Origin: Adlercreutzia hattorii
GTDB taxonomy: Bacteria > Actinomycetota > Coriobacteriia > Coriobacteriales > Eggerthellaceae
Reading direction: 5' to 3'
NCBI RefSeq assembly: GCF_011405655.1
Contig: NZ_AP022829.1
Span: forward strand, 1,473,001 to 1,537,000
DNA: 64,000 nucleotides
Shown: piece by piece, positions 1 through 64,000 of the stretch
How the letters are laid out: each line of letters starts with the position of its first letter
Position numbering within the stretch: the first letter of the stretch is position 1
The notes under the pieces: generated by a model
Told to the model about the DNA's origin: nothing
Seen by the model: only the letters and a program-made list of their open reading frames with translations
Databases searched by the model: none
Made by a program: the position numbers and the translations under genes

Positions 1-105
1 GGGGCCGACGCCGAGGAGGCCGAGCTTCTGCACGCCGCCGTCACCACCCTTCAGATGGACGTGGCCGCCCGCCGCGTCGCCCACCGAGCGCTGCCCGCCA
101 GCTAG
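1..105 (+). CDS. 3' end of an unidentified protein (partial)
   Basis: An open frame enters from the left edge and ends at TAG 103-105, leaving 34 C-terminal residues rich in Ala and Glu and probably helical (AEELLHAAV-like, ending RALPAS). It lies upstream of def-fmt, where many actinobacteria carry priA, but the tail does not resemble the usual PriA ending, so no function is assigned. The first part lies outside the window. Codon use (GC-rich third positions) fits a real gene. Confidence 0.55.
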   Translation, partial: GADAEEAELLHAAVTTLQMDVAARRVAHRALPAS

Positions 106-267
106 GGCACCCGCCGCCGTCCGTCCGTAGATTTCGCGGGTCATCTGGACAGGAGGGGCCTCGCGCTTCACAATGTCCCAAGCAACTGATACGATCCCAG
201 GCCCCCTCAGAGCTGCCCGGGGTTGCCGCAGCGCATTGACACTTCACTATACAGAGTAAGGAATACC
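106..267. other. def upstream region
   Basis: This 162-nt gap lies between the partial gene and def. It contains an inverted repeat, GAGGGGCCT near 153-161 against AGGCCCCCTC near 201-210, which could end the upstream transcript although no T-run follows. A TTGCCG / TATACA pair (223-228 and 248-253, spacing 19) is a weak promoter candidate. AGTAAGGA just before 268 is the ribosome-binding site that decides the def start. Confidence 0.3.
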
Positions 268-810
268 GTGCTTCCCATTGTTATTTCCCCCGACCCCATT
301 CTCGCCACGGTCTGCGAGCCGTGCGAGCCCGGCGACAAGTCGCTTAAGCGCCTCTCCAAGCAGATGGCCCACGCCATGTACAAGAACTACGGTTGCGGCA
401 TCGCTGCCCCTCAGGTGGGCGTCACCAAGCGCCTCGTCGTCATCGACGTCGACTGGGACGGCGAGAAGGGCGAGAAGAACCCCATCGTGCTCGTGAACCC
501 CGAGATCGTGGAGCTGGCCGGCGAGCCGGAGGAGGGCGGCGAGGGCTGCCTTTCGTGCCCCGGCGTCACGGTGCCGGTGAAGCGCCAGCCCTGGGCGCGC
601 GTGCAGTACTACGACCTGGACGGCGAGTTGTGGGAGATCGAGGGCGACGGCCTGCTCGGCCGCTGCCTGCAGCACGAGATCGACCACTTGAACGGCAAAA
701 CGCTCTTCGAGAGCTGCGATCCGGTGACCCGCATCGAGGCCCTGCGCGCCTACGAGGAGGCCAAGGCCAACGGGGCGCGTCCCGGCGACACCGATATCGA
801 GGTGAAGTAG
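268..810 (+). CDS. def: Peptide deformylase
   Basis: Removes the N-formyl group from nascent proteins in the cytosol, using a catalytic metal, usually Fe2+. All three family motifs are present: GCGIAAPQVG (motif 1), EGCLS with the metal-binding Cys (motif 2), and HEIDH with two metal-binding His and the catalytic Glu (motif 3). I chose GTG 268, giving MLPIVISPDPIL, because TAAGGA sits just upstream and deformylases begin at this point; an in-frame start at 223 would add 15 atypical residues. The length of 180 aa is normal. It is followed after 1 nt by fmt, whose product adds the formyl group removed here, a classic pairing. Confidence 0.96.
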   Translation: MLPIVISPDPILATVCEPCEPGDKSLKRLSKQMAHAMYKNYGCGIAAPQVGVTKRLVVIDVDWDGEKGEKNPIVLVNPEIVELAGEPEEGGEGCLSCPGVTVPVKRQPWARVQYYDLDGELWEIEGDGLLGRCLQHEIDHLNGKTLFESCDPVTRIEALRAYEEAKANGARPGDTDIEVK

Positions 811-811
811 C

Positions 812-1750
812 GTGCGCGTCGTCTTCATGGGAACGCCTCGCTTCGCGGCGGAAATTCTGGACGAGTTGGCGGAGTTCCACGAGATCGCGGCTGTCTACAC
901 GCGTCCCGATGCGGTGCGCGGCCGGGGGAAGGCGCTCGCGCCCTCCCCGGTGAAGGAGGTGGCCGAGCGGCGAGGATTTCCCGTGCGCACGCCGCGCACG
1001 CTGCGCGACGCCGAGGTGCTCTCGGAACTCGCCGCGTTCGCGCCCGATGTCATCTGCGTGGCGGCCTATGGGGCGATTCTCCCTAAGGACGTGCTCGACC
1101 TGCCGCCCTTCGGCTGCCTGAACGTGCACGGGTCCCTGCTTCCGCGCTGGCGCGGGGCGGCCCCCATCGAGCGGGCCATCCTCGCCGGCGACGAGGAGAT
1201 CGGCGTGTGCATCATGGCCATGGAGGAGGGGCTCGACACCGGCGACTACTGCGTGTGCCGCTCGCTGCCCGCAGGTTCGCGCACAGCCGCCGAGCTCACC
1301 GAGGAGCTGGCAGCTCTGGGCGCCAGCGCGCTGCTCACGGCGCTGGCCCAGGCCGAGGGCGGCAATCTACGCTGGGTGGCCCAGGACGAGGCGCTGGTCA
1401 CCTACGCCGAGAAGATCGCCAAAGGCGAACTGAACCTCGATCCTGCCGAGAGCGCCGTTGCGAACGATCGCCGCGTGCGCGCCTCGGGCGGCGCCCATCC
1501 CGCCCGAACCGTCATTGCTGGCCGGCCGCTGACGGTGCTGGCGGCCCGCGTGGCCGGCGATGCTCCCGCCGACCGCCTGGGCTCTGGAGCGGCGGCCCTT
1601 ATCGCGAACCGACTGCTTCTCGGCTGCGCCGAGGGGGTCTTGGAAGTAACCGAAGTAAAACCGGACGGCAAGCGCGCCATGGACGCGAGCTCGTTTGCCG
1701 CCGGCGTCCCCGCGCTGCGGGGCGAGGAAGGAACATGGTCCCGTGCATAA
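812..1750 (+). CDS. fmt: Methionyl-tRNA formyltransferase
   Basis: Transfers a formyl group from 10-formyltetrahydrofolate to Met-tRNAfMet. The N-terminal Rossmann-like domain begins MRVVFMGTPRFA. The folate-binding and catalytic segment NVHGSLLPRWRGAAPI (about residues 104-119) carries the expected Asn, His and SLLPxxRGAAPI pattern. The C-terminal half is the tRNA-binding OB-like domain, with KIAKGE near residue 205. The 312 aa length is typical. It starts at GTG one nt after the def stop and its end overlaps the rsmB start by 8 nt, so the three genes are probably translationally coupled. Confidence 0.96.
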   Translation: MRVVFMGTPRFAAEILDELAEFHEIAAVYTRPDAVRGRGKALAPSPVKEVAERRGFPVRTPRTLRDAEVLSELAAFAPDVICVAAYGAILPKDVLDLPPFGCLNVHGSLLPRWRGAAPIERAILAGDEEIGVCIMAMEEGLDTGDYCVCRSLPAGSRTAAELTEELAALGASALLTALAQAEGGNLRWVAQDEALVTYAEKIAKGELNLDPAESAVANDRRVRASGGAHPARTVIAGRPLTVLAARVAGDAPADRLGSGAAALIANRLLLGCAEGVLEVTEVKPDGKRAMDASSFAAGVPALRGEEGTWSRA

Positions 1751-3758
1751 CGATCATCGATCCCACAACCAGAGACGATCCTACGACCGAGCGAGCCAGG
1801 GCGATCGCAACGCCCAGGGCGGCGCGCGGCAGAACCGCGGGCCGCGCCCCGGCGGCAAGTCCGGCGACTTCCGCAAGGGAGGCAAGCCCGGCGGGTTCCG
1901 CAAGGACAGCAAGCCGGGTGGCTACCGCAAGGATGACCGGGGGCCTCGTGACGGGAAGCCGAGCGACTTCCGCAAAGGGGGCAAGCCCGGCGGGTTCCGC
2001 AAAGACGGGAAGCCGGGTAGCTTCCGCAAGGATGATCGCGGCCCCCGCGACGGGAAGCCCGGCGACTTTCGCAAGGGCGGCAAGCCCGGCGGATTCCGCA
2101 AGGACGACCGGGGCCCGCGTGACGAGCAGCGATCCGGCGCCGACCGGAAGGACTTCCGTGCCCGCGATGGCAAGCCAACTGGTGGGAGCGCCCCTCACAA
2201 GGATTTCGGCCCTCGGCGCGATTCCCGCGAGGCGGGCCACCCGCGCGAGGTGTTCATCGACGGCAAGCTCATGGCGGCCCCCGACCAAGACGCCCCGCAG
2301 GATCGCGGCCCGCGCTTCGAGGGGCCTCGCGACGGCGGCCGCGGAGGCGCGGCGCGGCGCGACCAGGTGCGCCGGCAGAAGGCCCACAAGGCCACGACGG
2401 CCCGCGAGCTTGCCCTGGCGGCCATCCACCAGCTGAGGGAACGCGACGCGTTCGCCCAGGACATCATCGCCAAGACCATCGATATCTCGCCCCTGTCGCG
2501 GGAGGATCGGGCCTTCGCCACCCGGCTCGTGCTGGGCGTGGTCAGCACGCGCGGCACCCTGGAGGACATCATCACGGGCTGCATGGACTCGCCCGACGAT
2601 GCGGCCCCGGCAGTGCGCGACGCGCTGTGCCTGTCGGCCTACGAGATCATCTTTCTGCAGAAGAGCCCCCATGCCGCCGTCGATCAGGGCGTCGAACTGG
2701 TGAAGTCGGTGGCGCCGCGCGCGGGCGGTCTCGCCAATGCGGTGCTGCGCCGCGTGGTGCGCGCCAAAGAGGCCTTCCCCTTCGGCGACCCGCGCACCGA
2801 TATCGCCGCCTATGCGCGGCTGCACGGCTTCCCGGTGTGGCTCGCCAAGCGGCTCATCGCGGAGCTCGGACCCGAGGGCGCCCGCGACTTCATGGTGGCC
2901 TCGAACGAGCCGGCTCCGGTCTACATCGCCGTCAACGCGCTGAAGGCCGCCACCGACGAGGAGGTCGTCTCGGTTCTCGCGGCGGCTCACGCCGAGCCTG
3001 AAGCCATGGCGCTGGGCGGCTGTGCCGTACCCGGCTGCTACAAAGTGGCGTCGGGCGTGCCCCTGCTCGATGGCCGGGTGCGCCGCATGATAAACCAGGG
3101 CTTGCTTCTCGTGTCCGACGCCACCTCCCAGGCGGTGGCGGATCTGGTGGTGGGAGATACGGCACCGGAGTCGTTCTTGGAGATCGGCGCCGGCCGCGCC
3201 ACCAAGACCATCCTCGACCAGAGCATCGCCTACCGGCGACACGGCAAGCAGATCCCCGAGTACGTTACGGTGGACGTGCACGCCTTCAAGACCAAGCTGC
3301 TCCAAGAGCGCGCCGAGCAGTACGGGGCTCATGTGAGCGAGGCCATCATCGGCGACGCCACCGACTTGGACGCCCTGGTGGGCGAGCGCACCTTCGATCG
3401 CGTGTTCATCGACTCCCCGTGCACGGGGCTGGGCACGCTCCGGCGTCATGCGGACATCCGCTGGCGCCTGCGCCCCGAAACCATTGCCGAATCGGCCGAG
3501 CTGGACGCGCGTCTCTTGGAATCGGCGGCATCCCATGTGGCCCCCGGCGGCATTCTTGCCTATGCCACCTGCACGGTCACCCACGAGGAGAACGCCGATG
3601 CTGTGGAGGCCTTCCTGGCCACCGAGGCCGGTGCGGCCTTCGAGGTGGTGCCCTGCCGAAACCCCGATCTCGACATCGAGCTGCCGTTCTTCTCCACCGT
3701 TTTGGAGCCCGGCGGCCCCGACGCCCACTTCCTCGCCCTCCTGCGCCGCAAAGCCTAG
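1743..3758 (+). CDS. rsmB: 16S rRNA m5C methyltransferase RsmB-like with long basic repeat N-terminus
   Basis: A RsmB/Sun-family enzyme that methylates a cytosine in 16S rRNA with SAM. Residues about 1-215 are low-complexity and very basic, made of repeated GDFRKGGKPGGFRKD-like units (nt 1855-2170). A NusB-like RNA-binding domain starts near residue 217, and the methyltransferase domain follows. The two catalytic Cys motifs are clear: DSPCTGLGTLRRH near 556 and YATCT near 606. SAM motif I reads LEIGAGRATKT instead of the usual DLCAAPGGKT. At 671 aa it is roughly 220 longer than typical RsmB. GTG 1743 was chosen for the AGGAAGGA about 10 nt upstream; it overlaps the fmt stop. Confidence 0.9.
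   Translation: MHNDHRSHNQRRSYDRASQGDRNAQGGARQNRGPRPGGKSGDFRKGGKPGGFRKDSKPGGYRKDDRGPRDGKPSDFRKGGKPGGFRKDGKPGSFRKDDRGPRDGKPGDFRKGGKPGGFRKDDRGPRDEQRSGADRKDFRARDGKPTGGSAPHKDFGPRRDSREAGHPREVFIDGKLMAAPDQDAPQDRGPRFEGPRDGGRGGAARRDQVRRQKAHKATTARELALAAIHQLRERDAFAQDIIAKTIDISPLSREDRAFATRLVLGVVSTRGTLEDIITGCMDSPDDAAPAVRDALCLSAYEIIFLQKSPHAAVDQGVELVKSVAPRAGGLANAVLRRVVRAKEAFPFGDPRTDIAAYARLHGFPVWLAKRLIAELGPEGARDFMVASNEPAPVYIAVNALKAATDEEVVSVLAAAHAEPEAMALGGCAVPGCYKVASGVPLLDGRVRRMINQGLLLVSDATSQAVADLVVGDTAPESFLEIGAGRATKTILDQSIAYRRHGKQIPEYVTVDVHAFKTKLLQERAEQYGAHVSEAIIGDATDLDALVGERTFDRVFIDSPCTGLGTLRRHADIRWRLRPETIAESAELDARLLESAASHVAPGGILAYATCTVTHEENADAVEAFLATEAGAAFEVVPCRNPDLDIELPFFSTVLEPGGPDAHFLALLRRKA
1855..2170 (+). 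repeat. In-frame tandem repeats encoding GGKPGGFRKD units
   Basis: Near-identical units of about 15-20 codons encode GDFRKGGKPGGFRKD(DRGPRDGKP), repeated four to five times with drift. They lie entirely inside the N-terminal extension of the rsmB gene and preserve the frame. Such tracts can expand or contract by slippage or recombination. The basic Gly/Arg/Lys composition resembles RNA-binding tails on DEAD-box helicases and ribosome-associated enzymes. Confidence 0.85.
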
Positions 3759-3779
3759 GCTCGCGCGCACCGCGATCTC

Positions 3780-3808
3780 AAGGCGCCCTTCGGGGCGCCT
3801 TCGTTTTC
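3780..3808 (+). terminator. Intrinsic terminator after def-fmt-rsmB
   Basis: AAGGCGCC and GGCGCCTT pair around a CTTCGG loop and are followed by a T-rich CGTTTT tract. It lies 22 nt after the rsmB stop and closes the translation-related operon. Confidence 0.85.
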
Positions 3809-3949
3809 GCGTCTGGCGATGGCGAAGCTGCGGGAAAAACTATAGGCGCATCGCCGACTTTTTAACCGATTGGAAATGTTGACCGCCGAGATGCCAGTAA
3901 AATAGCGTGCTACAGTCATTTTCGAGAACCGATAAGGAGGTCGCAGGTC

Positions 3950-4534
3950 GTGGAGCCGAATATCAAAGAGGTGGCGGGGCGTATTCGCGCTCTGCGAGAG
4001 GACATGGACCTCACATTGCAGGAGATGGCCGAGGCCACGGGCCGGTCGACGGCGGAGTACGCCGCGCAAGAGTCCGGCGAGGAGGACCTCTCCTTCACCT
4101 TCCTGTACAAGTGCGCCGAGAAGTTCGGCGTCGACGTCATCGAGCTGCTCACCGGCGAGAACCCGCACCTGACGGGCTACTCGCTCACGCGCGAGGGGGC
4201 GGGTCTTTCCATCAAGCGCCGTGCCGGCTTCGAGTACCTGCACAAGGCTCCGCATTTCCGCCACAAGCTGGCCGAGCCCTTTGTGGTCACCGCCCCCTAT
4301 TTGGAAGAGGAGCAGGACGTGCCCGTGCACCTGTCCCGCCACGAGGGCCAGGAGCTCGACTTCATCATCTCCGGCCAGATGCGCTTCGCCTACGAGGATC
4401 ACGAGGAGATCCTAAATCCGGGGGATGTCGTCATGTACGACTCCGGTCGCGGCCACGGCATGATTGCTACCGGAGGGGAGCCCTGCGTGTTTCTCGCCAT
4501 TGTGATGAAGCCCGAGGGGGAGAAGATTATCTAG
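3950..4534 (+). CDS. XRE-family regulator with C-terminal cupin domain (copy 1)
   Basis: A 194-aa protein with a helix-turn-helix XRE domain at residues about 8-60 (AGRIRALREDMDLTLQEMAEATG) and a small cupin barrel at about 105-190 (HEGQELDFIISG, then LNPGDVVMYDSGRGHG). XRE-cupin proteins are usually transcription factors whose cupin senses a small ligand or metal. It starts at GTG 3950 with a strong TAAGGAGG 9 nt upstream. It is followed after 119 nt by an acyl-CoA synthetase, and the same pair recurs at 10163-12571. It probably regulates the adjacent cluster; the ligand is unknown, and a CoA-ester or carboxylate is only a guess. Confidence 0.88.
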   Translation: MEPNIKEVAGRIRALREDMDLTLQEMAEATGRSTAEYAAQESGEEDLSFTFLYKCAEKFGVDVIELLTGENPHLTGYSLTREGAGLSIKRRAGFEYLHKAPHFRHKLAEPFVVTAPYLEEEQDVPVHLSRHEGQELDFIISGQMRFAYEDHEEILNPGDVVMYDSGRGHGMIATGGEPCVFLAIVMKPEGEKII

Positions 4535-4653
4535 GCGGCCCGACTCGCGGGTGCGGCCGGCGTTCTTTGGCCCGGCCGCGCGCCCGCGCATCCGGCGTCG
4601 CCGAACCCAAGGTAATCGCCCGCCCTTTCAAGACTTCACCCAAGGATATCATC

Positions 4654-6444
4654 ATGAGAAACATCAACTTGCGTTACGTGGACGAGGCCTACGACGAGAA
4701 CGGTCTGCTCACGAAGTTCGACATCACCATGCCCGACGACTTCAACTTCGCCTACGACGTCGTGGACGACATCGCGATCAACGACCCCGAGCGCACCGCC
4801 ATGGTCTGGTGCAATCCGGAAGGGGAGGAGCATGTCTTCACCTTCGCCGACATGAAGACGTGGTCGGACAAGACGGCGAACTTCCTGGCGGACTGCGGCA
4901 TCGGGCGCGGCGACTTCGTCATGGTCATCCTGCGCCGCCACTACCAGTTCTGGTTCACGATGCTGGCCCTGGAGAAACTGGGGGCGGTGGCGGTACCGGC
5001 CACCTTCATGCTGAAGGAACACGACCTCACCTATCGCCTGAACGGGGCGGATATCAAGGCCATCATCGCCACCTCGGCCGGGGACATCGCCGACACCATC
5101 GACGCGGTGGTAGAGGAGTGCCCCAGCGTGGAGACGCTCATCCTCGTGAACCCTGCCGGCGCCGGGCTCACCCCTCGCGACGGGAACGGGAACTGGGTCG
5201 CTCCCGCCGGCGAGCTTGTCGGCGAGGCGCTCTCGGGCCCTGCGGGCATCTGCGCGGCCCCCGTCGCGCGCGAGGGCTGGCGCGACTTCAACAGCGAGGT
5301 GCTCGCCGCCTCGGCCGATTTCACCCGCCGCGAGACGGCGGGCGCCGATCCCATGCTCATGTACTTCTCCTCGGGCACTTCGGGCAATCCCAAGATGGTG
5401 CTCCACGATTCCGGCTACGCGCTGGCGCACCTCATCACGGCCAAGCACTGGCACAACGTAAACCCCGAGGGGCTGCACTTCACCATCGCCGACACCGGCT
5501 GGGGCAAGGCGGTCTGGGGCAAGTTCTTCGGCCAGTGGCTCATGGAGGCCGCAGTGCTCACCTACGACTTCGACCGCTACGATCCGGCCGAGATTCTCTC
5601 CCTCGTCGGTCGCTACGGCGTGACGACGCTCTGCTGCCCGCCGACGATGTACCGCCTCATGACCGAGGTGGACGTGGACGCCTTCGACCTGTCCAGCTTG
5701 GAGTACTGCACCACGGCCGGCGAAGCGCTGAACCCCGATCTGTTCGACTTCTGGCGCGAGCATACCGGCCTTACCATCTACGAAGGCTTCGGCCAGACGG
5801 AGACCCCGCTCACCGTGGGCAACCTCACGAACTCCACGCCGCGCCCGGGCTCCATGGGCAAGCCGGTGCCGATGTACGTCATGAAGGTCCTCCGCGAGGA
5901 CGGCACCGAGTGCGACACCGGCGAGACCGGCGAGATCTGCATCGCCATCGATCCGCATCCGGCCGGCATCATGATGGAGTACTACCGTAATCCCGAGAAG
6001 ACCGCCGAGGCCATGCACGACGGCTGGTACCACACCGGCGACACCGCCTGGCGCGACGAGGAGGGCAACTACTGGTACGTGGGCCGCAACGACGACGTCA
6101 TCAAGTCGAGCGGCTACCGCATCGGCCCCTTCGAGATCGAGTCGGTCATGCTCGAGCACGACGCCGTGCGCGAGGTGGCCGTCACCGGCGTGCCCGATCC
6201 GGTGCGCGGCTTCGCCGTGAAGGCGACGGTGGTGCTTGCCGACGGCTGGCAGGGAAGCGACGAGCTTACCGCCGAGCTGCAGAAGTGGGTGAAGCGCCAG
6301 ACGGCCCCCTACAAGTACCCGCGCATCATCGAGTACGTCGACGAGCTGCCCCGCACCGTCAACGGCAAGATTCGCCGCGCCGCCATCCGCGAGCAGGACA
6401 AGACCCACCACGCCTCCCAGAAAACCCCCGAGGGACTCATCTGA
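4654..6444 (+). CDS. AMP-forming acyl-CoA synthetase (copy 1)
   Basis: An ANL-superfamily adenylating enzyme of 596 aa, predicted to activate a carboxylic acid with ATP and CoA to an acyl-CoA. Seen motifs: P-loop-like YFSSGTSGNPK near 236, GFGQTET near 377, YHTGD near 458, GRNDDVIKSSGYRIGPFEIES, and PRTVNGKIRR with the catalytic Lys near 571. The overall layout resembles medium-chain or acetyl-type acyl-CoA synthetases; the substrate cannot be read from sequence. ATG 4654 was chosen because the reading MRNINLRYVDEAY aligns with the paralogue and AAGGAT lies upstream. The stop overlaps the next start by 1 nt. It has a paralogue at 10898. Confidence 0.9.
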   Translation: MRNINLRYVDEAYDENGLLTKFDITMPDDFNFAYDVVDDIAINDPERTAMVWCNPEGEEHVFTFADMKTWSDKTANFLADCGIGRGDFVMVILRRHYQFWFTMLALEKLGAVAVPATFMLKEHDLTYRLNGADIKAIIATSAGDIADTIDAVVEECPSVETLILVNPAGAGLTPRDGNGNWVAPAGELVGEALSGPAGICAAPVAREGWRDFNSEVLAASADFTRRETAGADPMLMYFSSGTSGNPKMVLHDSGYALAHLITAKHWHNVNPEGLHFTIADTGWGKAVWGKFFGQWLMEAAVLTYDFDRYDPAEILSLVGRYGVTTLCCPPTMYRLMTEVDVDAFDLSSLEYCTTAGEALNPDLFDFWREHTGLTIYEGFGQTETPLTVGNLTNSTPRPGSMGKPVPMYVMKVLREDGTECDTGETGEICIAIDPHPAGIMMEYYRNPEKTAEAMHDGWYHTGDTAWRDEEGNYWYVGRNDDVIKSSGYRIGPFEIESVMLEHDAVREVAVTGVPDPVRGFAVKATVVLADGWQGSDELTAELQKWVKRQTAPYKYPRIIEYVDELPRTVNGKIRRAAIREQDKTHHASQKTPEGLI

Positions 6445-7181
6445 TGACGGCGGGCGCATCTACTGGACTCCCGTTCCCGTTGGAGCCGGTTGTGGTGGTG
6501 ACGGGGCATTACGGGGTGGGGAAGACCAACTTCTCCCTCAACCTCGCCATGGATGCCGCCGCGGCGGGGTACCGGGTGACGCTCGCCGACATGGACGTCG
6601 TGAACCCGTACTTCCGTTCCAACGAGTACCGCGATCTTCTGGAAGCGGCCGGGGTGCGGCTCATCGCGCCGGTGTTCGGCCACGTGGGCACGAGCCTCGA
6701 TGTGCCGTCAGTCACCGGCGAGCTGGCCGTGACGGCGGCGGAGGCCTACCGCGACGAGACGGGCCGCACGGTCGTCATCGTTGATGCCGGCGGCGACGAT
6801 GTGGGCGCCACGGCGCTCGCCCGCTTCGCGCCGGCCCTCGCGGCGGGTCCCTACGCCATGCTCTACGTGGTGAACGCCTTCCGCAACCTCACGCAGGCCC
6901 CCGCCGATGCGGTGGCGGTGCTGCGCGAGATCGAGGCCAAGAGCCATCTGGCGGCCACGGCCGTGGTGGGGAACTCCCACCTGCAGGCCGAGACCACTCT
7001 GGGACATATCGCCGAAAGTGTCCCGTATGCCCAGGCAGTGGCCTCGGCGGCAGGCCTTCCCGTCGCCTGCATTACCGCCCCCATTCAGGCCATTCGGCAG
7101 GAAAACACGGGGTCAACAGCCCTGGCGGACATTCCCAATGGCTATGCTGTGGAGGTGTACGTCAAGCCTCCCTGGTCCTAA
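6444..7181 (+). CDS. ParA/MinD-like P-loop ATPase of unknown role
   Basis: A 245-aa P-loop NTPase. The Walker A segment GHYGVGKTN lies near residues 21-29. LADMDVVNPYFRSNEY follows at the position of the switch I region of SIMIBI/MinD-type ATPases, and VVIVDAGGDD near 110 is the Walker B. No membrane-targeting helix or Fe-S Cys motif is evident. It starts at ATG overlapping the ligase stop (TGATG), so it is coupled to the acyl-CoA synthetase, and 73 nt later the Kor ferredoxin subunit begins. That position suggests a role with the oxidoreductase or synthetase, for example in maturation or as a chaperone, but this is inference only. Confidence 0.75.
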   Translation: MTAGASTGLPFPLEPVVVVTGHYGVGKTNFSLNLAMDAAAAGYRVTLADMDVVNPYFRSNEYRDLLEAAGVRLIAPVFGHVGTSLDVPSVTGELAVTAAEAYRDETGRTVVIVDAGGDDVGATALARFAPALAAGPYAMLYVVNAFRNLTQAPADAVAVLREIEAKSHLAATAVVGNSHLQAETTLGHIAESVPYAQAVASAAGLPVACITAPIQAIRQENTGSTALADIPNGYAVEVYVKPPWS

Positions 7182-7254
7182 GGGCGGCCCATTTTATACG
7201 AGAGAGGAGCGCGGGCGCAGCGGCCCGTGCGCGAGTTAAGCAAGGGAGGTTTCC

Positions 7255-7461
7255 ATGGCGCGAGTCACCATCGACGATTTCTTCTGCAAGGGGTGCGGGC
7301 TGTGCACCGACGTCTGCCCGGTGGGCATCCTCGAGCTCGATCCGGATGTCATCACGGCCAAGGGCTATCACCCGGCCCATTGCACCGACGAGGACAAGTG
7401 CACCGGTTGCGCCACCTGCGCGACCATGTGCCCCGATGTGGCCATCACGGTTGAAAGGTAG
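7255..7461 (+). CDS. korD: 2-oxoacid:ferredoxin oxidoreductase, ferredoxin-like delta subunit
   Basis: A 68-aa protein with two CxxCxxCxxxCP clusters (CKGCGLCTDVCP and CTGCATCATMCP), giving two [4Fe-4S] centres. It carries electrons between the TPP catalytic site and external ferredoxin in the four-subunit Kor/Vor type enzymes. The RBS AAGGGAGG lies 5-8 nt upstream. It is followed after 4 nt by the alpha subunit. Confidence 0.92.
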   Translation: MARVTIDDFFCKGCGLCTDVCPVGILELDPDVITAKGYHPAHCTDEDKCTGCATCATMCPDVAITVER

Positions 7462-7465
7462 TTCA

Positions 7466-8536
7466 ATGGCTGAGAAAGTACTCATGAAGGGCAACGAGGC
7501 CATGGCCGAGGCGGCCATGCGCGCCGGCTGCCGCTTCTTCTTCGGTTACCCCATCACGCCCCAGACCGAGGTGGCCGCCTATATGGCGAAGATGATGCCG
7601 AAAGTGGGGGGCACCTACCTTCAGGCGGAGTCCGAAGTGGCGGCCATCAACATGGTCTACGGCGCGTCGGCGGCCGGTGCCCGCGTGATGACCTCCTCGT
7701 CGTCCCCGGGAATCTCGCTGAAGAGCGAGGGCATCTCGTATATGGCCGGCGCCGATCTGCCCGGCGTCATCGTCAACGTGCAGCGCGGCGGCCCGGGTCT
7801 GGGCTCCATCCAGCCCTCCCAGGCCGACTACTGGCAGGCCACCAAGGCCACCGGCCACGGCGACTTCCACATCGTCGTGTACGCGCCCTCCACGGTGCAG
7901 GAGATGGCCGACTACGCCTTCAAGGCCTTCGACACGGCCGACAAGTACCGTGTGCCGGTCATGATCATGGCCGACGGCATGCTCGGCCAGATGATGGAGC
8001 CCGTAGTGCTGCCCGAGGCCCTCGCCTTAGAGGATCTGCCGGAGAAGCCCTGGGCCACCTGCGGCCACGGCCACAAACGTCCCCACAACGTGGCGAACTC
8101 GCTGTATCTGACCGCGTCCGATCTGGAGGACCTCGTTCGCGAGCGCTACGAGCGCTACGCCGTCATCGAAGAGACCGAGCAGGAGGCCGAAACCTACCTC
8201 ACCGAGGATGCCGACATCGTGCTCGTGGCCTTCGGCGGTGCCGCCCGCGTGGCCCGCTCGGCGGTGAACGCCGCCCGCGAGCAGGGCATCAAGGCGGGGC
8301 TTGTGCGCCCCATCACGCTGTGGCCCTTCCCGACCCGCGCCATCGAGGCGGTCGTTCCCACGGCCAAGGCCTTCCTCGATGTGGAGATGAACATGGGTCA
8401 GATGCTGGAGGACGTCCGTCTGGCGGTGGCCGGCCGCGTGCCGGTGGAGTTCTACGGCCGCACCGGCGGCGTCATCCCGACCCCCGACGAGGTGCTGGCG
8501 GCCATTGTCGCTTTGAACGAGAAGGTAGGTGAGTAG
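7466..8536 (+). CDS. korA: 2-oxoacid:ferredoxin oxidoreductase alpha subunit (KorA/VorB type)
   Basis: A 356-aa pyrimidine-binding and core subunit. The N-terminus LMKGNEAMAEAAMRAGCRFFFGYPITPQTE is characteristic of Kor/Vor alpha subunits, and SSSSPGISLKSEGI and NVQRGGPGLGSIQPSQAD mark the substrate and TPP interface. It lacks the N-terminal gamma fusion found in some archaeal enzymes; gamma is a separate gene here. Start ATG 7466 has GAAAGGTAG upstream. Substrate choice among 2-oxoglutarate, branched-chain and aromatic 2-oxoacids cannot be decided; VorB-like features are suggestive. It lies in the order delta-alpha-beta-gamma. Confidence 0.92.
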   Translation: MAEKVLMKGNEAMAEAAMRAGCRFFFGYPITPQTEVAAYMAKMMPKVGGTYLQAESEVAAINMVYGASAAGARVMTSSSSPGISLKSEGISYMAGADLPGVIVNVQRGGPGLGSIQPSQADYWQATKATGHGDFHIVVYAPSTVQEMADYAFKAFDTADKYRVPVMIMADGMLGQMMEPVVLPEALALEDLPEKPWATCGHGHKRPHNVANSLYLTASDLEDLVRERYERYAVIEETEQEAETYLTEDADIVLVAFGGAARVARSAVNAAREQGIKAGLVRPITLWPFPTRAIEAVVPTAKAFLDVEMNMGQMLEDVRLAVAGRVPVEFYGRTGGVIPTPDEVLAAIVALNEKVGE

Positions 8537-8537
8537 C

Positions 8538-9392
8538 ATGGCCGAGACGACTGAGAAGGAAATGAAGGTGGTCTTCGAGCGACCCCACTCCCTGTTGCCC
8601 GTGGTCACGAACTTCTGCCCCGGCTGCCCCCACGGCATCGTGGAGCGTCTGGTGTGCGAGGTCATGGACGAGCTGGACATCGAAGGCGAGACGATCGGCG
8701 TGGCGCCCGTGGGCTGTTCGGTCATCTCCTACGACTTCTTCGGCTGCGACATGATCGAGGCCGCCCACGGCCGAGCGCCCGCGGTGGCCACGGCGGTGAA
8801 GCGCGTGCATCCCGACAAGGTGGTCTTCGCCTACCAGGGCGACGGAGATCTGGCCTCCATCGGCATGGCCGAGACGGTCCATGCGGCCACCCGAGGCGAG
8901 AACATCACCATCATCTTCATCAACAACGCCATCTACGGCATGACCGGCGGCCAGATGGCCCCCACCTCGCTGCCGAACCAGGTGACCCAGACGAGCCCCT
9001 ACGGGCGCGACGTGTCCACAGCCGGCAACCCCATCCGCGTGAGCGAGCTTCTGAACGCGCTGGACGGCCCGGCCTACATCGAGCGCGTCTGCGTCGATAC
9101 GCCGAAGAACGTGCGCAAGGCCAAAAAGGCCATCAAGAAGGCCTTCCAGAACCAGATCGACGGCGTGGGCTACTCGTTCATCGAGGTGGTCTCCACCTGT
9201 CCCACCAACTGGGGCATGACGCCGCAGGACGCTTTCGAGTGGATGCGCGTGAACATGCTGCCGTACTACCCGCTCGGGGTGGTGCGCGATGTGACCGCCG
9301 ACGGCTTCGCCAATGCTGCCGAGGCGGCGAGCGCCCGCAATGCCGCCTGCCCCATCGCCCATCCCGAGGCTGTGTCAGAAGGAGGCAACTAA
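8538..9392 (+). CDS. korB: 2-oxoacid:ferredoxin oxidoreductase beta subunit, TPP-binding
   Basis: A 284-aa thiamine-diphosphate binding subunit. The TPP/Mg motif GDGDLASIGMAETVHAATRG is followed by FINNAIYGMTGGQMAPTS, the standard GDGx-(n)-NN signature. FCPGCPHG near residue 28 supplies Cys for the [4Fe-4S] environment seen in this family. ATG 8538 was chosen; an in-frame GTG at 8529 would overlap the alpha stop and add three residues. Its TAA overlaps the gamma ATG by 1 nt. Confidence 0.93.
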   Translation: MAETTEKEMKVVFERPHSLLPVVTNFCPGCPHGIVERLVCEVMDELDIEGETIGVAPVGCSVISYDFFGCDMIEAAHGRAPAVATAVKRVHPDKVVFAYQGDGDLASIGMAETVHAATRGENITIIFINNAIYGMTGGQMAPTSLPNQVTQTSPYGRDVSTAGNPIRVSELLNALDGPAYIERVCVDTPKNVRKAKKAIKKAFQNQIDGVGYSFIEVVSTCPTNWGMTPQDAFEWMRVNMLPYYPLGVVRDVTADGFANAAEAASARNAACPIAHPEAVSEGGN

Positions 9393-9925
9393 TGGGCAAG
9401 GATCTTACCTGTGTCGTCGCCGGCTTCGGCGGCCAAGGGTCGCTGTTCGCCGGCAAGGTCATCGCCACGGCCGGCCTCATCGAGGACCGCGAGGTGTCGT
9501 GGATGCCCTCCTACGGCCCCGAGATGCGCGGCGGCACCGCCAACTGCTCGGTGACGCTGTCCGATGAGCCCATCGGCAGCCCGCTGATCACGCGCCCGCG
9601 CGCACTCATCGCCCTGAACCAGCCCTCCTTTGACAAGTTCATCGACAACGTGGAAGAGGGCGGCATCGTGGTGGTTGACACGGCCATGGTGCCGAGCCTC
9701 ACCGAGCCTGAGGGCGTGACGGTCATCGGCATTCCCGCGACGAAGATGTGCGAGGAGGCCGGCCTCAAAGGCCTCGGCAACATCGTGCTCATCGGCAAGC
9801 TGTGGGCCGAGACCGGCTTCTGCTCCGAGGAGGCGCTCGACGGCGCCATCGCAAAGGTGGCCGGCAAGAAGCCCGAGAAGCTGGAGCAGAACCGCCAAGC
9901 CATCAAACTCGGCATCAACGCCTGA
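9392..9925 (+). CDS. korC: 2-oxoacid:ferredoxin oxidoreductase gamma subunit
   Basis: A 177-aa gamma subunit with the characteristic start VVAGFGGQGSLFAGKVIATAG and the CoA-proximal segment SYGPEMRGGTANCSV. It completes a four-subunit enzyme. A strong RBS GAAGGAGG lies just upstream inside the beta gene, and the overlap of the stop and start codons indicates coupling. A long hairpin (9947-10064) follows within 25 nt of the stop and may end the transcript. Confidence 0.92.
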   Translation: MGKDLTCVVAGFGGQGSLFAGKVIATAGLIEDREVSWMPSYGPEMRGGTANCSVTLSDEPIGSPLITRPRALIALNQPSFDKFIDNVEEGGIVVVDTAMVPSLTEPEGVTVIGIPATKMCEEAGLKGLGNIVLIGKLWAETGFCSEEALDGAIAKVAGKKPEKLEQNRQAIKLGINA

Positions 9926-9946
9926 TTTTCTGGTAACGGCTAAGTA

Positions 9947-10064
9947 GGCGGAGGCGCGACGGGCTCTCCCGCGCGCAAGTTGCGCAGCGAACGGAACAGC
10001 CCAGTGGGCTGTTCCGCCGAGCGAGCCATTGCTTGAGCGCGGGAGAGGCCGTCGCGCCTCCGCC
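9947..10064. repeat. Hairpin repeat family B, copy 1
   Basis: Outer arms 9947-9962 and 10049-10064 pair perfectly over 16 nt, and inner arms 9964-9974 and 10037-10047 over 11 nt. A second hairpin sits at the centre (9992-10016, GGAACAGCCC around AGT). The unpaired stretches between arms and core, GCGCAGCGAA and GAGCGAG, match those of copies 2 and 3, while the outer stem sequence differs. It sits between korC and the second XRE-cupin gene. Confidence 0.85.
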
Positions 10065-10162
10065 GACGGCACCTGCGCGCGGGGACACCCGACCGCCTCC
10101 AGCCCTCGGGGATTGAATAAGGCACCGTCCAGTCAGGGGCGGGACAAGATAGAAGGACGAAC

Positions 10163-10717
10163 ATGGAAGAAGAGAACCTGAAAGACTTGGGCGAGCGCCT
10201 GCAGGGCCTGCGCGAGGCCTGCGACGTGTCGCGCCACACCATGGCCGAGGAGCTCGGCGTCGATATCGACACCTACCGCGGCTGGGAGGAGACCGGCGAG
10301 GACATCCCCATCTCGGCCATCTACCACATGGCCCGCAAGTTCAACGTCGACCTCACCGAGATCCTCACAGGAACCGCACCGAAGCTGGACACCTACCATT
10401 TGGTGCGCCGCGGCGAGACCGAGGAGGTCGAGCGCTTCCCGGGGTACCACTACGAGGACATGGCCAGCCGCTACGCCCGCAAGATCATGCAGCCGCTGCT
10501 GGTCATCTTGGACCCGTGTGACGAGCCGGCCGAGCTGGTGTGCCACGATGGCCAGGAGTTCAACTACGTGCTGGAAGGGTCGCTCATCCTCACCTTCGGC
10601 GACCGCGACATCCAGCTGAACGCCGGCGACAGCATCTACTTCAACCCGACCTACCCCCACGGCCAGCGCTGCAACGGCGACGTCCCCTGCAAATTCATCA
10701 CCATCATCGCGGAATAG
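10163..10717 (+). CDS. XRE-family regulator with C-terminal cupin domain (copy 2)
   Basis: A 184-aa paralogue of the protein at 3950. The HTH occupies residues about 8-60 (GERLQGLREACDVSRHTMAEELG) and the cupin about 105-183 (CHDGQEFNYVLEGSLILTF, NAGDSIYFNPTYPHG). RBS AGAAGGA precedes ATG 10163. It lies upstream of a second acyl-CoA synthetase, repeating the arrangement at 3950-6444, and is flanked by two copies of hairpin family B. Probably a ligand-sensing regulator of the adjacent synthetase; the ligand is unknown. Confidence 0.88.
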   Translation: MEEENLKDLGERLQGLREACDVSRHTMAEELGVDIDTYRGWEETGEDIPISAIYHMARKFNVDLTEILTGTAPKLDTYHLVRRGETEEVERFPGYHYEDMASRYARKIMQPLLVILDPCDEPAELVCHDGQEFNYVLEGSLILTFGDRDIQLNAGDSIYFNPTYPHGQRCNGDVPCKFITIIAE

Positions 10718-10745
10718 CACTATAACGTTTTCGTAAGAGCAGCGT

Positions 10746-10855
10746 CGCGATTTCGGGTGCTTCGACCGAGCGAGTTCCGCAGCGAACGAAACAGTCCAGT
10801 GGACTGTTTCGCAGAGCGAGGACTGTCTGAGCGAATCGAAGTACCCGGAAGCGCG
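10746..10855. repeat. Hairpin repeat family B, copy 2
   Basis: Outer arms 10746-10765 and 10836-10855 pair with three mismatches or wobbles. The central palindrome at 10787-10811 (GAAACAGTCC around AGT) differs from copy 1 by compensating changes on both arms. The flanking unpaired pieces GTTCCGCAGCGAA and GAGCGAGGACTGTCTGAGCG are shared with copy 3 in reverse complement. It lies between the XRE-cupin gene and the synthetase gene, so it could sit in the synthetase leader RNA. Confidence 0.85.
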
Positions 10856-10897
10856 ATGCGGAGGACAACAAATAGGAGAGCAGAGAGAAGCACCACT

Positions 10898-12571
10898 ATG
10901 GATCATGTTCTGAAGAAGTACTGCCCGAGAATTGAATTCGATTCCTACGAGGACTTCGCCGAGAACTTCACCATCGAGGTTCCCGAGGCCTTCAACTTCG
11001 GTTTCGACGTCGTCGACGAGTGGGCCGCCGTGGAGCCCGACAAGCGGGCGCTTCTGTGGACCAACGACGCCGGCGAGGAGCGTGTGTTCACGTTCACCGA
11101 CATCAAGCGCCTGTCCAACCAGGCCGCCAACGCCTTTAAGGAGCTCGGCATCGGCAAGGGCGACGTGGTCATGTGCATCCTGCGCCGCCGCTGGGAGTAC
11201 TGGGTGTGCGCCGTGGCCCTCTGCAAGTTGGGCGCCACCATCATCCCCGCGTCGCTGCAGCTCACGCGCAAGGATGTGGTCTACCGTGCCAACAGCGCCG
11301 ACGTGAAGGCCATCGTCGCCGTGAACGACGAGTACGTCTGCACGCAGGTGGAAGAGGCCATGCCCGATTGCCCCACGGTGCGCGAGAAGTTCATCGTGGA
11401 CGGCTCCCGCGAGGGCTGGGTCGATTTCGACGAGCTCATCGCCGGCTACCCCGATACCTTCGAGCGTCCGACCGGCGAGGCGGGCGTCACCTCCAAAGAC
11501 ATCATGCTCATGTACTTCACGAGCGGCACGACGGGCAACCCCAAGGCCGTGGAGCACAACTTCGCCCATCCGCTCGGCCACATCATAACGGCGAAGTACT
11601 GGCAGCAGGTGCAGGAGAACAAGCTGCACATGTCGGTGACCGACTCCGGTTGGGCCAAGTTCGGCTGGGGCAAGATCTACGGCCAGTGGATCGCCGGCGC
11701 CACCATCTTCGCCTACGACATGGACAAGTTCGTGCCCACCAAGCTTCTCCAGAAGATCCAGGACTACAAGCTCACCACCTTCTGCGCGCCGCCCACCATG
11801 TACCGCTTCATGCTGCAGGAGGATGTGGCCGCCTACGATCTGTCCAGCGTGGAGAACTTCGCCACGGCCGGCGAGCCGCTGAACGCGGAGGTGACCATTC
11901 AATGGGAGCGCCTCACCGGCAAGAAGATCCGCGAGGGCTTCGGTCAGACCGAGGGCCCGGTGCTTCTGGCCACCTTCCCGTGGATCGAGCCGAGGCCCGG
12001 CTCCATGGGCAAGCCGTCGCCCCTGCTCAACGTGAAGCTGCTCGACGACGACGGCCGCGAGGTCGATGACGGCGAGGAGGGCGCCATCTGCGTGACGGGC
12101 CTGAAAGAGGCCTACCCGCCGGGGTTGTTCGTGGGCTACTACGGCAACCCGGAGCGTACGGAGGAGGCCGTGGGAGGGGAGTATTACAACCTCCACGACA
12201 TGGCTTGGCGCGATTCCGACGGCTATTGCTACTTCGTGGGTCGCAACGACGATGTCATCAAGTGCTCCGGCTACCGCATCGGCCCCTTCGAGGTGGAAAG
12301 TGCGCTGGTGGAGCATCCGGCCGTGGTGGAGTGCGCTGTTACGGCGGCGCCGGATCCCATCCGCGGCAAAGTGGTGAAGGCCACCGTCGTGCTCGCGAAG
12401 GGCTACGAGGGCACCGACGTGCTCACCCGCGAGCTGCAGGACCACGTGAAGAAGACCACGGCTCCCTACAAGTATCCGCGCATCATCGAGTACGTGGACG
12501 AGCTGCCCAAGACCATCGGCGGCAAGATCAAGCGCAAGCTCATCCGCCAAACCGACGGCATTCAGGAGTAG
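10898..12571 (+). CDS. AMP-forming acyl-CoA synthetase (copy 2)
   Basis: A 557-aa ANL-family enzyme, clearly paralogous to the one at 4654 (shared GWGK..GQW, APPTMYR, GFGQTE, RPGSMGKP, GRNDDVIK.SGYRIGPFE, TAPYKYPRIIEYVDELP). YFTSGTTGNPK lies near 206, GFGQTEG near 347, and the catalytic Lys in IGGKIKR near 543. The usual YHTGD motif is replaced by YYNLHD, keeping the ribose-binding Asp. It lacks an insertion of about 40 residues present in copy 1 near residues 165-210. ATG 10898 follows AGGAG and purine-rich RBS sequence. The different binding-pocket residues suggest a different acid substrate. Confidence 0.9.
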   Translation: MDHVLKKYCPRIEFDSYEDFAENFTIEVPEAFNFGFDVVDEWAAVEPDKRALLWTNDAGEERVFTFTDIKRLSNQAANAFKELGIGKGDVVMCILRRRWEYWVCAVALCKLGATIIPASLQLTRKDVVYRANSADVKAIVAVNDEYVCTQVEEAMPDCPTVREKFIVDGSREGWVDFDELIAGYPDTFERPTGEAGVTSKDIMLMYFTSGTTGNPKAVEHNFAHPLGHIITAKYWQQVQENKLHMSVTDSGWAKFGWGKIYGQWIAGATIFAYDMDKFVPTKLLQKIQDYKLTTFCAPPTMYRFMLQEDVAAYDLSSVENFATAGEPLNAEVTIQWERLTGKKIREGFGQTEGPVLLATFPWIEPRPGSMGKPSPLLNVKLLDDDGREVDDGEEGAICVTGLKEAYPPGLFVGYYGNPERTEEAVGGEYYNLHDMAWRDSDGYCYFVGRNDDVIKCSGYRIGPFEVESALVEHPAVVECAVTAAPDPIRGKVVKATVVLAKGYEGTDVLTRELQDHVKKTTAPYKYPRIIEYVDELPKTIGGKIKRKLIRQTDGIQE

Positions 12572-12731
12572 TTCCGTTCGCCCTGACGGGACGAACGGGA
12601 ACGCCGACGCTGCGGCTCCGACAGGCACCTGGCCTTGCCCCTTGTTTTCACCTCGGCGCGTACCGAAGTACGCTTGGGTGAAAGACGGGGCAATTCCAGG
12701 CACCTGTCGGAGCCTCGCTGATTTTCTTGGT
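12572..12731 (+). repeat. Stop-codon-adjacent hairpin element family A, copy 1
   Basis: It begins at the first base after the synthetase TAG. A first hairpin pairs CCGTTCG with CGAACGG (CCGTTCGCCCTGACGGGACG...). A second, long hairpin pairs GGCTCCGACAGG near 12614 with CCTGTCGGAGCC near 12703, with further inner stems (TTGCCCC/GGGGCAA, TTTCACC/GGGTGAAA, GCGTAC/GTACGC). The conserved tail TCGCTGATTTTCTTGG follows. Copies 2 and 3 lie at 14440 and 57801 in the same orientation. Confidence 0.88.
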
Positions 12732-12800
12732 CCAATTCCTCTCCCTTTTCTTCTCGATGGGCTAAAAACACCATTGGCGAGAATTTCGCGGTGATCGGCG

Positions 12801-12830
12801 TTGTCAATTGCAGCCAAGTTCAGGTATCAT
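12801..12830 (+). promoter_or_regulatory. Putative promoter for the multiheme cytochrome gene
   Basis: TTGTCA (12801-12806) and TATCAT (12825-12830) are separated by 18 nt, a good match to the housekeeping sigma consensus. It lies 164 nt upstream of the cytochrome start. The rest of 12732-12993 holds the tail after repeat A and a roughly 160-nt leader with CGCTTCGAA occurring twice; no gene is evident there. Confidence 0.45.
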
Positions 12831-12993
12831 GCACATCGAAGCGAAACCCCAAGGGGCGATGGCGTCGCGCTTCGAATGGCGCCGCCCTTGCCCCTCGAGG
12901 TTCAGAGGTCAGCTGGGGAGGGCAGATCGCTCGCTTCGAAGGAAGGAGATGCCATAAGGGCATCTCGAGGATCCCCAACTGGAAGGAAGAGGC

Positions 12994-13707
12994 ATGACAG
13001 AAGAAGAGAAAAAGGTGGACGGGCAGACTGCCGAGCCTGCCGCCCAGAAGAAAAAGAAGAAGTGGCCCATCGTCGTGGGCGTCGTCGTCGCTGTGCTCGT
13101 CGTGGCCGGCGCCGGCTTCTGGGTATGGCACGAGCAGCCGAGCTTCTGCAACGCCATCTGCCACACCCCGATGGACGCCTACCTGCCCACCTATGAGGCC
13201 GAGCCCGGCCAGGCCGCCACTGACGTGTGGGGCAACGAGGTCGCCAACGCCTCCGGCATGATGGCCGCTGTGCATCGCGCCCAGAACGGCACCACCTGCC
13301 TCGGTTGCCACGTGCCCACCCTGTCCGAGCAGATCGGCGAGGGCATGAGCTGGATCACCGGCAGCTACGAGGTTCTGAACACCCAGACCGGCCAGCAGGT
13401 CGTGCCCGAGAAGTCCCTGGAGGATCTCGTGGCCGCCCGCGGCATCGAGCCCGATCAGTTCTGCCTGAACGAGTCCTGCCACAACATGACTCGCGACGAC
13501 CTGATCCAGGCCACCGCCGATCTGGAGCGCAACCCGCACGTGGCCCAGCACGGTGAGAACCAGTGCAGCGACTGCCACAAGGCGCATCGCGCTTCCGTGA
13601 ACATGTGCTCGCAGTGCCACAACGACGCCCCCATCCCCGAGGGCTGGATCTCCGCTGCGGACAACACCGCGCTGGAGAAGGAGCTGGACAGCCTGAACAA
13701 GGCCTAA
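12994..13707 (+). CDS. Membrane-anchored NapC/NrfH-like multiheme cytochrome c
   Basis: A 237-aa protein with a Lys-rich cytosolic N-terminus, one transmembrane helix at about 24-45 (WPIVVGVVVAVLVVAGAGFW) and an extracytoplasmic multiheme domain. Heme sites in order: CNAICH (CX3CH), CLGCH, CLNESCH (CX4CH), CSDCH and CSQCH, so three canonical and two spaced variants. Family members take electrons from menaquinol and pass them to a terminal reductase. No reductase gene is adjacent; rubrerythrin follows after a terminator, so it may serve a partner encoded elsewhere. RBS AAGGAAGAG precedes ATG 12994. hemW at 48705 would fit heme supply. Confidence 0.88.
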   Translation: MTEEEKKVDGQTAEPAAQKKKKKWPIVVGVVVAVLVVAGAGFWVWHEQPSFCNAICHTPMDAYLPTYEAEPGQAATDVWGNEVANASGMMAAVHRAQNGTTCLGCHVPTLSEQIGEGMSWITGSYEVLNTQTGQQVVPEKSLEDLVAARGIEPDQFCLNESCHNMTRDDLIQATADLERNPHVAQHGENQCSDCHKAHRASVNMCSQCHNDAPIPEGWISAADNTALEKELDSLNKA

Positions 13708-13734
13708 GCTTCTCGCCACGCAGAGCATCATGGG

Positions 13735-13764
13735 GAAGGCCGCCTTCGGGCGGCCTTCCTTTTT
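13735..13764 (+). terminator. Intrinsic terminator after the cytochrome gene
   Basis: GAAGGCCGCC (13735-13744) pairs with GGCGGCCTTC (13749-13758) around TTCG and runs into CTTTTT. It closes a monocistronic cytochrome transcript. Confidence 0.9.
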
Positions 13765-13902
13765 GTCGGGGGTGCAATGGCGAAGTTACGATTACCCAAC
13801 TCCTTAAGGTTAGCCGCCGCAACTCGCGGCGCCGAGTCTCACTATAGGTAGGACGATACGGCGCCCGCACGAGCGAGGCCGTGGTGAAAGGAGTTGGAAC
13901 CC

Positions 13903-14439
13903 ATGGAACTTGAGAAGTCCCAGACATGGAAGAACCTGGAGAGCGCGCTCTCCCAGGAGGCCGTGGCCTACTGCGAGTACACGTTCTACGGCCAGCAGGC
14001 CGCCAAGGACGGCTACAAGCAGATCTCCGACATCTTCAACGAGACCGCCGGCAACGAGCTGCACCACGCGAAGCTGCACTACAAGAAGATGCACGGCGGG
14101 AAGGTACCAGGGACGCTTGACAACCTGAAGGCCGCCGCCGCTAGCGAGGACGAGGAGGTCGGCATCTACACCGACTATGCCAAAACCGCCCGCGAGGAGG
14201 GCTTCGCCGATCTGGCCGACTTCTTCGAGGGCCTGGCCGCCATCGAGAAGAGCCACGAGAACCGCTATCAGCTGCTCATCGAGCGCATCGAGAACGACGA
14301 GGTGTTCCGCCGCAAGGAAGTGAAGGTGTGGGTGTGCACCGTGTGCGGCCACATCGAGATCGGCACCGAGCCCCCCGAGAAGTGCCCCGTCTGCGAGCAC
14401 CCGCAGGGCTACTTCGAGATCAAGGCCGAGAACTTCTAA
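13903..14439 (+). CDS. Rubrerythrin
   Basis: A 178-aa peroxide-scavenging diiron protein of anaerobes. The N-terminal ferritin-like four-helix domain carries Glu-rich iron ligands (ALSQEAVAYCEYTFYG, ETAGNELHHAKLH, GLAAIEKSHENRY). The C-terminal rubredoxin domain has CTVCG and CPVCEHP, which bind one Fe(SCys)4. It reduces H2O2 with electrons passed from rubredoxin or ferredoxin. ATG 13903 was chosen because AAAGGAG lies 9 nt upstream; a TTG at 13894 has no such site. The stop is followed directly by repeat element A copy 2. Confidence 0.95.
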   Translation: MELEKSQTWKNLESALSQEAVAYCEYTFYGQQAAKDGYKQISDIFNETAGNELHHAKLHYKKMHGGKVPGTLDNLKAAAASEDEEVGIYTDYAKTAREEGFADLADFFEGLAAIEKSHENRYQLLIERIENDEVFRRKEVKVWVCTVCGHIEIGTEPPEKCPVCEHPQGYFEIKAENF

Positions 14440-14604
14440 GTTCCGTTCGCCCTGACGGGACGAACGGCACTCCCGATGCTGTGGCTCCGACAGGCACCTG
14501 CCCTTCGCACTCAGCGCTTTCCCTCACGGCCCCAAGGCCGCTCGGCCGCGCTTCAAGCGAATTGCAGGCACCTGTCGGAGCCTCGCTGATTTCCTTGGGC
14601 GAAC
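14440..14604 (+). repeat. Stop-codon-adjacent hairpin element family A, copy 2
   Basis: It begins at the base after the rubrerythrin TAA. It has the same two-hairpin layout as copy 1: CCGTTCG/CGAACGG, then GGCTCCGACAGGCACCTGC near 14481 against GCAGGCACCTGTCGGAGCC near 14563. The central loop sequence is quite different from copy 1 but still self-complementary (GGCC/GGCC, AGCGC/GCGCT). The tail TCGCTGATTTCCTTGGGC is shared with the others. Confidence 0.88.
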
Positions 14605-14652
14605 CTGTGGCCATCCCATTTTCGCCTTTTTAGAAAAAATTCAACACAACGC

Positions 14653-14681
14653 TTGCAACTCATCTTTCTGCGGTGTATGGT
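14653..14681 (+). promoter_or_regulatory. Putative pyrR promoter
   Basis: TTGCAA (14653-14658) and TATGGT (14676-14681) are separated by 17 nt and lie just before the PyrR leader, so the transcript would begin close to 14688 and include the whole attenuator. Confidence 0.55.
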
Positions 14682-14689
14682 GCAATCGT

Positions 14690-14810
14690 CCTTTAAATGC
14701 GGTACAGAGAGGCCGACAAGGTAACCCCAATCAGCGCAGCGCCCGTCAAGTGGGCGGCAAGCGCAACGACGCAGGAAGCCTAGTCGCCAGACGGGCTTTT
14801 TCTTTTGCCC
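14690..14810 (+). promoter_or_regulatory. PyrR-binding attenuator leader of pyrR-pyrB-pyrC
   Basis: CTTTAAATGCGGTAC followed by AGAGAGGCC and then CAAGG (14691-14721) matches the PyrR-binding loop known from Bacillus leaders (TCCAGAGAGGCT...AAGG). A downstream segment GCCCGTC (14741-14747) can pair with GACGGGC (14790-14796) as antiterminator, competing with the terminator hairpin at 14776-14798. UMP-bound PyrR would favour termination and so switch off the operon when pyrimidines are plentiful. The same loop occurs at 28213-28250 upstream of carA. Confidence 0.85.
14776..14806 (+). terminator. pyr attenuator terminator 1
   Basis: AAGCC-TA-GTC pairs with GAC-GGGCTT around GCCA and runs into TTTTTCTTTT. 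It lies 90 nt before the pyrR start, within the leader, as expected of a conditional terminator. Confidence 0.75.
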
Positions 14811-14896
14811 GCGAGGCGGCACGAAGCTCGCGGAAAACTCGGACGCGGGGCTTCGCGGACTCGTCTGTACGCACTGACCTTACGAAGGGAGTGTGT

Positions 14897-15493
14897 ATGA
14901 ACGACGAGAGCATGGTCAAGTCGGTCTGCATGGATGCAGACGACATCGAGCGAGCGGTGACGCGCATGGCGCACCAGATTCTCGAGGCCAACAAGGGCGC
15001 GGAAAACCTCGCGCTCGTGGGCATCGTCACGCGAGGCGACCTTCTCGCGAAGATGCTCGTTCACAAGATCGAGGAGATCGAGGGGGTCAAGGTTCCCCTG
15101 GGCAAGCTGGACATCAGCTTCTATCGCGACGACTTCGCGACCCATATGTCCCCCGAGGTCCATTCCACCGACATCCCGTTTAGCATCGACGGCATGACCA
15201 TCGTGCTCGTGGACGACGTGCTGTACACGGGCCGCACTATCCGTGCGGCGCTGGACGCCCTCATGGACATCGGCCGCCCCGCCGCCGTGGAGCTGGCGGT
15301 CCTCGTCGACCGCGGCCATCGCGAGCTGCCCATCCGCGCCGACTTCGTGGGCAAGAACGTCCCCTCGTCCTCCAGCGAGAACGTGCGCCTGTTCTTGGAG
15401 GAAGTCGACGGCATCTCGGCCGTGGAGATTCTGGACATCGAGCCGGGCAAGCGCGCAGGCGCCGCGGCCCTGACGAAAAAGGAAGGTGAGTAG
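14897..15493 (+). CDS. pyrR: PyrR bifunctional pyr operon attenuator / uracil phosphoribosyltransferase
   Basis: A 198-aa protein with a type I phosphoribosyltransferase fold. The PRPP-binding motif [19 protein letters not shown] lies near residue 104. PyrR binds leader RNA in the presence of UMP and also makes UMP from uracil. An in-frame open frame extends upstream to 14750 through the attenuator, but ATG 14897 with AAGGGAG immediately before it is the sensible start. It is first in pyrR-pyrB-pyrC; pyrB begins 4 nt after its stop. Confidence 0.94.
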
Positions 15494-15497
15494 GTCC

Positions 15498-16442
15498 ATG
15501 GCCTTCGATCACAAGCACCTCATCGACATCACGGAGTACTCCGCCGATGACATCATGACCATCCTGGAGACGGCCAAGACCTTCAAGCAGGTCAACGAGC
15601 GCCGCATCAAGAAGGTGCCGACGCTGAAGGGCTTCACCGTCGTGAACATGTTCAACGAGCCCTCCACCCGCACCCGCTCCTCCTTCGAGATCGCCGAGAA
15701 GCGCCTTTCCGCCGACTCGCTGAACTTCGGCGGCTCGTCGACGGCCACGGTGAAGGGCGAGAGCCTCGTGGACACCGTGAAGACGCTCTGCTCCTACAAG
15801 ATCGATTGCATCGTGGTGCGCGACCGCTGGGCCGGCGTGCCTCGCAAGATCGCGGATGTGTCCGGCGTGTCGGTCATCGACGCCGGCGACGGCAAGCACC
15901 AGCATCCCACCCAGGCGCTGCTCGATCTGTACTCCATCTGGGAGGAGAAGGGCTCCTTCGACAACCTGCACGTGGGCGTGGTGGGCGACATCTCGCACTC
16001 CCGCGTGTGCGGCTCGCTCATTCCGGCCCTGAAGATCATGGGCTGCGAGGTGACGGTCATCGCGCCGCCGACGCTTCTGCCCGCGCGCCCCGATATCCTG
16101 GGCGCCGACCATGTGACGAGCAACCTCGACGAGGCGCTGCCCGAGCTGGACGTGGTGTACATGCTGCGCATCCAGCGCGAGCGCTTCGAGGGCGCGCCGT
16201 ACCCGAACCTGCGCGAGTACAACCTGCTCTACGGCCTCACCGAGGAGCGCGACAAGCTTCTGAAGCCCGATGCGTGCGTGTGCCACCCGGGCCCCATCAA
16301 CCGCGGCGTGGAGCTGGACAGCTTCATGGCCGACCATCCCAAGCGCTCCATCATCCTCGACCAAGTTTACGCCGGCGTGCTCGTGCGCATGGCCGCCCTG
16401 TACCTGCTCCTAGGAGGTAGCAACGATGGCATTGATGCTTAA
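15498..16442 (+). CDS. pyrB: Aspartate carbamoyltransferase catalytic subunit
   Basis: Makes carbamoyl-aspartate from carbamoyl phosphate and aspartate. The carbamoyl-phosphate loop FNEPSTRTRSSFE lies near residue 53. The Lys-containing STATVKGES loop, HPTQALLD and the C-terminal HPGPINRG for aspartate binding are all present. The length of 314 aa is standard. No pyrI regulatory subunit follows, so regulation is likely through PyrR. ATG 15498 was chosen over an in-frame GTG at 15486 that lies within the pyrR end. It overlaps pyrC by 17 nt. Confidence 0.96.
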   Translation: MAFDHKHLIDITEYSADDIMTILETAKTFKQVNERRIKKVPTLKGFTVVNMFNEPSTRTRSSFEIAEKRLSADSLNFGGSSTATVKGESLVDTVKTLCSYKIDCIVVRDRWAGVPRKIADVSGVSVIDAGDGKHQHPTQALLDLYSIWEEKGSFDNLHVGVVGDISHSRVCGSLIPALKIMGCEVTVIAPPTLLPARPDILGADHVTSNLDEALPELDVVYMLRIQRERFEGAPYPNLREYNLLYGLTEERDKLLKPDACVCHPGPINRGVELDSFMADHPKRSIILDQVYAGVLVRMAALYLLLGGSNDGIDA

Positions 16443-17718
16443 GAACGCCCGTCTGATCGACCCCCAGATCGGCCTTGATGAAGTGGCCGACATCCTCATC
16501 CGCGACGGCAAGATCGTGGAAGTGGGCCACGACCTCACCATGGAGAAGGGCGTCGAGCGCGACCTGTCCGGCAAGATCGTCACCCCCGGCCTCGTGGACA
16601 TGCACGTGCACTTCCGCGATCCGGGCCAGGAGCAGAAAGAGGACATCGCCTCCGGCTCCCGTGCGGCGGCCCATGGCGGCTTCACCGCGGTGTGCACCAT
16701 GCCGAACACAAGCCCGGTGGTCGACGACGCCGTGGCCGTGGAATATGTGAAGGCCCGTGCCGCGGCCGTGGGGAAGTGCCGCGTCGTGGTGGCCGGCGCC
16801 TGCTCCAAGGACCTGAAGGGCGAGGTGCTCTCCGACATGGGCGACATGTACGCCCACGGCGCGCCGGTGTTCACCGACGACGGCCATGGCATCCAGGACG
16901 CCGGCATGATGCGTCGCGTCATGGACTACGCCAACCAGTTCGACACCGTCATCATGGCCCACTGCCAGGATGACTCGCTGGTGGCCGACGGCCAGGTGAA
17001 CGAGGGCGTGGCGAGCACGCGCCTGGGCATGGTGGGCTGGCCGGCCGAGGGCGAGGAGCTCGAGATCGCTCGCGACATCGCGCTGTGCCGCCTGACGGGC
17101 TGCCCGCTGCATATCCAGCACATCACCACCAAGCGCGGGCTCGATCTGGTGGCCGCCGCCAAAGCCGAGGGCCTGCCGGTGACCTGCGAGGTGACGCCGC
17201 ACCACATGTTCCTCACCGAGGACGCCATCACCGCCGAGTACCAGACCGCGCTGAAGGTGAACCCGCCGCTGCGCACCGCCGAGGACGCCGCCGCGCTCAT
17301 CGAGGGCCTCGCGAACGGCACCATCGACGCCATCGTCACCGACCACGCGCCCCACACCGATTGGGAGAAGGACCGCGAGTTCGAGCTGGCGCCCTTCGGC
17401 ATGACCGGTCTCGAGACCTCGCTCTCCCTCGTGCTCACGCACCTCGTGCGCGCCGGCGTCATCGACTACGGCCGCATGATCCAGGCCATGGCCGTCGCTC
17501 CGCGCGAGATCCTGCGCCAGGAGCCGGTGAAGATCGAGGCCGGCAGCGTGGCCGACCTCACGGTCATCGACCCGGAGGCCGCCTGGACCGTGGAAGTGGG
17601 CGACTTCTACTCCAAGGCCAACAACTCCGGCTTCGTCGGAGCCGAGCTTACGGGCCGCGCCACCGACGTCTACGTCGGCGGCTACGCCACCATGGAGGAC
17701 GGCAAGATCGTCGAGTAG
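16426..17718 (+). CDS. pyrC: Dihydroorotase (class I)
   Basis: Cyclises carbamoyl-aspartate to dihydroorotate. The metal-binding DMHVHFRDPGQEQKED lies near residue 58, with MPNTSPVVD, FTDDGHGIQD and the C-terminal TDHAPH. The 430 aa length fits class I enzymes. The start ATG 16426 has a strong AGGAGG within the pyrB end, and the 17-nt overlap suggests translational coupling. It is the last gene of this pyrimidine operon and is followed by a terminator. Confidence 0.96.
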   Translation: MALMLKNARLIDPQIGLDEVADILIRDGKIVEVGHDLTMEKGVERDLSGKIVTPGLVDMHVHFRDPGQEQKEDIASGSRAAAHGGFTAVCTMPNTSPVVDDAVAVEYVKARAAAVGKCRVVVAGACSKDLKGEVLSDMGDMYAHGAPVFTDDGHGIQDAGMMRRVMDYANQFDTVIMAHCQDDSLVADGQVNEGVASTRLGMVGWPAEGEELEIARDIALCRLTGCPLHIQHITTKRGLDLVAAAKAEGLPVTCEVTPHHMFLTEDAITAEYQTALKVNPPLRTAEDAAALIEGLANGTIDAIVTDHAPHTDWEKDREFELAPFGMTGLETSLSLVLTHLVRAGVIDYGRMIQAMAVAPREILRQEPVKIEAGSVADLTVIDPEAAWTVEVGDFYSKANNSGFVGAELTGRATDVYVGGYATMEDGKIVE

Positions 17719-17746
17719 GTACCTGCCGACAACCAATGTCTTGCCT

Positions 17747-17783
17747 GGAAGGGGCCGTCTTCGGACGGTCCCTTCTCGTTTTC
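17747..17783 (+). terminator. Intrinsic terminator after pyrC
   Basis: GGAAGGGGCCGTC pairs with GACGGTCCCTTC around TTCG and is followed by TCGTTTT. It separates the pyr operon from the ABC importer. Confidence 0.85.
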
Positions 17784-17904
17784 CCGCCTCAAGGGTGCTT
17801 TACGGGAAAGCGTCGGCTGGGCAACAGGCGAGGGGTAGACGCGGGAGTGGGGGAGCTCCTGCCTAGAATGAGGCTACGCCGGTTGTGGATGTTTCCCGAA
17901 GGAC

Positions 17905-17932
17905 TTGCATAAAAGTAAGCCAGTGATAACAT
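17905..17932 (+). promoter_or_regulatory. Putative promoter of the FecCD-type importer
   Basis: TTGCAT (17905-17910) and TAACAT (17927-17932) are separated by 16 nt, 60 nt before the binding-protein start. Short inverted repeats downstream (TTCGCTGAA near 17946) could bind a metal regulator, but no clear Fur or DtxR box was recognised. Confidence 0.45.
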
Positions 17933-17991
17933 TTGGCGCCATAAGTTCGCTGAAACTAACTGATTGCTCAGCTTTAGGAAAGGATGTGCTC

Positions 17992-18993
17992 ATGCCCCCG
18001 ATTTCCCGCCGCACCTTCGCAGCCTTCCTCGCTACTGCCGCCCTAACTCCCGTGCTCGGTGGCTGCTCCTCTTCCAGCGGTTCCTCCGCAGAAGGAGAGG
18101 CCGCCACGACGACCGACGGCAGCACTTCCGGCACCGATGCGGCCGCAGGCGCAGCCACGCGCACGGTGGACACCGACAAGGGGCCGGTGGAGATTCCGGC
18201 CAATCCCCAGACCATTGTGAGCGACTACTACCTCGGCGAGTTTCTGGCCGTGGACGTGAAACCGGTCATCGCGAGCCCTTATGCCTTGAACAACCCCTTC
18301 CTCGCCGGGCTGTGCGACGGCATTGAGGCGCTGAACACCACCTCGGCCGAGACCTCGCTCGAGATGATCGCCGAGAAGCAGCCGGATCTCATCATCACCA
18401 TCACCGAGGCCGACTACGACAAGTACGCCAAGATCGCGCCGACGGTCTACATCGCCGACGGCACGCGCACCGACGAGGACCTGTTCCGCTACATCGCCGA
18501 CTTGGTGGGCAAGAAGGACGCCGCCGAGGCCTACATCGCCGAGTTCAACGACAAGGTGGCCACGGTGAAGGACGAGATCGTGGGCATCGTGGGCGACCGC
18601 ACCGTGTCCATCCTGGAGGTGTGGCCCCAGGAGATCTACACCATGGGCAGCCATTTCGCCCGTGGCGGTTCCATCCTCTATGACATGTGGGGGTTGAAGG
18701 CGCCCGAGGCCATCCAGGGCCCCATGGTGGACGGCGACGAGGCCTACAAGGTGATCTCCGTGGAGGCGCTGCCCGACTACGCCGGCGACTTCATCTGCTA
18801 CGGCGTGCTGGACGGTGCCGATTCGGCCTACGTGGACGACTCGCAGCTGTGGAAGAACCTGCCCGCCGTGCAGGCCGGGCGCCTCATGCCCTACGAGCAG
18901 GTGGCCTTCATGCACCGCGACCCCATCACGCTCACCAACCAGCTTCAGGTCTTCACCGACTTCTTCCGCGCCCATGCGGATGCGGCGGCCTAG
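17992..18993 (+). CDS. ABC transporter substrate-binding lipoprotein, Fe-siderophore/heme/cobalamin type
   Basis: A 333-aa FepB/BtuF-like binding protein. The signal sequence carries a twin-arginine SRRTFAAFLA and a lipobox ending LGGC, so it is probably exported folded by Tat and lipid-anchored. A Ser/Gly/Thr-rich linker follows, then the periplasmic-binding fold (PQTIVSDYYLGEFLAVDVKPV, MIAEKQPDLIIT). AGGAAAGG sits 7 nt before ATG 17992; a GTG at 17986 is also possible. It is first in a four-gene importer operon with two permeases and an ATPase. The exact cargo is unknown. Confidence 0.9.
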   Translation: MPPISRRTFAAFLATAALTPVLGGCSSSSGSSAEGEAATTTDGSTSGTDAAAGAATRTVDTDKGPVEIPANPQTIVSDYYLGEFLAVDVKPVIASPYALNNPFLAGLCDGIEALNTTSAETSLEMIAEKQPDLIITITEADYDKYAKIAPTVYIADGTRTDEDLFRYIADLVGKKDAAEAYIAEFNDKVATVKDEIVGIVGDRTVSILEVWPQEIYTMGSHFARGGSILYDMWGLKAPEAIQGPMVDGDEAYKVISVEALPDYAGDFICYGVLDGADSAYVDDSQLWKNLPAVQAGRLMPYEQVAFMHRDPITLTNQLQVFTDFFRAHADAAA

Positions 18994-19005
18994 CGGGGAC
19001 GCTTC

Positions 19006-20004
19006 GTGTCGCGCCTCAGGACATCGATCTTCCTGATCGGGGGAGTCGTCGCGGTCGCGCTGGCCGCGGGGCTCTCCCTGTTCTTCGGCAGCACCCCCAT
19101 TCCGCCCGACCAGGTGCTGGAGGCGCTCTTCTCGCCAGATATGGCGAACCAGGAGCACGTGGCCATCCTTGAGCTGCGCGGGCCCCGTACGGTGGGCTGC
19201 ATCCTCGTGGGGGCGGCCTTCGCCGTGGCCGGCGCCATCATGCAGGGCGTGACCCGCAACCCCTTGGCCGACTCGGGGCTTCTGGGCATCAACGCCGGCG
19301 CCGCCTTCGCCCTGGCGCTGTGCCTGGCGCTGCTGCCGGGCATGAGCTTCGCCGGGGTGGTGGGGTGCTCGTTTGTAGGCGCCACCTTCGCCCTGGCCGT
19401 GGTCTTCGGGGCCGTGAGCTTCCGGCGGCGCAACGTGGATCCGGTCCTGCTGGTTCTGGCCGGCTGCGCGGTGGGGCTGTTCCTCACGGCGCTCGCCCAG
19501 GGCGTGGCGATCTTCTTCAACATCGGCTACTCGCTCACCTTCTGGACCGCCGGGGGCGTGGCGGGCATCCGCGCGGACACGCTGGCCATGACGGCGCCGT
19601 TCATCGCGGCGGCGCTGGCGGCGGCCTGGGTGCTGGCGCGCCGGGTGACGGTGCTCTCGCTCGGCGAGGACGCGGCCGCGGGGCTCGGCGTGAACGTGGG
19701 GGCCTCCCGCGCGCTGTGCCTGCTCGTGGTGCTCGTTCTGGCGGGAGCGGCCGTGGCCCTGGCGGGGCCGGTGGCCTTCGTGGGCCTCATGGTGCCGCAC
19801 ATGGTGCGCCGCTTCGTGGGGTCGGACTACCGGGCCGTCATCCCCGCCTCCGTGGTGGGCGGGGCGCTGCTCATGCTTCTGGCCGACGTGCTCGCCCGCA
19901 CGCTCATGGCGCCGAGCGAGATTCCCATCGGCGTCATCTTCGCCATCGTCGGCGTGCCGTTCTTCATCTGGTGCGCGCGGAGGGAGGCGATGGGCCTTGA
20001 ATGA
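19006..20004 (+). CDS. FecCD-family ABC permease 1
   Basis: A 332-aa hydrophobic protein with about nine to ten membrane helices. The family hallmarks LRGPRTVGCILVGAAFAVAGAIMQG and NPLADSGLLGINAGA are near residues 57-95, and GPVAFVGLMVPHMVRR near 250 is the conserved cytoplasmic segment that contacts the ATPase. It imports the chelate delivered by the preceding lipoprotein. It starts at GTG 19006, 12 nt after the previous stop, and overlaps the second permease start. Confidence 0.92.
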   Translation: MSRLRTSIFLIGGVVAVALAAGLSLFFGSTPIPPDQVLEALFSPDMANQEHVAILELRGPRTVGCILVGAAFAVAGAIMQGVTRNPLADSGLLGINAGAAFALALCLALLPGMSFAGVVGCSFVGATFALAVVFGAVSFRRRNVDPVLLVLAGCAVGLFLTALAQGVAIFFNIGYSLTFWTAGGVAGIRADTLAMTAPFIAAALAAAWVLARRVTVLSLGEDAAAGLGVNVGASRALCLLVVLVLAGAAVALAGPVAFVGLMVPHMVRRFVGSDYRAVIPASVVGGALLMLLADVLARTLMAPSEIPIGVIFAIVGVPFFIWCARREAMGLE

Positions 20005-21001
20005 GCGAAAGAAACGGCTGCGCACGGGAGCGGTGCTGGCGATGCTCGCCGCGGTTGCGCTTTTGGCCCTGTGGTGCGACATCAACGCCGGCTACCGCAG
20101 CATCTCGCTAGAGGAGCTGGGGCAGATCTTCTCCGGCACGGCCAGCCAGAGCCTCACCTACACCCTGGTGGACCTGCGCCTGCCCCGGGTGCTCACCTCG
20201 CTTCTGGTGGGCGTGGGGCTGTCGCTTTCCGGGTGCCTTCTGCAGGGCGTCTCCCGCAACGACATGGCCGACCCGGGCGTGCTCGGCATCAATGCCGGCG
20301 CGGGGCTGCTCGTAGCCGCCTTCATCGTCTTCGTGCCCGCGGGGCTTGTTCCCTCCGCCGTGGCCCTGCCCCTGCTCGCCTTCGCGGGCTCGGCGGCGGT
20401 GGCCTTCCTCGGCTGGAGGCTGTCGGTGGTGCGCGGCGCCTCCAGCCCGCGCCGGCTGCTGCTCATCGGCGTCGCTCTGGCCACGGGGCTCTCCAGCGCG
20501 ACATCGCTCCTCATGCTGCGCATGTCCGACGGCGACTACGCCTTCGTGCAGAACTGGATCGCCGGCAGCATCTGGGGTGCCAGCTGGGGGAACGTGGCCA
20601 TCCTCTCCGTTGGGCTGGCGCTGCTCGCCTTCGGCGCCTTCTACGCGTCGCGCACGCTGAACGTGCTGGGGCTGGGGGAGGCGGCCGCCACGGGCCTCGG
20701 CGTGAACGTGCCCCGGGCCCGCGCTGCCCTCACCGCCGTGGCCGTGGGGGCCTCGGGGCTCGCTTGCGCCGTGGGCGGCGGCCTCACCTTCGTAGGGCTC
20801 GTGTGCCCGCACATGGCGCGGCGCCTCGTGGGGCCGAACTTCCGGGCGCTCGTGCCGGCGTGCGTGCTCGTGGGCGCCGTGCTCATGCTTCTGGCCGACA
20901 TCGTCTCGCGCACGCTCCTCGCCCCCAACGAGATACCCGTCGGCATCGTGGCGGCGGTCATCGGCGCGCCCTATTTCCTGTACCTGTTGGCGAGATCCTA
21001 G
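19997..21001 (+). CDS. FecCD-family ABC permease 2
   Basis: A 334-aa partner of permease 1, with the same motifs: LRLPRVLTSLLVGVGLSLSGCLLQG, NDMADPGVLGINAGAG and GLTFVGLVCPHMARR. Two different permeases suggest a heterodimeric channel, as in FecCD and FepDG. TTG 19997 is the likely start because GGAGGGAGG lies about 10 nt upstream and it overlaps the permease 1 stop by 8 nt; GTG 20033 is an alternative that would trim 12 residues. Confidence 0.92.
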   Translation: MNERKKRLRTGAVLAMLAAVALLALWCDINAGYRSISLEELGQIFSGTASQSLTYTLVDLRLPRVLTSLLVGVGLSLSGCLLQGVSRNDMADPGVLGINAGAGLLVAAFIVFVPAGLVPSAVALPLLAFAGSAAVAFLGWRLSVVRGASSPRRLLLIGVALATGLSSATSLLMLRMSDGDYAFVQNWIAGSIWGASWGNVAILSVGLALLAFGAFYASRTLNVLGLGEAAATGLGVNVPRARAALTAVAVGASGLACAVGGGLTFVGLVCPHMARRLVGPNFRALVPACVLVGAVLMLLADIVSRTLLAPNEIPVGIVAAVIGAPYFLYLLARS

Positions 21002-21016
21002 GAGAAGGTGACGCTT

Positions 21017-21931
21017 GTGAAGAAGCCGAACGCAGCGGATTTCCGCGATTCCTTCCGCGAAGGCGCTCCCGAAGCGCCCGAAGTCGTCGATGAGCCTCTG
21101 TTCTGCGAGACCTGCGACCGCACCTGCGAGCGCTTCGCCGACGCGGCCCTGCGCGGCGAGGCCGTGTCGGTGGGCTACGGCGACCGCGTCATCATAGAGC
21201 CCATGGACGTGGCCGTGCCCGCGGGCGAGATCACCTCCATCATCGGGCCGAACGGCTGCGGGAAATCGACGCTTCTGAAGGCGCTCTCGCGCACCATGCC
21301 CCTGTGCGGCGGCGCGGTGTACCTGGACGGGCGCGCCATCGCCGAGATGCCCACGGCCGAGGTGGCCCGCAAGATGGCGCTACTGCCCCAGTCGCCCCAG
21401 GCCCCGGCGGGGCTCACCGTGGGCGAGCTGGTGGCGCTGGGCCGCTACCCGCACCAGAAGGGCTTCGGGCGCCTGACCGACGACGATAAGCGCATCATCG
21501 ACTGGGCCCTTTCCATCACGCATCTGGGTGACTTCGCCGCGCGCCCCATTGACGCCCTTTCCGGCGGCCAGCGCCAGCGCGCCTGGATCGCCATGGCGCT
21601 CGCCCAGGACACGGGCCTCATCCTGCTTGACGAGCCCACCACCTACCTGGACATGGCCCACCAGCTGGAGGTGCTGGAGCTTCTGCAGACGCTCAACCGC
21701 GACCAGGGCAAGACCATCGCGCTCGTCATCCACGAGCTGAACCTGGCCGCCCGCTTCTCCGATTGGATGATCGCCCTGAAGGCCGGCGCCATCCGCGGCG
21801 CGGGCACGCCGGCCGAGGTGATGACCCCGGCCCTTCTGCGCGAGGTCTTCGGCCTGGACGCCCTCATAGTCCCCGACCCCTGGACCGCCCGCCCCAGCCT
21901 CGTAAGCTACCGCCTGGCAGGGGAGGAATAA
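21017..21931 (+). CDS. ABC ATPase of the FecCD-type importer, with Cys-rich N-terminal extension
   Basis: The energy-coupling subunit. Walker A is GPNGCGKST, Q-loop LLPQSPQ, signature LSGGQRQRAW, Walker B LILLDEP, and the switch His is in VIHELN, close to FepC/FhuC. Before the ABC domain there is an atypical extension of about 50 residues including CETCDRTCERF (CX2CX3C). GTG 21017 was preferred to GTG 21008 because AGGAGAAGG at 21000-21008 is then a properly spaced ribosome-binding site. It closes the importer operon. Confidence 0.92.
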   Translation: MKKPNAADFRDSFREGAPEAPEVVDEPLFCETCDRTCERFADAALRGEAVSVGYGDRVIIEPMDVAVPAGEITSIIGPNGCGKSTLLKALSRTMPLCGGAVYLDGRAIAEMPTAEVARKMALLPQSPQAPAGLTVGELVALGRYPHQKGFGRLTDDDKRIIDWALSITHLGDFAARPIDALSGGQRQRAWIAMALAQDTGLILLDEPTTYLDMAHQLEVLELLQTLNRDQGKTIALVIHELNLAARFSDWMIALKAGAIRGAGTPAEVMTPALLREVFGLDALIVPDPWTARPSLVSYRLAGEE

Positions 21932-21977
21932 ACCGTTGGATGCTCTGGAGCTTCGGGCGAACTTTCCGGCGTGCTCT

Positions 21978-22403
21978 CTATGCGTGTCCTAGGCGAACGC
22001 GAGAACCTTCTTCTCCTCGGCGCATTGCACCAGGTAGAGGTTTATCAGGTTCTGGTAAGGGATGCTGATTGACCGAACCCAGCGCAGCGCAAACAAGCTC
22101 GTAGGTCGAAAGGGACAGTTGCCCGAGCGGTTCGTCCCTCAAAAGCTTGTCGCGACGCACCTCCACAAGGGGCTCGACTTGCACCCAGGAGGGCCGACGG
22201 AGTCCGCAGGATTCCCAGTCGGAGATCTCGACGAAATCGGACAGTCCGTAGTTTGCCGACGTCGTTACCTTCGCGGTAATGACGCTCGCCTTTCCCGAAG
22301 CGTCCAAGATGACAACGGGTCGCACCTTGCCCACGCCCTCGTGGTCGGCGAACTCGACGTAGGCGAGCCAGATGTCGCGCGGCGCGGGATCACACGAGGT
22401 CAT
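21978..22403 (-). CDS. MazF/PemK-family toxin
   Basis: A 141-aa protein. The N-terminus RDIWLAYVEFADHEGVGKVRPVVIL matches the MazF/PemK fold start (DIW...KxRPVVI), and SDFVEISDWESCGLRRPSWVQVEPLVEV covers the conserved SWV core, where the Ser/Thr and Arg contribute to RNA cleavage. Such toxins are sequence-specific endoribonucleases. The start overlaps the upstream antitoxin by 14 nt, which enforces coupling. It has about 30 residues more at the C-terminus than most MazF proteins. It is convergent with the ABC ATPase gene. Confidence 0.82.
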   Translation of the reverse strand: MTSCDPAPRDIWLAYVEFADHEGVGKVRPVVILDASGKASVITAKVTTSANYGLSDFVEISDWESCGLRRPSWVQVEPLVEVRRDKLLRDEPLGQLSLSTYELVCAALGSVNQHPLPEPDKPLPGAMRRGEEGSRVRLGHA

Positions 22404-22680
22404 CGTAGAGCCCCTCGTCCTCTGGGGCGTCCATCCAGGCCGGAAGGACGGTGACGCCCGTGGCGGGATCCGGGCGCAGCGTCTCCCGGCCCGTCAGGAC
22501 GGGGGAAGGCTCGGGGCGCAGGTCGAAGGGGAGGCCGCCCACCTCGACGGACTTGCGCATGAAGAGGTTGAAGGCCTCGCTTAAGGTGAGACCCCATCGG
22601 TCGTAGACGCACCGGGTCTGCCGCTTCAGCTCGTCGCTCGTGCGGAACTTTATCTCGGCGTCCTTCGTTGCAGTTGGCAT
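22390..22680 (-). CDS. RelB/DinJ-family antitoxin
   Basis: A 96-aa ribbon-helix-helix protein. FRTSDELKRQTRCVYDRWGLTLSEAFNLFMRKSVEVGGLPFDL is the DinJ/RelB signature; the acidic, Pro-rich C-terminus (DAPEDEGLYDDLV) is likely the toxin-binding tail. ATG at 22678-22680 is preceded by AAGGAGGTGCATC, an excellent RBS; a longer in-frame reading upstream lacks one. DinJ-type antitoxins usually pair with YafQ/RelE-type toxins, so pairing with a MazF-like toxin is a mixed combination. It probably also represses its own promoter. Confidence 0.85.
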   Translation of the reverse strand: MPTATKDAEIKFRTSDELKRQTRCVYDRWGLTLSEAFNLFMRKSVEVGGLPFDLRPEPSPVLTGRETLRPDPATGVTVLPAWMDAPEDEGLYDDLV

Positions 22681-23100
22681 GATGCACCTCCTTGTTGTAG
22701 CCCCAATGTTACCACAAGAGGGCATGCGTCTGAAATGGGGGCAGCAGGCGGTGCTCTGCTGTGGACATAGGCTTGTCGCGCATTCCGTTAGCGAAAAATT
22801 CCTGATGGCGTCGCCAAGCTGTGCTAAACTTGCCGACATGCTGTTAACGAAGCGCACATATACGTGCCTGGGGGGGTCTCACCGCTAAGTCGGCCCGAAC
22901 CTTCGCGCGCTAGCGTAGCATTCCCGCGGGACGCGTTCCCGCAGCAACCGAGTAGATACAACCGAATAGAGAGCTTCGAGGCCCAAGGGTTCTTGGGTTC
23001 TTTTGCGCTTTGGAGCGGGAAGGGGCCATGAGCGGGCTTTCCACGACTTTATCGATCTGATGGACTGAAGCAGATATCCGAGAAAGGAAGGTAGGCACGT
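22681..23100. other. Intergenic region between the TA pair and a zinc-ribbon gene
   Basis: This 420-nt divergent region should hold both promoters. On the minus strand TTTCAG and TAACAT with 18 nt between, just before the antitoxin, is a candidate. On the plus strand TAAACT near 22826 and the GCAC-ATATAC-GTGC repeat near 22853 are possible control sites. GC content is lower than in the flanking genes. No convincing coding frame was seen. Confidence 0.4.
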
Positions 23101-24297
23101 ATGTTCTGTCCTAAGTGCGGAAGTGAGATTGCGGAGGGGGCGGCCTTCTGCGGGAAGTGCGGGGCGCCGGTGGGCGCCCAGGCGGCTGGGGCGGCCCAGG
23201 CAGGGAGCGCGCAGGGCGCGGCAGGCGCTGCCGTCGGCGGGACGCCGGCACTCAAGAAGAACGGTGCGAAGATAGGGGCCGTCGCGGCTGCTGTCGTGGT
23301 TGTGGTGGTGCTCGTCGCCGGGTTCGCGACGAACTGGTTCGGGCTCGCAGGCGTGCAGCCCAAGGAGGCGGTGGAGGTTCCCGCCGCGAGCCAGGGCGCG
23401 GACGAGGCGCAGGGCGCGAACGCGGCCGACGGCCAGAGCGCCGATGCTAACGAGAGTGCGGGCGACGCCCAGGGCGGCTCCCAGGCTGCTGCCAGCGTCA
23501 CGGTGAAGTCGGCGGTGGAGGCCTATACGTGGGACGAGCTCTCGCAGATTTCGGCCGAGATCGGTGCAGCCGGCGACGAGGCGGCTGCCGTCGAGGTGGC
23601 GAAGAGGTACAACCTGTGCACGCCCGAGGGGAAGCTCGACGGCACACAGGTGAAGTCGGTGACGCTGGCCGACGGTACCCAGACCACCGTGCAGATCGTC
23701 GGGTTCGCCCACGACGACAAGACCGCGGGCGGCAAGGCCGGCATCACGTTCATCTTCGGGGATTGTGTAGGCGAGGCGCCCATGAACTCGACCGACACCA
23801 ATGCCGGCGGTTGGGAGGCCTCCCAGATGCGCGCCTATCTCAACGGCGACTGGCGAACCCAGCTGCCCCAGGATCTGGACGCTGTTATCGTGCCAGTCGA
23901 TAAGCTCTCCAACAACGTGGGCGAGACGGATGCAGTATCTGCGGTAACGACAACATCCGATGCCCTTTGGTTATTTTCGCTATCAGAGCTTGCAGGTGCC
24001 GTCCCCGCAGGTCGTACAGGGGAGGGCTGTGGCCTTTTTGAGGAGGGCTATGTGGACGTTCTGGATGCAGCGGGATCGCAATACGGGCTTTTCTGCGACA
24101 TGGGCGTGGGCATGGGAAACAGCGAAAATGCCTGCCTCGTTAAGACGCGCACAGACACGTACGCTTTCTGGTGGCTACGTACCTCGGAGCCACGCGACGG
24201 GTACTGCTTTCTGCGTGTCGACCAACACGGATATACACCTTCGGGATCCGACGGTGCTAGCTGCGCAAATTACATGGTTCCTGGCTTTTGCATTTAA
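23101..24297 (+). CDS. Zinc-ribbon membrane protein with DUF6273-like extracellular domain
   Basis: A 398-aa protein. The N-terminal zinc ribbon CPKCG...CGKCG occupies residues 3-22, a flexible Ala/Gly region follows, then one transmembrane helix at about 59-78 (IGAVAAAVVVVVVLVAGFA). An Ala/Asp/Gln-rich linker leads to a C-terminal domain whose GGWEASQMRAYLNGDW and FWWLRTSEPRDGYCFLRVDQHGY resemble DUF6273, a lectin-like fold. The last 370 nt use less GC-rich codons than the rest. The partner genes at 24425 and 24610 share the zinc-ribbon theme. Function is unknown; a surface sensor or binding role is a guess. Confidence 0.75.
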   Translation: MFCPKCGSEIAEGAAFCGKCGAPVGAQAAGAAQAGSAQGAAGAAVGGTPALKKNGAKIGAVAAAVVVVVVLVAGFATNWFGLAGVQPKEAVEVPAASQGADEAQGANAADGQSADANESAGDAQGGSQAAASVTVKSAVEAYTWDELSQISAEIGAAGDEAAAVEVAKRYNLCTPEGKLDGTQVKSVTLADGTQTTVQIVGFAHDDKTAGGKAGITFIFGDCVGEAPMNSTDTNAGGWEASQMRAYLNGDWRTQLPQDLDAVIVPVDKLSNNVGETDAVSAVTTTSDALWLFSLSELAGAVPAGRTGEGCGLFEEGYVDVLDAAGSQYGLFCDMGVGMGNSENACLVKTRTDTYAFWWLRTSEPRDGYCFLRVDQHGYTPSGSDGASCANYMVPGFCI

Positions 24298-24424
24298 GCC
24301 CATCCAAGTATCCAAGAACCTGCACGCACGTGACGCGAACAGACGGAAAGGGCTTCCAATGAGCAGCGCGTTTCTTATCGAAGCTGGAATCATCGGTGGG
24401 CCGGTGGGAAAGGAAAGGATTCGC

Positions 24425-24607
24425 ATGGGATTTCTGGACAATGTGACCTCGGCGGTGAACCGGAGGACGGCGGCCGCGGGGCGCGGCGCCGACAAGATCA
24501 AGCTGAACGCCCGCATCGGCGAGCTGAACCGCCCCCAGCAGGGCCTGGCCGCCCAGCTGGGGGCGAGCCTGTACGAGGCCGCGGCGAACGAGAAGGACGG
24601 GGAGTAG
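24425..24607 (+). CDS. Small protein preceding a zinc-ribbon membrane protein
   Basis: A 60-aa protein, MGFLDNVTSAVNRRTAAAGRGADK..., predicted helical and without Cys or a membrane segment. Its start MGFLDNVTSAV resembles the amphipathic N-termini of small proteins often found beside zinc-ribbon proteins. AAGGAAAGGA lies just before ATG 24425, and the stop is 2 nt before the next gene, so co-translation is likely. It might be a membrane-associating adaptor; this is inference. Confidence 0.6.
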   Translation: MGFLDNVTSAVNRRTAAAGRGADKIKLNARIGELNRPQQGLAAQLGASLYEAAANEKDGE

Positions 24608-24609
24608 CC

Positions 24610-26226
24610 ATGTTCTGCACCAATTGCGGCAACCAGATGCCGGACGGTTCCAAGTTCTGCACAAAGTGCGGCGCTCCGATGGGCGCCCTGGCGCCGGAGG
24701 TTCCGGCAGAGGGTGCGTCCGCGGGCGGCGCGGACGCCGGGGACGCTCCCGCCCATGGCGGCGCGACCCAGGGAGCGGCTGCTGCTGCCGGCCCTTCGCC
24801 GGCCCCTTCCAAGAAGAAGCGCACTGGTCTTGTCGTCGGCATAGCCGCGGCGGCCGTGATGGCGCTGGCGGCGGTGGGCATTGCGGTGGCGAACCCGTTC
24901 GCAGCGCCCGCCCCCGAGCCGGAACCGGCCTCCGTCGAGGCCCCGGCTCCCGACCTCGCGCCCGAGCCCGAGGCGCCCGCCGAGCCCGAGCCGGCTCTCG
25001 CCATTCCGAACCGCTACTTCGTTTCGAGCACCAACTTCCATCCAAGCGGCACTTACGACGTGTGCCTCACCGATCTCGAGGGCAACGAGGTCGTCTTCGA
25101 GAACCCCGACATGAGGCCCATGGGCGGCTTCTCGGAGGGCAAGGTGCTCGTCACGTGGGAGACGAGCGAGTACGACGAGGAATGGGACACCGAGTTCGAC
25201 GAAATGATCCACTATGGCCTGGTGGACGATACGGGCGCCCTGGTCGTCGACCTTACCGATCTCGTCCACGGCTACGGATACACTTTCCAGGGCAATCTAC
25301 AGGATGCATCGGTGACCAACTCTCCCACTTACGCCGACGGACGACTCGTTCTCTTCATCGAGTGGAGCGGCGGCAGCTACGGAGCCGTCGTCCTCCTGGA
25401 CGAGCAGGGGAAGGTCGTGTTCACCGTCGGCGACGCAGAGGCCTTCCAGTTCGCCGACGAGGGCGCGGCCGGCCGGGAATTCACCTACAACCTCGCCATG
25501 ATGAATGCCCCCGACTGCTATCGAGACGGCGTCCTCGCACTGCAGGGCATCGACGGAGCCATGTTCCTCGATGTTGACGGCAACGTCCTCTACCAGGCCG
25601 AGGGCTACCCGACTTCGATCGGCGGCGGCTGCGTCATTCCCGACGATTCTGGTACCGTGGTGACGGACTACGCGAGCAACGTGCTGTTGGACATCGCCTC
25701 GTTCAATGTGGAGGGCGACATCGACGGCGCGGCTTTCACGGGCGACCAGGTTTCGTCGGGCGGCGTGGTGTGCGTGCGCGCCGAGAAGGTGAACCCCCAC
25801 GGAGGCGCCAACAAGAATCTCGTGGGGCTGTACAGCGTTTCCGCCAAGAAGTGGATCGTTCCTTTGGCCGAGGGTTCGCTGAGCTTCACTGCCGCCGACG
25901 GCCTCGTCTACGTCACCGCGGACTCGAAGGAGCGTCTGATCGAGGGCTACGGCGCCGAGGGTGACGGATCGTCCGATGCGTACAGCTGTCTGATGGACTT
26001 GCAAGGCGCCATCGTCGCTGACGCCGCTACGCTGGCCGCCTCGGGGGCTGACCTTTCCGCAGATTTCGACGGGCGTTACCTGCAGGATGGGTACTGGCTT
26101 CTCGGGGAAAGGGAAGGGGGCCTTGTGGCCTACGCCGAGAATGGTAAGGTCGCGGGCATCGCGCCGGCTCCGGAGCACGGCGTCGATGTAACGCTCTATC
26201 CGGATACCGAGCCTTGCTACACTTGA
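24610..26226 (+). CDS. Zinc-ribbon membrane protein with large extracellular beta-rich domain
   Basis: A 538-aa protein with N-terminal zinc ribbon CTNCG...CTKCG, an Ala-rich stretch, a transmembrane helix at about 76-95 (GLVVGIAAAAVMALAAVGIAV), a Pro/Glu linker (APEPEPASVEAPAP) and about 400 residues with repeating beta-strand patterns ending in Gly/Asp turns (GLVDDTGALVVDL, VLLDEQGKVVF, MFLDVDGNVLY). Those turns are reminiscent of WG or propeller repeats. No catalytic motif was recognised. It is coupled to the 60-aa gene upstream and followed by a terminator. Confidence 0.72.
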   Translation: MFCTNCGNQMPDGSKFCTKCGAPMGALAPEVPAEGASAGGADAGDAPAHGGATQGAAAAAGPSPAPSKKKRTGLVVGIAAAAVMALAAVGIAVANPFAAPAPEPEPASVEAPAPDLAPEPEAPAEPEPALAIPNRYFVSSTNFHPSGTYDVCLTDLEGNEVVFENPDMRPMGGFSEGKVLVTWETSEYDEEWDTEFDEMIHYGLVDDTGALVVDLTDLVHGYGYTFQGNLQDASVTNSPTYADGRLVLFIEWSGGSYGAVVLLDEQGKVVFTVGDAEAFQFADEGAAGREFTYNLAMMNAPDCYRDGVLALQGIDGAMFLDVDGNVLYQAEGYPTSIGGGCVIPDDSGTVVTDYASNVLLDIASFNVEGDIDGAAFTGDQVSSGGVVCVRAEKVNPHGGANKNLVGLYSVSAKKWIVPLAEGSLSFTAADGLVYVTADSKERLIEGYGAEGDGSSDAYSCLMDLQGAIVADAATLAASGADLSADFDGRYLQDGYWLLGEREGGLVAYAENGKVAGIAPAPEHGVDVTLYPDTEPCYT

Positions 26227-26258
26227 TGGTTCTGCGGCATCGACGCACAATTCCCCGC

Positions 26259-26288
26259 GAAGGGCCGCACGCAGCGGCCCTTCGTTTA
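26259..26288 (+). terminator. Intrinsic terminator after the zinc-ribbon cluster
   Basis: GAAGGGCCGC (26259-26268) pairs with GCGGCCCTTC (26274-26283) around ACGCA, followed by GTTTAT. A perfect TATAAT (26287-26292) directly after it may be the -10 element of the next gene. Confidence 0.8.
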
Positions 26289-26325
26289 TAATCGGGGAAA
26301 CGCTACGAAGGAGAAAGGCCGCACC

Positions 26326-28113
26326 ATGACGGGCACCTACGAGAACGGCATCTATCGCGAGGGCGACGTGCGCCTGTCCGACCTGTCCGGCCGTCGGCGT
26401 CTGCCCATCGGGCGCGACGGGTTCGCCACAGCAGTGCAGGAGTCGGTGGTCATCGACAAGTCTCTGCTCATCGCCGACGTTCTCAACAGTTCTGCCGCCG
26501 TCACGCTGTTCTGCCGCCCGCGCCGTTTCGGCAAGTCGCTGAACATGACCATGCTCAAGTCGTTCTTCGAGATTCCCCCGGCGAGCGACCCGAACGCCGA
26601 GGACGCCGCCTATCTCTTCGAGGGCCTTTCCATTTGGGACGCCGACGACGGTCGCTATCGCGAGCATCAGGGCGCTTATCCCGTTATCTACATCAGCTTC
26701 AATCCGGTGAAGAAACAGTGCTGGGAAGATGCTTGGGGCGCCCTGAACCAGCTGATCGTATGGGAATACATCCGTCACGGATACTTGTCCGACAGCGCCG
26801 AGCTGAACGAACAAGAGCGCGCCTACTTCGAGCGTGTTGCGGGATGGGAGGCGGCGGACGGAGACATCGAGTCGTCCCTCATCAACCTCACTCGTCTGCT
26901 TTTCAAGCACCATGGGCGTCGCCCCGTCGTCCTCATTGACGAGTACGACGCGCCGGTCATGGCGGCTCGGGACAACGGGTACTACGACGAGATGGTCTCG
27001 TTTCTCAAAGGATGGCTTACGGCGGCCTTGAAGGACGGAGGGCAGGCCCTGGCCTTCGCGTGTCTCACGGGCGTGCAGCGCATCTCGAAAGAGTCCATTT
27101 TCTCTGATTTGAACAACTTGGTGGTGAACACCTCCCTCAACGCCAAGTACGACGAGCGCTACGGCTTCACGGAAGACGAGGTGCGCGCGCTCGCTAACTA
27201 CCTGGGTCAGTCCGCTCACTTCCCCGAGATGCGCCAATGGTACGACGGCTACCGCTTCGGCTCGGTGGATGTGTACAACCCTTGGAGCGTGCTCAACTAC
27301 TTCGACAACGATTGCGAGTGCGCGCCCTATTGGGGCAACACGTCTTCGAACGCGCCCATCGCCGCTATGGTGCGCGGGGGAGACGCACGTCTGATGCGAA
27401 AGGTGTACGAGCTGCTTAAGGCGGGCGGGTCGGTGGAGGCCGCCCTCGATTTGTCGGTGGTGTTCGGCGATTTGGATGCCCGCCCCGAGGCCCTTTGGTC
27501 GCTTTTGTACCTTGCCGGCTATCTGACCACCGACGATACGGAGCAGCCCAATTCGAAGGACGTCGTGCGGCGGCTGCGCATTCCCAATTTGGAGATCGCG
27601 TCGTTGTACCGTAGCGAGATTATCGACCGTTTCGCGCAGATCGCCGGCGGTCGCGACTGCCTCATCGACCTTCACCGCGCGCTTATCGACGGGGACGCCT
27701 GCCTACTCGCCGAGGAGCTGGAGGACGTGCTGCTGAACTCGGCGAGCTTCTATGACCTTACGAGCGAAAACAGCTACCACATGCTTTTGGTGGGCCTTCT
27801 GTTCGGGGTACCCGGTTACGGGAACCCGGCCTCGAATCGCGAGGCGGGGCGCGGGCGCTTCGACATCCGGCTGGCTCCCGAGCGGGCGGGGCTACCGGCG
27901 GTCACCCTGGAGCTGAAGTTCGAGCACGGGGCCGACGCGTCCCGCCTTCAGGTGCTGGCCACCGAGGCCCTGGCCCAGATAGAGGCGCGGGCCTACGACG
28001 CGGACACGGCCAGGGGCGGCGCGGGCGCTCCGTCTACGGCGGGCAGCCTGCGCTACGGCATCGCCTTCTCCGGAAAATCTCTGGCTGTGGCCGCGGAGCG
28101 CAGGCCTTCATAG
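26326..28113 (+). CDS. AAA-ATPase-like protein with C-terminal PD-(D/E)XK nuclease-type domain
   Basis: A 595-aa protein of the widespread AAA-ATPase-like/DUF1703 family. The N-terminal ATPase part has the hallmark LFCRPRRFGKSLNMTML (P-loop variant) near residue 60 and Walker B-like PVVLIDEYDAPV near 200. The C-terminal segment GRGRFDIRLAPERAGLPAVTLELKFE near 510-535 carries the D-(n)-ExK pattern of PD-(D/E)XK nucleases. Such genes are often multicopy accessory genes in gut bacteria; their role is unsettled, with mobility or defence suggested. AGGAG lies upstream of ATG 26326. Confidence 0.82.
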   Translation: MTGTYENGIYREGDVRLSDLSGRRRLPIGRDGFATAVQESVVIDKSLLIADVLNSSAAVTLFCRPRRFGKSLNMTMLKSFFEIPPASDPNAEDAAYLFEGLSIWDADDGRYREHQGAYPVIYISFNPVKKQCWEDAWGALNQLIVWEYIRHGYLSDSAELNEQERAYFERVAGWEAADGDIESSLINLTRLLFKHHGRRPVVLIDEYDAPVMAARDNGYYDEMVSFLKGWLTAALKDGGQALAFACLTGVQRISKESIFSDLNNLVVNTSLNAKYDERYGFTEDEVRALANYLGQSAHFPEMRQWYDGYRFGSVDVYNPWSVLNYFDNDCECAPYWGNTSSNAPIAAMVRGGDARLMRKVYELLKAGGSVEAALDLSVVFGDLDARPEALWSLLYLAGYLTTDDTEQPNSKDVVRRLRIPNLEIASLYRSEIIDRFAQIAGGRDCLIDLHRALIDGDACLLAEELEDVLLNSASFYDLTSENSYHMLLVGLLFGVPGYGNPASNREAGRGRFDIRLAPERAGLPAVTLELKFEHGADASRLQVLATEALAQIEARAYDADTARGGAGAPSTAGSLRYGIAFSGKSLAVAAERRPS

Positions 28114-28431
28114 GCCACGACGTTTCGGAGTCCTCGCGGTGCCATTCGGCTGTCGTCTTCGGCCGCTTATTTTTGTGCAGATGCATACCTAGCAAGGTGC
28201 CTTATGCTCAATTTCGACCTTTAACGGACGGTACCGAGAGACCGGCAAGGTGCGATGAGCGAACTTCATCTTGTGTGCTTGTAAGCGCTCCCGTCCAAGG
28301 CGGGAGCGCTTTTTTTGCGGGCGCTGCCGAGGGGCGGACCGTGCTTTCGCGAGAGTGCGGAGACGCGGGGACGGCAAGGAGCCGGGAGCACGTGAGACGA
28401 AAATGAGCGAGTCGCGGAAAGGACGGATGCT
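28114..28431 (+). promoter_or_regulatory. Intergenic region with PyrR-binding attenuator leader of carA-carB
   Basis: The PyrR loop at 28218-28250 reads CCTTTAACGGACGGTACC then GAGAGACCGGCAAGG, matching the pyrR leader at 14691-14721 almost base for base (shared CCTTTAA, CGGTAC, GAGAG, CAAGGT). A strong terminator follows at 28283-28316, 115 nt before carA. Carbamoyl phosphate synthesis would therefore be cut back when UMP is high, together with pyrR-pyrB-pyrC. A -35/-10 pair was not clear; TATGCT at 28203-28208 is a possible -10. Confidence 0.85.
28283..28316 (+). terminator. pyr attenuator terminator 2
   Basis: AAGCGCTCCCG (28283-28293) pairs perfectly with CGGGAGCGCTT (28301-28311) around TCCAAGG and runs into seven T residues. 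It is a strong intrinsic terminator inside the carA leader. Confidence 0.9.
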
Positions 28432-29784
28432 TTGAGCAAGATTGCGGAGGAGATGCGGGCGGCCACGTCGAAACCGGCGGCCGTGCCGGCGCTGCTCGTG
28501 CTGGAGGACGGCGCGGTGTTCGCCGGCACCTCCTGCGGCGCGCCCGGCGAGGCGTTTGGGGAGATCTGCTTCAACACCTCTTTGGAAGGCTATTTGGAAA
28601 TCGCCACCGATCCCTCCTATGCGGGGCAGATCGTGGTGCTCACCTACCCCCAGGTGGGCAACTACGGCGTGAACGCCGACGACGCCCAGGCGCAGCACCC
28701 GGCCCTGCGGGCGCTCGTGGTGCGCGACCTGTGCCCCACGCCCTCCAGCTGGCGCAGCCAGGAGAGCCTCGGCGACTATCTGACGCGCGAGGGCGTCGTG
28801 GCCATCGAGGGCATCGACACCCGTGCGCTCGTGCGCCACATCCGCGACCATGGCGCCCAGCGGGCCGTCGTTTCCACCACGGACGCGGATGTCGCCTCGC
28901 TGCTCGAGAAGGTGCGCCGAAGCCCGTCGCTAGTAGGCGTGAACCTGGCCGCCGACGTGTCCTGCGACGGCGCCTACTCCTACACCGCCGCGAACCTGCC
29001 CGCTTCCCATGGCTTCGCCCTGGCCGCCCCGGCCGAGCCCCGCTTCAAGGTGGTCGTCTACCACTGCGGCGTGAAGCGCTCCATCTTAGACGGTCTGGTG
29101 GCGAGTGGCTGCGAGCTCACCGTCGTGCCCTGGGACACTCCGGCCGAAGAGGTGCTGGCGATGGGCCCCGACGGCGTGTTCCTCTCCAACGGCCCGGGCG
29201 ACCCGGAGGCGGTGGGGGAGACCTATCGCCAGGCCGAGAAGCTGCTGGGCCGCGTGCCGCTGTTCGGCATCTGCCTGGGGCACCAGATGATGGCCAAGGC
29301 CGCGGGCGCGGAAATCGACAAGCTGAAGTTCGGCCATCACGGCGGCAACCACCCGGTGCAGAACCTGCTGACCGGCCGCGTGGAGGTAACGGCCCAGAAC
29401 CACGGCTTCTGCCCCTGCTTCCAGAGCCTCGGCGCGCTTGTGCCCGAGCTCTCCGGAGGTGCGACCGAGCACGTGGAAGACCTGCGCGAATGGGGCCGGC
29501 GCGGCATTGCCCCCGTTGTGGCCAACGAGCGCTTCGGGCGCATCCGGCTGACGCACGTGAACCTCGACGACGGCACCGCCGAGGGCTTCGCCTTCCTGGA
29601 CGTGCCGGCCTTCAGCGTGCAGTACCACCCGGAGGCGGCCCCCGGTCCCACCGACGCCCACTACCTGTTCACCGCCTTCGCGCGCCTTATGGAGGGGCGC
29701 GATGACTACCTGGATATCGACATCGCAACCGACCGCCTGTCCGGTTGGAAGTTCGGAAGCACCGCGGAAGGGGAGGTGGCGTAA
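28432..29784 (+). CDS. carA: Carbamoyl-phosphate synthase small (glutaminase) subunit
   Basis: Releases ammonia from glutamine for CarB. The CPSase small domain occupies about residues 18-165 (LVLEDGAVFAGTSCGAPGEAFGEICFNTS). The class I glutaminase has FGICLGHQMM with the nucleophilic Cys near 281 and VQYHPEA with the catalytic His and Glu near 403. At 450 aa it is longer than the usual 360-390: about 40 residues (CPCFQSLGALVPELSGGATE...) are inserted right after QNHGF near 322. TTG 28432 was chosen for the AAAGGA 8 nt upstream; ATG 28453 is an alternative. It abuts carB with no gap. Confidence 0.93.
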   Translation: MSKIAEEMRAATSKPAAVPALLVLEDGAVFAGTSCGAPGEAFGEICFNTSLEGYLEIATDPSYAGQIVVLTYPQVGNYGVNADDAQAQHPALRALVVRDLCPTPSSWRSQESLGDYLTREGVVAIEGIDTRALVRHIRDHGAQRAVVSTTDADVASLLEKVRRSPSLVGVNLAADVSCDGAYSYTAANLPASHGFALAAPAEPRFKVVVYHCGVKRSILDGLVASGCELTVVPWDTPAEEVLAMGPDGVFLSNGPGDPEAVGETYRQAEKLLGRVPLFGICLGHQMMAKAAGAEIDKLKFGHHGGNHPVQNLLTGRVEVTAQNHGFCPCFQSLGALVPELSGGATEHVEDLREWGRRGIAPVVANERFGRIRLTHVNLDDGTAEGFAFLDVPAFSVQYHPEAAPGPTDAHYLFTAFARLMEGRDDYLDIDIATDRLSGWKFGSTAEGEVA

Positions 29785-33000
<3,216 letters not shown>

Positions 33001-33111
33001 TTCTAAGCTTATCGGAGGAGCAGCAAAGCAAGAGGCTACTCCTCCCTGCAAATCTCCTAGGATTTCTGCTCTTTGTGGCATGGCGAATTCGATAATCAAT
33101 ATGCCATGCGT

Positions 33112-33117
33112 TAGAAT
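33112..33117 (+). promoter_or_regulatory. Possible -10 element upstream of pyrK
   Basis: TAGAAT lies 41 nt before pyrK in the 158-nt gap after carB, with a weak TTCGAT 18 nt upstream. GCATGGC and GCCATGC flank this area as an inverted repeat. It suggests that pyrK-pyrD-pyrF may have its own promoter in addition to read-through from carAB. Confidence 0.3.
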
Positions 33118-33158
33118 ATCACCAAATGCACTTTTCCGCTGACGCGACAGGAGAGCCT

Positions 33159-33953
33159 ATGACGCTTTGCAACGAGAACGCGCCCATTCTGGTGAACGAG
33201 GAGATGGGGTGCAACATCTGGCTCATGACCGTGCGCGCACCGGAAATCGCGACGACGGCGCGGCCGGGGCAGTTCGTGCACGTGAAGGTGCCGGGCATGG
33301 AGGCCCACATCCTGCGCCGCCCCTTCGGCGTGTACGCGGCCGATGCGGAGGCGGGCACGGTGGACATGATGTACCAGGTGCTCGGCTTCGGCACTGAGCA
33401 CATGACAGAGCTCGCGGCCGGCGACGCGGTGGAGATGATCGGCCCCATCGGTCGCGGATGGCAGCCGCCCGAGGGCTGTAAGCGCGCGCTCATCGTGGCC
33501 GGCGGCGTGGGAAGCGCGCCGCTGTATCCTTTGGCCGAGGAGCTGACGGCGGCGGGCATTGCCACCGATGCCATCCTCGGCGCCTCCACCATCGATGCGT
33601 TGGTGGCCCGCGAGCGCTACGGGGCCGTGCTCGGGTGCGAGCCTGCCTGCTCCACCGACGACGGTACCTACGGCCGCGCCGGCTTCTGCACGCCGCTTGT
33701 GGAAGAGGCCCTGGCGGCGGCCGCTGCGGAAGGCGCGCCCTACGACTACGTGGCCTGCTGCGGCCCGGAGCCCCTCATGAAGATCGTGGCCGGCATGGCG
33801 GACGCAGCCGGCGTGTTCTGCGAGGTGTCCATGGAGAGGCGCATGGCCTGCGGCGTGGGGGCCTGTCTGTCCTGCGTGGTCGATACGACGGCCGGCAAGC
33901 GCCGCGCCTGCGTGGACGGCCCGGTGTTCTGTGCGAGCGAGGTGGTGTGGTAA
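33159..33953 (+). CDS. pyrK: Dihydroorotate dehydrogenase electron-transfer subunit
   Basis: A 264-aa FAD and [2Fe-2S] protein that passes electrons from PyrD to NAD+. The FAD domain has HILRRPFGVY, the NAD-binding part has ALIVAGGVGSAPLYPLAEEL, and the C-terminal ACGVGACLSC...RRACVDGPVF supplies the four Fe-S Cys. ATG 33159 with AGGAG 5 nt upstream was chosen over ATG 33126, which lacks an RBS. The stop overlaps the pyrD start by 1 nt. Confidence 0.93.
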   Translation: MTLCNENAPILVNEEMGCNIWLMTVRAPEIATTARPGQFVHVKVPGMEAHILRRPFGVYAADAEAGTVDMMYQVLGFGTEHMTELAAGDAVEMIGPIGRGWQPPEGCKRALIVAGGVGSAPLYPLAEELTAAGIATDAILGASTIDALVARERYGAVLGCEPACSTDDGTYGRAGFCTPLVEEALAAAAAEGAPYDYVACCGPEPLMKIVAGMADAAGVFCEVSMERRMACGVGACLSCVVDTTAGKRRACVDGPVFCASEVVW

Positions 33954-34885
33954 TGCAGCGCAAACCGAAAGAGACGAGCGTCAACCTGTCCGTGAACCTC
34001 GGCGGCATGGCCATGAAGAACCCGGTCACCGTGGCCTCGGGCACCTTCGGCGCCGGCATGGAGTACCACGACTTCGTGGATGTGGCGGCCCTGGGCGCCG
34101 TCACCACCAAGGGCGTGTCTTTGAACGGCTGGGAGGGCAACGCGAGCCCCCGCATTGCCGAGACGGCTTCGGGCATGTTGAACTCCATCGGCCTTCAGAA
34201 CCCCGGTGTGCAGCACTTGAAGGACATCGAGCTGCCGTGGCTCGCCGAGATCGGCGCCACGGCCATGGTGAACGTCTCCGGCCACAGCTTCGACGAGTAC
34301 GTGGCTGTCATCGAGGCCTTGGAGGAAGCCCCCGTGGCCGCCTACGAGGTGAACATCTCGTGCCCCAACGTGGACGCCGGCGGCATGACCATGGGCTGCC
34401 ATGTGCCCAGCGTGGAGAAGGTGGTGTCGCTCTGCCGCGCCGCTACGAAGCGCCCGCTCATCGTGAAGCTCACGCCGAACGTCACCGACATCACCGAGAT
34501 CGCGAAGGCCGCCGAGGCCGCCGGAGCCGACGGCATCTCGCTCATCAACACGCTGCTCGGCATGGCCGTGGACGCCCGCACCCGCCGCCCGAAGCTGGCG
34601 CGCGTGGTGGGCGGCTACTCGGGGCCGGCCGTGAAGCCCGTGGCCCTGCGCATGGTGTGGCAGGTAGCCCAGGCCGTTTCCGTGCCGGTGCTCGGCATGG
34701 GCGGCATATCCACCGGCGAGGACGCCGTGGAGTTCATGCTGGCCGGCGCCACCGCGGTGGCCGTGGGCACGGCGAACTTCGTCAATCCCACCGCCACCGT
34801 CGACGTCATCAACGGCATTATCGACTACTGCGAATCCCAGGGCGTCAAAGACGTCAACGAGCTGATAGGAGCCCTGCAATGCTAA
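33953..34885 (+). CDS. pyrD: Dihydroorotate dehydrogenase, class 1B catalytic subunit
   Basis: Oxidises dihydroorotate to orotate with FMN. NISCPNVDAGG near 135-145 holds the catalytic Cys of class 1B enzymes, NTLLGMAVDARTRRP is the substrate loop, and GMGGISTGEDAVEFMLAGATAVAVGT binds FMN phosphate. The 310 aa length is typical. Pairing with pyrK confirms the NAD-linked heterotetramer. Its stop overlaps the pyrF start (ATGCTAA). Confidence 0.95.
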   Translation: MQRKPKETSVNLSVNLGGMAMKNPVTVASGTFGAGMEYHDFVDVAALGAVTTKGVSLNGWEGNASPRIAETASGMLNSIGLQNPGVQHLKDIELPWLAEIGATAMVNVSGHSFDEYVAVIEALEEAPVAAYEVNISCPNVDAGGMTMGCHVPSVEKVVSLCRAATKRPLIVKLTPNVTDITEIAKAAEAAGADGISLINTLLGMAVDARTRRPKLARVVGGYSGPAVKPVALRMVWQVAQAVSVPVLGMGGISTGEDAVEFMLAGATAVAVGTANFVNPTATVDVINGIIDYCESQGVKDVNELIGALQC

Positions 34886-35607
34886 CCGCCTTCGATTCCG
34901 TTCCTGCTCGCGACCGCGTCATCGTGGCGCTCGACTGCGACGCCTGGGAGGCCATAGCCCTTGCCGACAAGCTGGAGGGCCACGCGAAGTGGCTCAAGAT
35001 CGGCATGACGCTGTACTACGCCGAGGGCCCGGCCATCGTGAAGATGTTCAAGCGCCGAGGTTTCAACGTGTTCCTCGACCTGAAGTTCCACGACATCCCG
35101 CACCAGGTGCAGGGCGCGGCGCGCTCGGCGGCGGCCAGCGGGGCCGACATGCTCACCATGCACACCGTGGGCGGCACCGCCATGATGGAGGCGGGCCAGC
35201 GCGGCGCCGAGGAGGGCGCGGCGGAGTACGGCGGGGACGTGCCGGCGACCCTCGGCATCACGGTGCTCACCTCCATGAGTCCCGAGGCGCTTGCGGCCAC
35301 CGGCGTCGCCCGACCCCTGCCCGAACAGGTGGCGGCCCTCGCGGCCCAGGCCAAGGAGGCGGGCATCTCCGGCGTGGTGGCCTCGCCCCAGGAGGCGGCC
35401 GCCCTGCGCGAGATCTTGGGCCCCGACGCCTTCATCGTCACCCCCGGCGTGCGCCCGGCCGGCGCCGCCCTGGGAGACCAGAGCCGCGTGGCCACGCCCG
35501 CCCAGGCCTTCGCGAACGGAGCGTCGCACATCGTGGTGGGCCGGCCCATCACCGAGGCGGACGATCCCGTGGCGGCCTTCGAGGCCATCGCCGCGGAATT
35601 GGTGTAG
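34879..35607 (+). CDS. pyrF: Orotidine 5'-phosphate decarboxylase
   Basis: Makes UMP from OMP. VIVALDCDAWEA near residue 12, the catalytic Lys/Asp tetrad segment FLDLKFHDIPHQV near 63, and TPGVRPAG with VGRPIT at the C-terminus are all present. The length of 242 aa is normal for the bacterial type. pyrE, which would supply OMP, is not in this window. It overlaps the pyrD stop by 7 nt. Confidence 0.95.
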   Translation: MLTAFDSVPARDRVIVALDCDAWEAIALADKLEGHAKWLKIGMTLYYAEGPAIVKMFKRRGFNVFLDLKFHDIPHQVQGAARSAAASGADMLTMHTVGGTAMMEAGQRGAEEGAAEYGGDVPATLGITVLTSMSPEALAATGVARPLPEQVAALAAQAKEAGISGVVASPQEAAALREILGPDAFIVTPGVRPAGAALGDQSRVATPAQAFANGASHIVVGRPITEADDPVAAFEAIAAELV

Positions 35608-35697
35608 CTCCAAAGCGTTTTATCCCTGAATAAGGCCCGTGTATAGCCGATAATTGGGGAAAAATGCCGCATTTATTGATTCCGAGTAAATTAGGTG

Positions 35698-35725
35698 TTG
35701 ATTCCTCATCAATGCGTGGTACTAT
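35698..35725 (+). promoter_or_regulatory. Putative mihF promoter
   Basis: TTGATT (35698-35703) and TACTAT (35720-35725) are separated by 16 nt, 31 nt before the mihF start. The surrounding 35608-35756 gap is AT-rich for this genome, as expected of a promoter. Confidence 0.55.
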
Positions 35726-35756
35726 GCCCTCAGCCCGAACTGGAAGGAGAACAGAA

Positions 35757-36068
35757 ATGGCAATTCCCCAACTCAGCCCCGAGGCCCGCGCTGAAGCGCT
35801 TGAAAAGGCAAAGGCCGCACGCATCAAGCGGGCGGAGGTACGAGAAGAGCTGAAGACGGGCAAGCTCACCGTCGCTCAGGTTCTCGATATGCGCGACGAC
35901 CCTGTCGTGGGCCGTATGAAGATTTCCACGCTCATCGAGACGCTGCCCGGGTACGGCAAGGCCAAGGCCGAGCGCATCATGAAGGAGCTGCAGATCGCCG
36001 AGAGCCGCCGCATCCGCGGTATCGGCGAGCGTCAGCGCGAGGCTCTGCTTGCGCGCCTGTCCAAGTAG
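35757..36068 (+). CDS. mihF: Actinobacterial integration host factor (mIHF)
   Basis: A 103-aa nucleoid protein peculiar to Actinobacteria, unrelated to HU/IHF. The helix-two-turn-helix DNA-binding core appears in VGRMKISTLIETLPGYGKAKAERIMKELQIAESRRIRGIGERQREALL. It lies directly upstream of gmk, the arrangement known from mycobacteria and streptomycetes. AAGGAG lies upstream of ATG 35757. Confidence 0.93.
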   Translation: MAIPQLSPEARAEALEKAKAARIKRAEVREELKTGKLTVAQVLDMRDDPVVGRMKISTLIETLPGYGKAKAERIMKELQIAESRRIRGIGERQREALLARLSK

Positions 36069-36092
36069 AACGTCAACATCACAAAGGAATTC

Positions 36093-36659
36093 ATGAGACA
36101 CGGAAACCTCTTCGTCGTAAGCGGTCCGTCCGGGACCGGCAAGGGAACTCTCATCGCGCGTCTTCTCGAGGAAGTGCCCGACGCTTGGTTGTCCGTCTCC
36201 GCCACCACAAGGCGCCCTCGTCCCGGTGAGGAGGAGGGCGTCAGCTATTACTTCCTCACGAAGGAGGAGTTCTTAAGCCTGGCGGAGGAGGGCGGCTTTC
36301 TGGAATGGGCCGAGTACTCCGGCAACTGCTACGGCACCCCGCGCGTCTCGGTGGAGCGCGAGATGGCGGCGGGACGCCAGGTCATCCTCGAGATCGAGGT
36401 TCAAGGGGCACTCCAGGTGCGCGAGAAGATGCCCGAGGCGCACCTCGTGTTCATCGAGCCCCCCTCGCTCGAGGAGCTGGAGCGGCGCCTGCGCGGGCGC
36501 GGCACCGAGACCGATGACGTGGTGGATATGCGCATGCGCACCGCTCTGGTGGAACTTTCCCAGAAAATGGAGTATGATTATCGGCTTGTGAACGACGATT
36601 TGGACGAGGCCACTCGCCAGCTCGTCGCTTACGTCAACGAAATCGCCGAGCAACAGTAA
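36093..36659 (+). CDS. gmk: Guanylate kinase
   Basis: Phosphorylates GMP to GDP. The P-loop is VSGPSGTGKGTL near residue 10; the GMP-binding SVSATTRRPRPGEEEGVSYYFL and LEWAEYSGNCYGTP are present. The length of 188 aa is normal. It stands between mihF (24 nt) and rpoZ (15 nt). Confidence 0.96.
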   Translation: MRHGNLFVVSGPSGTGKGTLIARLLEEVPDAWLSVSATTRRPRPGEEEGVSYYFLTKEEFLSLAEEGGFLEWAEYSGNCYGTPRVSVEREMAAGRQVILEIEVQGALQVREKMPEAHLVFIEPPSLEELERRLRGRGTETDDVVDMRMRTALVELSQKMEYDYRLVNDDLDEATRQLVAYVNEIAEQQ

Positions 36660-36674
36660 GAGGATATCCGCCCT

Positions 36675-36935
36675 ATGAGCATTATCGAACCGAAGATCGA
36701 CGTCCTGCTTGACCGCACCGACAACGACCGTTTTCTTCTGTGCGCGCTGGCTTCCAAGCGTGCGCACGACATCAACGACATGATGCGCGGCCAGCGCGAT
36801 CGCGCCATCCAGCTGCAGACGGCCGTGGAAATCGCCCGTGCCGCCGATACGAAGCCCTTGTCCATGGCCTTCAACGAGATCGCCCGTGGCGAGGTTTCGT
36901 ACGATCCTGAGTCGATCGACGTGAAAAACCACTAA
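36675..36935 (+). CDS. rpoZ: RNA polymerase omega subunit
   Basis: An 86-aa protein that stabilises the beta' subunit. The conserved helix RFLLCALASKRAHDINDMMRGQ and the segment KPLSMAFNEIARGEVSY match omega. Co-location with gmk is widely conserved. It is followed without a gap by thiI. Confidence 0.92.
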   Translation: MSIIEPKIDVLLDRTDNDRFLLCALASKRAHDINDMMRGQRDRAIQLQTAVEIARAADTKPLSMAFNEIARGEVSYDPESIDVKNH

Positions 36936-38150
36936 ATGGAAGAGTTCCAGAGAATCATTCTCGTGCATTATCACGAGATCGGGCTCAAGGGACGCAACCG
37001 CGGAGTATTCGAGAAGCGCCTTCAGAAGAACCTGGAGGCGCTTCTTGGCGCGTATCCCGTTGTCACCATCCACCGCATCTCCGGGCGCCTGCTCGTCTTC
37101 TTGCGGGAGGGAACCACGCTTGAGGTAGCGAACCAGTGCACCGATGCCATTCTGGGCGTGCCCGGCGTGGCCCGCGCATCCTGTGGCTTCAAGTGCGATC
37201 TGGACATCGAGGTCATGGGGCGCGCCGCTTGCATCGCCCTGGCCGAGGCGGAGCCCTTCTCCACCTTCAAGGTGTCCGCGCGGCGCAACCACACGGTGTT
37301 CCCCATCGACTCCATGCAGATGAACCGCGACATCGGGGAGGTGCTCTGCGAGCGGTTCCCCGAGAAGCGGGTGCAGATGAAGGGCCAGGACGTCACCGTG
37401 GGCGTCGAGGCCGTGGAGGGCACCGCCTACGTGTACGCGCGGTCTGTCCGCGGGATCGGCGGCCTGCCCGTGGGTTCGTCGGGCAAGGTGGTGTGCCTTC
37501 TGTCCTCGGGCATCGACTCGCCCGTGGCCACCTGGCGCATGGCTCGCCGCGGGGCCGTGCCCATCGGCGTGCACTTCTCGGGACGCCCCCAGACCTCCGA
37601 CGCCTCGGAGTACCTGGTGGACGACATCGCGCACGTGCTCGAGCGCACCGGCTGCATCGGGCGCGTCTACGTGGTGCCCTTCGGCGATTACCAGCGCGAG
37701 ATATCCCTTTCCTGCCCGCCCTCTCTGCGGGTCATCCTGTACCGACGCCTCATGTTCCGCGTGGCCGAGGAGCTGGCGCGGCGCGAGGGGGCCGGCGCGC
37801 TGGTGACCGGGGAGAGCCTGGGGCAGGTGGCCTCGCAGACCCTGGACAACATCCGCGCCACGAACGACGCGGTGGAGCTGCCGGTGCTGCGGCCGCTCAT
37901 CGGCTCAGACAAGCTGGAGATCATCGAGGCGGCGCAAGAGCTGGGCACCTTCGAGATCTCGTCCATGGACGCACCGGACTGCTGCACGCTGTTCATGCCG
38001 CGCAACCCCGAGACCCACGCGAAACTGGAGGCGGTGCGCGAGGCCGAGGCCGCCTTCCCTGTGGAGGAATGGGTGACCGCCCTCGCCGATGCGGCCGAGC
38101 CCCATGACTACGCCTGCCCGGCCTACAAGCCGCCAAAGAAGCGCGAGTAG
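36936..38150 (+). CDS. thiI: tRNA 4-thiouridine synthetase
   Basis: A 404-aa protein that adenylates U8 of tRNA for sulfur insertion, and may also serve thiamine synthesis. An N-terminal ferredoxin-like and THUMP RNA-binding region covers about 1-170. The PP-loop CLLSSGIDSPVATWRM near 187 is the ATP-pyrophosphatase motif, followed by the AANH-type core. There is no C-terminal rhodanese domain, so a separate sulfur carrier must act, as in Bacillus. ATG 36936 directly follows the rpoZ stop. Confidence 0.94.
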   Translation: MEEFQRIILVHYHEIGLKGRNRGVFEKRLQKNLEALLGAYPVVTIHRISGRLLVFLREGTTLEVANQCTDAILGVPGVARASCGFKCDLDIEVMGRAACIALAEAEPFSTFKVSARRNHTVFPIDSMQMNRDIGEVLCERFPEKRVQMKGQDVTVGVEAVEGTAYVYARSVRGIGGLPVGSSGKVVCLLSSGIDSPVATWRMARRGAVPIGVHFSGRPQTSDASEYLVDDIAHVLERTGCIGRVYVVPFGDYQREISLSCPPSLRVILYRRLMFRVAEELARREGAGALVTGESLGQVASQTLDNIRATNDAVELPVLRPLIGSDKLEIIEAAQELGTFEISSMDAPDCCTLFMPRNPETHAKLEAVREAEAAFPVEEWVTALADAAEPHDYACPAYKPPKKRE

Positions 38151-38188
38151 AGCCGTTCCCGTAAGCTCTTCAGCTGCAAATCCTTCGT

Positions 38189-38215
38189 AGGGGCGACCAA
38201 GGTCGCCCCTTTTTG
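38189..38215 (+). terminator. Terminator after mihF-gmk-rpoZ-thiI (palindrome family C)
   Basis: GGGGCGACC and GGTCGCCCC pair around AA and run into CTTTTT. The same stem occurs without a T-run at 49917-49936, so this terminator may derive from a short dispersed palindrome. Confidence 0.85.
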
Positions 38216-38240
38216 TCATGCGCGCCTTTCCCCCTTGCGA

Positions 38241-38260
38241 GGGCAGACCTCGGTCTGCCC
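38241..38260. repeat. Short palindrome, family C
   Basis: GGGCAGACC-TC-GGTCTGCCC is a perfect 9-bp stem with a 2-nt loop. A near-identical copy lies at 50016-50035. It sits 30 nt after the thiI terminator. Confidence 0.75.
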
Positions 38261-38402
38261 CTGCGGATGGCGCCGAGGAGCGCGGAGGGGACGGAAGCGG
38301 GACGTGATGGGGGTCGGCGCGGGGAACGAATCGGGACATTCCCGCGTCATTTTTACGGTCGTGCGCGCGTATCCTCTTCCCAACTCGGGAGAAGGAGGAG
38401 CC

Positions 38403-39185
38403 ATGGCCTTTCAAGACAGCGCGGAATCGCTCGCGGAGAAACTGCACCTGAGCCGCGTCCCCCGGCCCGTCTTCGCCGCCATCGCCCTTGTCCTGGCGCT
38501 CGTGGTCGCGCTCGCCGTTTTCGCCTTCGCGACGTCGCCCGGCAGCGGCTTCGAGGTGACGGCGGCGAGCGACGAGACGGCGGCGCAGTCGGCGGAAGAT
38601 GCTGGAGAGGAGGAGGCGAGAGCCGATGGGGCGGGCGGCGGCAGCGACACCTCGCCGGCGCCGCCGGCCGCGGACGGGGAGGACGTGGTGCTCCCTGCGG
38701 GAGGCGATGCTACGGCGAGGCGCGTCTGCATCCATGTGGACGGCTGCGTGGCGGCGCCGGGCGTCTACTATTTGGAGGCGGGCAGTCGCGTCATAGACGC
38801 CGTGACGGCGGCAGGAGGAGCCACCGACGAGGCGCGGACCGACGCGGTGAACCTGGCCCAGGAGGTGCAGGACGGTCAGCAGATCGTCATCCCGTCGCGC
38901 GTCGACGATCAGGCGGCATCCTCGGGCGCGGCCGATCGGACGGCATCCTCCAGCTCGCAGGCTTCCGGCGGCCTGTCTCCTTCGGGAGACGACGGCCTCG
39001 TCAACATCAATACGGCCACGGCGGAGGAGCTTGAGACCCTGAAGGGCGTCGGGGCGGCAACGGCGGAGAAGATCATCGCTGATCGCGAGGCGAACGGGCC
39101 GTTTAAGTCCATCGACGATTTGACGCGGGTGTCCGGGATCGGCGAGAAGAAGCTTTCGGCCATGCGAGATCGGCTGTGCCTGTGA
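38403..39185 (+). CDS. comEA: ComEA-like DNA receptor
   Basis: A 260-aa membrane-anchored DNA-binding protein for transformation. One transmembrane helix at about 22-44 (FAAIALVLALVVALAVFAFA), an acidic linker, an SLBB domain (VCIHVDGCVAAPGVYYLEAGSRVIDAV) and a C-terminal helix-hairpin-helix pair (VNINTATAEELETLKGVGAATAEKIIADRE) are in the usual order. RBS GAAGGAGG precedes ATG 38403. It overlaps comEC. Confidence 0.93.
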   Translation: MAFQDSAESLAEKLHLSRVPRPVFAAIALVLALVVALAVFAFATSPGSGFEVTAASDETAAQSAEDAGEEEARADGAGGGSDTSPAPPAADGEDVVLPAGGDATARRVCIHVDGCVAAPGVYYLEAGSRVIDAVTAAGGATDEARTDAVNLAQEVQDGQQIVIPSRVDDQAASSGAADRTASSSSQASGGLSPSGDDGLVNINTATAEELETLKGVGAATAEKIIADREANGPFKSIDDLTRVSGIGEKKLSAMRDRLCL

Positions 39186-41542
39186 GGGGCGAGACCGACA
39201 GCCGGCCGCCGCGCCCCTCCCTGCCGCCTTTGCTCGTGGCGGGGCTCGTTCTGTGGGCGACGACGGCGCTGCTCTGGCCGCCCTTGCGCCTTGTTCCTGC
39301 TCAAATTCTCCCTGTCGCGGGAACGACCGCCCTCGGCCTTGCGACACTGCTCGCCCCTCGCATCTTGCGAGGGGTCCGAGCCGGCGGTGTCCCGCTCGGG
39401 GTTCTGGCAGCGCTCGCCGTGCTGGCCTCCGTGGCTCTCTGCGCTTTCTGGGGCGGTGCCCTTCGCGGCTCCATGGCGCTCGCGGATGCCGAAGGGCGCA
39501 GTTCGGATTCGGCGGCCTGGCGCGTCGAGCTCACCGAGGATGCCCGTCGGGGGGACTTCGGCTGGCACGCCGAGGCTCGGCTCTCCTGCGAGGATGGTCG
39601 CACGCTGCGGGCGCGGCTCAACTTGCCCGAGGATGCGGCGCTGCTCCAAGGACAATCGCTGACGGTAGCCGGAGCGCTTCGTCCGCCCTCGGAGACTGCG
39701 GCGGAATACTATTGGGGCGCTGGGCTGGCGGCCTCTCTCACCGTGAGCGGAAGCGATTTCCCCTCAGAGGAGAGATCGCTTGACAGCACCCCTTTCGTCT
39801 CCCTGAGACAACGCGCCTTGGATCTCATCGACGCGCACGGGGGAGGCAACGCACCGCTTCTTCAGGCTCTTGTGTGCGGTTGGCGGCCGGCCATCGAGGA
39901 ATCGGGGCTCTACGATTGCTTCAAGGCCGTGGGGCTGGCCCATCTCGTGGCGGTATCGGGGGCGCACCTCTCCATCGTGTCCCTGTTCGTAGCGGGAGGA
40001 CTGAGGCTGCTGAGATGCGGACGCCGGGCAACTGCGCTGACGAGCGCCCTGTTCCTCATTGGCTATGTCGCCTTCACCGGGATGCCCGTCTCAGCGCTGC
40101 GGGCCGCGATCATGGCTGCGACGGGGTTGTTCTCCCTCTGGACCGATCGCCGCAATTCAGCCCTGAGCGCGCTGGGACTGTGCCTTTTGCTCTTCGTCGG
40201 GATCGACCCGTCTGCCGCACTCTCGGTCTCCTTGGCCCTATCGGCCGGATCTACCTTGGGGATCGTTCTGTTCGCCCCGCTGCTGTCCTCGGCCTTCGCA
40301 GGGCATCCGCGTTTGAAGAGGGTCGTGGGCGACCCCATCGCTCTCACCGGCGCCTCAGCCTTGGCGACCCAGCCCTATGCGGCGGCGCTCTTCTCCCAGC
40401 TGCCGCTGCTGTCGCCGCTGGCCAATCTGGTCGCAAGTCCTCTGTTCGCCCTGGCATGCCTTGTCGGATTCGTCGCCGTGCTCGCCGCCTGCCTCGTTCC
40501 CGTCGCCGCGCCGTGGCTCATCGGCGTTGCCAGCACAGCCTGCGCGCCGCTGTCCCTCGTCGTGGATGCCCTCGCGTCGCTTTCGGGCACGTGCCTTCCC
40601 ATCGACGCCGTCCCTTTGGCGGCCGCAGCACTCTCCTGCGGGCTCTGCCTCGCACTGTGGGCCTGGTGGCCGCGAGTGAGCATCAGGGGCCTGACGGCGG
40701 CGGTAACCGGCGCCGCCCTAATCCTCGGTCTGCTTCGTTTTCCCTTCGGCATGGCCCCCGACGCCATCGTCATGCTCGATGTGGGCCAAGGCGATGCCTT
40801 TATCGTGCGCAGCGGCGAAAACGTGCTGCTCATAGACACGGGCAACCAGGATGCCCTGTTGAAGGCCGCCTTGGCCCGCCAGCGGGTGGGGCGCCTCGAC
40901 GCCGTGGCCGTCACCCACAGCGACGACGACCACTGCGGCTCGCTCCCGGTGCTCGGGGATGTGGCGCCGGCTGCGGCGCTCTTGGTGCCCGAGGGCCTTC
41001 CCGCTTGCGGTTGCCGGGCTTGCGCCGAGCTGATGGAGGCAGCGGAGGCGGAGGGACTGGCCGACGACCTCGTCGAGCTCTCCTTGGGTGACACGGTGCG
41101 CTGTGGCCGGTTCTCGCTGACGGTGCTGTGGCCGGAACGTTTGGCCGACGATGGAGGTAACGCCGACAGTCTCTGCCTGCTCGCCTTCTGGGACGGCGAT
41201 GGCGACGGCGCGGCGGAGTGGACGGCCCTGTTCACGGGCGATGCCGAGGCCGAGCAGCTGGGTCAGCTGTCCGACAGGCTGCCAGCCGGCGGTGTGGACG
41301 TGCTGAAAGTGGGGCACCACGGCTCGAAGAAGAGCCTCGATGCCTCTTTGGCCGAGCGGCTCTCGCCCGCTGTGGCGCTCATCGGCGTCGGGGAGCACAA
41401 CCGCTACGGGCATCCGTCCCAGGAGGTGCTCGACCTGCTGGACGCGTCGGGATGCGCCACCTACTGCAGCAACGAGGCGGGGGATGTGGTCGTGGCGTTT
41501 TCCGAAGATACGCTCACGGTTTCCGCGCAAAGGCAGGGGTAG
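39176..41542 (+). CDS. comEC: ComEC/Rec2 DNA uptake channel
   Basis: A 788-aa polytopic membrane protein that moves single-stranded DNA across the membrane. An N-terminal hydrophobic region is followed by an OB-like soluble part, the competence domain (GLAHLVAVSGAHLSIVS near 256) with many membrane spans, and a C-terminal metallo-beta-lactamase domain (MLDVGQGDAFIV, DTGNQ, VTHSDDDHCG, LKVGHHGSKKS) that may degrade the non-transforming strand. It starts at GTG 39176, or possibly GTG 39182, within the comEA end. Confidence 0.93.
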   Translation: MPVRGETDSRPPRPSLPPLLVAGLVLWATTALLWPPLRLVPAQILPVAGTTALGLATLLAPRILRGVRAGGVPLGVLAALAVLASVALCAFWGGALRGSMALADAEGRSSDSAAWRVELTEDARRGDFGWHAEARLSCEDGRTLRARLNLPEDAALLQGQSLTVAGALRPPSETAAEYYWGAGLAASLTVSGSDFPSEERSLDSTPFVSLRQRALDLIDAHGGGNAPLLQALVCGWRPAIEESGLYDCFKAVGLAHLVAVSGAHLSIVSLFVAGGLRLLRCGRRATALTSALFLIGYVAFTGMPVSALRAAIMAATGLFSLWTDRRNSALSALGLCLLLFVGIDPSAALSVSLALSAGSTLGIVLFAPLLSSAFAGHPRLKRVVGDPIALTGASALATQPYAAALFSQLPLLSPLANLVASPLFALACLVGFVAVLAACLVPVAAPWLIGVASTACAPLSLVVDALASLSGTCLPIDAVPLAAAALSCGLCLALWAWWPRVSIRGLTAAVTGAALILGLLRFPFGMAPDAIVMLDVGQGDAFIVRSGENVLLIDTGNQDALLKAALARQRVGRLDAVAVTHSDDDHCGSLPVLGDVAPAAALLVPEGLPACGCRACAELMEAAEAEGLADDLVELSLGDTVRCGRFSLTVLWPERLADDGGNADSLCLLAFWDGDGDGAAEWTALFTGDAEAEQLGQLSDRLPAGGVDVLKVGHHGSKKSLDASLAERLSPAVALIGVGEHNRYGHPSQEVLDLLDASGCATYCSNEAGDVVVAFSEDTLTVSAQRQG

Positions 41543-41568
41543 TGCGGGCGATGGGGTACAATGGGGTT

Positions 41569-42537
41569 ATGAGCGACAGCCAACATACCGATCTCCTTCC
41601 CGCCTATTTGGCCGTGGGAGAGGACGCCCTCAAGCGCGAGGCGGTCATCGCCCGTCTCAAGGCGCGCCTGGGCACGATGGGCGATATGGCCTTCAACTCC
41701 GACGAGTTCGACGGGGAGTCGGCCGAGGGCGCCGCCATCGCCGCGGCCTGCAACACCATGCCCTTCGCCAGCCCCGTGCGTCTCGTCTACGTGCGCAACG
41801 TCGACAAGCTGAAGAAGGTCGACGCCGAGGAGCTCGTCAGTTACCTGGGCACCCCCAGCGCCACCACGGTGCTCGCCTGCGAGGCGGAGAAGCTCGCCAA
41901 GAACACGCGCCTCTACAAGGCGCTCGCCGCCGTAGGTCCCAAGGCCGTCATCGACTGCGCCCCGCCCAAGAGCTGGGAGCTGCCCAAGCGCGTTCGCGCC
42001 ATGGCCTGCACCCACGGCATCACGCTTTCCGAGGGCGCCGCCTCGGCTTTGGTGGAGCTTGTGGGCGAGAACACCGTGCACCTCGACAACGAGCTGAAGA
42101 AGATCGCCCTGGCCCATGGCGCCGGCGACGGGGTGGGGGAGCGCGAGGTGCGCGCGCTCGTTGCCCGTACTTCCGAGGTGAAGCCGTGGGATTTCACAGC
42201 CGCCTTCGCCGAGCGAAACCTCGGAAAGTGTCTCGCCCTCAGATCCAAGATGGAGAGCACCTCGCCCCATGTGCTCATAGCTCTGTGCACCACGCGGCTG
42301 CGCGAGCTCATGGCGGCCCAGTCCATGGCCCGTCGCGGCAACCCGCGCGGTCTCGCCAAGGCCCTCGGCGCGCCCGACTGGCGCGTGAAGAACCACGGCG
42401 CGTGGGCGCGCCAATGGCGTCCCGAGGAGCTGCGCCGAGCGCTCGCCTCTTCTCGCGACGCCGAGCAGGCCATGAAGAGCGGCAGCGATCCCGACGAGGT
42501 CTTCTACCGCTGGCTCGTGGAAACCCTCAAGCGCTAG
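41569..42537 (+). CDS. holA: DNA polymerase III delta subunit
   Basis: A 322-aa clamp-loader subunit. The AAA+-like fold without a functional P-loop, LLPAYLAVGEDALKREAVIARLK at the start, FASPVRLVYVRNVDKLKK (delta signature) and ELVGENTVHLDNELKKIAL are typical. Its place after comEC is conserved in many Gram-positives. ATG 41569 was chosen; an in-frame ATG at 41551 is possible. TACAAT at 41557-41562 would leave a very short leader. Its stop overlaps the convergent MBL gene stop by 4 nt. Confidence 0.92.
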   Translation: MSDSQHTDLLPAYLAVGEDALKREAVIARLKARLGTMGDMAFNSDEFDGESAEGAAIAAACNTMPFASPVRLVYVRNVDKLKKVDAEELVSYLGTPSATTVLACEAEKLAKNTRLYKALAAVGPKAVIDCAPPKSWELPKRVRAMACTHGITLSEGAASALVELVGENTVHLDNELKKIALAHGAGDGVGEREVRALVARTSEVKPWDFTAAFAERNLGKCLALRSKMESTSPHVLIALCTTRLRELMAAQSMARRGNPRGLAKALGAPDWRVKNHGAWARQWRPEELRRALASSRDAEQAMKSGSDPDEVFYRWLVETLKR

Positions 42538-43661
42538 CTAGCCGCCCCCGGCGCCAAGGCCAGGTTCTTGCGGTCGTAGGGCATGCGGAAGTAGTACTCA
42601 TGCCCGCAGATTCCCTGCAGGATGCGGCCCTCGCGCACAAGGTAGATGAGATGCGCCAGCGTCTCGCCCATGGAGAAGTACTTCTGATCGAGCGGCCAGC
42701 TCTTCCAATCGGGGTAGCGCCACGTGGCATGCTGGGAAATCTGAACGATGTCGTCGTGACCGCCGGCCACCAGCTCGTAGATCTCCTCCAAGCGCTTGCG
42801 GTGGTGCTCGATGAGGAAGTCGACCCGCTCGCCCATGCCGGTGAAGGGCTTGCCGTGGGCCGGCAGCACCAGATCGACATCGTAGCCCCTCACTTTCTCA
42901 AGGCTATCCAGGAACTCCGCCAATGCGTTGTAGGCAGAAAACCACGACGATACCGACGGCGTGATGCGCTCCAAAACATGATCGCCGGACAGGAGGATCT
43001 TGTGGGCGGCCTCGTAGAGGCAGATGTGCCAGGGATCGTGGCCCGGCGTCTCGATCACCTCGAACTCGAACTCGCCGAGACTCAGGCGGTCGCCGTCGGC
43101 CAGATACGTCATGGTCGGATAGGTGGAAAGCGGCAGAAGCTCCGCCGACACGTGCAAACGCGGTCCCTCCTCGCCGAAGGTCATGTCTTGCTGCTGCTCG
43201 TAAGTGGCCGCTTGAAGGAGCAGCGGACCATAGACGTTGCCCTCCATCTCCATGAGGTTCTTCACCTCTTGGAAGGAGTGCAGGTTCGCGAGCACCGGCA
43301 TGCCCTCGCGCCAAATGCGGTCGAGGTTGCCCGTGTGGTCGGGATGGGAGTGGGTGAGCAGCACCTGCACCTTGTCCCAGGAACGGCCGAGGGCGGCCAG
43401 GGCATCGCTTAGGGCCTGCTCGCAATCCGGATGGTTGAAGCCCACGTCCACGATGGTGGTGGTGCCGTCGTCGTCCAAAATGAAATAGGAGTTGAGGGCG
43501 TGCAGCGGGTTGTGGGGAAGGGGCACGCGCACCAGGTAGAGGTTGGGGTAGATGAGCACCGGCTTGCCGAATTCGGCGTTGCGGGCCGTCTCCGCCGCCA
43601 GCACCGCACCCTCGTCGGGCGTGATGCGCCCCCGCTCGCGGGCTCCGACCGTCTCTGCCAT
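42534..43661 (-). CDS. MBL-fold metallo-hydrolase
   Basis: A 375-aa metallo-beta-lactamase superfamily protein. THSHPDHTGN (HxHxDH) near 108, the GHDPWHICLY His, SGDHVL with the bridging Asp, and LPAHGKPF complete a binuclear metal site. The C-terminal extra domain IDFLIEHHRKRLEEI-type helix plus GHEYYFRMPY resembles LACTB2-like hydrolases, which act on thioesters or RNA; the substrate is unknown. It lies on the opposite strand from its neighbours. Confidence 0.85.
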   Translation of the reverse strand: MAETVGARERGRITPDEGAVLAAETARNAEFGKPVLIYPNLYLVRVPLPHNPLHALNSYFILDDDGTTTIVDVGFNHPDCEQALSDALAALGRSWDKVQVLLTHSHPDHTGNLDRIWREGMPVLANLHSFQEVKNLMEMEGNVYGPLLLQAATYEQQQDMTFGEEGPRLHVSAELLPLSTYPTMTYLADGDRLSLGEFEFEVIETPGHDPWHICLYEAAHKILLSGDHVLERITPSVSSWFSAYNALAEFLDSLEKVRGYDVDLVLPAHGKPFTGMGERVDFLIEHHRKRLEEIYELVAGGHDDIVQISQHATWRYPDWKSWPLDQKYFSMGETLAHLIYLVREGRILQGICGHEYYFRMPYDRKNLALAPGAAS

Positions 43662-43779
43662 GTTGGCTCCTTCCGCGCTGGGCCCTCATCGGGCGGTTTC
43701 GCGTCTCGTTTTCTATTGTAAATAAAGGATGCGCTCGCGCAACGGAAAACCGCCGTCTTGTAGGCAGGTTGATCCCATG

Positions 43780-43810
43780 AAAAAGCGCCGCCCCAAACGG
43801 GACGGCGCTT
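43780..43810 (-). terminator. Intrinsic terminator after rpsT
   Basis: On the minus strand AAGCGCCGTCCC pairs with GGGGCGGCGCTT around GTTT and runs into TTTTT. It lies 30 nt after the rpsT stop. Confidence 0.88.
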
Positions 43811-43839
43811 CGGATCGCGAAGTCAGCGGAGCGCGCAGG

Positions 43840-44364
43840 CTACTCGGCGGCTTCCTCGGCCGGAGCCTCCTCAGCCTCGGCGGCAGCGGCCTCAGCCTCG
43901 GCCTTGGCGGCTTCCTCGGCCTCCTTGGCCTTGCGCTCGGCGGCCTTCTTCTCCTCCTTCAGCTGCTTCTCGCGGCGCTTCGCCTTCTCCTCGGAAGCGG
44001 CGGCCATGGCGGCCTTGCGGGCGGCCTTGGCCTCGGCCTTCTTGGAGCCGGTCTTCTGCGGCTTCGGCGCCGGCTTCTCGTAAGCGGCGATATCCTCGGC
44101 GGTCACCACGGTGTTGGCCAGGCGCATGATGCCGCTCTTGCGGTTGGCGGCCTGGTTCTTGTGGATGACGCCCTTGGAGGCGGCCTTGTCCATCAGACGG
44201 CAGGCCTCGCAGGCGAAGGCGTAGGCGTCCTTGCCGTTGCCCTCGGCCACGGCGTCCTTGACGTGACGGACGGCGGTCTTCAGCTCGCTCTTGACGGCGC
44301 GGTTGCGCATACGACGCTTCTCGTTGGTGATGATGCGCTTCTTCTGGGACTTGATGTTAGCCAT
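43840..44364 (-). CDS. rpsT: 30S ribosomal protein S20 with long charged C-terminal tail
   Basis: S20 binds 16S rRNA at the base of the 30S body. The first 85 or so residues are canonical ([51 protein letters not shown]). After that runs an extra tail of about 85 residues, Lys/Ala-rich then Glu/Ala-rich ([26 protein letters not shown]), likely one long helix. The total of 174 aa is about twice the usual length. ATG at 44362-44364 with AGAAAGGG upstream was chosen over a longer frame. It is divergent from lepA. Confidence 0.93.
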
Positions 44365-44753
44365 GAATGCTAGCCCTTTCTGGTTCGGTCGTTTCCCATC
44401 TTCGGTGGTATCCAACGACACGAACGCGCGGCGGTATACCCCGCTGCGGGCCATCGTGCGAATCGGAAAGCGGCGGGATTTCTCCGCTTCCTCAGCCCCG
44501 AGACCGAATGCCTCGGAAAGCCGCCAGCAATCGTAATCTTAAAGCGCAGCCACGTCTGCAGATTTGGCGGTGGAATCACCGCGTGCACGTATCGCTGGAT
44601 ACACAATGCGGTAGAATACCAAAGATTCCCGTGAGCGCGGCGAAGAAAGTGGTCTTGCGGCCCCGAATCTTCGCGAGACGCACACATTGGGAGGGGAGAG
44701 GGGCCTCGCGGGCCCGCTCGCCCGGTAAGACCGCCGCCGATAAGAAAGACATT
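44365..44753. other. Divergent intergenic region rpsT / lepA
   Basis: This 389-nt region holds promoters for both directions. On the minus strand TTCGCA and TATACC (18 nt apart, near 44460 and 44433) would drive rpsT. On the plus strand TAGAAT at 44612-44617, in GCGGTAGAATACC, is a candidate lepA -10 without a good -35. No hidden gene was recognised. Confidence 0.4.
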
Positions 44754-46559
<1,806 letters not shown>

Positions 46560-46568
46560 GGGAAAAGC

Positions 46569-47216
46569 CTATCCCTCCAGCAGGTCCTCGCGGACGACGT
46601 TGGTCATCACCTTGGGCTCAAGCTCGGGCGGGTTGATGCCGGCGGCGCGGCCCGCTTCGATGCACTTGAGCATCCAGGCCATGTTGCGGCCGAGCACGCG
46701 CATGGTGTGCAGGCCCTCGCCGTCGCCCTGCGCCTCGCCGGGGTTGCGCCCGTAGGCAATGTTCCAGTAGGAGCTGGACACAATGGGCTGGCAGTTGATC
46801 TGGAAGTACTTGTTGATCTGGTCGGCCGCCTCGATGGCCCCGGCCCGGCGCGCCACAGCGACGCCGGCGGCCGGCTTCATGCGGAAGTTCGTGCCGCCGG
46901 CGTAGAACATGCGGTCCATGAGCGCCCGCAGCGATCCGGCCATACCGGCGTAGTACACCGGCGACCCCACGATGAAGCCATCGCACTCGGCGGCCTTCGC
47001 GATGAGCTCGTTGCAGCAGTCCTCGGCGAACACGCAACGCTTATCGCCGGTCTTGCCGCAAATGCCGCAGGCGATGCACCCGCGGATCTCCTTGTTGCCG
47101 ATCCAGACAAGCTCGGTCTGAACGCCCTCGGCCTCAAGAGCAGCGGCCGCTTCCTCCAGCGCCCGGTTCGTGTTGCCCTTCCAGCGCGGGCTCCCGTTGA
47201 TGAGCAGTACCTTCAC
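46569..47216 (-). CDS. Iron-sulfur flavoprotein, NADPH-dependent FMN reductase-like
   Basis: A 215-aa flavodoxin-like protein. The FMN phosphate loop is INGSPRWKGNTNRAL, with SPVYYAGMAGSLRALMDR following, and the compact CIACGICGKTGDKRC near 48-62 would bind a [4Fe-4S] cluster as in the archaeal/clostridial Isf family. Isf proteins take electrons from ferredoxin and reduce small acceptors. GTG 47214-47216 with AAGAGGAG upstream was chosen over ATG 47261. It lies alone, convergent with lepA. Confidence 0.85.
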   Translation of the reverse strand: MKVLLINGSPRWKGNTNRALEEAAAALEAEGVQTELVWIGNKEIRGCIACGICGKTGDKRCVFAEDCCNELIAKAAECDGFIVGSPVYYAGMAGSLRALMDRMFYAGGTNFRMKPAAGVAVARRAGAIEAADQINKYFQINCQPIVSSSYWNIAYGRNPGEAQGDGEGLHTMRVLGRNMAWMLKCIEAGRAAGINPPELEPKVMTNVVREDLLEG

Positions 47217-47316
47217 GATCGTCTCCTCTTCTTGTGATCTTGCCGCGACCGCGGCGCGCATCCATTAAACTATGCTCATTCTACACCGTTAAACGCAGCA
47301 GTCGAAAGAAGCACCG

Positions 47317-47499
47317 ATGGCCAAGGAACAAGAAGACTACGACTGGATCAACGACCCCTTCGACGAGAAGAAGATCGCCGAGGAGCGGGAGCACATGGGC
47401 ATGAGCGGCACGTCCAAGACCTTCGTGGGCGTCGGGTGCCTTCTGTTCGTGCTCGGTTTCATCGTGCTCATCGGGCTTTTGCTGTTCGGGATTCTGTAG
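47317..47499 (+). CDS. Small single-pass membrane protein
   Basis: A 60-aa protein: about 35 charged N-terminal residues (EQEDYDWINDPFDEKKIAEEREHMG) and a C-terminal hydrophobic helix (VGVGCLLFVLGFIVLIGLLLFGIL). No family was recognised. GAAAGAAGC lies upstream of ATG 47317, and the stop is 2 nt before dusB, so it is probably co-translated with it. A tail-anchored type topology is likely. Confidence 0.7.
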   Translation: MAKEQEDYDWINDPFDEKKIAEEREHMGMSGTSKTFVGVGCLLFVLGFIVLIGLLLFGIL

Positions 47500-47501
47500 C
47501 T

Positions 47502-48473
47502 GTGGAGGGACTCTTCGGGAAATACCGGGTGCTGCTGGCGCCCATGGCCGGTGTGTCCGACATCGCTTTCCGGACGCTGTGCCGCGAGGCGGGGGCCGAC
47601 ATGGCCTTCACGGAGATGGTGTCGGCCAAGGGGCTCTCCTTTGCCAACGAGAAGACGCGGCATCTGCTGGCGCTCGCCGACGGCGAGTCCCAGGTGGCCG
47701 TGCAGCTGTTCGGCCACGAGCCGGAGGTGATGGCCTCCCAGGCCGCCTGGATCGAGGACGAAATGGGGGAGAGCCTGGCCTACCTGGACATTAACATGGG
47801 GTGTCCCGCCCGTAAGATCGTGTCGAAGGGGGACGGCTCGGCTCTTATGAAGGAGCCCGATCTGGCCGCCTCCGTCGTGCGGGCCGTGAAGGGCGTCGTG
47901 GAGCATCCGGTCACGGTGAAGTTCCGCCGGGGCTGGGCGGAAGGCGACGAGACGGCGTCGGCCTTCGCGCGCCGTATGGAGGAGGCCGGGGCCGACGGGG
48001 TCACGGTGCACGGGCGGTTCGCCGAGCAGCTGTACCGGGGGAGTGCCGACTGGGGCGTCATCGCTCGCGTGCGCGAGGCGGTGTCCGTGCCCGTCGTGGG
48101 CAACGGCGACATCCGCAGCGGAGCCGACGCCATGCGCATGGCGGTCGAGACCGGCTGCGACGCGGTGATGATCGCCCGGGGCGCCGAGGGCAACCCATGG
48201 CTGTTCTCCCAGGTACAAGCCGCTCTTGCCAGCGAACCCGAACCTGCGCCGCCCACGGTTGAGGAACGCATTGCCATGGCGCGCCGCCATGCGGAGCTGC
48301 TCACCCATCGCGAGGGGCGCAACATCGTGCGCATGCGCAAGCACGCCATGTGGTACATGGCGGGTCTCCCCGGCGCCGCCCAAGCCCGCGGCCGCATCAA
48401 CTACTGCACAACGCTTTCGGACTTCGACGCGGTGTTCGACGAGCTTCTGGAGATTGCCCGGGAGCGTTCGTGA
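47502..48473 (+). CDS. dusB: tRNA-dihydrouridine synthase (DusB-like)
   Basis: A 323-aa FMN enzyme that reduces uridines in tRNA with NADPH. APMAGVSDIAFRTLCREAGAD near 12, YLDINMGCPARKIVSKGDGSALM with the catalytic Cys near 100, TVHGRFAEQLYRG, GNGDIRSGADA and MIARGAEGNPWLF all match Dus. GTG 47502 gives the family-typical N-terminus; there is no clear RBS, and coupling to the upstream small gene likely drives translation. Confidence 0.93.
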   Translation: MEGLFGKYRVLLAPMAGVSDIAFRTLCREAGADMAFTEMVSAKGLSFANEKTRHLLALADGESQVAVQLFGHEPEVMASQAAWIEDEMGESLAYLDINMGCPARKIVSKGDGSALMKEPDLAASVVRAVKGVVEHPVTVKFRRGWAEGDETASAFARRMEEAGADGVTVHGRFAEQLYRGSADWGVIARVREAVSVPVVGNGDIRSGADAMRMAVETGCDAVMIARGAEGNPWLFSQVQAALASEPEPAPPTVEERIAMARRHAELLTHREGRNIVRMRKHAMWYMAGLPGAAQARGRINYCTTLSDFDAVFDELLEIARERS

Positions 48474-48536
48474 TTTGTCCGTCTCGCGCCAATATCGCTC
48501 CGATTTCCTGCTGTCCATCTCGCATCAGGGTTGTCC

Positions 48537-48678
48537 GTCCGACGCTAGGAGGCATTGCAATTCGCTCAGACAGTCCTCGCCGGTATCGAAGGCGACAGGG
48601 TTCAATTTCCCGCATATCGCCGCGCCTTCGACACCGTCTGCGGAACTCGCTCGGTTGCAACGCCTCCTATCGTCGGAC
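48537..48678. repeat. Hairpin repeat family B, copy 3
   Basis: Arms 48537-48560 and 48655-48678 pair over 24 nt with two mismatches (GTCCGACG-TAGGAGGC-TTGCAA). Inside, GGTATCGAAGGCG pairs with CGCCTTCGACACC. Between the stems lie TTCGCTCAGACAGTCCTCGC and TGCGGAACTCGCTCGG, which match the reverse complement of the unpaired parts of copy 2 at 10746-10855. The outer stem and centre are unrelated to copy 2 by sequence. It lies between dusB and hemW. Confidence 0.85.
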
Positions 48679-48704
48679 TACCCAGCCGGAAAGAGAGGTC
48701 TGTC

Positions 48705-49877
48705 GTGGCTTATGACCCTTATAAAGCACTGTACCTGCATATTCCGTTCTGCGTGAAGCGGTGCGGGTACTGCGATTTCGCCACTTCGGCGGTAGAACGG
48801 GACTCGCCGATTATTGACGAGTACGTGGAATCGCTCGTGATGGATATTCGCCGAGCCTCGAGGGAGGGGAAGCTCGGAGCCATTGAGACGGTGTATCTGG
48901 GCGGGGGGACGCCGAGCTATATCGGCATGAGACGACTTTCGATGCTTCTTTATGCGCTGTCGATGTCGATGCATCTCGAACCCGAGGTCGAGTGCACGAT
49001 GGAGGCGAACCCCGAAAGTCTTACGGCGCCCATGGTGCGGGATATCTGGGCGCTCGGGGTGAACCGGCTCTCCCTTGGCGTGCAGTCCTTCGACGACGAG
49101 GTGCTGAGCATCCTCGGCCGCGCCCACGACGCCGAGGCGGCGCGGGCGGCGGTGCGCGCGGCCCGGGAGCGCTTCGAGAACGTATCGGTGGATCTGATGT
49201 GCGGCATCCCGGGTCAGAGCGAGGAGTCCTTCGCGGAAAGCGTGCGGGAGGCGGTGGCGCTCGGCGCGAACCATGTGTCGGTGTACCCGCTGACCATTGA
49301 ACCCCATACGCCTTTCGATGCCGCCATTATGCGGGGCGAGATGCTCGAGCCCGACGAGGATGCGGAAGCGGCGGCCATGGAGGAGGCTCAGCGCATCCTG
49401 GAGGACGCGGGCTTTCACCGCTACGAGGTGGCAAGCTACGCGAGGCCCGGGTTCGAGAGCCGGCATAACACCGCCTATTGGACGGGCAAGCCCTATCTTG
49501 GCCTCGGTCGGTCAGCCGTCACCATGACCCAGAACGCCGAGCGTCGCATGCGGGTGCAGGACGGACAGGTGGTGGATGATCTGAACGCGCGGCAGATGGC
49601 CGCCGAGGACCTCATGCTGGGCATGCGCATGGCCCGCGGCGTCTCCGACAAGCAGGTGGCGCGGGCGGCGGCGGTCATCGACGGCACCGAAACGGGTGGG
49701 GGCACGCGGTTGGCCGCAGCGGCCTTTGAGAGCGAGGGCGGCTCGGTCCTCGCCGCCTTCGATGAACTGGCCGACCTGGGCCTGGTCGAACACGCGGACG
49801 GCCGTTGGCGCCCCACCGACGCCGGCTGGCTCTGCGGCAACGAGCTCTACGGCCGCCTCCTCGACCTCGCCCCGTAA
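48705..49877 (+). CDS. hemW: Radical SAM heme chaperone HemW
   Basis: A 390-aa protein of the HemN-like family. CVKRCGYCDF (CX3CX2C) near 18-27 binds the radical SAM cluster; YLGGGTPSYI and LGVQSFDDEVLSILGRAH follow, and a HemN C-terminal domain ends the protein. HemW binds heme and delivers it to respiratory proteins rather than acting as a coproporphyrinogen oxidase. GTG 48705 follows AAAGAGAGG; a longer frame runs through the hairpin repeat and is rejected. Heme delivery fits a strain with multiheme cytochromes. Confidence 0.88.
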   Translation: MAYDPYKALYLHIPFCVKRCGYCDFATSAVERDSPIIDEYVESLVMDIRRASREGKLGAIETVYLGGGTPSYIGMRRLSMLLYALSMSMHLEPEVECTMEANPESLTAPMVRDIWALGVNRLSLGVQSFDDEVLSILGRAHDAEAARAAVRAARERFENVSVDLMCGIPGQSEESFAESVREAVALGANHVSVYPLTIEPHTPFDAAIMRGEMLEPDEDAEAAAMEEAQRILEDAGFHRYEVASYARPGFESRHNTAYWTGKPYLGLGRSAVTMTQNAERRMRVQDGQVVDDLNARQMAAEDLMLGMRMARGVSDKQVARAAAVIDGTETGGGTRLAAAAFESEGGSVLAAFDELADLGLVEHADGRWRPTDAGWLCGNELYGRLLDLAP

Positions 49878-50114
49878 GCCAACCCATCGTCCCTTCTTCG
49901 CATACCACCTCCGTAGGGGGCGACCAAGGTCGCCCCTCCTCAACGCCGAAAATTTTTCTTTCTCGGGAGGGCGGTGCAAGCACCGCCGCTCGAGAACGGG
50001 CGATCTTCTCGAAGAGGGCAGACCGAGGTCTGCCCCTACAGAAGCAGTGCACCAGGGGCACAGCCGCCTTCTGTCGGCGGTTGTGTGTCGCTTGCGTCGA
50101 GATGGGCGCTTCCA
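49878..50114. repeat. Intergenic region with three short palindromes, family C
   Basis: Three perfect small palindromes lie in a row after hemW: GGGGCGACCAAGGTCGCCCC (49917-49936), GGGCGGTG-CAA-GCACCGCC around 49969-49987, and GGGCAGACCGAGGTCTGCCC (50016-50035). The first and third match those at 38190-38209 and 38241-38260. An AT-rich AAAATTTTTCTTTC separates the first two. No coding frame was supported. Confidence 0.75.
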
Positions 50115-50141
50115 TTAGCACTCTCGCCTTGCGGTTGCTAA
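50115..50141 (+). promoter_or_regulatory. CIRCE operator upstream of hrcA
   Basis: TTAGCACTC, nine nucleotides, then GGTTGCTAA. The left half is the exact CIRCE consensus; the right half differs from GAGTGCTAA at two positions. It lies 70 nt before hrcA. HrcA repressor binds CIRCE and releases it on heat stress, so hrcA-dnaJ is probably autoregulated. Confidence 0.82.
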
Positions 50142-50210
50142 AATGGCGTCAACAACGGAAGGTTCCGCGCCCGACGCGCGGGACGAGGCGGGAAGGCGAG
50201 AGGAGCGGAT

Positions 50211-51221
50211 ATGCTGTCGGAGAGGCGCCAGAGAGTGCTGCGCGCGCTGATCGAGGACTACATCGAGTACGCGCTCCCCGTGGGCTCGCGTACCCTGACC
50301 GAGCGGCACCGCCTGGGCGTGAGCCCCGCCACGGTGCGCAACGACCTCTCTGCTCTGGAAGACGCCGGCTTCATCCAGCAGCCGCACACCTCTGCCGGGC
50401 GCGTGCCCACCGACGCCGGCTACCGCACCTTCGTCGACGAGCTGCTCTCGTCGGGATTGGCCGAGGAAGAGCGCCCGCACCAGGCCATGGTTGACGAGCT
50501 GCGCGCCTCGGCCTCGGAGCTGGACGCGCTCATGGAACGCACCTCGGCGGCCCTCGCGCGGCTCACCAACTGCCTGTCCATTGTCATGGCGCCCTCGGTG
50601 CTCGCGGGCCGCATTCGTCAGATCACGCTGGTGTCGCTTTCGCCCTGGCAGGCCATCGTCATCGTGGTGGCCGAGGACGGCCAGGTGGTCAACCGCACGG
50701 TCACCTTCGCCGACGAGGTCTCCGCCGACGAGCTGGCAGGTGCCCAGAACCTGCTGAACCGGGTGCTCGCCGGGCACTCGGCCCGCGACGTGCGCCGCTC
50801 CATGGACGCCGGCACCGTAGAGGCCCTCAGCGACCCGCTCGTGCAGCTCATCATCGACGAGGTCATAGAATGCTTGGGCGAGTCCGAAAGCGCTCGTGCC
50901 CACAGCCTCGGTGTCTCGGCGCTTCTGCGCCAGCCGGAGTTCAGCGATTCGAAGGCCCTGCTGCCGGTCATAGAAGTGCTGGAGGACGACCGCGTGCTGC
51001 TGAACACCTTCGACGAGGCCGCCGCGGAAGGGGGGCCGGTCATGGTGCGCATCGGGCACGAGAACCCCGCCTCGGAGCTCGCTGGTGTCTCTATCGTGGC
51101 CTGCCCCTATGGGCGCGGCGAGTCCGAGGGCGTCGTCGCCGTCATCGGCCCCACCCGCATGAACTACGAGCGCGCCATCCGCGCCGTCCGCGCCGCCCAG
51201 TGCGCGCTGCACGGCGAGTAG
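50211..51221 (+). CDS. hrcA: Heat-inducible transcription repressor HrcA
   Basis: A 336-aa repressor. The N-terminal winged helix covers about 1-70 (RVLRALIEDYIEYALPVGSRTLTERHRLGVSPATVRNDLSALEDAGFI), followed by the GAF-like dimerisation domain and the C-terminal segment SIVACPYGRGESEGVVAVIGPTRMNYERAI. It controls chaperone genes through CIRCE, and one operator sits upstream of this gene. AGAGGAG precedes ATG 50211. grpE and dnaK are not nearby; dnaJ follows after 57 nt. Confidence 0.95.
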   Translation: MLSERRQRVLRALIEDYIEYALPVGSRTLTERHRLGVSPATVRNDLSALEDAGFIQQPHTSAGRVPTDAGYRTFVDELLSSGLAEEERPHQAMVDELRASASELDALMERTSAALARLTNCLSIVMAPSVLAGRIRQITLVSLSPWQAIVIVVAEDGQVVNRTVTFADEVSADELAGAQNLLNRVLAGHSARDVRRSMDAGTVEALSDPLVQLIIDEVIECLGESESARAHSLGVSALLRQPEFSDSKALLPVIEVLEDDRVLLNTFDEAAAEGGPVMVRIGHENPASELAGVSIVACPYGRGESEGVVAVIGPTRMNYERAIRAVRAAQCALHGE

Positions 51222-51278
51222 ACGTGCGTTACCCAAGAATACGGAAGAGCGAACGAAGAAAGGCAAGATTCACCTATC

Positions 51279-52427
51279 ATGGCCGCAACTAAGGACCTCT
51301 ACGAAATCCTCGGCGTCTCCCGCGACGCCTCCGAAGCCGAGATCAAGAAAGCATTTCGCCATAGGGCGCGGGAGCTGCACCCGGACGTGAACAAGGCACC
51401 GGATGCCGAAGACCAGTTCAAGGAGCTGAACGAGGCCTACGACGTGCTGTCCGACCCCCAGAAGAAGGCCCAGTACGACCGCTTTGGCACGATTCCCGGC
51501 GCGGCGAGTGGCGGCGGCCCCTACGGCGGCGTCGGCATCGATTTCGAGGACTTGTTCGGTGGCGGCTTCGGCGGCATGGGTGATATCTTCTCCACCTTCT
51601 TCGGCGGCGCGGCCGCAGGCGGCCGCCAGGTGCGCAAGGACGGCCGCGACATGGGCGTGGGCATCCGCATCACGCTGAAAGAGGCGGCGACCGGCGAGAA
51701 GAAGGAGATCGTTTACGACCGCCTGGCGCCGTGTCCCGATTGCGACGGCACGGGCCTGGGCGAGGACGGCAAGGAAGTGACCTGCGAGGAATGTCACGGT
51801 ACCGGTCGGGTCGTCACCGTGCAGCACACCTTCTTGGGCGACATGCAATCGGCCACCACGTGCCCCGCCTGCCACGGCACCGGCACGGTCATCGACAACC
51901 CGTGCCCCGAATGCGAGGGCCAGGGGCGCGTGCCCGACCGCCAGCGCGTCTCGGTGGAGATCCCCAAGGGCATTCGCGACGGCCAGCAGCTGCGCATCCA
52001 CGGCTTCGGCGAAGCGGGCATGCAGGGTGCGCCGGCCGGCGACCTTATCGTCACCGTGCGCATCGCCCCCGACGAGTTCTTCGAGCGCGACGGCGACAAC
52101 CTGCACTGCAAGCTCGTGGTTCCCATGGTACAGGCGGCGCTCGGCGCCGATATCGAAATCGACGGCATCTACGAGGACGAGAAGGTCACGGTTGCCATCC
52201 CCGAGGGCTGCCAGAACGACCAGATCGTGCGCGTGAAGGGCTTCGGCATGCCGCGCCTGAAAAGCGACGCTCGCGGCGATTTGTTCGCGCACATCGCCGT
52301 GGAGGTGCCGAAGAAGCTCTCCAAGCGCGAGCGCGAGCTTTTGGAGGAGCTGGCCGAGGAGATGGGCGAGGACGTGAACGAGGAGAAGCGCTCGCCCTTG
52401 CAGAAGCTCCGCGACATTTTCGAGTAG
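51279..52427 (+). CDS. dnaJ: Chaperone DnaJ
   Basis: A 382-aa type I J-protein and DnaK cochaperone. The J domain with HPD (RELHPDVNK) occupies residues 1-70, a Gly-rich region follows, then four zinc-binding CxxCxGxG repeats ([32 protein letters not shown]) and the C-terminal substrate-binding sheets. RBS is weak (AAAGG about 15 nt upstream). It is likely co-transcribed with hrcA. Confidence 0.96.
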
Positions 52428-52438
52428 GGCTACTGATC

Positions 52439-53260
52439 ATGTCGTTGCCGCGCTTCTTCCTGGAAAACCAAGTGCTCGCTGCCGAAACGGAGGCAGTGTT
52501 CCCGCTGCGCCTTGAGTCCGACGACGCGAAGCACGCGCGGGTGCTCCGGCTGGCGGCGGGTGAGCACATCGCCGTGATCGACGCCGACCAGGATTACTTC
52601 GAATGCGAGATCGTCGATTTTGCGGACGAGCTGCCGCTCGTTTCCATTGCGCGCCATGAAGACGCGAGCGAGGCCGGCCCGCAGGTGATTCTGCTGCAGG
52701 GCCTGGCCAAGGGCGACAAGATGGAGACCGTCATCCGCCACGCCACCGAAGTAGGCGTGGCGGCCTTCGTCCCCCTTACCTGCGCCCGCTCCATCGTGAA
52801 GCTGGACGGCAAGAAGGCGGCTGCGAAGACGGAGCGGTGGCGGGCCATCGCCAAAAACGCAGCCATGCAATCGGGGCAGGCTCGGGTGCCGGAGGTCGCC
52901 GAGCCCGTCTCCGTGCGCGAGGCGGCCGCGATGCTCGGCCAGGCGACGGCCGTGCTCGTGTGCTGGGAAGAGGCGCCCGAGACAGCGAGTCTGAGCGAAG
53001 CCGTGCACGATGCGCTCCTCGCGACGTGCACGCCGGCCGCTGACGCCCGCATCGCCGTGGTCGTGGGCCCTGAGGGGGGCCTCGCCGAGGAGGAGGTGCG
53101 CTGCTTTCTCGGCTGCAACGACCGGGCGCGCCTCGTGACCCTGGGCCCGTCCATCCTGCGCACCGAGACCGCCGGCATCGTGGCCCCGGCGCTGGTGCTC
53201 TACGAGCTGGGCGGCATGGGGAATCGGCCCTCTCCCACTTACGAGGGCAACCGTGGGTAG
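52439..53260 (+). CDS. rsmE: 16S rRNA m3U1498 methyltransferase
   Basis: A 273-aa SPOUT methyltransferase. The N-terminal PUA-like domain starts LPRFFLENQ; the C-terminal SAM-binding trefoil knot has VVGPEGGLAEEEV and LVTLGPSILRTETA. It follows dnaJ after 11 nt and its end overlaps mtaB by 8 nt, a common order in Gram-positive bacteria. Confidence 0.94.
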   Translation: MSLPRFFLENQVLAAETEAVFPLRLESDDAKHARVLRLAAGEHIAVIDADQDYFECEIVDFADELPLVSIARHEDASEAGPQVILLQGLAKGDKMETVIRHATEVGVAAFVPLTCARSIVKLDGKKAAAKTERWRAIAKNAAMQSGQARVPEVAEPVSVREAAAMLGQATAVLVCWEEAPETASLSEAVHDALLATCTPAADARIAVVVGPEGGLAEEEVRCFLGCNDRARLVTLGPSILRTETAGIVAPALVLYELGGMGNRPSPTYEGNRG

Positions 53261-54491
53261 GGCCCTCTTCGGCTACACGGTCGTGAACTTGGGCTGCAAG
53301 GTGAACCGCGTGGAGGCCGACGGTTTCGAGCGGCTGCTCGCGGAACGCGGGGGAGTGCCTGTTGGAGAGGCGGCGGCCGACCTCATCGTCGTGAACACCT
53401 GCACGGTCACCGGCGAGGCCGAGAAGAAGACCCGCAAGGCCGTGCGCCATGCCCTGTCGACCAACGACGGCGCACGCGTCGTCGTCACGGGATGCGCGAG
53501 CGAGCTCTCGTCGGAGACCTTCGCCGCTATGGATGATCGCGTCGTTGTCGTACCCAAGGCAGGCGCGGATCTCTATCTCAGCGAGTTGGAAATGAGCGGC
53601 GCAGCTCCTTGCGAAATGTCTGAATCTTTCTCGGCATCGCCCGCCGATGGCCGCACGCGCATCGGCATCAAAGTGCAGGACGGCTGCGACAACGCCTGCA
53701 CCTACTGCATCGTGCACGTGGCCCGCGGCCGCGCGACGAGCCGACCGGCCGACGAGGTGGTGGCCGAGGCGGTGGCCCTCGCTGAATCCGGCGTCCGCGA
53801 GGTCGTGCTCACCGGCATCAACCTGGGCTCTTACGACGACGGCGGGACGGATCTGACCGACCTATGTCGCCGCCTTCTAACGGCCACCGCCGATCTGCAC
53901 GGCGCGGGCGAGCCTCCCTGCCGCTTCCGCATCGGCTCCATCGAGCCTATGGACGTGACCGGCGAGTTCGTCTCTCTCCTCGCCGAGGCCGAGGGCCGCA
54001 TCTGCCGCCATCTTCATCTGCCCTTGCAGTCCGGCTCGTCCCGGGTGCTGCGCGAGATGGCGCGCCCCTACGACGCCCACGAGTTCCGCCAGCTGGCCGA
54101 CTTCCTGCGGGCGAGCGTCCCCTCCATCGCGCTGACCACCGACATCATCGTGGGCTTCCCCGGCGAGACCGATGAGGACTTCGAGGACACCTGCGCGCTC
54201 GCTCGCCACGTCGGCTTCTCGAAGATCCACGTGTTTCCCTACTCCAAGCGAGAGGGAACGCCCGCGGCCGCCCGTGCAGACCAAGTGCCGCCCGAGGCGA
54301 AGGCCGCCCGCGCCGCCCGCCTGCGCGCGCTTTCCGACGAGCTCGCCGCCGCCGACCGTGCCTCTCGCGTCGGCACCGTCGAACTTGCCCTCGTTGAAAC
54401 CCCCGAGACGGCCACCACCGAGAGCTACCACGAAGTGCCTGCTCCCGCAGGTGCCAAGATCGACTCTCTCGTCCCGGTGAAAGTAGGATAG
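53253..54491 (+). CDS. mtaB: tRNA t6A37 methylthiotransferase MtaB
   Basis: A 412-aa radical SAM enzyme that adds a methylthio group to t6A37 of tRNA. The N-terminal MTTase domain has LGCKVN, NTCTVTGEAEKK and TGCAS, whose three Cys bind an auxiliary cluster. The radical SAM CDNACTYC follows near 147, with a C-terminal TRAM-like domain. GTG 53253 overlaps the rsmE stop, suggesting coupled translation. Confidence 0.93.
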   Translation: MGRALFGYTVVNLGCKVNRVEADGFERLLAERGGVPVGEAAADLIVVNTCTVTGEAEKKTRKAVRHALSTNDGARVVVTGCASELSSETFAAMDDRVVVVPKAGADLYLSELEMSGAAPCEMSESFSASPADGRTRIGIKVQDGCDNACTYCIVHVARGRATSRPADEVVAEAVALAESGVREVVLTGINLGSYDDGGTDLTDLCRRLLTATADLHGAGEPPCRFRIGSIEPMDVTGEFVSLLAEAEGRICRHLHLPLQSGSSRVLREMARPYDAHEFRQLADFLRASVPSIALTTDIIVGFPGETDEDFEDTCALARHVGFSKIHVFPYSKREGTPAAARADQVPPEAKAARAARLRALSDELAAADRASRVGTVELALVETPETATTESYHEVPAPAGAKIDSLVPVKVG

Positions 54492-54562
54492 CCGCGCAGC
54501 AGGGACGACTCTTCTTCCCGAAACGTGCTCCAGATTAAGGCTCGCGCCGCACGAGTGACCTT
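54492..54562. other. Gap after mtaB
   Basis: A short stretch between the mtaB stop and the long hairpin. No T-run terminator was found; the hairpin itself may end transcription. The whole gap to phoH is 424 nt and holds no gene. Confidence 0.4.
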
Positions 54563-54774
54563 TTCGGTCGACGAACACCTCTCCTTCTGCATGAGATCTC
54601 GAGTTGTAAGCGTCTGGGGGACGCACTGGACTCGGCTATTCAATAGCCTATTTGGAAAACACCTGGTCACAGCAGTGCTGGCAACAGCGACGCTTTCCAC
54701 CCTGAACAACTGCGCACGCGTAGACGCTTACAACTCGATATCTCGTGCAATTTCGGGGCAGTTCGTCGACCGAA
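54563..54774. repeat. 212-nt long inverted repeat between mtaB and phoH
   Basis: Outer arms TTCGGTCGACGAAC (54563-54576) and GTTCGTCGACCGAA (54761-54774) pair perfectly. A symmetrical 12 by 12 nt unpaired bulge follows, then 27-nt inner arms (54589-54615 with 54722-54748) that pair with only two mismatches. The loop of about 106 nt holds smaller palindromes, among them GGCTATTCAATAGCC. No open frame of note is present. It may be a cruciform site, a long RNA hairpin or a small non-autonomous mobile element. Confidence 0.85.
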
Positions 54775-54902
54775 GCTTGGCCGGAAGTTGACTGAGGTTT
54801 AGTTTTGGTTGAAGCGCGCTAACGGTCGAGTGCCGATGGGGTTTGGCTGCGACATCGATGGGAGTTTTGGAGCAGGCGCACAACAGATCGCACAAGATAG
54901 GT

Positions 54903-54908
54903 TACAAT
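54903..54908 (+). promoter_or_regulatory. Possible -10 element close to phoH
   Basis: TACAAT ends 7 nt before the phoH ATG, in GGTTACAATAACC. There is no recognisable RBS, so a leaderless phoH transcript is possible. A convincing -35 was not seen. Confidence 0.35.
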
Positions 54909-54915
54909 AACCGGC

Positions 54916-55875
54916 ATGACTGATTCGATGCAGACAACGCTCACGGCGCCCGGCGGGGTGGACATGGCCCTCGTCGTCGGCGCCTCCGACGAGATTCTCC
55001 ACGTGCTGGAGGAGTCCTTCGACGCTCGGCTCACCGTGCGGGGCGATCGCATCGTCATCGAGGGGAACGCCGTGGAGGTGCAGCAGCTCACCGCGCTGTT
55101 CGCCGACCTGTTCAAAACGGTGGAGGAAGGGCAGGCCCCCGACACCGACTCGGTGCGCCGTTCCGTCGAGCTGCTCCGCCAGGCGGAGTTCGCCCCCACC
55201 GCCCTGCGCGACGATGTTCTGCTCACCTACCGGGGCCGGGCCATTCGACCGAAGACCGCCGGCCAGAAGCACTACGTCGACGCCATCCGCGACAACACGG
55301 TCACTTTCGCCATAGGGCCGGCCGGCACGGGCAAGACCTACCTGGCCATGGCCATGGCGGTGGCGGCCTTGAAGCGCAAGGAAGTCGGCCGCATCGTGCT
55401 GTCGCGGCCCATCGTGGAGGCCGGCGAGAACCTCGGCTTTCTGCCGGGCACCCTCTTCGAGAAGGTGGATCCCTACATCCGACCGCTCTACGATGCGCTG
55501 TACTCCATGTTCGATCAGGAGCGAGCGAATGCCCTCATCGAGAACGGCACCATCGAGATCGCCCCTCTCGCCTTCATGCGCGGGCGCACCTTAAATGACG
55601 CCTTCATTATCTTGGACGAAGCCCAGAACACCACGCCCGAGCAGATGAAGATGGCACTGACGCGCTTGGGGTTCGGTTCGAAAATCGTCGTCACCGGCGA
55701 CATCTCTCAAATCGATCTGCCCCGCGGGGAGAGCGGCCTTGTGCAAGTGCGCTCCGTCCTCGAGGGCATCGACGACATCGCGTTCTGCGATCTTTCCGGC
55801 AAAGACGTCGTGCGCCACTCTCTGGTGGCGACCATCGTGGCCGCCTACGAGCGCGCGGCGGGAAAGGCAAGATAG
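54916..55875 (+). CDS. phoH: PhoH-like ATPase
   Basis: A 319-aa P-loop protein of the PhoH/YbeZ family. An N-terminal KH-like region is followed by Walker A GPAGTGKTYLAMAMAV near 135 and Walker B FIILDEAQNTT near 232. It is usually linked to ybeY and RNA metabolism, as here, where ybeY begins 3 nt after the stop. The start lacks a good RBS. Confidence 0.93.
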   Translation: MTDSMQTTLTAPGGVDMALVVGASDEILHVLEESFDARLTVRGDRIVIEGNAVEVQQLTALFADLFKTVEEGQAPDTDSVRRSVELLRQAEFAPTALRDDVLLTYRGRAIRPKTAGQKHYVDAIRDNTVTFAIGPAGTGKTYLAMAMAVAALKRKEVGRIVLSRPIVEAGENLGFLPGTLFEKVDPYIRPLYDALYSMFDQERANALIENGTIEIAPLAFMRGRTLNDAFIILDEAQNTTPEQMKMALTRLGFGSKIVVTGDISQIDLPRGESGLVQVRSVLEGIDDIAFCDLSGKDVVRHSLVATIVAAYERAAGKAR

Positions 55876-55878
55876 CCC

Positions 55879-56367
55879 ATGGAAATCCTCATCACCTACG
55901 GACATCGCGAGGAAGACCTCGCCTCCCTTCCCATTCGCGACCTGGCCCTGTTCGTGCTCGAGTGCGAGGGGAAGCCCATCAACACGGAGGTCTCCATCAG
56001 CTTTGTGGACGATACGGCCATGGCCGAGCTGAACGAGCGCTTCCGCGGCATGGAAGGACCCACCGACGTGCTCTCCTTCGAATGCGACAACATCGACGAC
56101 GACATCACCGCCGCCGACGGGCCGAGCTGCCCGGTCTACGAACTGGGCGACATCATCATCGCGCCCGACGTCGCGGCGCGTCAGAGCACCGAGTTCGGCA
56201 ACTCCTTCGAGCAGGAAGTGTCGCTGCTCATCGTTCACGGGCTTCTGCACCTGTGCGGCTACGATCACATCGTGGACGAGGAGGCCGAGGTCATGGAGGC
56301 CCGCGAGCGCGAGCTGCTCACGGCCTGGACCGAGCGCGACCTGCCCGCTGTCTCCGAGAACCGCTGA
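55879..56367 (+). CDS. ybeY: Endoribonuclease YbeY
   Basis: A 162-aa single-metal ribonuclease in 16S rRNA maturation and ribosome quality control. The zinc site HGLLHLCGYDH (H-x3-H-x5-H) near 117-127 and PTDVLSFE near 62 are diagnostic. It follows phoH and precedes dgkA and era, the standard cluster. Confidence 0.95.
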   Translation: MEILITYGHREEDLASLPIRDLALFVLECEGKPINTEVSISFVDDTAMAELNERFRGMEGPTDVLSFECDNIDDDITAADGPSCPVYELGDIIIAPDVAARQSTEFGNSFEQEVSLLIVHGLLHLCGYDHIVDEEAEVMEARERELLTAWTERDLPAVSENR

Positions 56368-56386
56368 GCGCTTGAGGGGCAGCCCG

Positions 56387-56812
56387 TTGGCTGGCGACGA
56401 TAAGATGAGGCCGCTCGTGCGCAGAGCGGGGGAGAGCCGCCGGTGCGGGGAGGGGCGCTTCCCGCTCGTGTGCGCCTTTCGCTGCGCGGCCGCCGGCGTC
56501 GCCTACGCCTTTCGCTCTCAACGCAACCTGAAGATCCAGGTGATCCTGGGGCTTGCCGCCGTCGCGGCCGGATTCGCCCTGGGCATCAGCCGCGTCGATT
56601 GGCTCGCCATCGTGCTCTGCATCATCGTCGTGTCCGTGGCGGAGGTGGTGAACACCGCCATCGAGTCGGCGGTCGATCTCGCCTCGCCCGAGTGGCACGA
56701 GCTGGCCCGCGCGGCCAAGGACGCGGCGGCCGGCGCCGTGCTTTTGGCCTCAGCGGGCTCGGTAATTGTCGGGCTCATCGTCTTCGCACCCTACGCGCTC
56801 GACCTTCTCTAA
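56387..56812 (+). CDS. dgkA: DgkA-family kinase (diacylglycerol/undecaprenol)
   Basis: A 141-aa integral membrane kinase with three transmembrane helices after a basic N-terminus. The signature EVVNTAIESAVDL lies near 82, and NLKIQ near 45 is conserved. Gram-positive members phosphorylate undecaprenol. TTG 56387 with GAGGGG 7 nt upstream is the likely start; ATG 56405 is an alternative, since the first residues are not conserved. Confidence 0.88.
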   Translation: MAGDDKMRPLVRRAGESRRCGEGRFPLVCAFRCAAAGVAYAFRSQRNLKIQVILGLAAVAAGFALGISRVDWLAIVLCIIVVSVAEVVNTAIESAVDLASPEWHELARAAKDAAAGAVLLASAGSVIVGLIVFAPYALDLL

Positions 56813-56845
56813 CGCACGACGCCCCACCTCTTCGAAAGGAACTTC

Positions 56846-57799
56846 ATGGATCTCGACGCCTACTTCGCTGAAAACCCCATGGGGGGCTCATTTCCCACCA
56901 ATCCCGACTTCAAGAGCGGGTTCGTGACGCTGGTCGGGCGCCCCAACGCCGGGAAGTCGACGCTTCTGAACACCATCATGGGCAAGAAGATCGCCATCAC
57001 CTCGAACACGGCCCAGACGACGCGCCACCGCTTCCGTGCCGTGCACACCACCGATGACATGCAGATGATCATTGTGGACACTCCCGGTCTGCACAAGCCC
57101 CAGGACGCCCTCGGCGAGGAGCTGAACACGAGCGCGATCAAGGCTTTGGAGGACGTGGACGTCGTGGCCATGCTCATCGACGCATCGAAGCCCATCGGAC
57201 GGGGCGACGAGTGGGTGGCCGCCCAGGTGCGCGCCGCGAAGGGCTCGGCGAAGATCTGCGTGCTTTCCAAGTCCGACCTGGCGAGCGATGCCGAGATCAG
57301 CGCCCAGCGCGAGGCGGCCGAGAAGCTCTGCGACTGGGACGCTATGGTGGCGCTGTCGGCCGAGACGGGCCGCAACGTGGACGCCTTCGTGGAGGAGGTG
57401 CAGTTCCTGCTGCCGGAGGGCCCGGCGTGGTTCCCGGCCGACATGGAGACCGATCAGCCGCTGGAGGTCATGGTGGCGGAATTCATCCGCGAGAAGATCC
57501 TGCGCAACTTCTTCGACGAGGTGCCCCATGCCATCGGGGTCGCCGTGGAGGAGATGGAGTTCGAGAAGCCGAACCTCTACCGCATCTACGCGGTCATCTA
57601 TGTGGAGCGCGACAGCCAGAAGGGCATCATCATCGGCAAGCGCGGGGCAGCCATCAAGCGCATCGGCACCGAGGCCCGCAAGGACTTGGAGCTGCTGCTG
57701 GGGGCGAAGGTGTTTTTGGATCTTTCGGTGAAGGTGCGCAAGAACTGGCGCCGCGACGCCAACCAGATCCGCCGCTTCGGCTACGGCGAGGGAGCGTAG
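56846..57799 (+). CDS. era: GTPase Era
   Basis: A 317-aa GTPase that binds the 3' end of 16S rRNA. G1 is GRPNAGKSTLLN near 32, switch and G3 DTPGLHKPQ, and G4 is SKSD, a small change from the common NKxD. The C-terminal KH domain has GIIIGKRGAAIKRIGTEARKDLE. GAAAGGA precedes ATG 56846. Repeat element A copy 3 starts 1 nt after its stop. Confidence 0.96.
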   Translation: MDLDAYFAENPMGGSFPTNPDFKSGFVTLVGRPNAGKSTLLNTIMGKKIAITSNTAQTTRHRFRAVHTTDDMQMIIVDTPGLHKPQDALGEELNTSAIKALEDVDVVAMLIDASKPIGRGDEWVAAQVRAAKGSAKICVLSKSDLASDAEISAQREAAEKLCDWDAMVALSAETGRNVDAFVEEVQFLLPEGPAWFPADMETDQPLEVMVAEFIREKILRNFFDEVPHAIGVAVEEMEFEKPNLYRIYAVIYVERDSQKGIIIGKRGAAIKRIGTEARKDLELLLGAKVFLDLSVKVRKNWRRDANQIRRFGYGEGA

Positions 57800-57800
57800 T

Positions 57801-57968
57801 CGTTCCGTTCGCCCTGACGGGACGAACGGACTGGCCGATGCTGCGGAGCCGACAGGTGCCCGCCCTCGCACCTCAAAGCTTTCCTTCGCGTACCTCAAGT
57901 ACGCTCAGCCGCTTTTCGGCACGATTGCGGGCACCTGTCGGCCCCTCGCTGGCTTCCTTGGGCGAACC
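57801..57968 (+). repeat. Stop-codon-adjacent hairpin element family A, copy 3
   Basis: It begins one nt after the era TAG. The layout is as in copies 1 and 2: CCGTTCG/CGAACGG hairpin, then GCCGACAGGTGCCCGC near 57847 pairing perfectly with GCGGGCACCTGTCGGC near 57928. Here both arms carry matched changes relative to copy 2 (CTGC/GCAG becomes CCGC/GCGG). The centre includes GCGTAC/GTACGC as in copy 1, and the tail TCGCTGGCTTCCTTGGG is conserved. Confidence 0.88.
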
Positions 57969-58058
57969 AGTAACTTTGTTGTTGCTGGGTGAGAGGGGTT
58001 TTCGGGAAATAATCGGGTACAATTCTCCTCATCTGTGCAATCAATGAGGAGAACGTCG

Positions 58059-60326
58059 ATGAAATGCCCCCACTGCTCATTCGATAATCGTGACGACGCC
58101 GCGTTCTGCGAGAACTGCGGCGAGGTGTTCGTAGCCGCCGGCGCGGCTAAGGTATCGGTGCCCTCCGTGGTGGAGGTGCCTCCGGTCGTCCGCGTGCCCG
58201 ACATCGCTCCAGCCTCTTCCAAGTCGGCCGTGCGGGCCTCGGTGGCCGATCTGGTCGACCCGGTGCCCGACGGCCCGGAGGTTCCCGATCTATCCGGCTT
58301 CGAGCGGTTGGTGGACTCCAGTTACGTGCCGCCTGAGGCAGCCCAGGCCGGCGACACGGCCGAGATTCCGCGCATCAACGAGGAGTACGTGCCGCGGGCC
58401 CGCAGCTATGCCATGGGGCCGACGGAGAAGGAGCTGCGGCGCCGCGATCGCCAGCAGAAAAAGCTGGCGAAGAAGTTCACGAAAATGCAGGAGAAGGAGG
58501 AGGCGCGCAAGGCCAAGGAGCTTCTGCGGGCCGAGAAGGAGCGCTTGCGCGCCGAAACGGCTGCGGAGAAGGAGCGTTTGCGTGCCGCCGAGGCCGAGGC
58601 CCGCGAGCAGCGGCGGATAGCCGAGGAGGAGGCCCGCGAGGCCCGGCGCGCTGCCGAGGCTGCCGAGCGTGAACGCCTTGCTGCGGCAGAGCGGGAAGAG
58701 CGCGAGCGTGCCGAGCAAGAGCGTCTCGAGCGCGAGCAGGCTGAGGCTCTGACGACGGCTGCTACGGTGGCTGCTGCGGCGATCGAAAACGAAGCGCGTT
58801 CCAAGGCGAGCGAGCCCGAGGGAGCCGCGCTCTCCATGGGCCCGTCCGCGAAGTCCGATGCCGCCGCCGAGACGCTCGTTGCCGTTGAGAGCGACGAGCT
58901 CGACGAGATCCTGTCCAGTGGGGACGAGGTGGTGAGTCTCTTCGAGCGGTCGGGCAAGCGCCCGGCGCGCATGGGCTCCCACGCCGCGCGCCCCTCGGTG
59001 AACCGCCAGAAGCGCAACCGCGGGCGGGGCGTCCCGGAGGAGGCGTCGGCGGCCCCAGAGAATCCGGAAGAGCCAGAGATGCCGGCGTCGTCGCCCGATG
59101 AGCCGGCCGACGTTCGCGCCACCGAGGAAACGGCGCTCATGGAGGCCGCTTCCGCCATTGTCGTCGCCGACCAGGCGGCGGTCACGACCGCCGAGGCCGA
59201 GGAAGCACTCGCGCCCCGGGCCACCGGCGAGCTGGCCGTTCCCGCGGCCATCGGCGAGGTGATTCCCGAGACAGAGCCTCCTGTAGATTACCAGGTACTC
59301 GAAGAGGACGCGTCGGCCCCCTACGAGGTCGACGACGAAACCTCCTCCCCGGCACCCACAGCGCGACCCCCGCGGGCCAAAGGCCCGATCATCGCGGCCG
59401 CATGCATCGTCCTGGCCGTGGTGCTCGCCGCTGTGGCGGGCGGCACCTATATGGCCGAGCTGTGGGGCGGCAAGACCATCCCCGAGGTGGTGGGGCTCTC
59501 CCAGCCCGAGGCGGTCGACGCCCTGGCGGCCAAGGGATTTGCCGCGCAAGCCGTCGAAATGAAGTCCGACGAGCCCCAGGGCACCGTGCTCTCAAGCGAC
59601 CCCGAGCAGGGGCATCGCGCCGAGGAGGGCAGCACCGTGACGCTCTCCGTGGCCGCCCCGCGCATCGTGCCGGCCATTGTGGGCGCCACGAGCGACGAGG
59701 CCGCCCAGGCGCTCGAGGCCGAGGGCTTCACGGCGGTCACCTACACCGAGGAGAAGTCGAACGAGACCGCGGGCACCGTGCTGGCCGTGAGCCCGGAGGC
59801 GGGCACGGAGGCGAAATCCGGCGACGCTATCACCGTCACCGTGGCCGTTCCCTACACCGTGCCCGATGTGGAGGGCATGTCCGAAGCCGACGCCAAGGCC
59901 GCGCTTCAAGCCGAGGGCTACGAGGTGACGAGCGAGTGGTACACCACCGAGGACATTGAGGAGGGCACCGCCGTCTCCACCGACCCGGCCGCCGGAAGCG
60001 AGCTGAACTCCGGCTCCGAGGTCACACTGTACGTCGCCCACTCCCGCGGCACCGAGCTGGTGGACCTCACCCGCGAGATCCTGCCCGGGGCCAACCTCAC
60101 CAACGACGAGGGCAGCTTCAAGGTGGAGAACATCAAGAGCTGCACCTACCGCGGCGACGGCGAGGTGCTCTACACCGTGGAGGCGCGCCAGTACGAGGTG
60201 GTCACGATGCCCTTCGGCCTGGGCCAGGAGACGGTGTTCGCCAAAAAGCTCACCACCATCGAGGGCGGCATCGTGTGGAACGACGACAATGAGGTCTCCT
60301 ACGCCAGCCCCTCCATCCGCTACTAA
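58059..60326 (+). CDS. Zinc-ribbon membrane protein with coiled coil and three PASTA domains
   Basis: A 755-aa protein. The N-terminal zinc ribbon CPHCS...CENCG lies at residues 3-22; an Arg/Glu/Ala-rich coiled coil follows at about 125-260. One transmembrane helix sits near 443-465 (IIAACIVLAVVLAAVAGGTYM). Three PASTA repeats cover about 472-668 (IPEVVGLSQPEAVDALAAKG, VPAIVGATSDEAAQALEAEG, VPDVEGMSEADAKAALQAEG). PASTA domains bind peptidoglycan or lipid II. No kinase domain is present. ATG 58059 follows GAGGAGAAC. A cell-wall sensor or scaffold is a reasonable inference. Confidence 0.87.
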   Translation: MKCPHCSFDNRDDAAFCENCGEVFVAAGAAKVSVPSVVEVPPVVRVPDIAPASSKSAVRASVADLVDPVPDGPEVPDLSGFERLVDSSYVPPEAAQAGDTAEIPRINEEYVPRARSYAMGPTEKELRRRDRQQKKLAKKFTKMQEKEEARKAKELLRAEKERLRAETAAEKERLRAAEAEAREQRRIAEEEAREARRAAEAAERERLAAAEREERERAEQERLEREQAEALTTAATVAAAAIENEARSKASEPEGAALSMGPSAKSDAAAETLVAVESDELDEILSSGDEVVSLFERSGKRPARMGSHAARPSVNRQKRNRGRGVPEEASAAPENPEEPEMPASSPDEPADVRATEETALMEAASAIVVADQAAVTTAEAEEALAPRATGELAVPAAIGEVIPETEPPVDYQVLEEDASAPYEVDDETSSPAPTARPPRAKGPIIAAACIVLAVVLAAVAGGTYMAELWGGKTIPEVVGLSQPEAVDALAAKGFAAQAVEMKSDEPQGTVLSSDPEQGHRAEEGSTVTLSVAAPRIVPAIVGATSDEAAQALEAEGFTAVTYTEEKSNETAGTVLAVSPEAGTEAKSGDAITVTVAVPYTVPDVEGMSEADAKAALQAEGYEVTSEWYTTEDIEEGTAVSTDPAAGSELNSGSEVTLYVAHSRGTELVDLTREILPGANLTNDEGSFKVENIKSCTYRGDGEVLYTVEARQYEVVTMPFGLGQETVFAKKLTTIEGGIVWNDDNEVSYASPSIRY

Positions 60327-60341
60327 GCGCGGGGCGGCTTC

Positions 60342-61109
60342 GTGGCGCAACCGACCTACTCCCTGCGCGCTCTCGTGCTGCGCCGCACGAAGCTGGGGGA
60401 GAGCGACCTCATCCTCACGCTGCTTTCCGAGGACGGCAGCCAAAAGCGGGCCGTGGCCAAAGGGGCGCGGCGGCCCAAGAGCAGCTTCGCGGCCCGCACC
60501 GAGCCTTTCTGCGTCATCGACGCCCTATGCGCGACGGGTCGAAGCCTCGACATTCTGAAGGAGGCCCGGCTCGTCGCGGCTCACGATGTTCTGCGCTGCA
60601 ATCTGGAGGCCTCGGCCGCGGCCGCTCCCGTGGCAGAGCTGCTCGCCCGCATGAGCCAGCGCGACCTCGCCAACCCGCGCCTGTTCCAGTCGGCGATGCG
60701 CGTGCTGGACGCCATGGACGGCGCCGACGACAATCACTGCGCGGCGCTTTCGGCCGCGGAGCTGCTGAAGATCCTCGCGTTCTCAGGCCTGCGCCCGAGC
60801 CTCGAGGTCTGCGTCAGCTGCGGCGAGCCGGTGGCCCTCACCGAGGGCGCCCGCCTCCCGTTCTCGGCTGCAGGCGGCGGCGTGCTCTGCGAGAGCTGCC
60901 GGGGTTTGGACGAATCCGTGCTTGTGGATGCCGGCACCCTCTGCTGGGCGCAGTACTTCCTCACAACCCCCTTCGACGCCATTGCAGAAGGGCCGGCTGA
61001 CCTTTCGGCCTCCTTCGCCGTCCTGCACCTCGTGCAGGATCTCGCCCGCGCCCACATCGGCAGCTCGCTGAAGTCCCTCGAGTTCCTCTTCACGAGCGGC
61101 TTGTTCTAG
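60342..61109 (+). CDS. recO: DNA repair protein RecO
   Basis: A 255-aa recombination mediator that helps load RecA through RecF. The N-terminal OB fold (ALVLRRTKLGESDLILTLLSEDG) and the C-terminal four-Cys zinc finger (CVSCG...CESC) near 160-188 match RecO. It starts at GTG 60342, 15 nt after the PASTA gene stop. In many Gram-positives recO follows era; here the PASTA gene is inserted between them. Confidence 0.93.
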   Translation: MAQPTYSLRALVLRRTKLGESDLILTLLSEDGSQKRAVAKGARRPKSSFAARTEPFCVIDALCATGRSLDILKEARLVAAHDVLRCNLEASAAAAPVAELLARMSQRDLANPRLFQSAMRVLDAMDGADDNHCAALSAAELLKILAFSGLRPSLEVCVSCGEPVALTEGARLPFSAAGGGVLCESCRGLDESVLVDAGTLCWAQYFLTTPFDAIAEGPADLSASFAVLHLVQDLARAHIGSSLKSLEFLFTSGLF

Positions 61110-61203
61110 TGTCGCACCGCTTTTTCGCAGCGCTCATCCAGCCCCAATATGCAGAAACCGTGTCGCTCGCGGAAACCTTAGGCGAGGTGCGCCGCAAGTG
61201 CCC

Positions 61204-61345
61204 TATACTGGGCGGGCTGCCAAAACGGCGGCGCAATTCGCCTTTGGTTCCCACGGACCACTTCCATGGCTACCCAAGGCGGATGAAAACGGTATGCCGC
61301 CCACAGGCGGTGAAGACGGGGGGAGACCCCCGGAAAGAAAGGTGG
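61204..61345 (+). promoter_or_regulatory. rpsO leader: -10 element and candidate S15 regulatory hairpins
   Basis: TATACT at 61204-61209 is a good -10 although the -35 is unclear. The roughly 140-nt leader carries CCGCCCACAGGCGG near 61292 and GGGGGAGACCCCC near 61320, two stable hairpins just before rpsO. S15 regulates itself through 5' leader structures in several bacteria, so this could be such a site; the match to a known class was not tested. Confidence 0.4.
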
Positions 61346-61352
61346 ACCAGTT

Positions 61353-61640
61353 ATGGCCAGCAAGCTCAGCATCTCCAAGGAGCGCACCGCGGAACTCATC
61401 AAGGAGTTCGGCAAGAACGATCAGGACTCCGGTTCCGCCGAGGTTCAGGTCGCCATCCTCTCGGAGCGCATCCGCAACCTCACCGAGCACCTGAAGACGC
61501 ACAAGAAGGACAACCACACCCGTCGCGGCCTCATGATGCTCATCGGTAAGCGCCGCGGTATGCTGAAGTACATCAAGGAGCGCAACATCGAGGAGTACCG
61601 CGAGCTCATCAAGAAGCTCGGTATCCGCGACAACATCTAG
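61353..61640 (+). CDS. rpsO: 30S ribosomal protein S15
   Basis: A 95-aa primary 16S rRNA-binding protein of the 30S platform. [46 protein letters not shown] and [14 protein letters not shown] are invariant features. AAAGGTGG lies upstream of ATG 61353. It is followed by a terminator and then pnp, the common pair. Confidence 0.97.
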
Positions 61641-61651
61641 CTCGAGCATGT

Positions 61652-61680
61652 ACGGGGCCCCGCCTGGGGCCCCGTTTTCT
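61652..61680 (+). terminator. Intrinsic terminator between rpsO and pnp
   Basis: ACGGGGCCCC pairs with GGGGCCCCGT around GCCT and runs into TTTCT. Partial read-through or a separate promoter in the 120-nt gap would be needed for pnp. Confidence 0.88.
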
Positions 61681-61800
61681 GCTATAAGCGGTCGGAAGCG
61701 CATGAGGTGCCGACGGTCGCGGGGGCGGCGAATGTAAGTAGCCGCGCCCGAAGAAGTCCTCCGCAATGAGGCGGGGGAGTTGAAGAGAAAGAAAAGCGTT

Positions 61801-64000
61801 ATGACGAAAATTGTCGAAGAATTCGAGTTGTACGGCAAGCAGTACCGTCTCGAGACCGGCGAGCTGGCCAAGCAGGCCACCGGCGCCGTGCTCGTGACCT
61901 GCGGTGCCACGAGTGTGCTCGTGACCGCCGTCGTCTCCAGCCAGGAGAAGGACTACGACTTCTTCCCGCTCACGGTCGACTACATCGAGAAGATGTACGC
62001 TGTGGGCCGCATCCCCGGCGGCTACCTGAAGCGCGAGGCGAAGCCCTCCGACCACGGCACCCTCGTGGCCCGCATGGTGGACCGCCCCATCCGCCCCGGG
62101 TTCCCCGACGGCTACAAGAACGAGGTGCACATCGTGGCCACCCCGTTCGTCATCGACGGCGAGAACCTGCCCGACACCATCTGCGTGGCCGGCGCCTCTG
62201 CGGCGCTGCTCGTGGGCGGCGCCCCCTTCGACGGCCCGGCGGCCTGCGTGCGCATCGGCCGCGACATCGAGACCGGCGAGTTCATCGTGAACCCCACCAA
62301 CTCCGAGCAGGAGAACTCCGATCTGGAGCTCACCATCGCCGGCACCGCCGACTACATCTCCATGGTGGAGGCCGGCGCCGCTGAGATCTCCGAGGAGGAC
62401 ATGCTCGCCGCCATGACCTTCGGTCAGGAGGCCATCGCCGCCTTCTGCGAGAAGCAGGCTGCCTTCCTCGCCAAGGTGAACCCGACGCCCATGGACTACA
62501 CCATCCACGCTGCCGACCCGTCCGTGGCCGAGCGCGTCGACGCCCACCTCGACGAGATGTCCGCAGCCCTGAAGGACGCCGACAAGGCCGCCCGTATGCA
62601 GAAGGTGGAAGAGCTCAAGTCCTCCATCATCGAGAATGACTTCACCGAGGAGGAGCGCGCCGCCTGGGGAAGCGACATCAAGGCGGCCCTCAAGGCCCTC
62701 GAGAAGCGGGCCATGCGCGCCATGATCCTCGAGACCGGCGAGCGCGTCGACGGCCGCACCCCCGAGGAGATCCGCCCGCTGTACATCGTGCCGGGATACC
62801 TGCCCCGCGTGCACGGCTCGGGCCTGTTCCAGCGCGGCCAGACCCAGGTCATGTCCGTGTGCACGTTGGGCATGCTGAACGAGTGGCAGCGCCTCGACAC
62901 CATCTGGCCCGAAGAGGGCAAGCGCTACATGCACCAGTACAACTTCCCGCCCTACTGCACCGGCGAGACCGGACGGATGGGTGCGCCTAAGCGCCGTGAG
63001 GTGGGCCATGGTGCCCTGGCCGAGCGCGCGATTGTTCCCGTGCTGCCCGACACCGACACCTTCCCCTACGCCATCCGCGTGGTCTCCGAGGTGCTGGAGT
63101 CCAACGGTTCCTCCTCCATGGCCTCCACGTGCGGAAGCTGCCTGGCTCTGATGGACGCCGGCGTGCCGATCTCCGCACCCGTCTCCGGTGTGGCCATGGG
63201 CCTCATCAAGGAGGGCGACGACGTGGTCATCCTCTCCGACATCCAGGGCATCGAGGACTTCCTGGGCGACATGGACTTCAAGGTCTGCGGCACGCCCAAC
63301 GGCATCACCGCCCTGCAGATGGACAACAAGGCCAAGGGCCTGTCCGTCGAGATCCTTGCCCGCGCCCTGAAGCAGGCCCACGAGGGCCGCGCCTTCATCC
63401 TGGCCGCCATGCTGGACACCATCGACGGCCCGCGCGCCGAGATGAAGGAGACCGCGCCGCGCATCGAGACCATCAAGATCCCCGTGGACAAGATCCGCGA
63501 CGTCATCGGTTCCGGCGGCAAGGTGGTCCGCGGCATCCAGGAGGAGACCGGCGCTTCCATCGACATCCAGGAGGACGGCACCATCCACGTGGGCGCCGTC
63601 TCCGGCACCGCCATGCAGGCGGCCAAGGACATGATCCTGGGCATCGTGAAAGAGCCCGAGGTGGGCGAGGTCTTCGAGGGCGAGGTCGTCGGCATCAAGG
63701 ACTTCGGCGCCTTCGTGAAGCTCACGCCGGGCAAGGACGGCCTGCTCCACATCTCGCGCGTGGCCAACGGCCGCGTCGGCAAGGTGGAGGACGTGCTGAG
63801 CCTGGGCGACATTGTGAAGGTGGAAGTGCTCGAGATCGACCCGAAGACCGGCAAGATCTCGCTGGACCGCCTGGACAAGCCGGACGCTCCGGCTTCCGCG
63901 TCCCCGTCTCCTCGCGACAAGGGCGAGCGTCACGAGCGCCGGGAGCGTCGGGAGGACAACCGTCCCGGGCGCGCCGGGCGCACGCCGCGCCGTCGCCACG
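61801..64000 (+). CDS. pnp: Polynucleotide phosphorylase (3' end cut off by window)
   Basis: A phosphorolytic 3'-5' exoribonuclease. From ATG 61801 an uninterrupted frame of 733 codons runs to the window edge. The first RNase PH domain ([39 protein letters not shown]), an all-helical linker, the second RNase PH domain (GTGERVD-like [41 protein letters not shown]), KH ([16 protein letters not shown]) and S1 ([20 protein letters not shown]) are in order. An Arg-rich tail begins just before the edge (RHERRERRE). No strong RBS was seen. Confidence 0.97.

Follow-up and report, generated by a model that had tools for sequence, protein, structure and literature searches.

A double-hairpin repeat behind gene ends in Adlercreutzia and other Eggerthellaceae

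The 64,000-nt stretch of the Adlercreutzia hattorii genome analysed here (the window) holds three copies of a double-hairpin element of about 165 bases, and searches of related genomes confirmed that this element is real and widespread. It lies at gene ends on the strand of the gene, its strand is linked to the replichore, its stems show Watson-Crick covariation, its sites are occupied in some genomes and empty in others, and near-identical units or modules recur at unrelated sites. Our leading reading, which may well be correct although we hold it tentatively, is an old, family-wide, REP-like dispersed palindrome that would work as DNA, be placed by a replication-coupled single-strand process and be kept perfect by template switching and conversion. 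We have filed the element as one of the REP kind, acting at the DNA level, with features of its own: a fixed orientation to the gene together with a fork bias, and a hairpin 1 that can be built from the gene end. To our knowledge, no REP family has a fixed gene orientation and a strong fork bias, or a hairpin 1 built from the end of the host gene. The polarity and the anchoring at gene ends make the placement of REP-like palindromes testable with existing gut bacterial genomes.

Structure and distribution of the element

The three copies and their upstream genes all lie on the plus strand. Copy 1 (12571..12737) follows a gene for an AMP-binding, acyl-CoA synthetase-like enzyme (ACS; 10757..12571, stop TAG at 12569-12571), copy 2 (14440..14605) follows the rubrerythrin gene (13903..14439, stop TAA at 14437-14439) and copy 3 (57802..57968) follows the gene for the era GTPase (56846..57799, stop TAG at 57797-57799). 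Pfam assigned the upstream products to an AMP-binding enzyme, rubrerythrin and a GTPase with KH domain (era), respectively. An earlier note on this DNA had reported three structured copies of about 165 nt, and these were found in place with small corrections of their starts (12571, 14440 and 57802). The motif GTTCCG opens each copy: in copy 1 it begins at 12571, and its G is the final base of the ACS stop TAG; in copy 2 it begins at 14440, the base following the rubrerythrin TAA; in copy 3 it begins at 57802, 2 nt past the era TAG.

Every copy in the window begins with a compact hairpin, continues with the motif GAYGCTGYG and a longer hairpin spanning about 100 nt, and ends in the tail CTCGCTGRYTTCCTTGGGCG (CTCGCTGATTTTCTTGGTCC in copy 1), the hairpins being those given by RNA folding. 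In copy 1, hairpin 1 (12571..12602) is followed by the conserved head GACGCTGCG (12606..12614), hairpin 2 (12614..12714) and the conserved tail (12714..12733). The same order holds in copy 2, with hairpin 1 at 14440..14470, the head GATGCTGTG at 14475..14483, hairpin 2 at 14483..14582 and the tail at 14582..14601, and in copy 3, with hairpin 1 at 57804..57830, the head GATGCTGCG at 57837..57845, hairpin 2 at 57845..57945 and the tail at 57945..57964. No fourth tail was found in the window with up to 4 mismatches allowed. The RNA folding z-scores of the three copies are -8.1, -6.7 and -6.6, hence the copies are not due to chance.

The neighbourhood of the copies has some features of its own. 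Matches in the other six genomes begin at residues 1, 15, 38, 38, 44 and 45, and the true start of ACS probably lies further inside the 10757..12571 frame. In two genomes (loci L308 and L312) the match to the translated frame crosses an in-frame stop, one TGA and one TAG. Behind copy 2, at 14686-14806 (+), there is a leader resembling a PyrR-binding site (Rfam PyrR, 26.5 bits, below the cut-off of 54). A core TCCTTTAAATGCGGTACAGAGAGGCCGACAAGG of this leader stands behind six of the seven rubrerythrin orthologues, and the seventh has its beginning, up to the end of the sequence shown. Elsewhere in the window, a 99-nt direct repeat occurs in five imperfect copies that overlap one another, at positions 1826-2149 (+).

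In general, the unit reads in gene direction as gene end, usually 0-4 nt, hairpin 1 (median 12 pairs), a few nt, GAYGCTGCG, hairpin 2 of about 100 nt and a tail CTCGCTGAC that is conserved and has no T-run. In Adlercreutzia the tail usually runs on into TTCCTTGGGCGAACC; many copies in other genera have different sequence at this point. Past the tail there is no conserved promoter-like motif. The plan was the same in most of 20 family-level copies. Read on the opposite strand, the head contains CGTC in about 70% of the group representatives. Two copies (L049 and L141) carry further palindromic insertions nested in hairpin 2, and L287 is longer too.

The genome of the window (a 2.9-Mb single contig, G000) has about twenty copies. 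BLAST against this genome at E<=1 gave 30 rows, in which full copies stand beside half, tail-only and other partial ones and some rows overlap or are marginal; a covariance model (R1) built from 58 cores gave 18 matches. With R1, matches were found in all nine Adlercreutzia genomes (201 in total, 10 to 41 per genome), and the more sensitive searches, R1 included, together gave a range of 10 to 47 per genome. At family level, matches were present in 89 of the 119 genomes sampled and in 34 of the 48 genera; the remaining 30 genomes had none at the filters of that search. Weaker matches occurred in two further families of the order, and in a wide DNA scan many among the matches listed were chance matches in other phyla. 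Gene-end position, orientation and covariation hold in most cases in this search of genus and family genomes, which the earlier note had proposed; the random placement without covariation that would have spoken against it was not seen across the genus and the 20 family-level copies.

For closer study, 139 copies were taken out of the 201 genus matches, and the 138 with a retrieved locus were used, of which 137 have a recognisable tail. They form 76 upstream groups, 36 of these with at least two copies. No match to the element was found in viral contigs searched with one pattern, nor in plasmids and phages searched with copy 2. Rfam gave no match for the window at the gathering score, and with the threshold relaxed to E<=10 it gave nothing relevant in a stretch of 261 bases that includes copy 2. 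Literature searches, with most subscription journals outside their scope, returned no description of the element.

Gene ends, hairpin 1 and covariation

The stop codon lies at most 43 nt from the head in 103 of the 105 copies with a confident upstream ORF, and 33-39 nt from it in 66. Orientation along the upstream gene, described earlier for the three copies, holds genus-wide and in most of the 20 family-level copies. The description of the element as standing right after a stop codon fits the protein genes and is too narrow, since tRNA and RNase P RNA genes also precede it. An Rfam scan of 20 loci placed a tRNA directly upstream in five and RNase P RNA (rnpB) in three, and 5S rRNA and some unassigned upstream regions were judged by eye. 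At locus L263 the copy sits between two closely spaced co-directional genes. TPP riboswitches are present at two of the three loci with the element behind the RNase P RNA gene (L195, 2134-2258; L193, 174-298).

Of the 105 gene ends bearing the element, 23 have a palindrome of at least 10 bp across the stop, and these belong to 13 of 60 upstream groups; among 482 sampled control ends, three of which bear the element, there was one. The excess has p about 1e-17 when counted by copies, among which orthologues are not independent. Most of these palindromes seem to be made from the end of the gene itself. Judged by eye, 16 (10 groups) are specific to their gene and consist of the last codons and the stop plus their inverse, and seven (3 groups) resemble the common hairpin 1 of the repeat, whose loop TGA or TAA doubles as the stop. 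Between loci L255 and L266 the arms have synonymous differences with complementarity kept, and the orthologues L254 and L258 have the common hairpin 1 at this site instead; L255 lies below the coding filter of the palindrome count.

These ends invite a bolder reading, namely a mobile DNA palindrome that would enter at replication forks, at exact gene 3' ends and in gene direction, with half of hairpin 1 copied in reverse from the last codons and stop of the host gene. We consider it doubtful, with some real chance of being right. If true, it would be a new kind of single-strand-DNA element, present in 34 of the 48 sampled genera of a gut bacterial family.

The paired changes in the stems, to which the earlier note had drawn attention, were borne out over the cores of 58 copies, where both partners have changed in 27 of 28 pairs. 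There were 325 double-changed cells versus 78 (sd 8) in shuffles, and 19 cells were changed on one side only. Furthermore, 96% of the cells were paired, versus 31-44% (at most 43.5%) with the partner slid. A stem maintained as RNA should tolerate G·U. In hairpin 2, with the columns of conserved mismatch excluded, the 137 copies have 46 G·T and 53 A·C mispairs (20 and 20 in the 76 group representatives), and hairpin 1 has 11 and 20 (7 and 7 in representatives). Control T-run hairpins, found with both mispair kinds scored equally, gave 22 G·T and 5 A·C in 74 hairpins of family genomes, and 22 and 6 in 88 hairpins including loci of other phyla. Fisher's tests against the 74 family hairpins gave p=0.0005 with hairpin 1 and p=0.002 with hairpin 2; when hairpin 2 was restricted to the representatives, p was 0.01. 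Since the stems have no excess of G·U, upkeep as DNA is indicated. These results point to stems that co-vary like folded DNA, not folded RNA, and DNA-level upkeep by template switching and conversion is a better reading of the covariation than structured RNA. Near-perfect covariation is usually read as proof of a structured RNA; the element is a clear counter-case, in which the covariation has no G·U signature and goes together with replication polarity, and RNA-discovery pipelines could well classify it as a new ncRNA. Template switching rewrites one arm from the other and gives perfect stems in one event, a published route to such change (PMC8794818).

Two features of hairpin 2 speak against an account by mutation alone: at least three quarters of the copies keep a CA/CA mismatch, and the bottom strand folds better than the top (-69.9 vs -58.3 kcal/mol), with the lower energy of the two in 130 of 137 copies. 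The conserved mismatches also count against template switching, because switching should erase them.

A 3'-UTR RNA element has to be weighed against this DNA-level reading. Its hairpin at the stop would stall ribosomes, protect the mRNA end or end transcription, roles suggested for some REPs of E. coli. The element does abut stop codons and its folds are strong; in E. coli, REPs no more than 15 nt from a stop reportedly cause ribosome stalling (PMC12306157). In the genome of the window a T-run terminator stands behind only one of 12 copies, a result that points away from the genus figure but comes from a small sample. Across the genus, T-run terminators are not displaced: 27 of 137 copies have one no more than 110 nt past the tail, versus 28 of 147 control gene ends. 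This count, the lack of a G-U signature among the 325 double-changed and 19 one-sided cells, the presence of the element behind tRNAs and rnpB, and a replication polarity above that of terminator-bearing genes make the RNA reading an unlikely one.

Of the three readings that the earlier note had offered, the best supported is an element targeting gene ends (stop codons, in the note). The 3'-UTR RNA found no support, its mispairs being near strand-symmetric, unlike those of the T-run hairpins of family genomes, and neither did a terminator without T-run, in view of the equal frequency of T-run terminators behind the element and behind control ends. A role as intrinsic terminator was likewise not supported on average, the conserved tail lacking a T-run and the gene's other terminators not being replaced. 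A T-run hairpin precedes the head in 6 of 137 copies, for example behind a tRNA.

Site occupancy and replication polarity

The best-supported of those options, an element that targets gene ends, agrees with the occupancy of orthologous sites as read by eye: the element is present behind era in one of eight genomes with the gene found, behind ACS in one of seven and behind rubrerythrin in three of seven, where two more have hairpin-1-like remnants. Flanks gave 83 matches to shorter or empty counterpart sites, many of them overlapping, and thirteen were aligned. In these alignments no clear target duplication was seen, the sequences being too diverged to exclude one. The comparison of L263 with L309 and L312 resembles an insertion between two closely spaced genes, and L142, L016 and L023 are decayed copies with the tail retained. 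A 5-bp CGCTG target duplication around hairpin 2 was considered and dropped, as no hairpin-2-less copy with GACGCTGAC occurred among the tail-only copies read.

Copies at unrelated sites may be almost the same: in 66 non-orthologous pairs, 93% or more of the core is shared. In L171/L180 the core is identical, one base differs in hairpin 1, the flanks are unrelated and the similarity begins at the first base of hairpin 1. In L164/L211 the core is shared and hairpin 1 is unrelated. Since hairpin 1 is common to some pairs and unrelated in others, modules are exchanged between sites. Recent insertion was dropped as the origin of the L171/L180 identity; conversion is more likely, because both orthologous sites hold the element or a remnant.

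In four genomes, 122 of 132 copies (92%) are co-directional with the replication fork: 37/38 in G081, 30/31 in G076, 20/22 in G000 and 35/41 in G048. The rows counted were 38 of 40 in G081, 31 of 38 in G076, 41 of 47 in G048 and 22 places of G000 including partial copies; G109, in 50 contigs, was excluded. Where the genome is a single contig, the element changes strand close to dnaA and again around the opposite point. In G048 the terminus was placed opposite dnaA with the length taken as about 3.95 Mb, and four of its six exceptions lie at 0.69-0.88 Mb, adjoining this assumed terminus. The sampled genes of G081 and G000 are co-directional in 287 of 433 cases (binomial p=1e-12 for the excess of the element), genes with a T-run terminator in 30 of 46 and transcription-unit ends in 152 of 248, genes and terminators having been called by simple custom scripts and orthologous copies not being independent. 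The upstream genes may be unusually well expressed, and hence co-directional for other reasons. Orientation to the upstream gene is a stricter rule than orientation to the fork, because the two replication exceptions of G000, L002 and L011, still follow their upstream genes.

Such polarity would also be expected of a chromosome-maintenance site of the host, that is, an oriented DNA signal (for lagging-strand priming or restart, gyrase, condensin or translocase guidance) under selection for direction. The 92% co-directionality, the conserved head and tail and the 10 to 47 matches per genome fit such a site, and a CTG kept in both linkers may be reminiscent of primase start sites; nevertheless, we think it improbable, as orthologous sites are often empty, a quarter of the family genomes (30/119) lack a match at the search filters and the abutment to gene ends has no explanation under it.

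The copies may also be fossil palindromes of an extinct transposon, of which those with the more stable hairpin strand as lagging-strand template have been deleted. The more stable (bottom) strand is indeed the leading-strand template in the observed orientation, and decayed tail-only copies exist. Still, we give this only a small chance, since the gene orientation holds even in L002 and L011 and loss cannot place copies 0-4 nt from stops. That the antisense strand is functional, whether as an RNA or as single-stranded DNA running counter to the upstream gene, is very improbable: the bottom strand is the more stable one and the conserved CA/CA columns become tandem G-U there, but the asymmetry of mispairs is confined to a few conserved columns and gone elsewhere in hairpin 2, and there is no conserved promoter-like motif beyond the tail.

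Proposed placement and related systems

Our preferred reading remains the REP-like palindrome working as DNA. Copies would arrive through a replication-coupled single-strand process beside a hairpin at a gene end, and this process would read the strand that is the lagging-strand template in the observed orientation. Template switching during replication would keep each palindrome perfect and could rebuild hairpin 1 from the last codons of the gene itself, while ectopic conversion would homogenise the copies. We prefer this reading because of the gene-end position, the fork polarity, the DNA-like covariation, the stop-spanning palindromes, the empty and decayed sites and the homogenisation. Against it stand the lack of an enzyme, the more stable bottom strand of hairpin 2, the lack of an identified target duplication and the seven of 23 palindromic ends that look like the repeat's own, so that only 16 look gene-derived.

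No mobilising enzyme is encoded in the unit, and none was found by searches for Y1 transposase and RVT_1. Y1 transposase was rejected as mobiliser, PF01797 being present in two of the nine element-bearing genus genomes with no match in the other seven. G000 has six Y1 (IS200-type) transposase genes, at 173102, 184471, 1180037, 1660788, 2132178 and 2132964, with two distinct scores. Reverse transcriptase was unsupported in this role as well: RVT_1 occurs in 27 of 119 family genomes, namely in 23 of 89 element-bearing versus 4 of 30 element-free genomes (p=0.21), which leaves 66 element-bearing genomes without it. It was found in six of the seven genus genomes of the family sample.

Among known systems, the E. 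coli REPs would be the closest kind, and the bacterial-C group II introns the closest in way of working, the element not being one of them. REP/BIME sequences and the element are both short dispersed extragenic palindromes in many copies, mainly behind genes (PMC3733652, PMC12306157), and some E. coli REPs likewise sit close to stop codons, at 15 nt or less (PMC12306157). REP/BIME stems are short, with an unpaired GTAG or CGTC at one end. The element differs in its length of about 165 nt, with two unlike hairpins, conserved linkers and stems variable in sequence, and in having one orientation to the gene and, in 92% of copies, one to the fork. CGTC-tagged REPs also lack a dedicated transposase, and the stems of CGTC families are 8-9 bp and start with A/T pairs (PMC3733652), shorter than the median 12 pairs of hairpin 1. 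In addition, the element differs from REP/BIME with a RAYT (Y1) transposase in that this enzyme is present in only two of nine element-bearing genomes and that hairpin 1 can be made out of the end of the host gene.

Bacterial-C group II introns insert directly behind terminator hairpins and prefer the lagging-strand template (PMC8919778); the element likewise stands directly behind a hairpin at a gene 3' end and prefers one fork strand. It has, however, a core of 132 positions without ribozyme domains (no Rfam match) and no reverse transcriptase in the unit, and most element-bearing genomes (66/89) have no reverse transcriptase at all. MITEs, which have terminal inverted repeats and a target-site duplication, are comparable in that the element is non-autonomous, palindromic, gained and lost, but the element has gene and replication polarity, and no parental transposon was found.

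The attC site of integrons is an imperfect palindrome behind a stop codon, in gene orientation, which keeps structure over sequence and folds as a single strand, with R' GTTRRRY and R'' RYYYAAC boxes. The element is also palindromic behind the stop, gene-oriented and more conserved in structure than in sequence, but it is dispersed behind core genes and not in cassette arrays. Its common hairpin 1 opens with GTTCCG, and GTTRRRY/RYYYAAC ends were not noticed in a by-eye reading.

Long nested palindromes of another family, in which GATTCGCTCAGACAGTCCTCGCT and TTCGCTGCGGAACTCGCTCGG enclose a hairpin, also occur in the window, at 10751-10861 (-) and 9956-10066 (-). This family bears the short motifs CCTCGCT and CGCTGCGG of the element, in reversed order around its hairpin. 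In the DNA examined it was seen at 19 distinct places, including L296, L371, L377 and L381; at least one place, L374, is apparently a chance match inside a gene.
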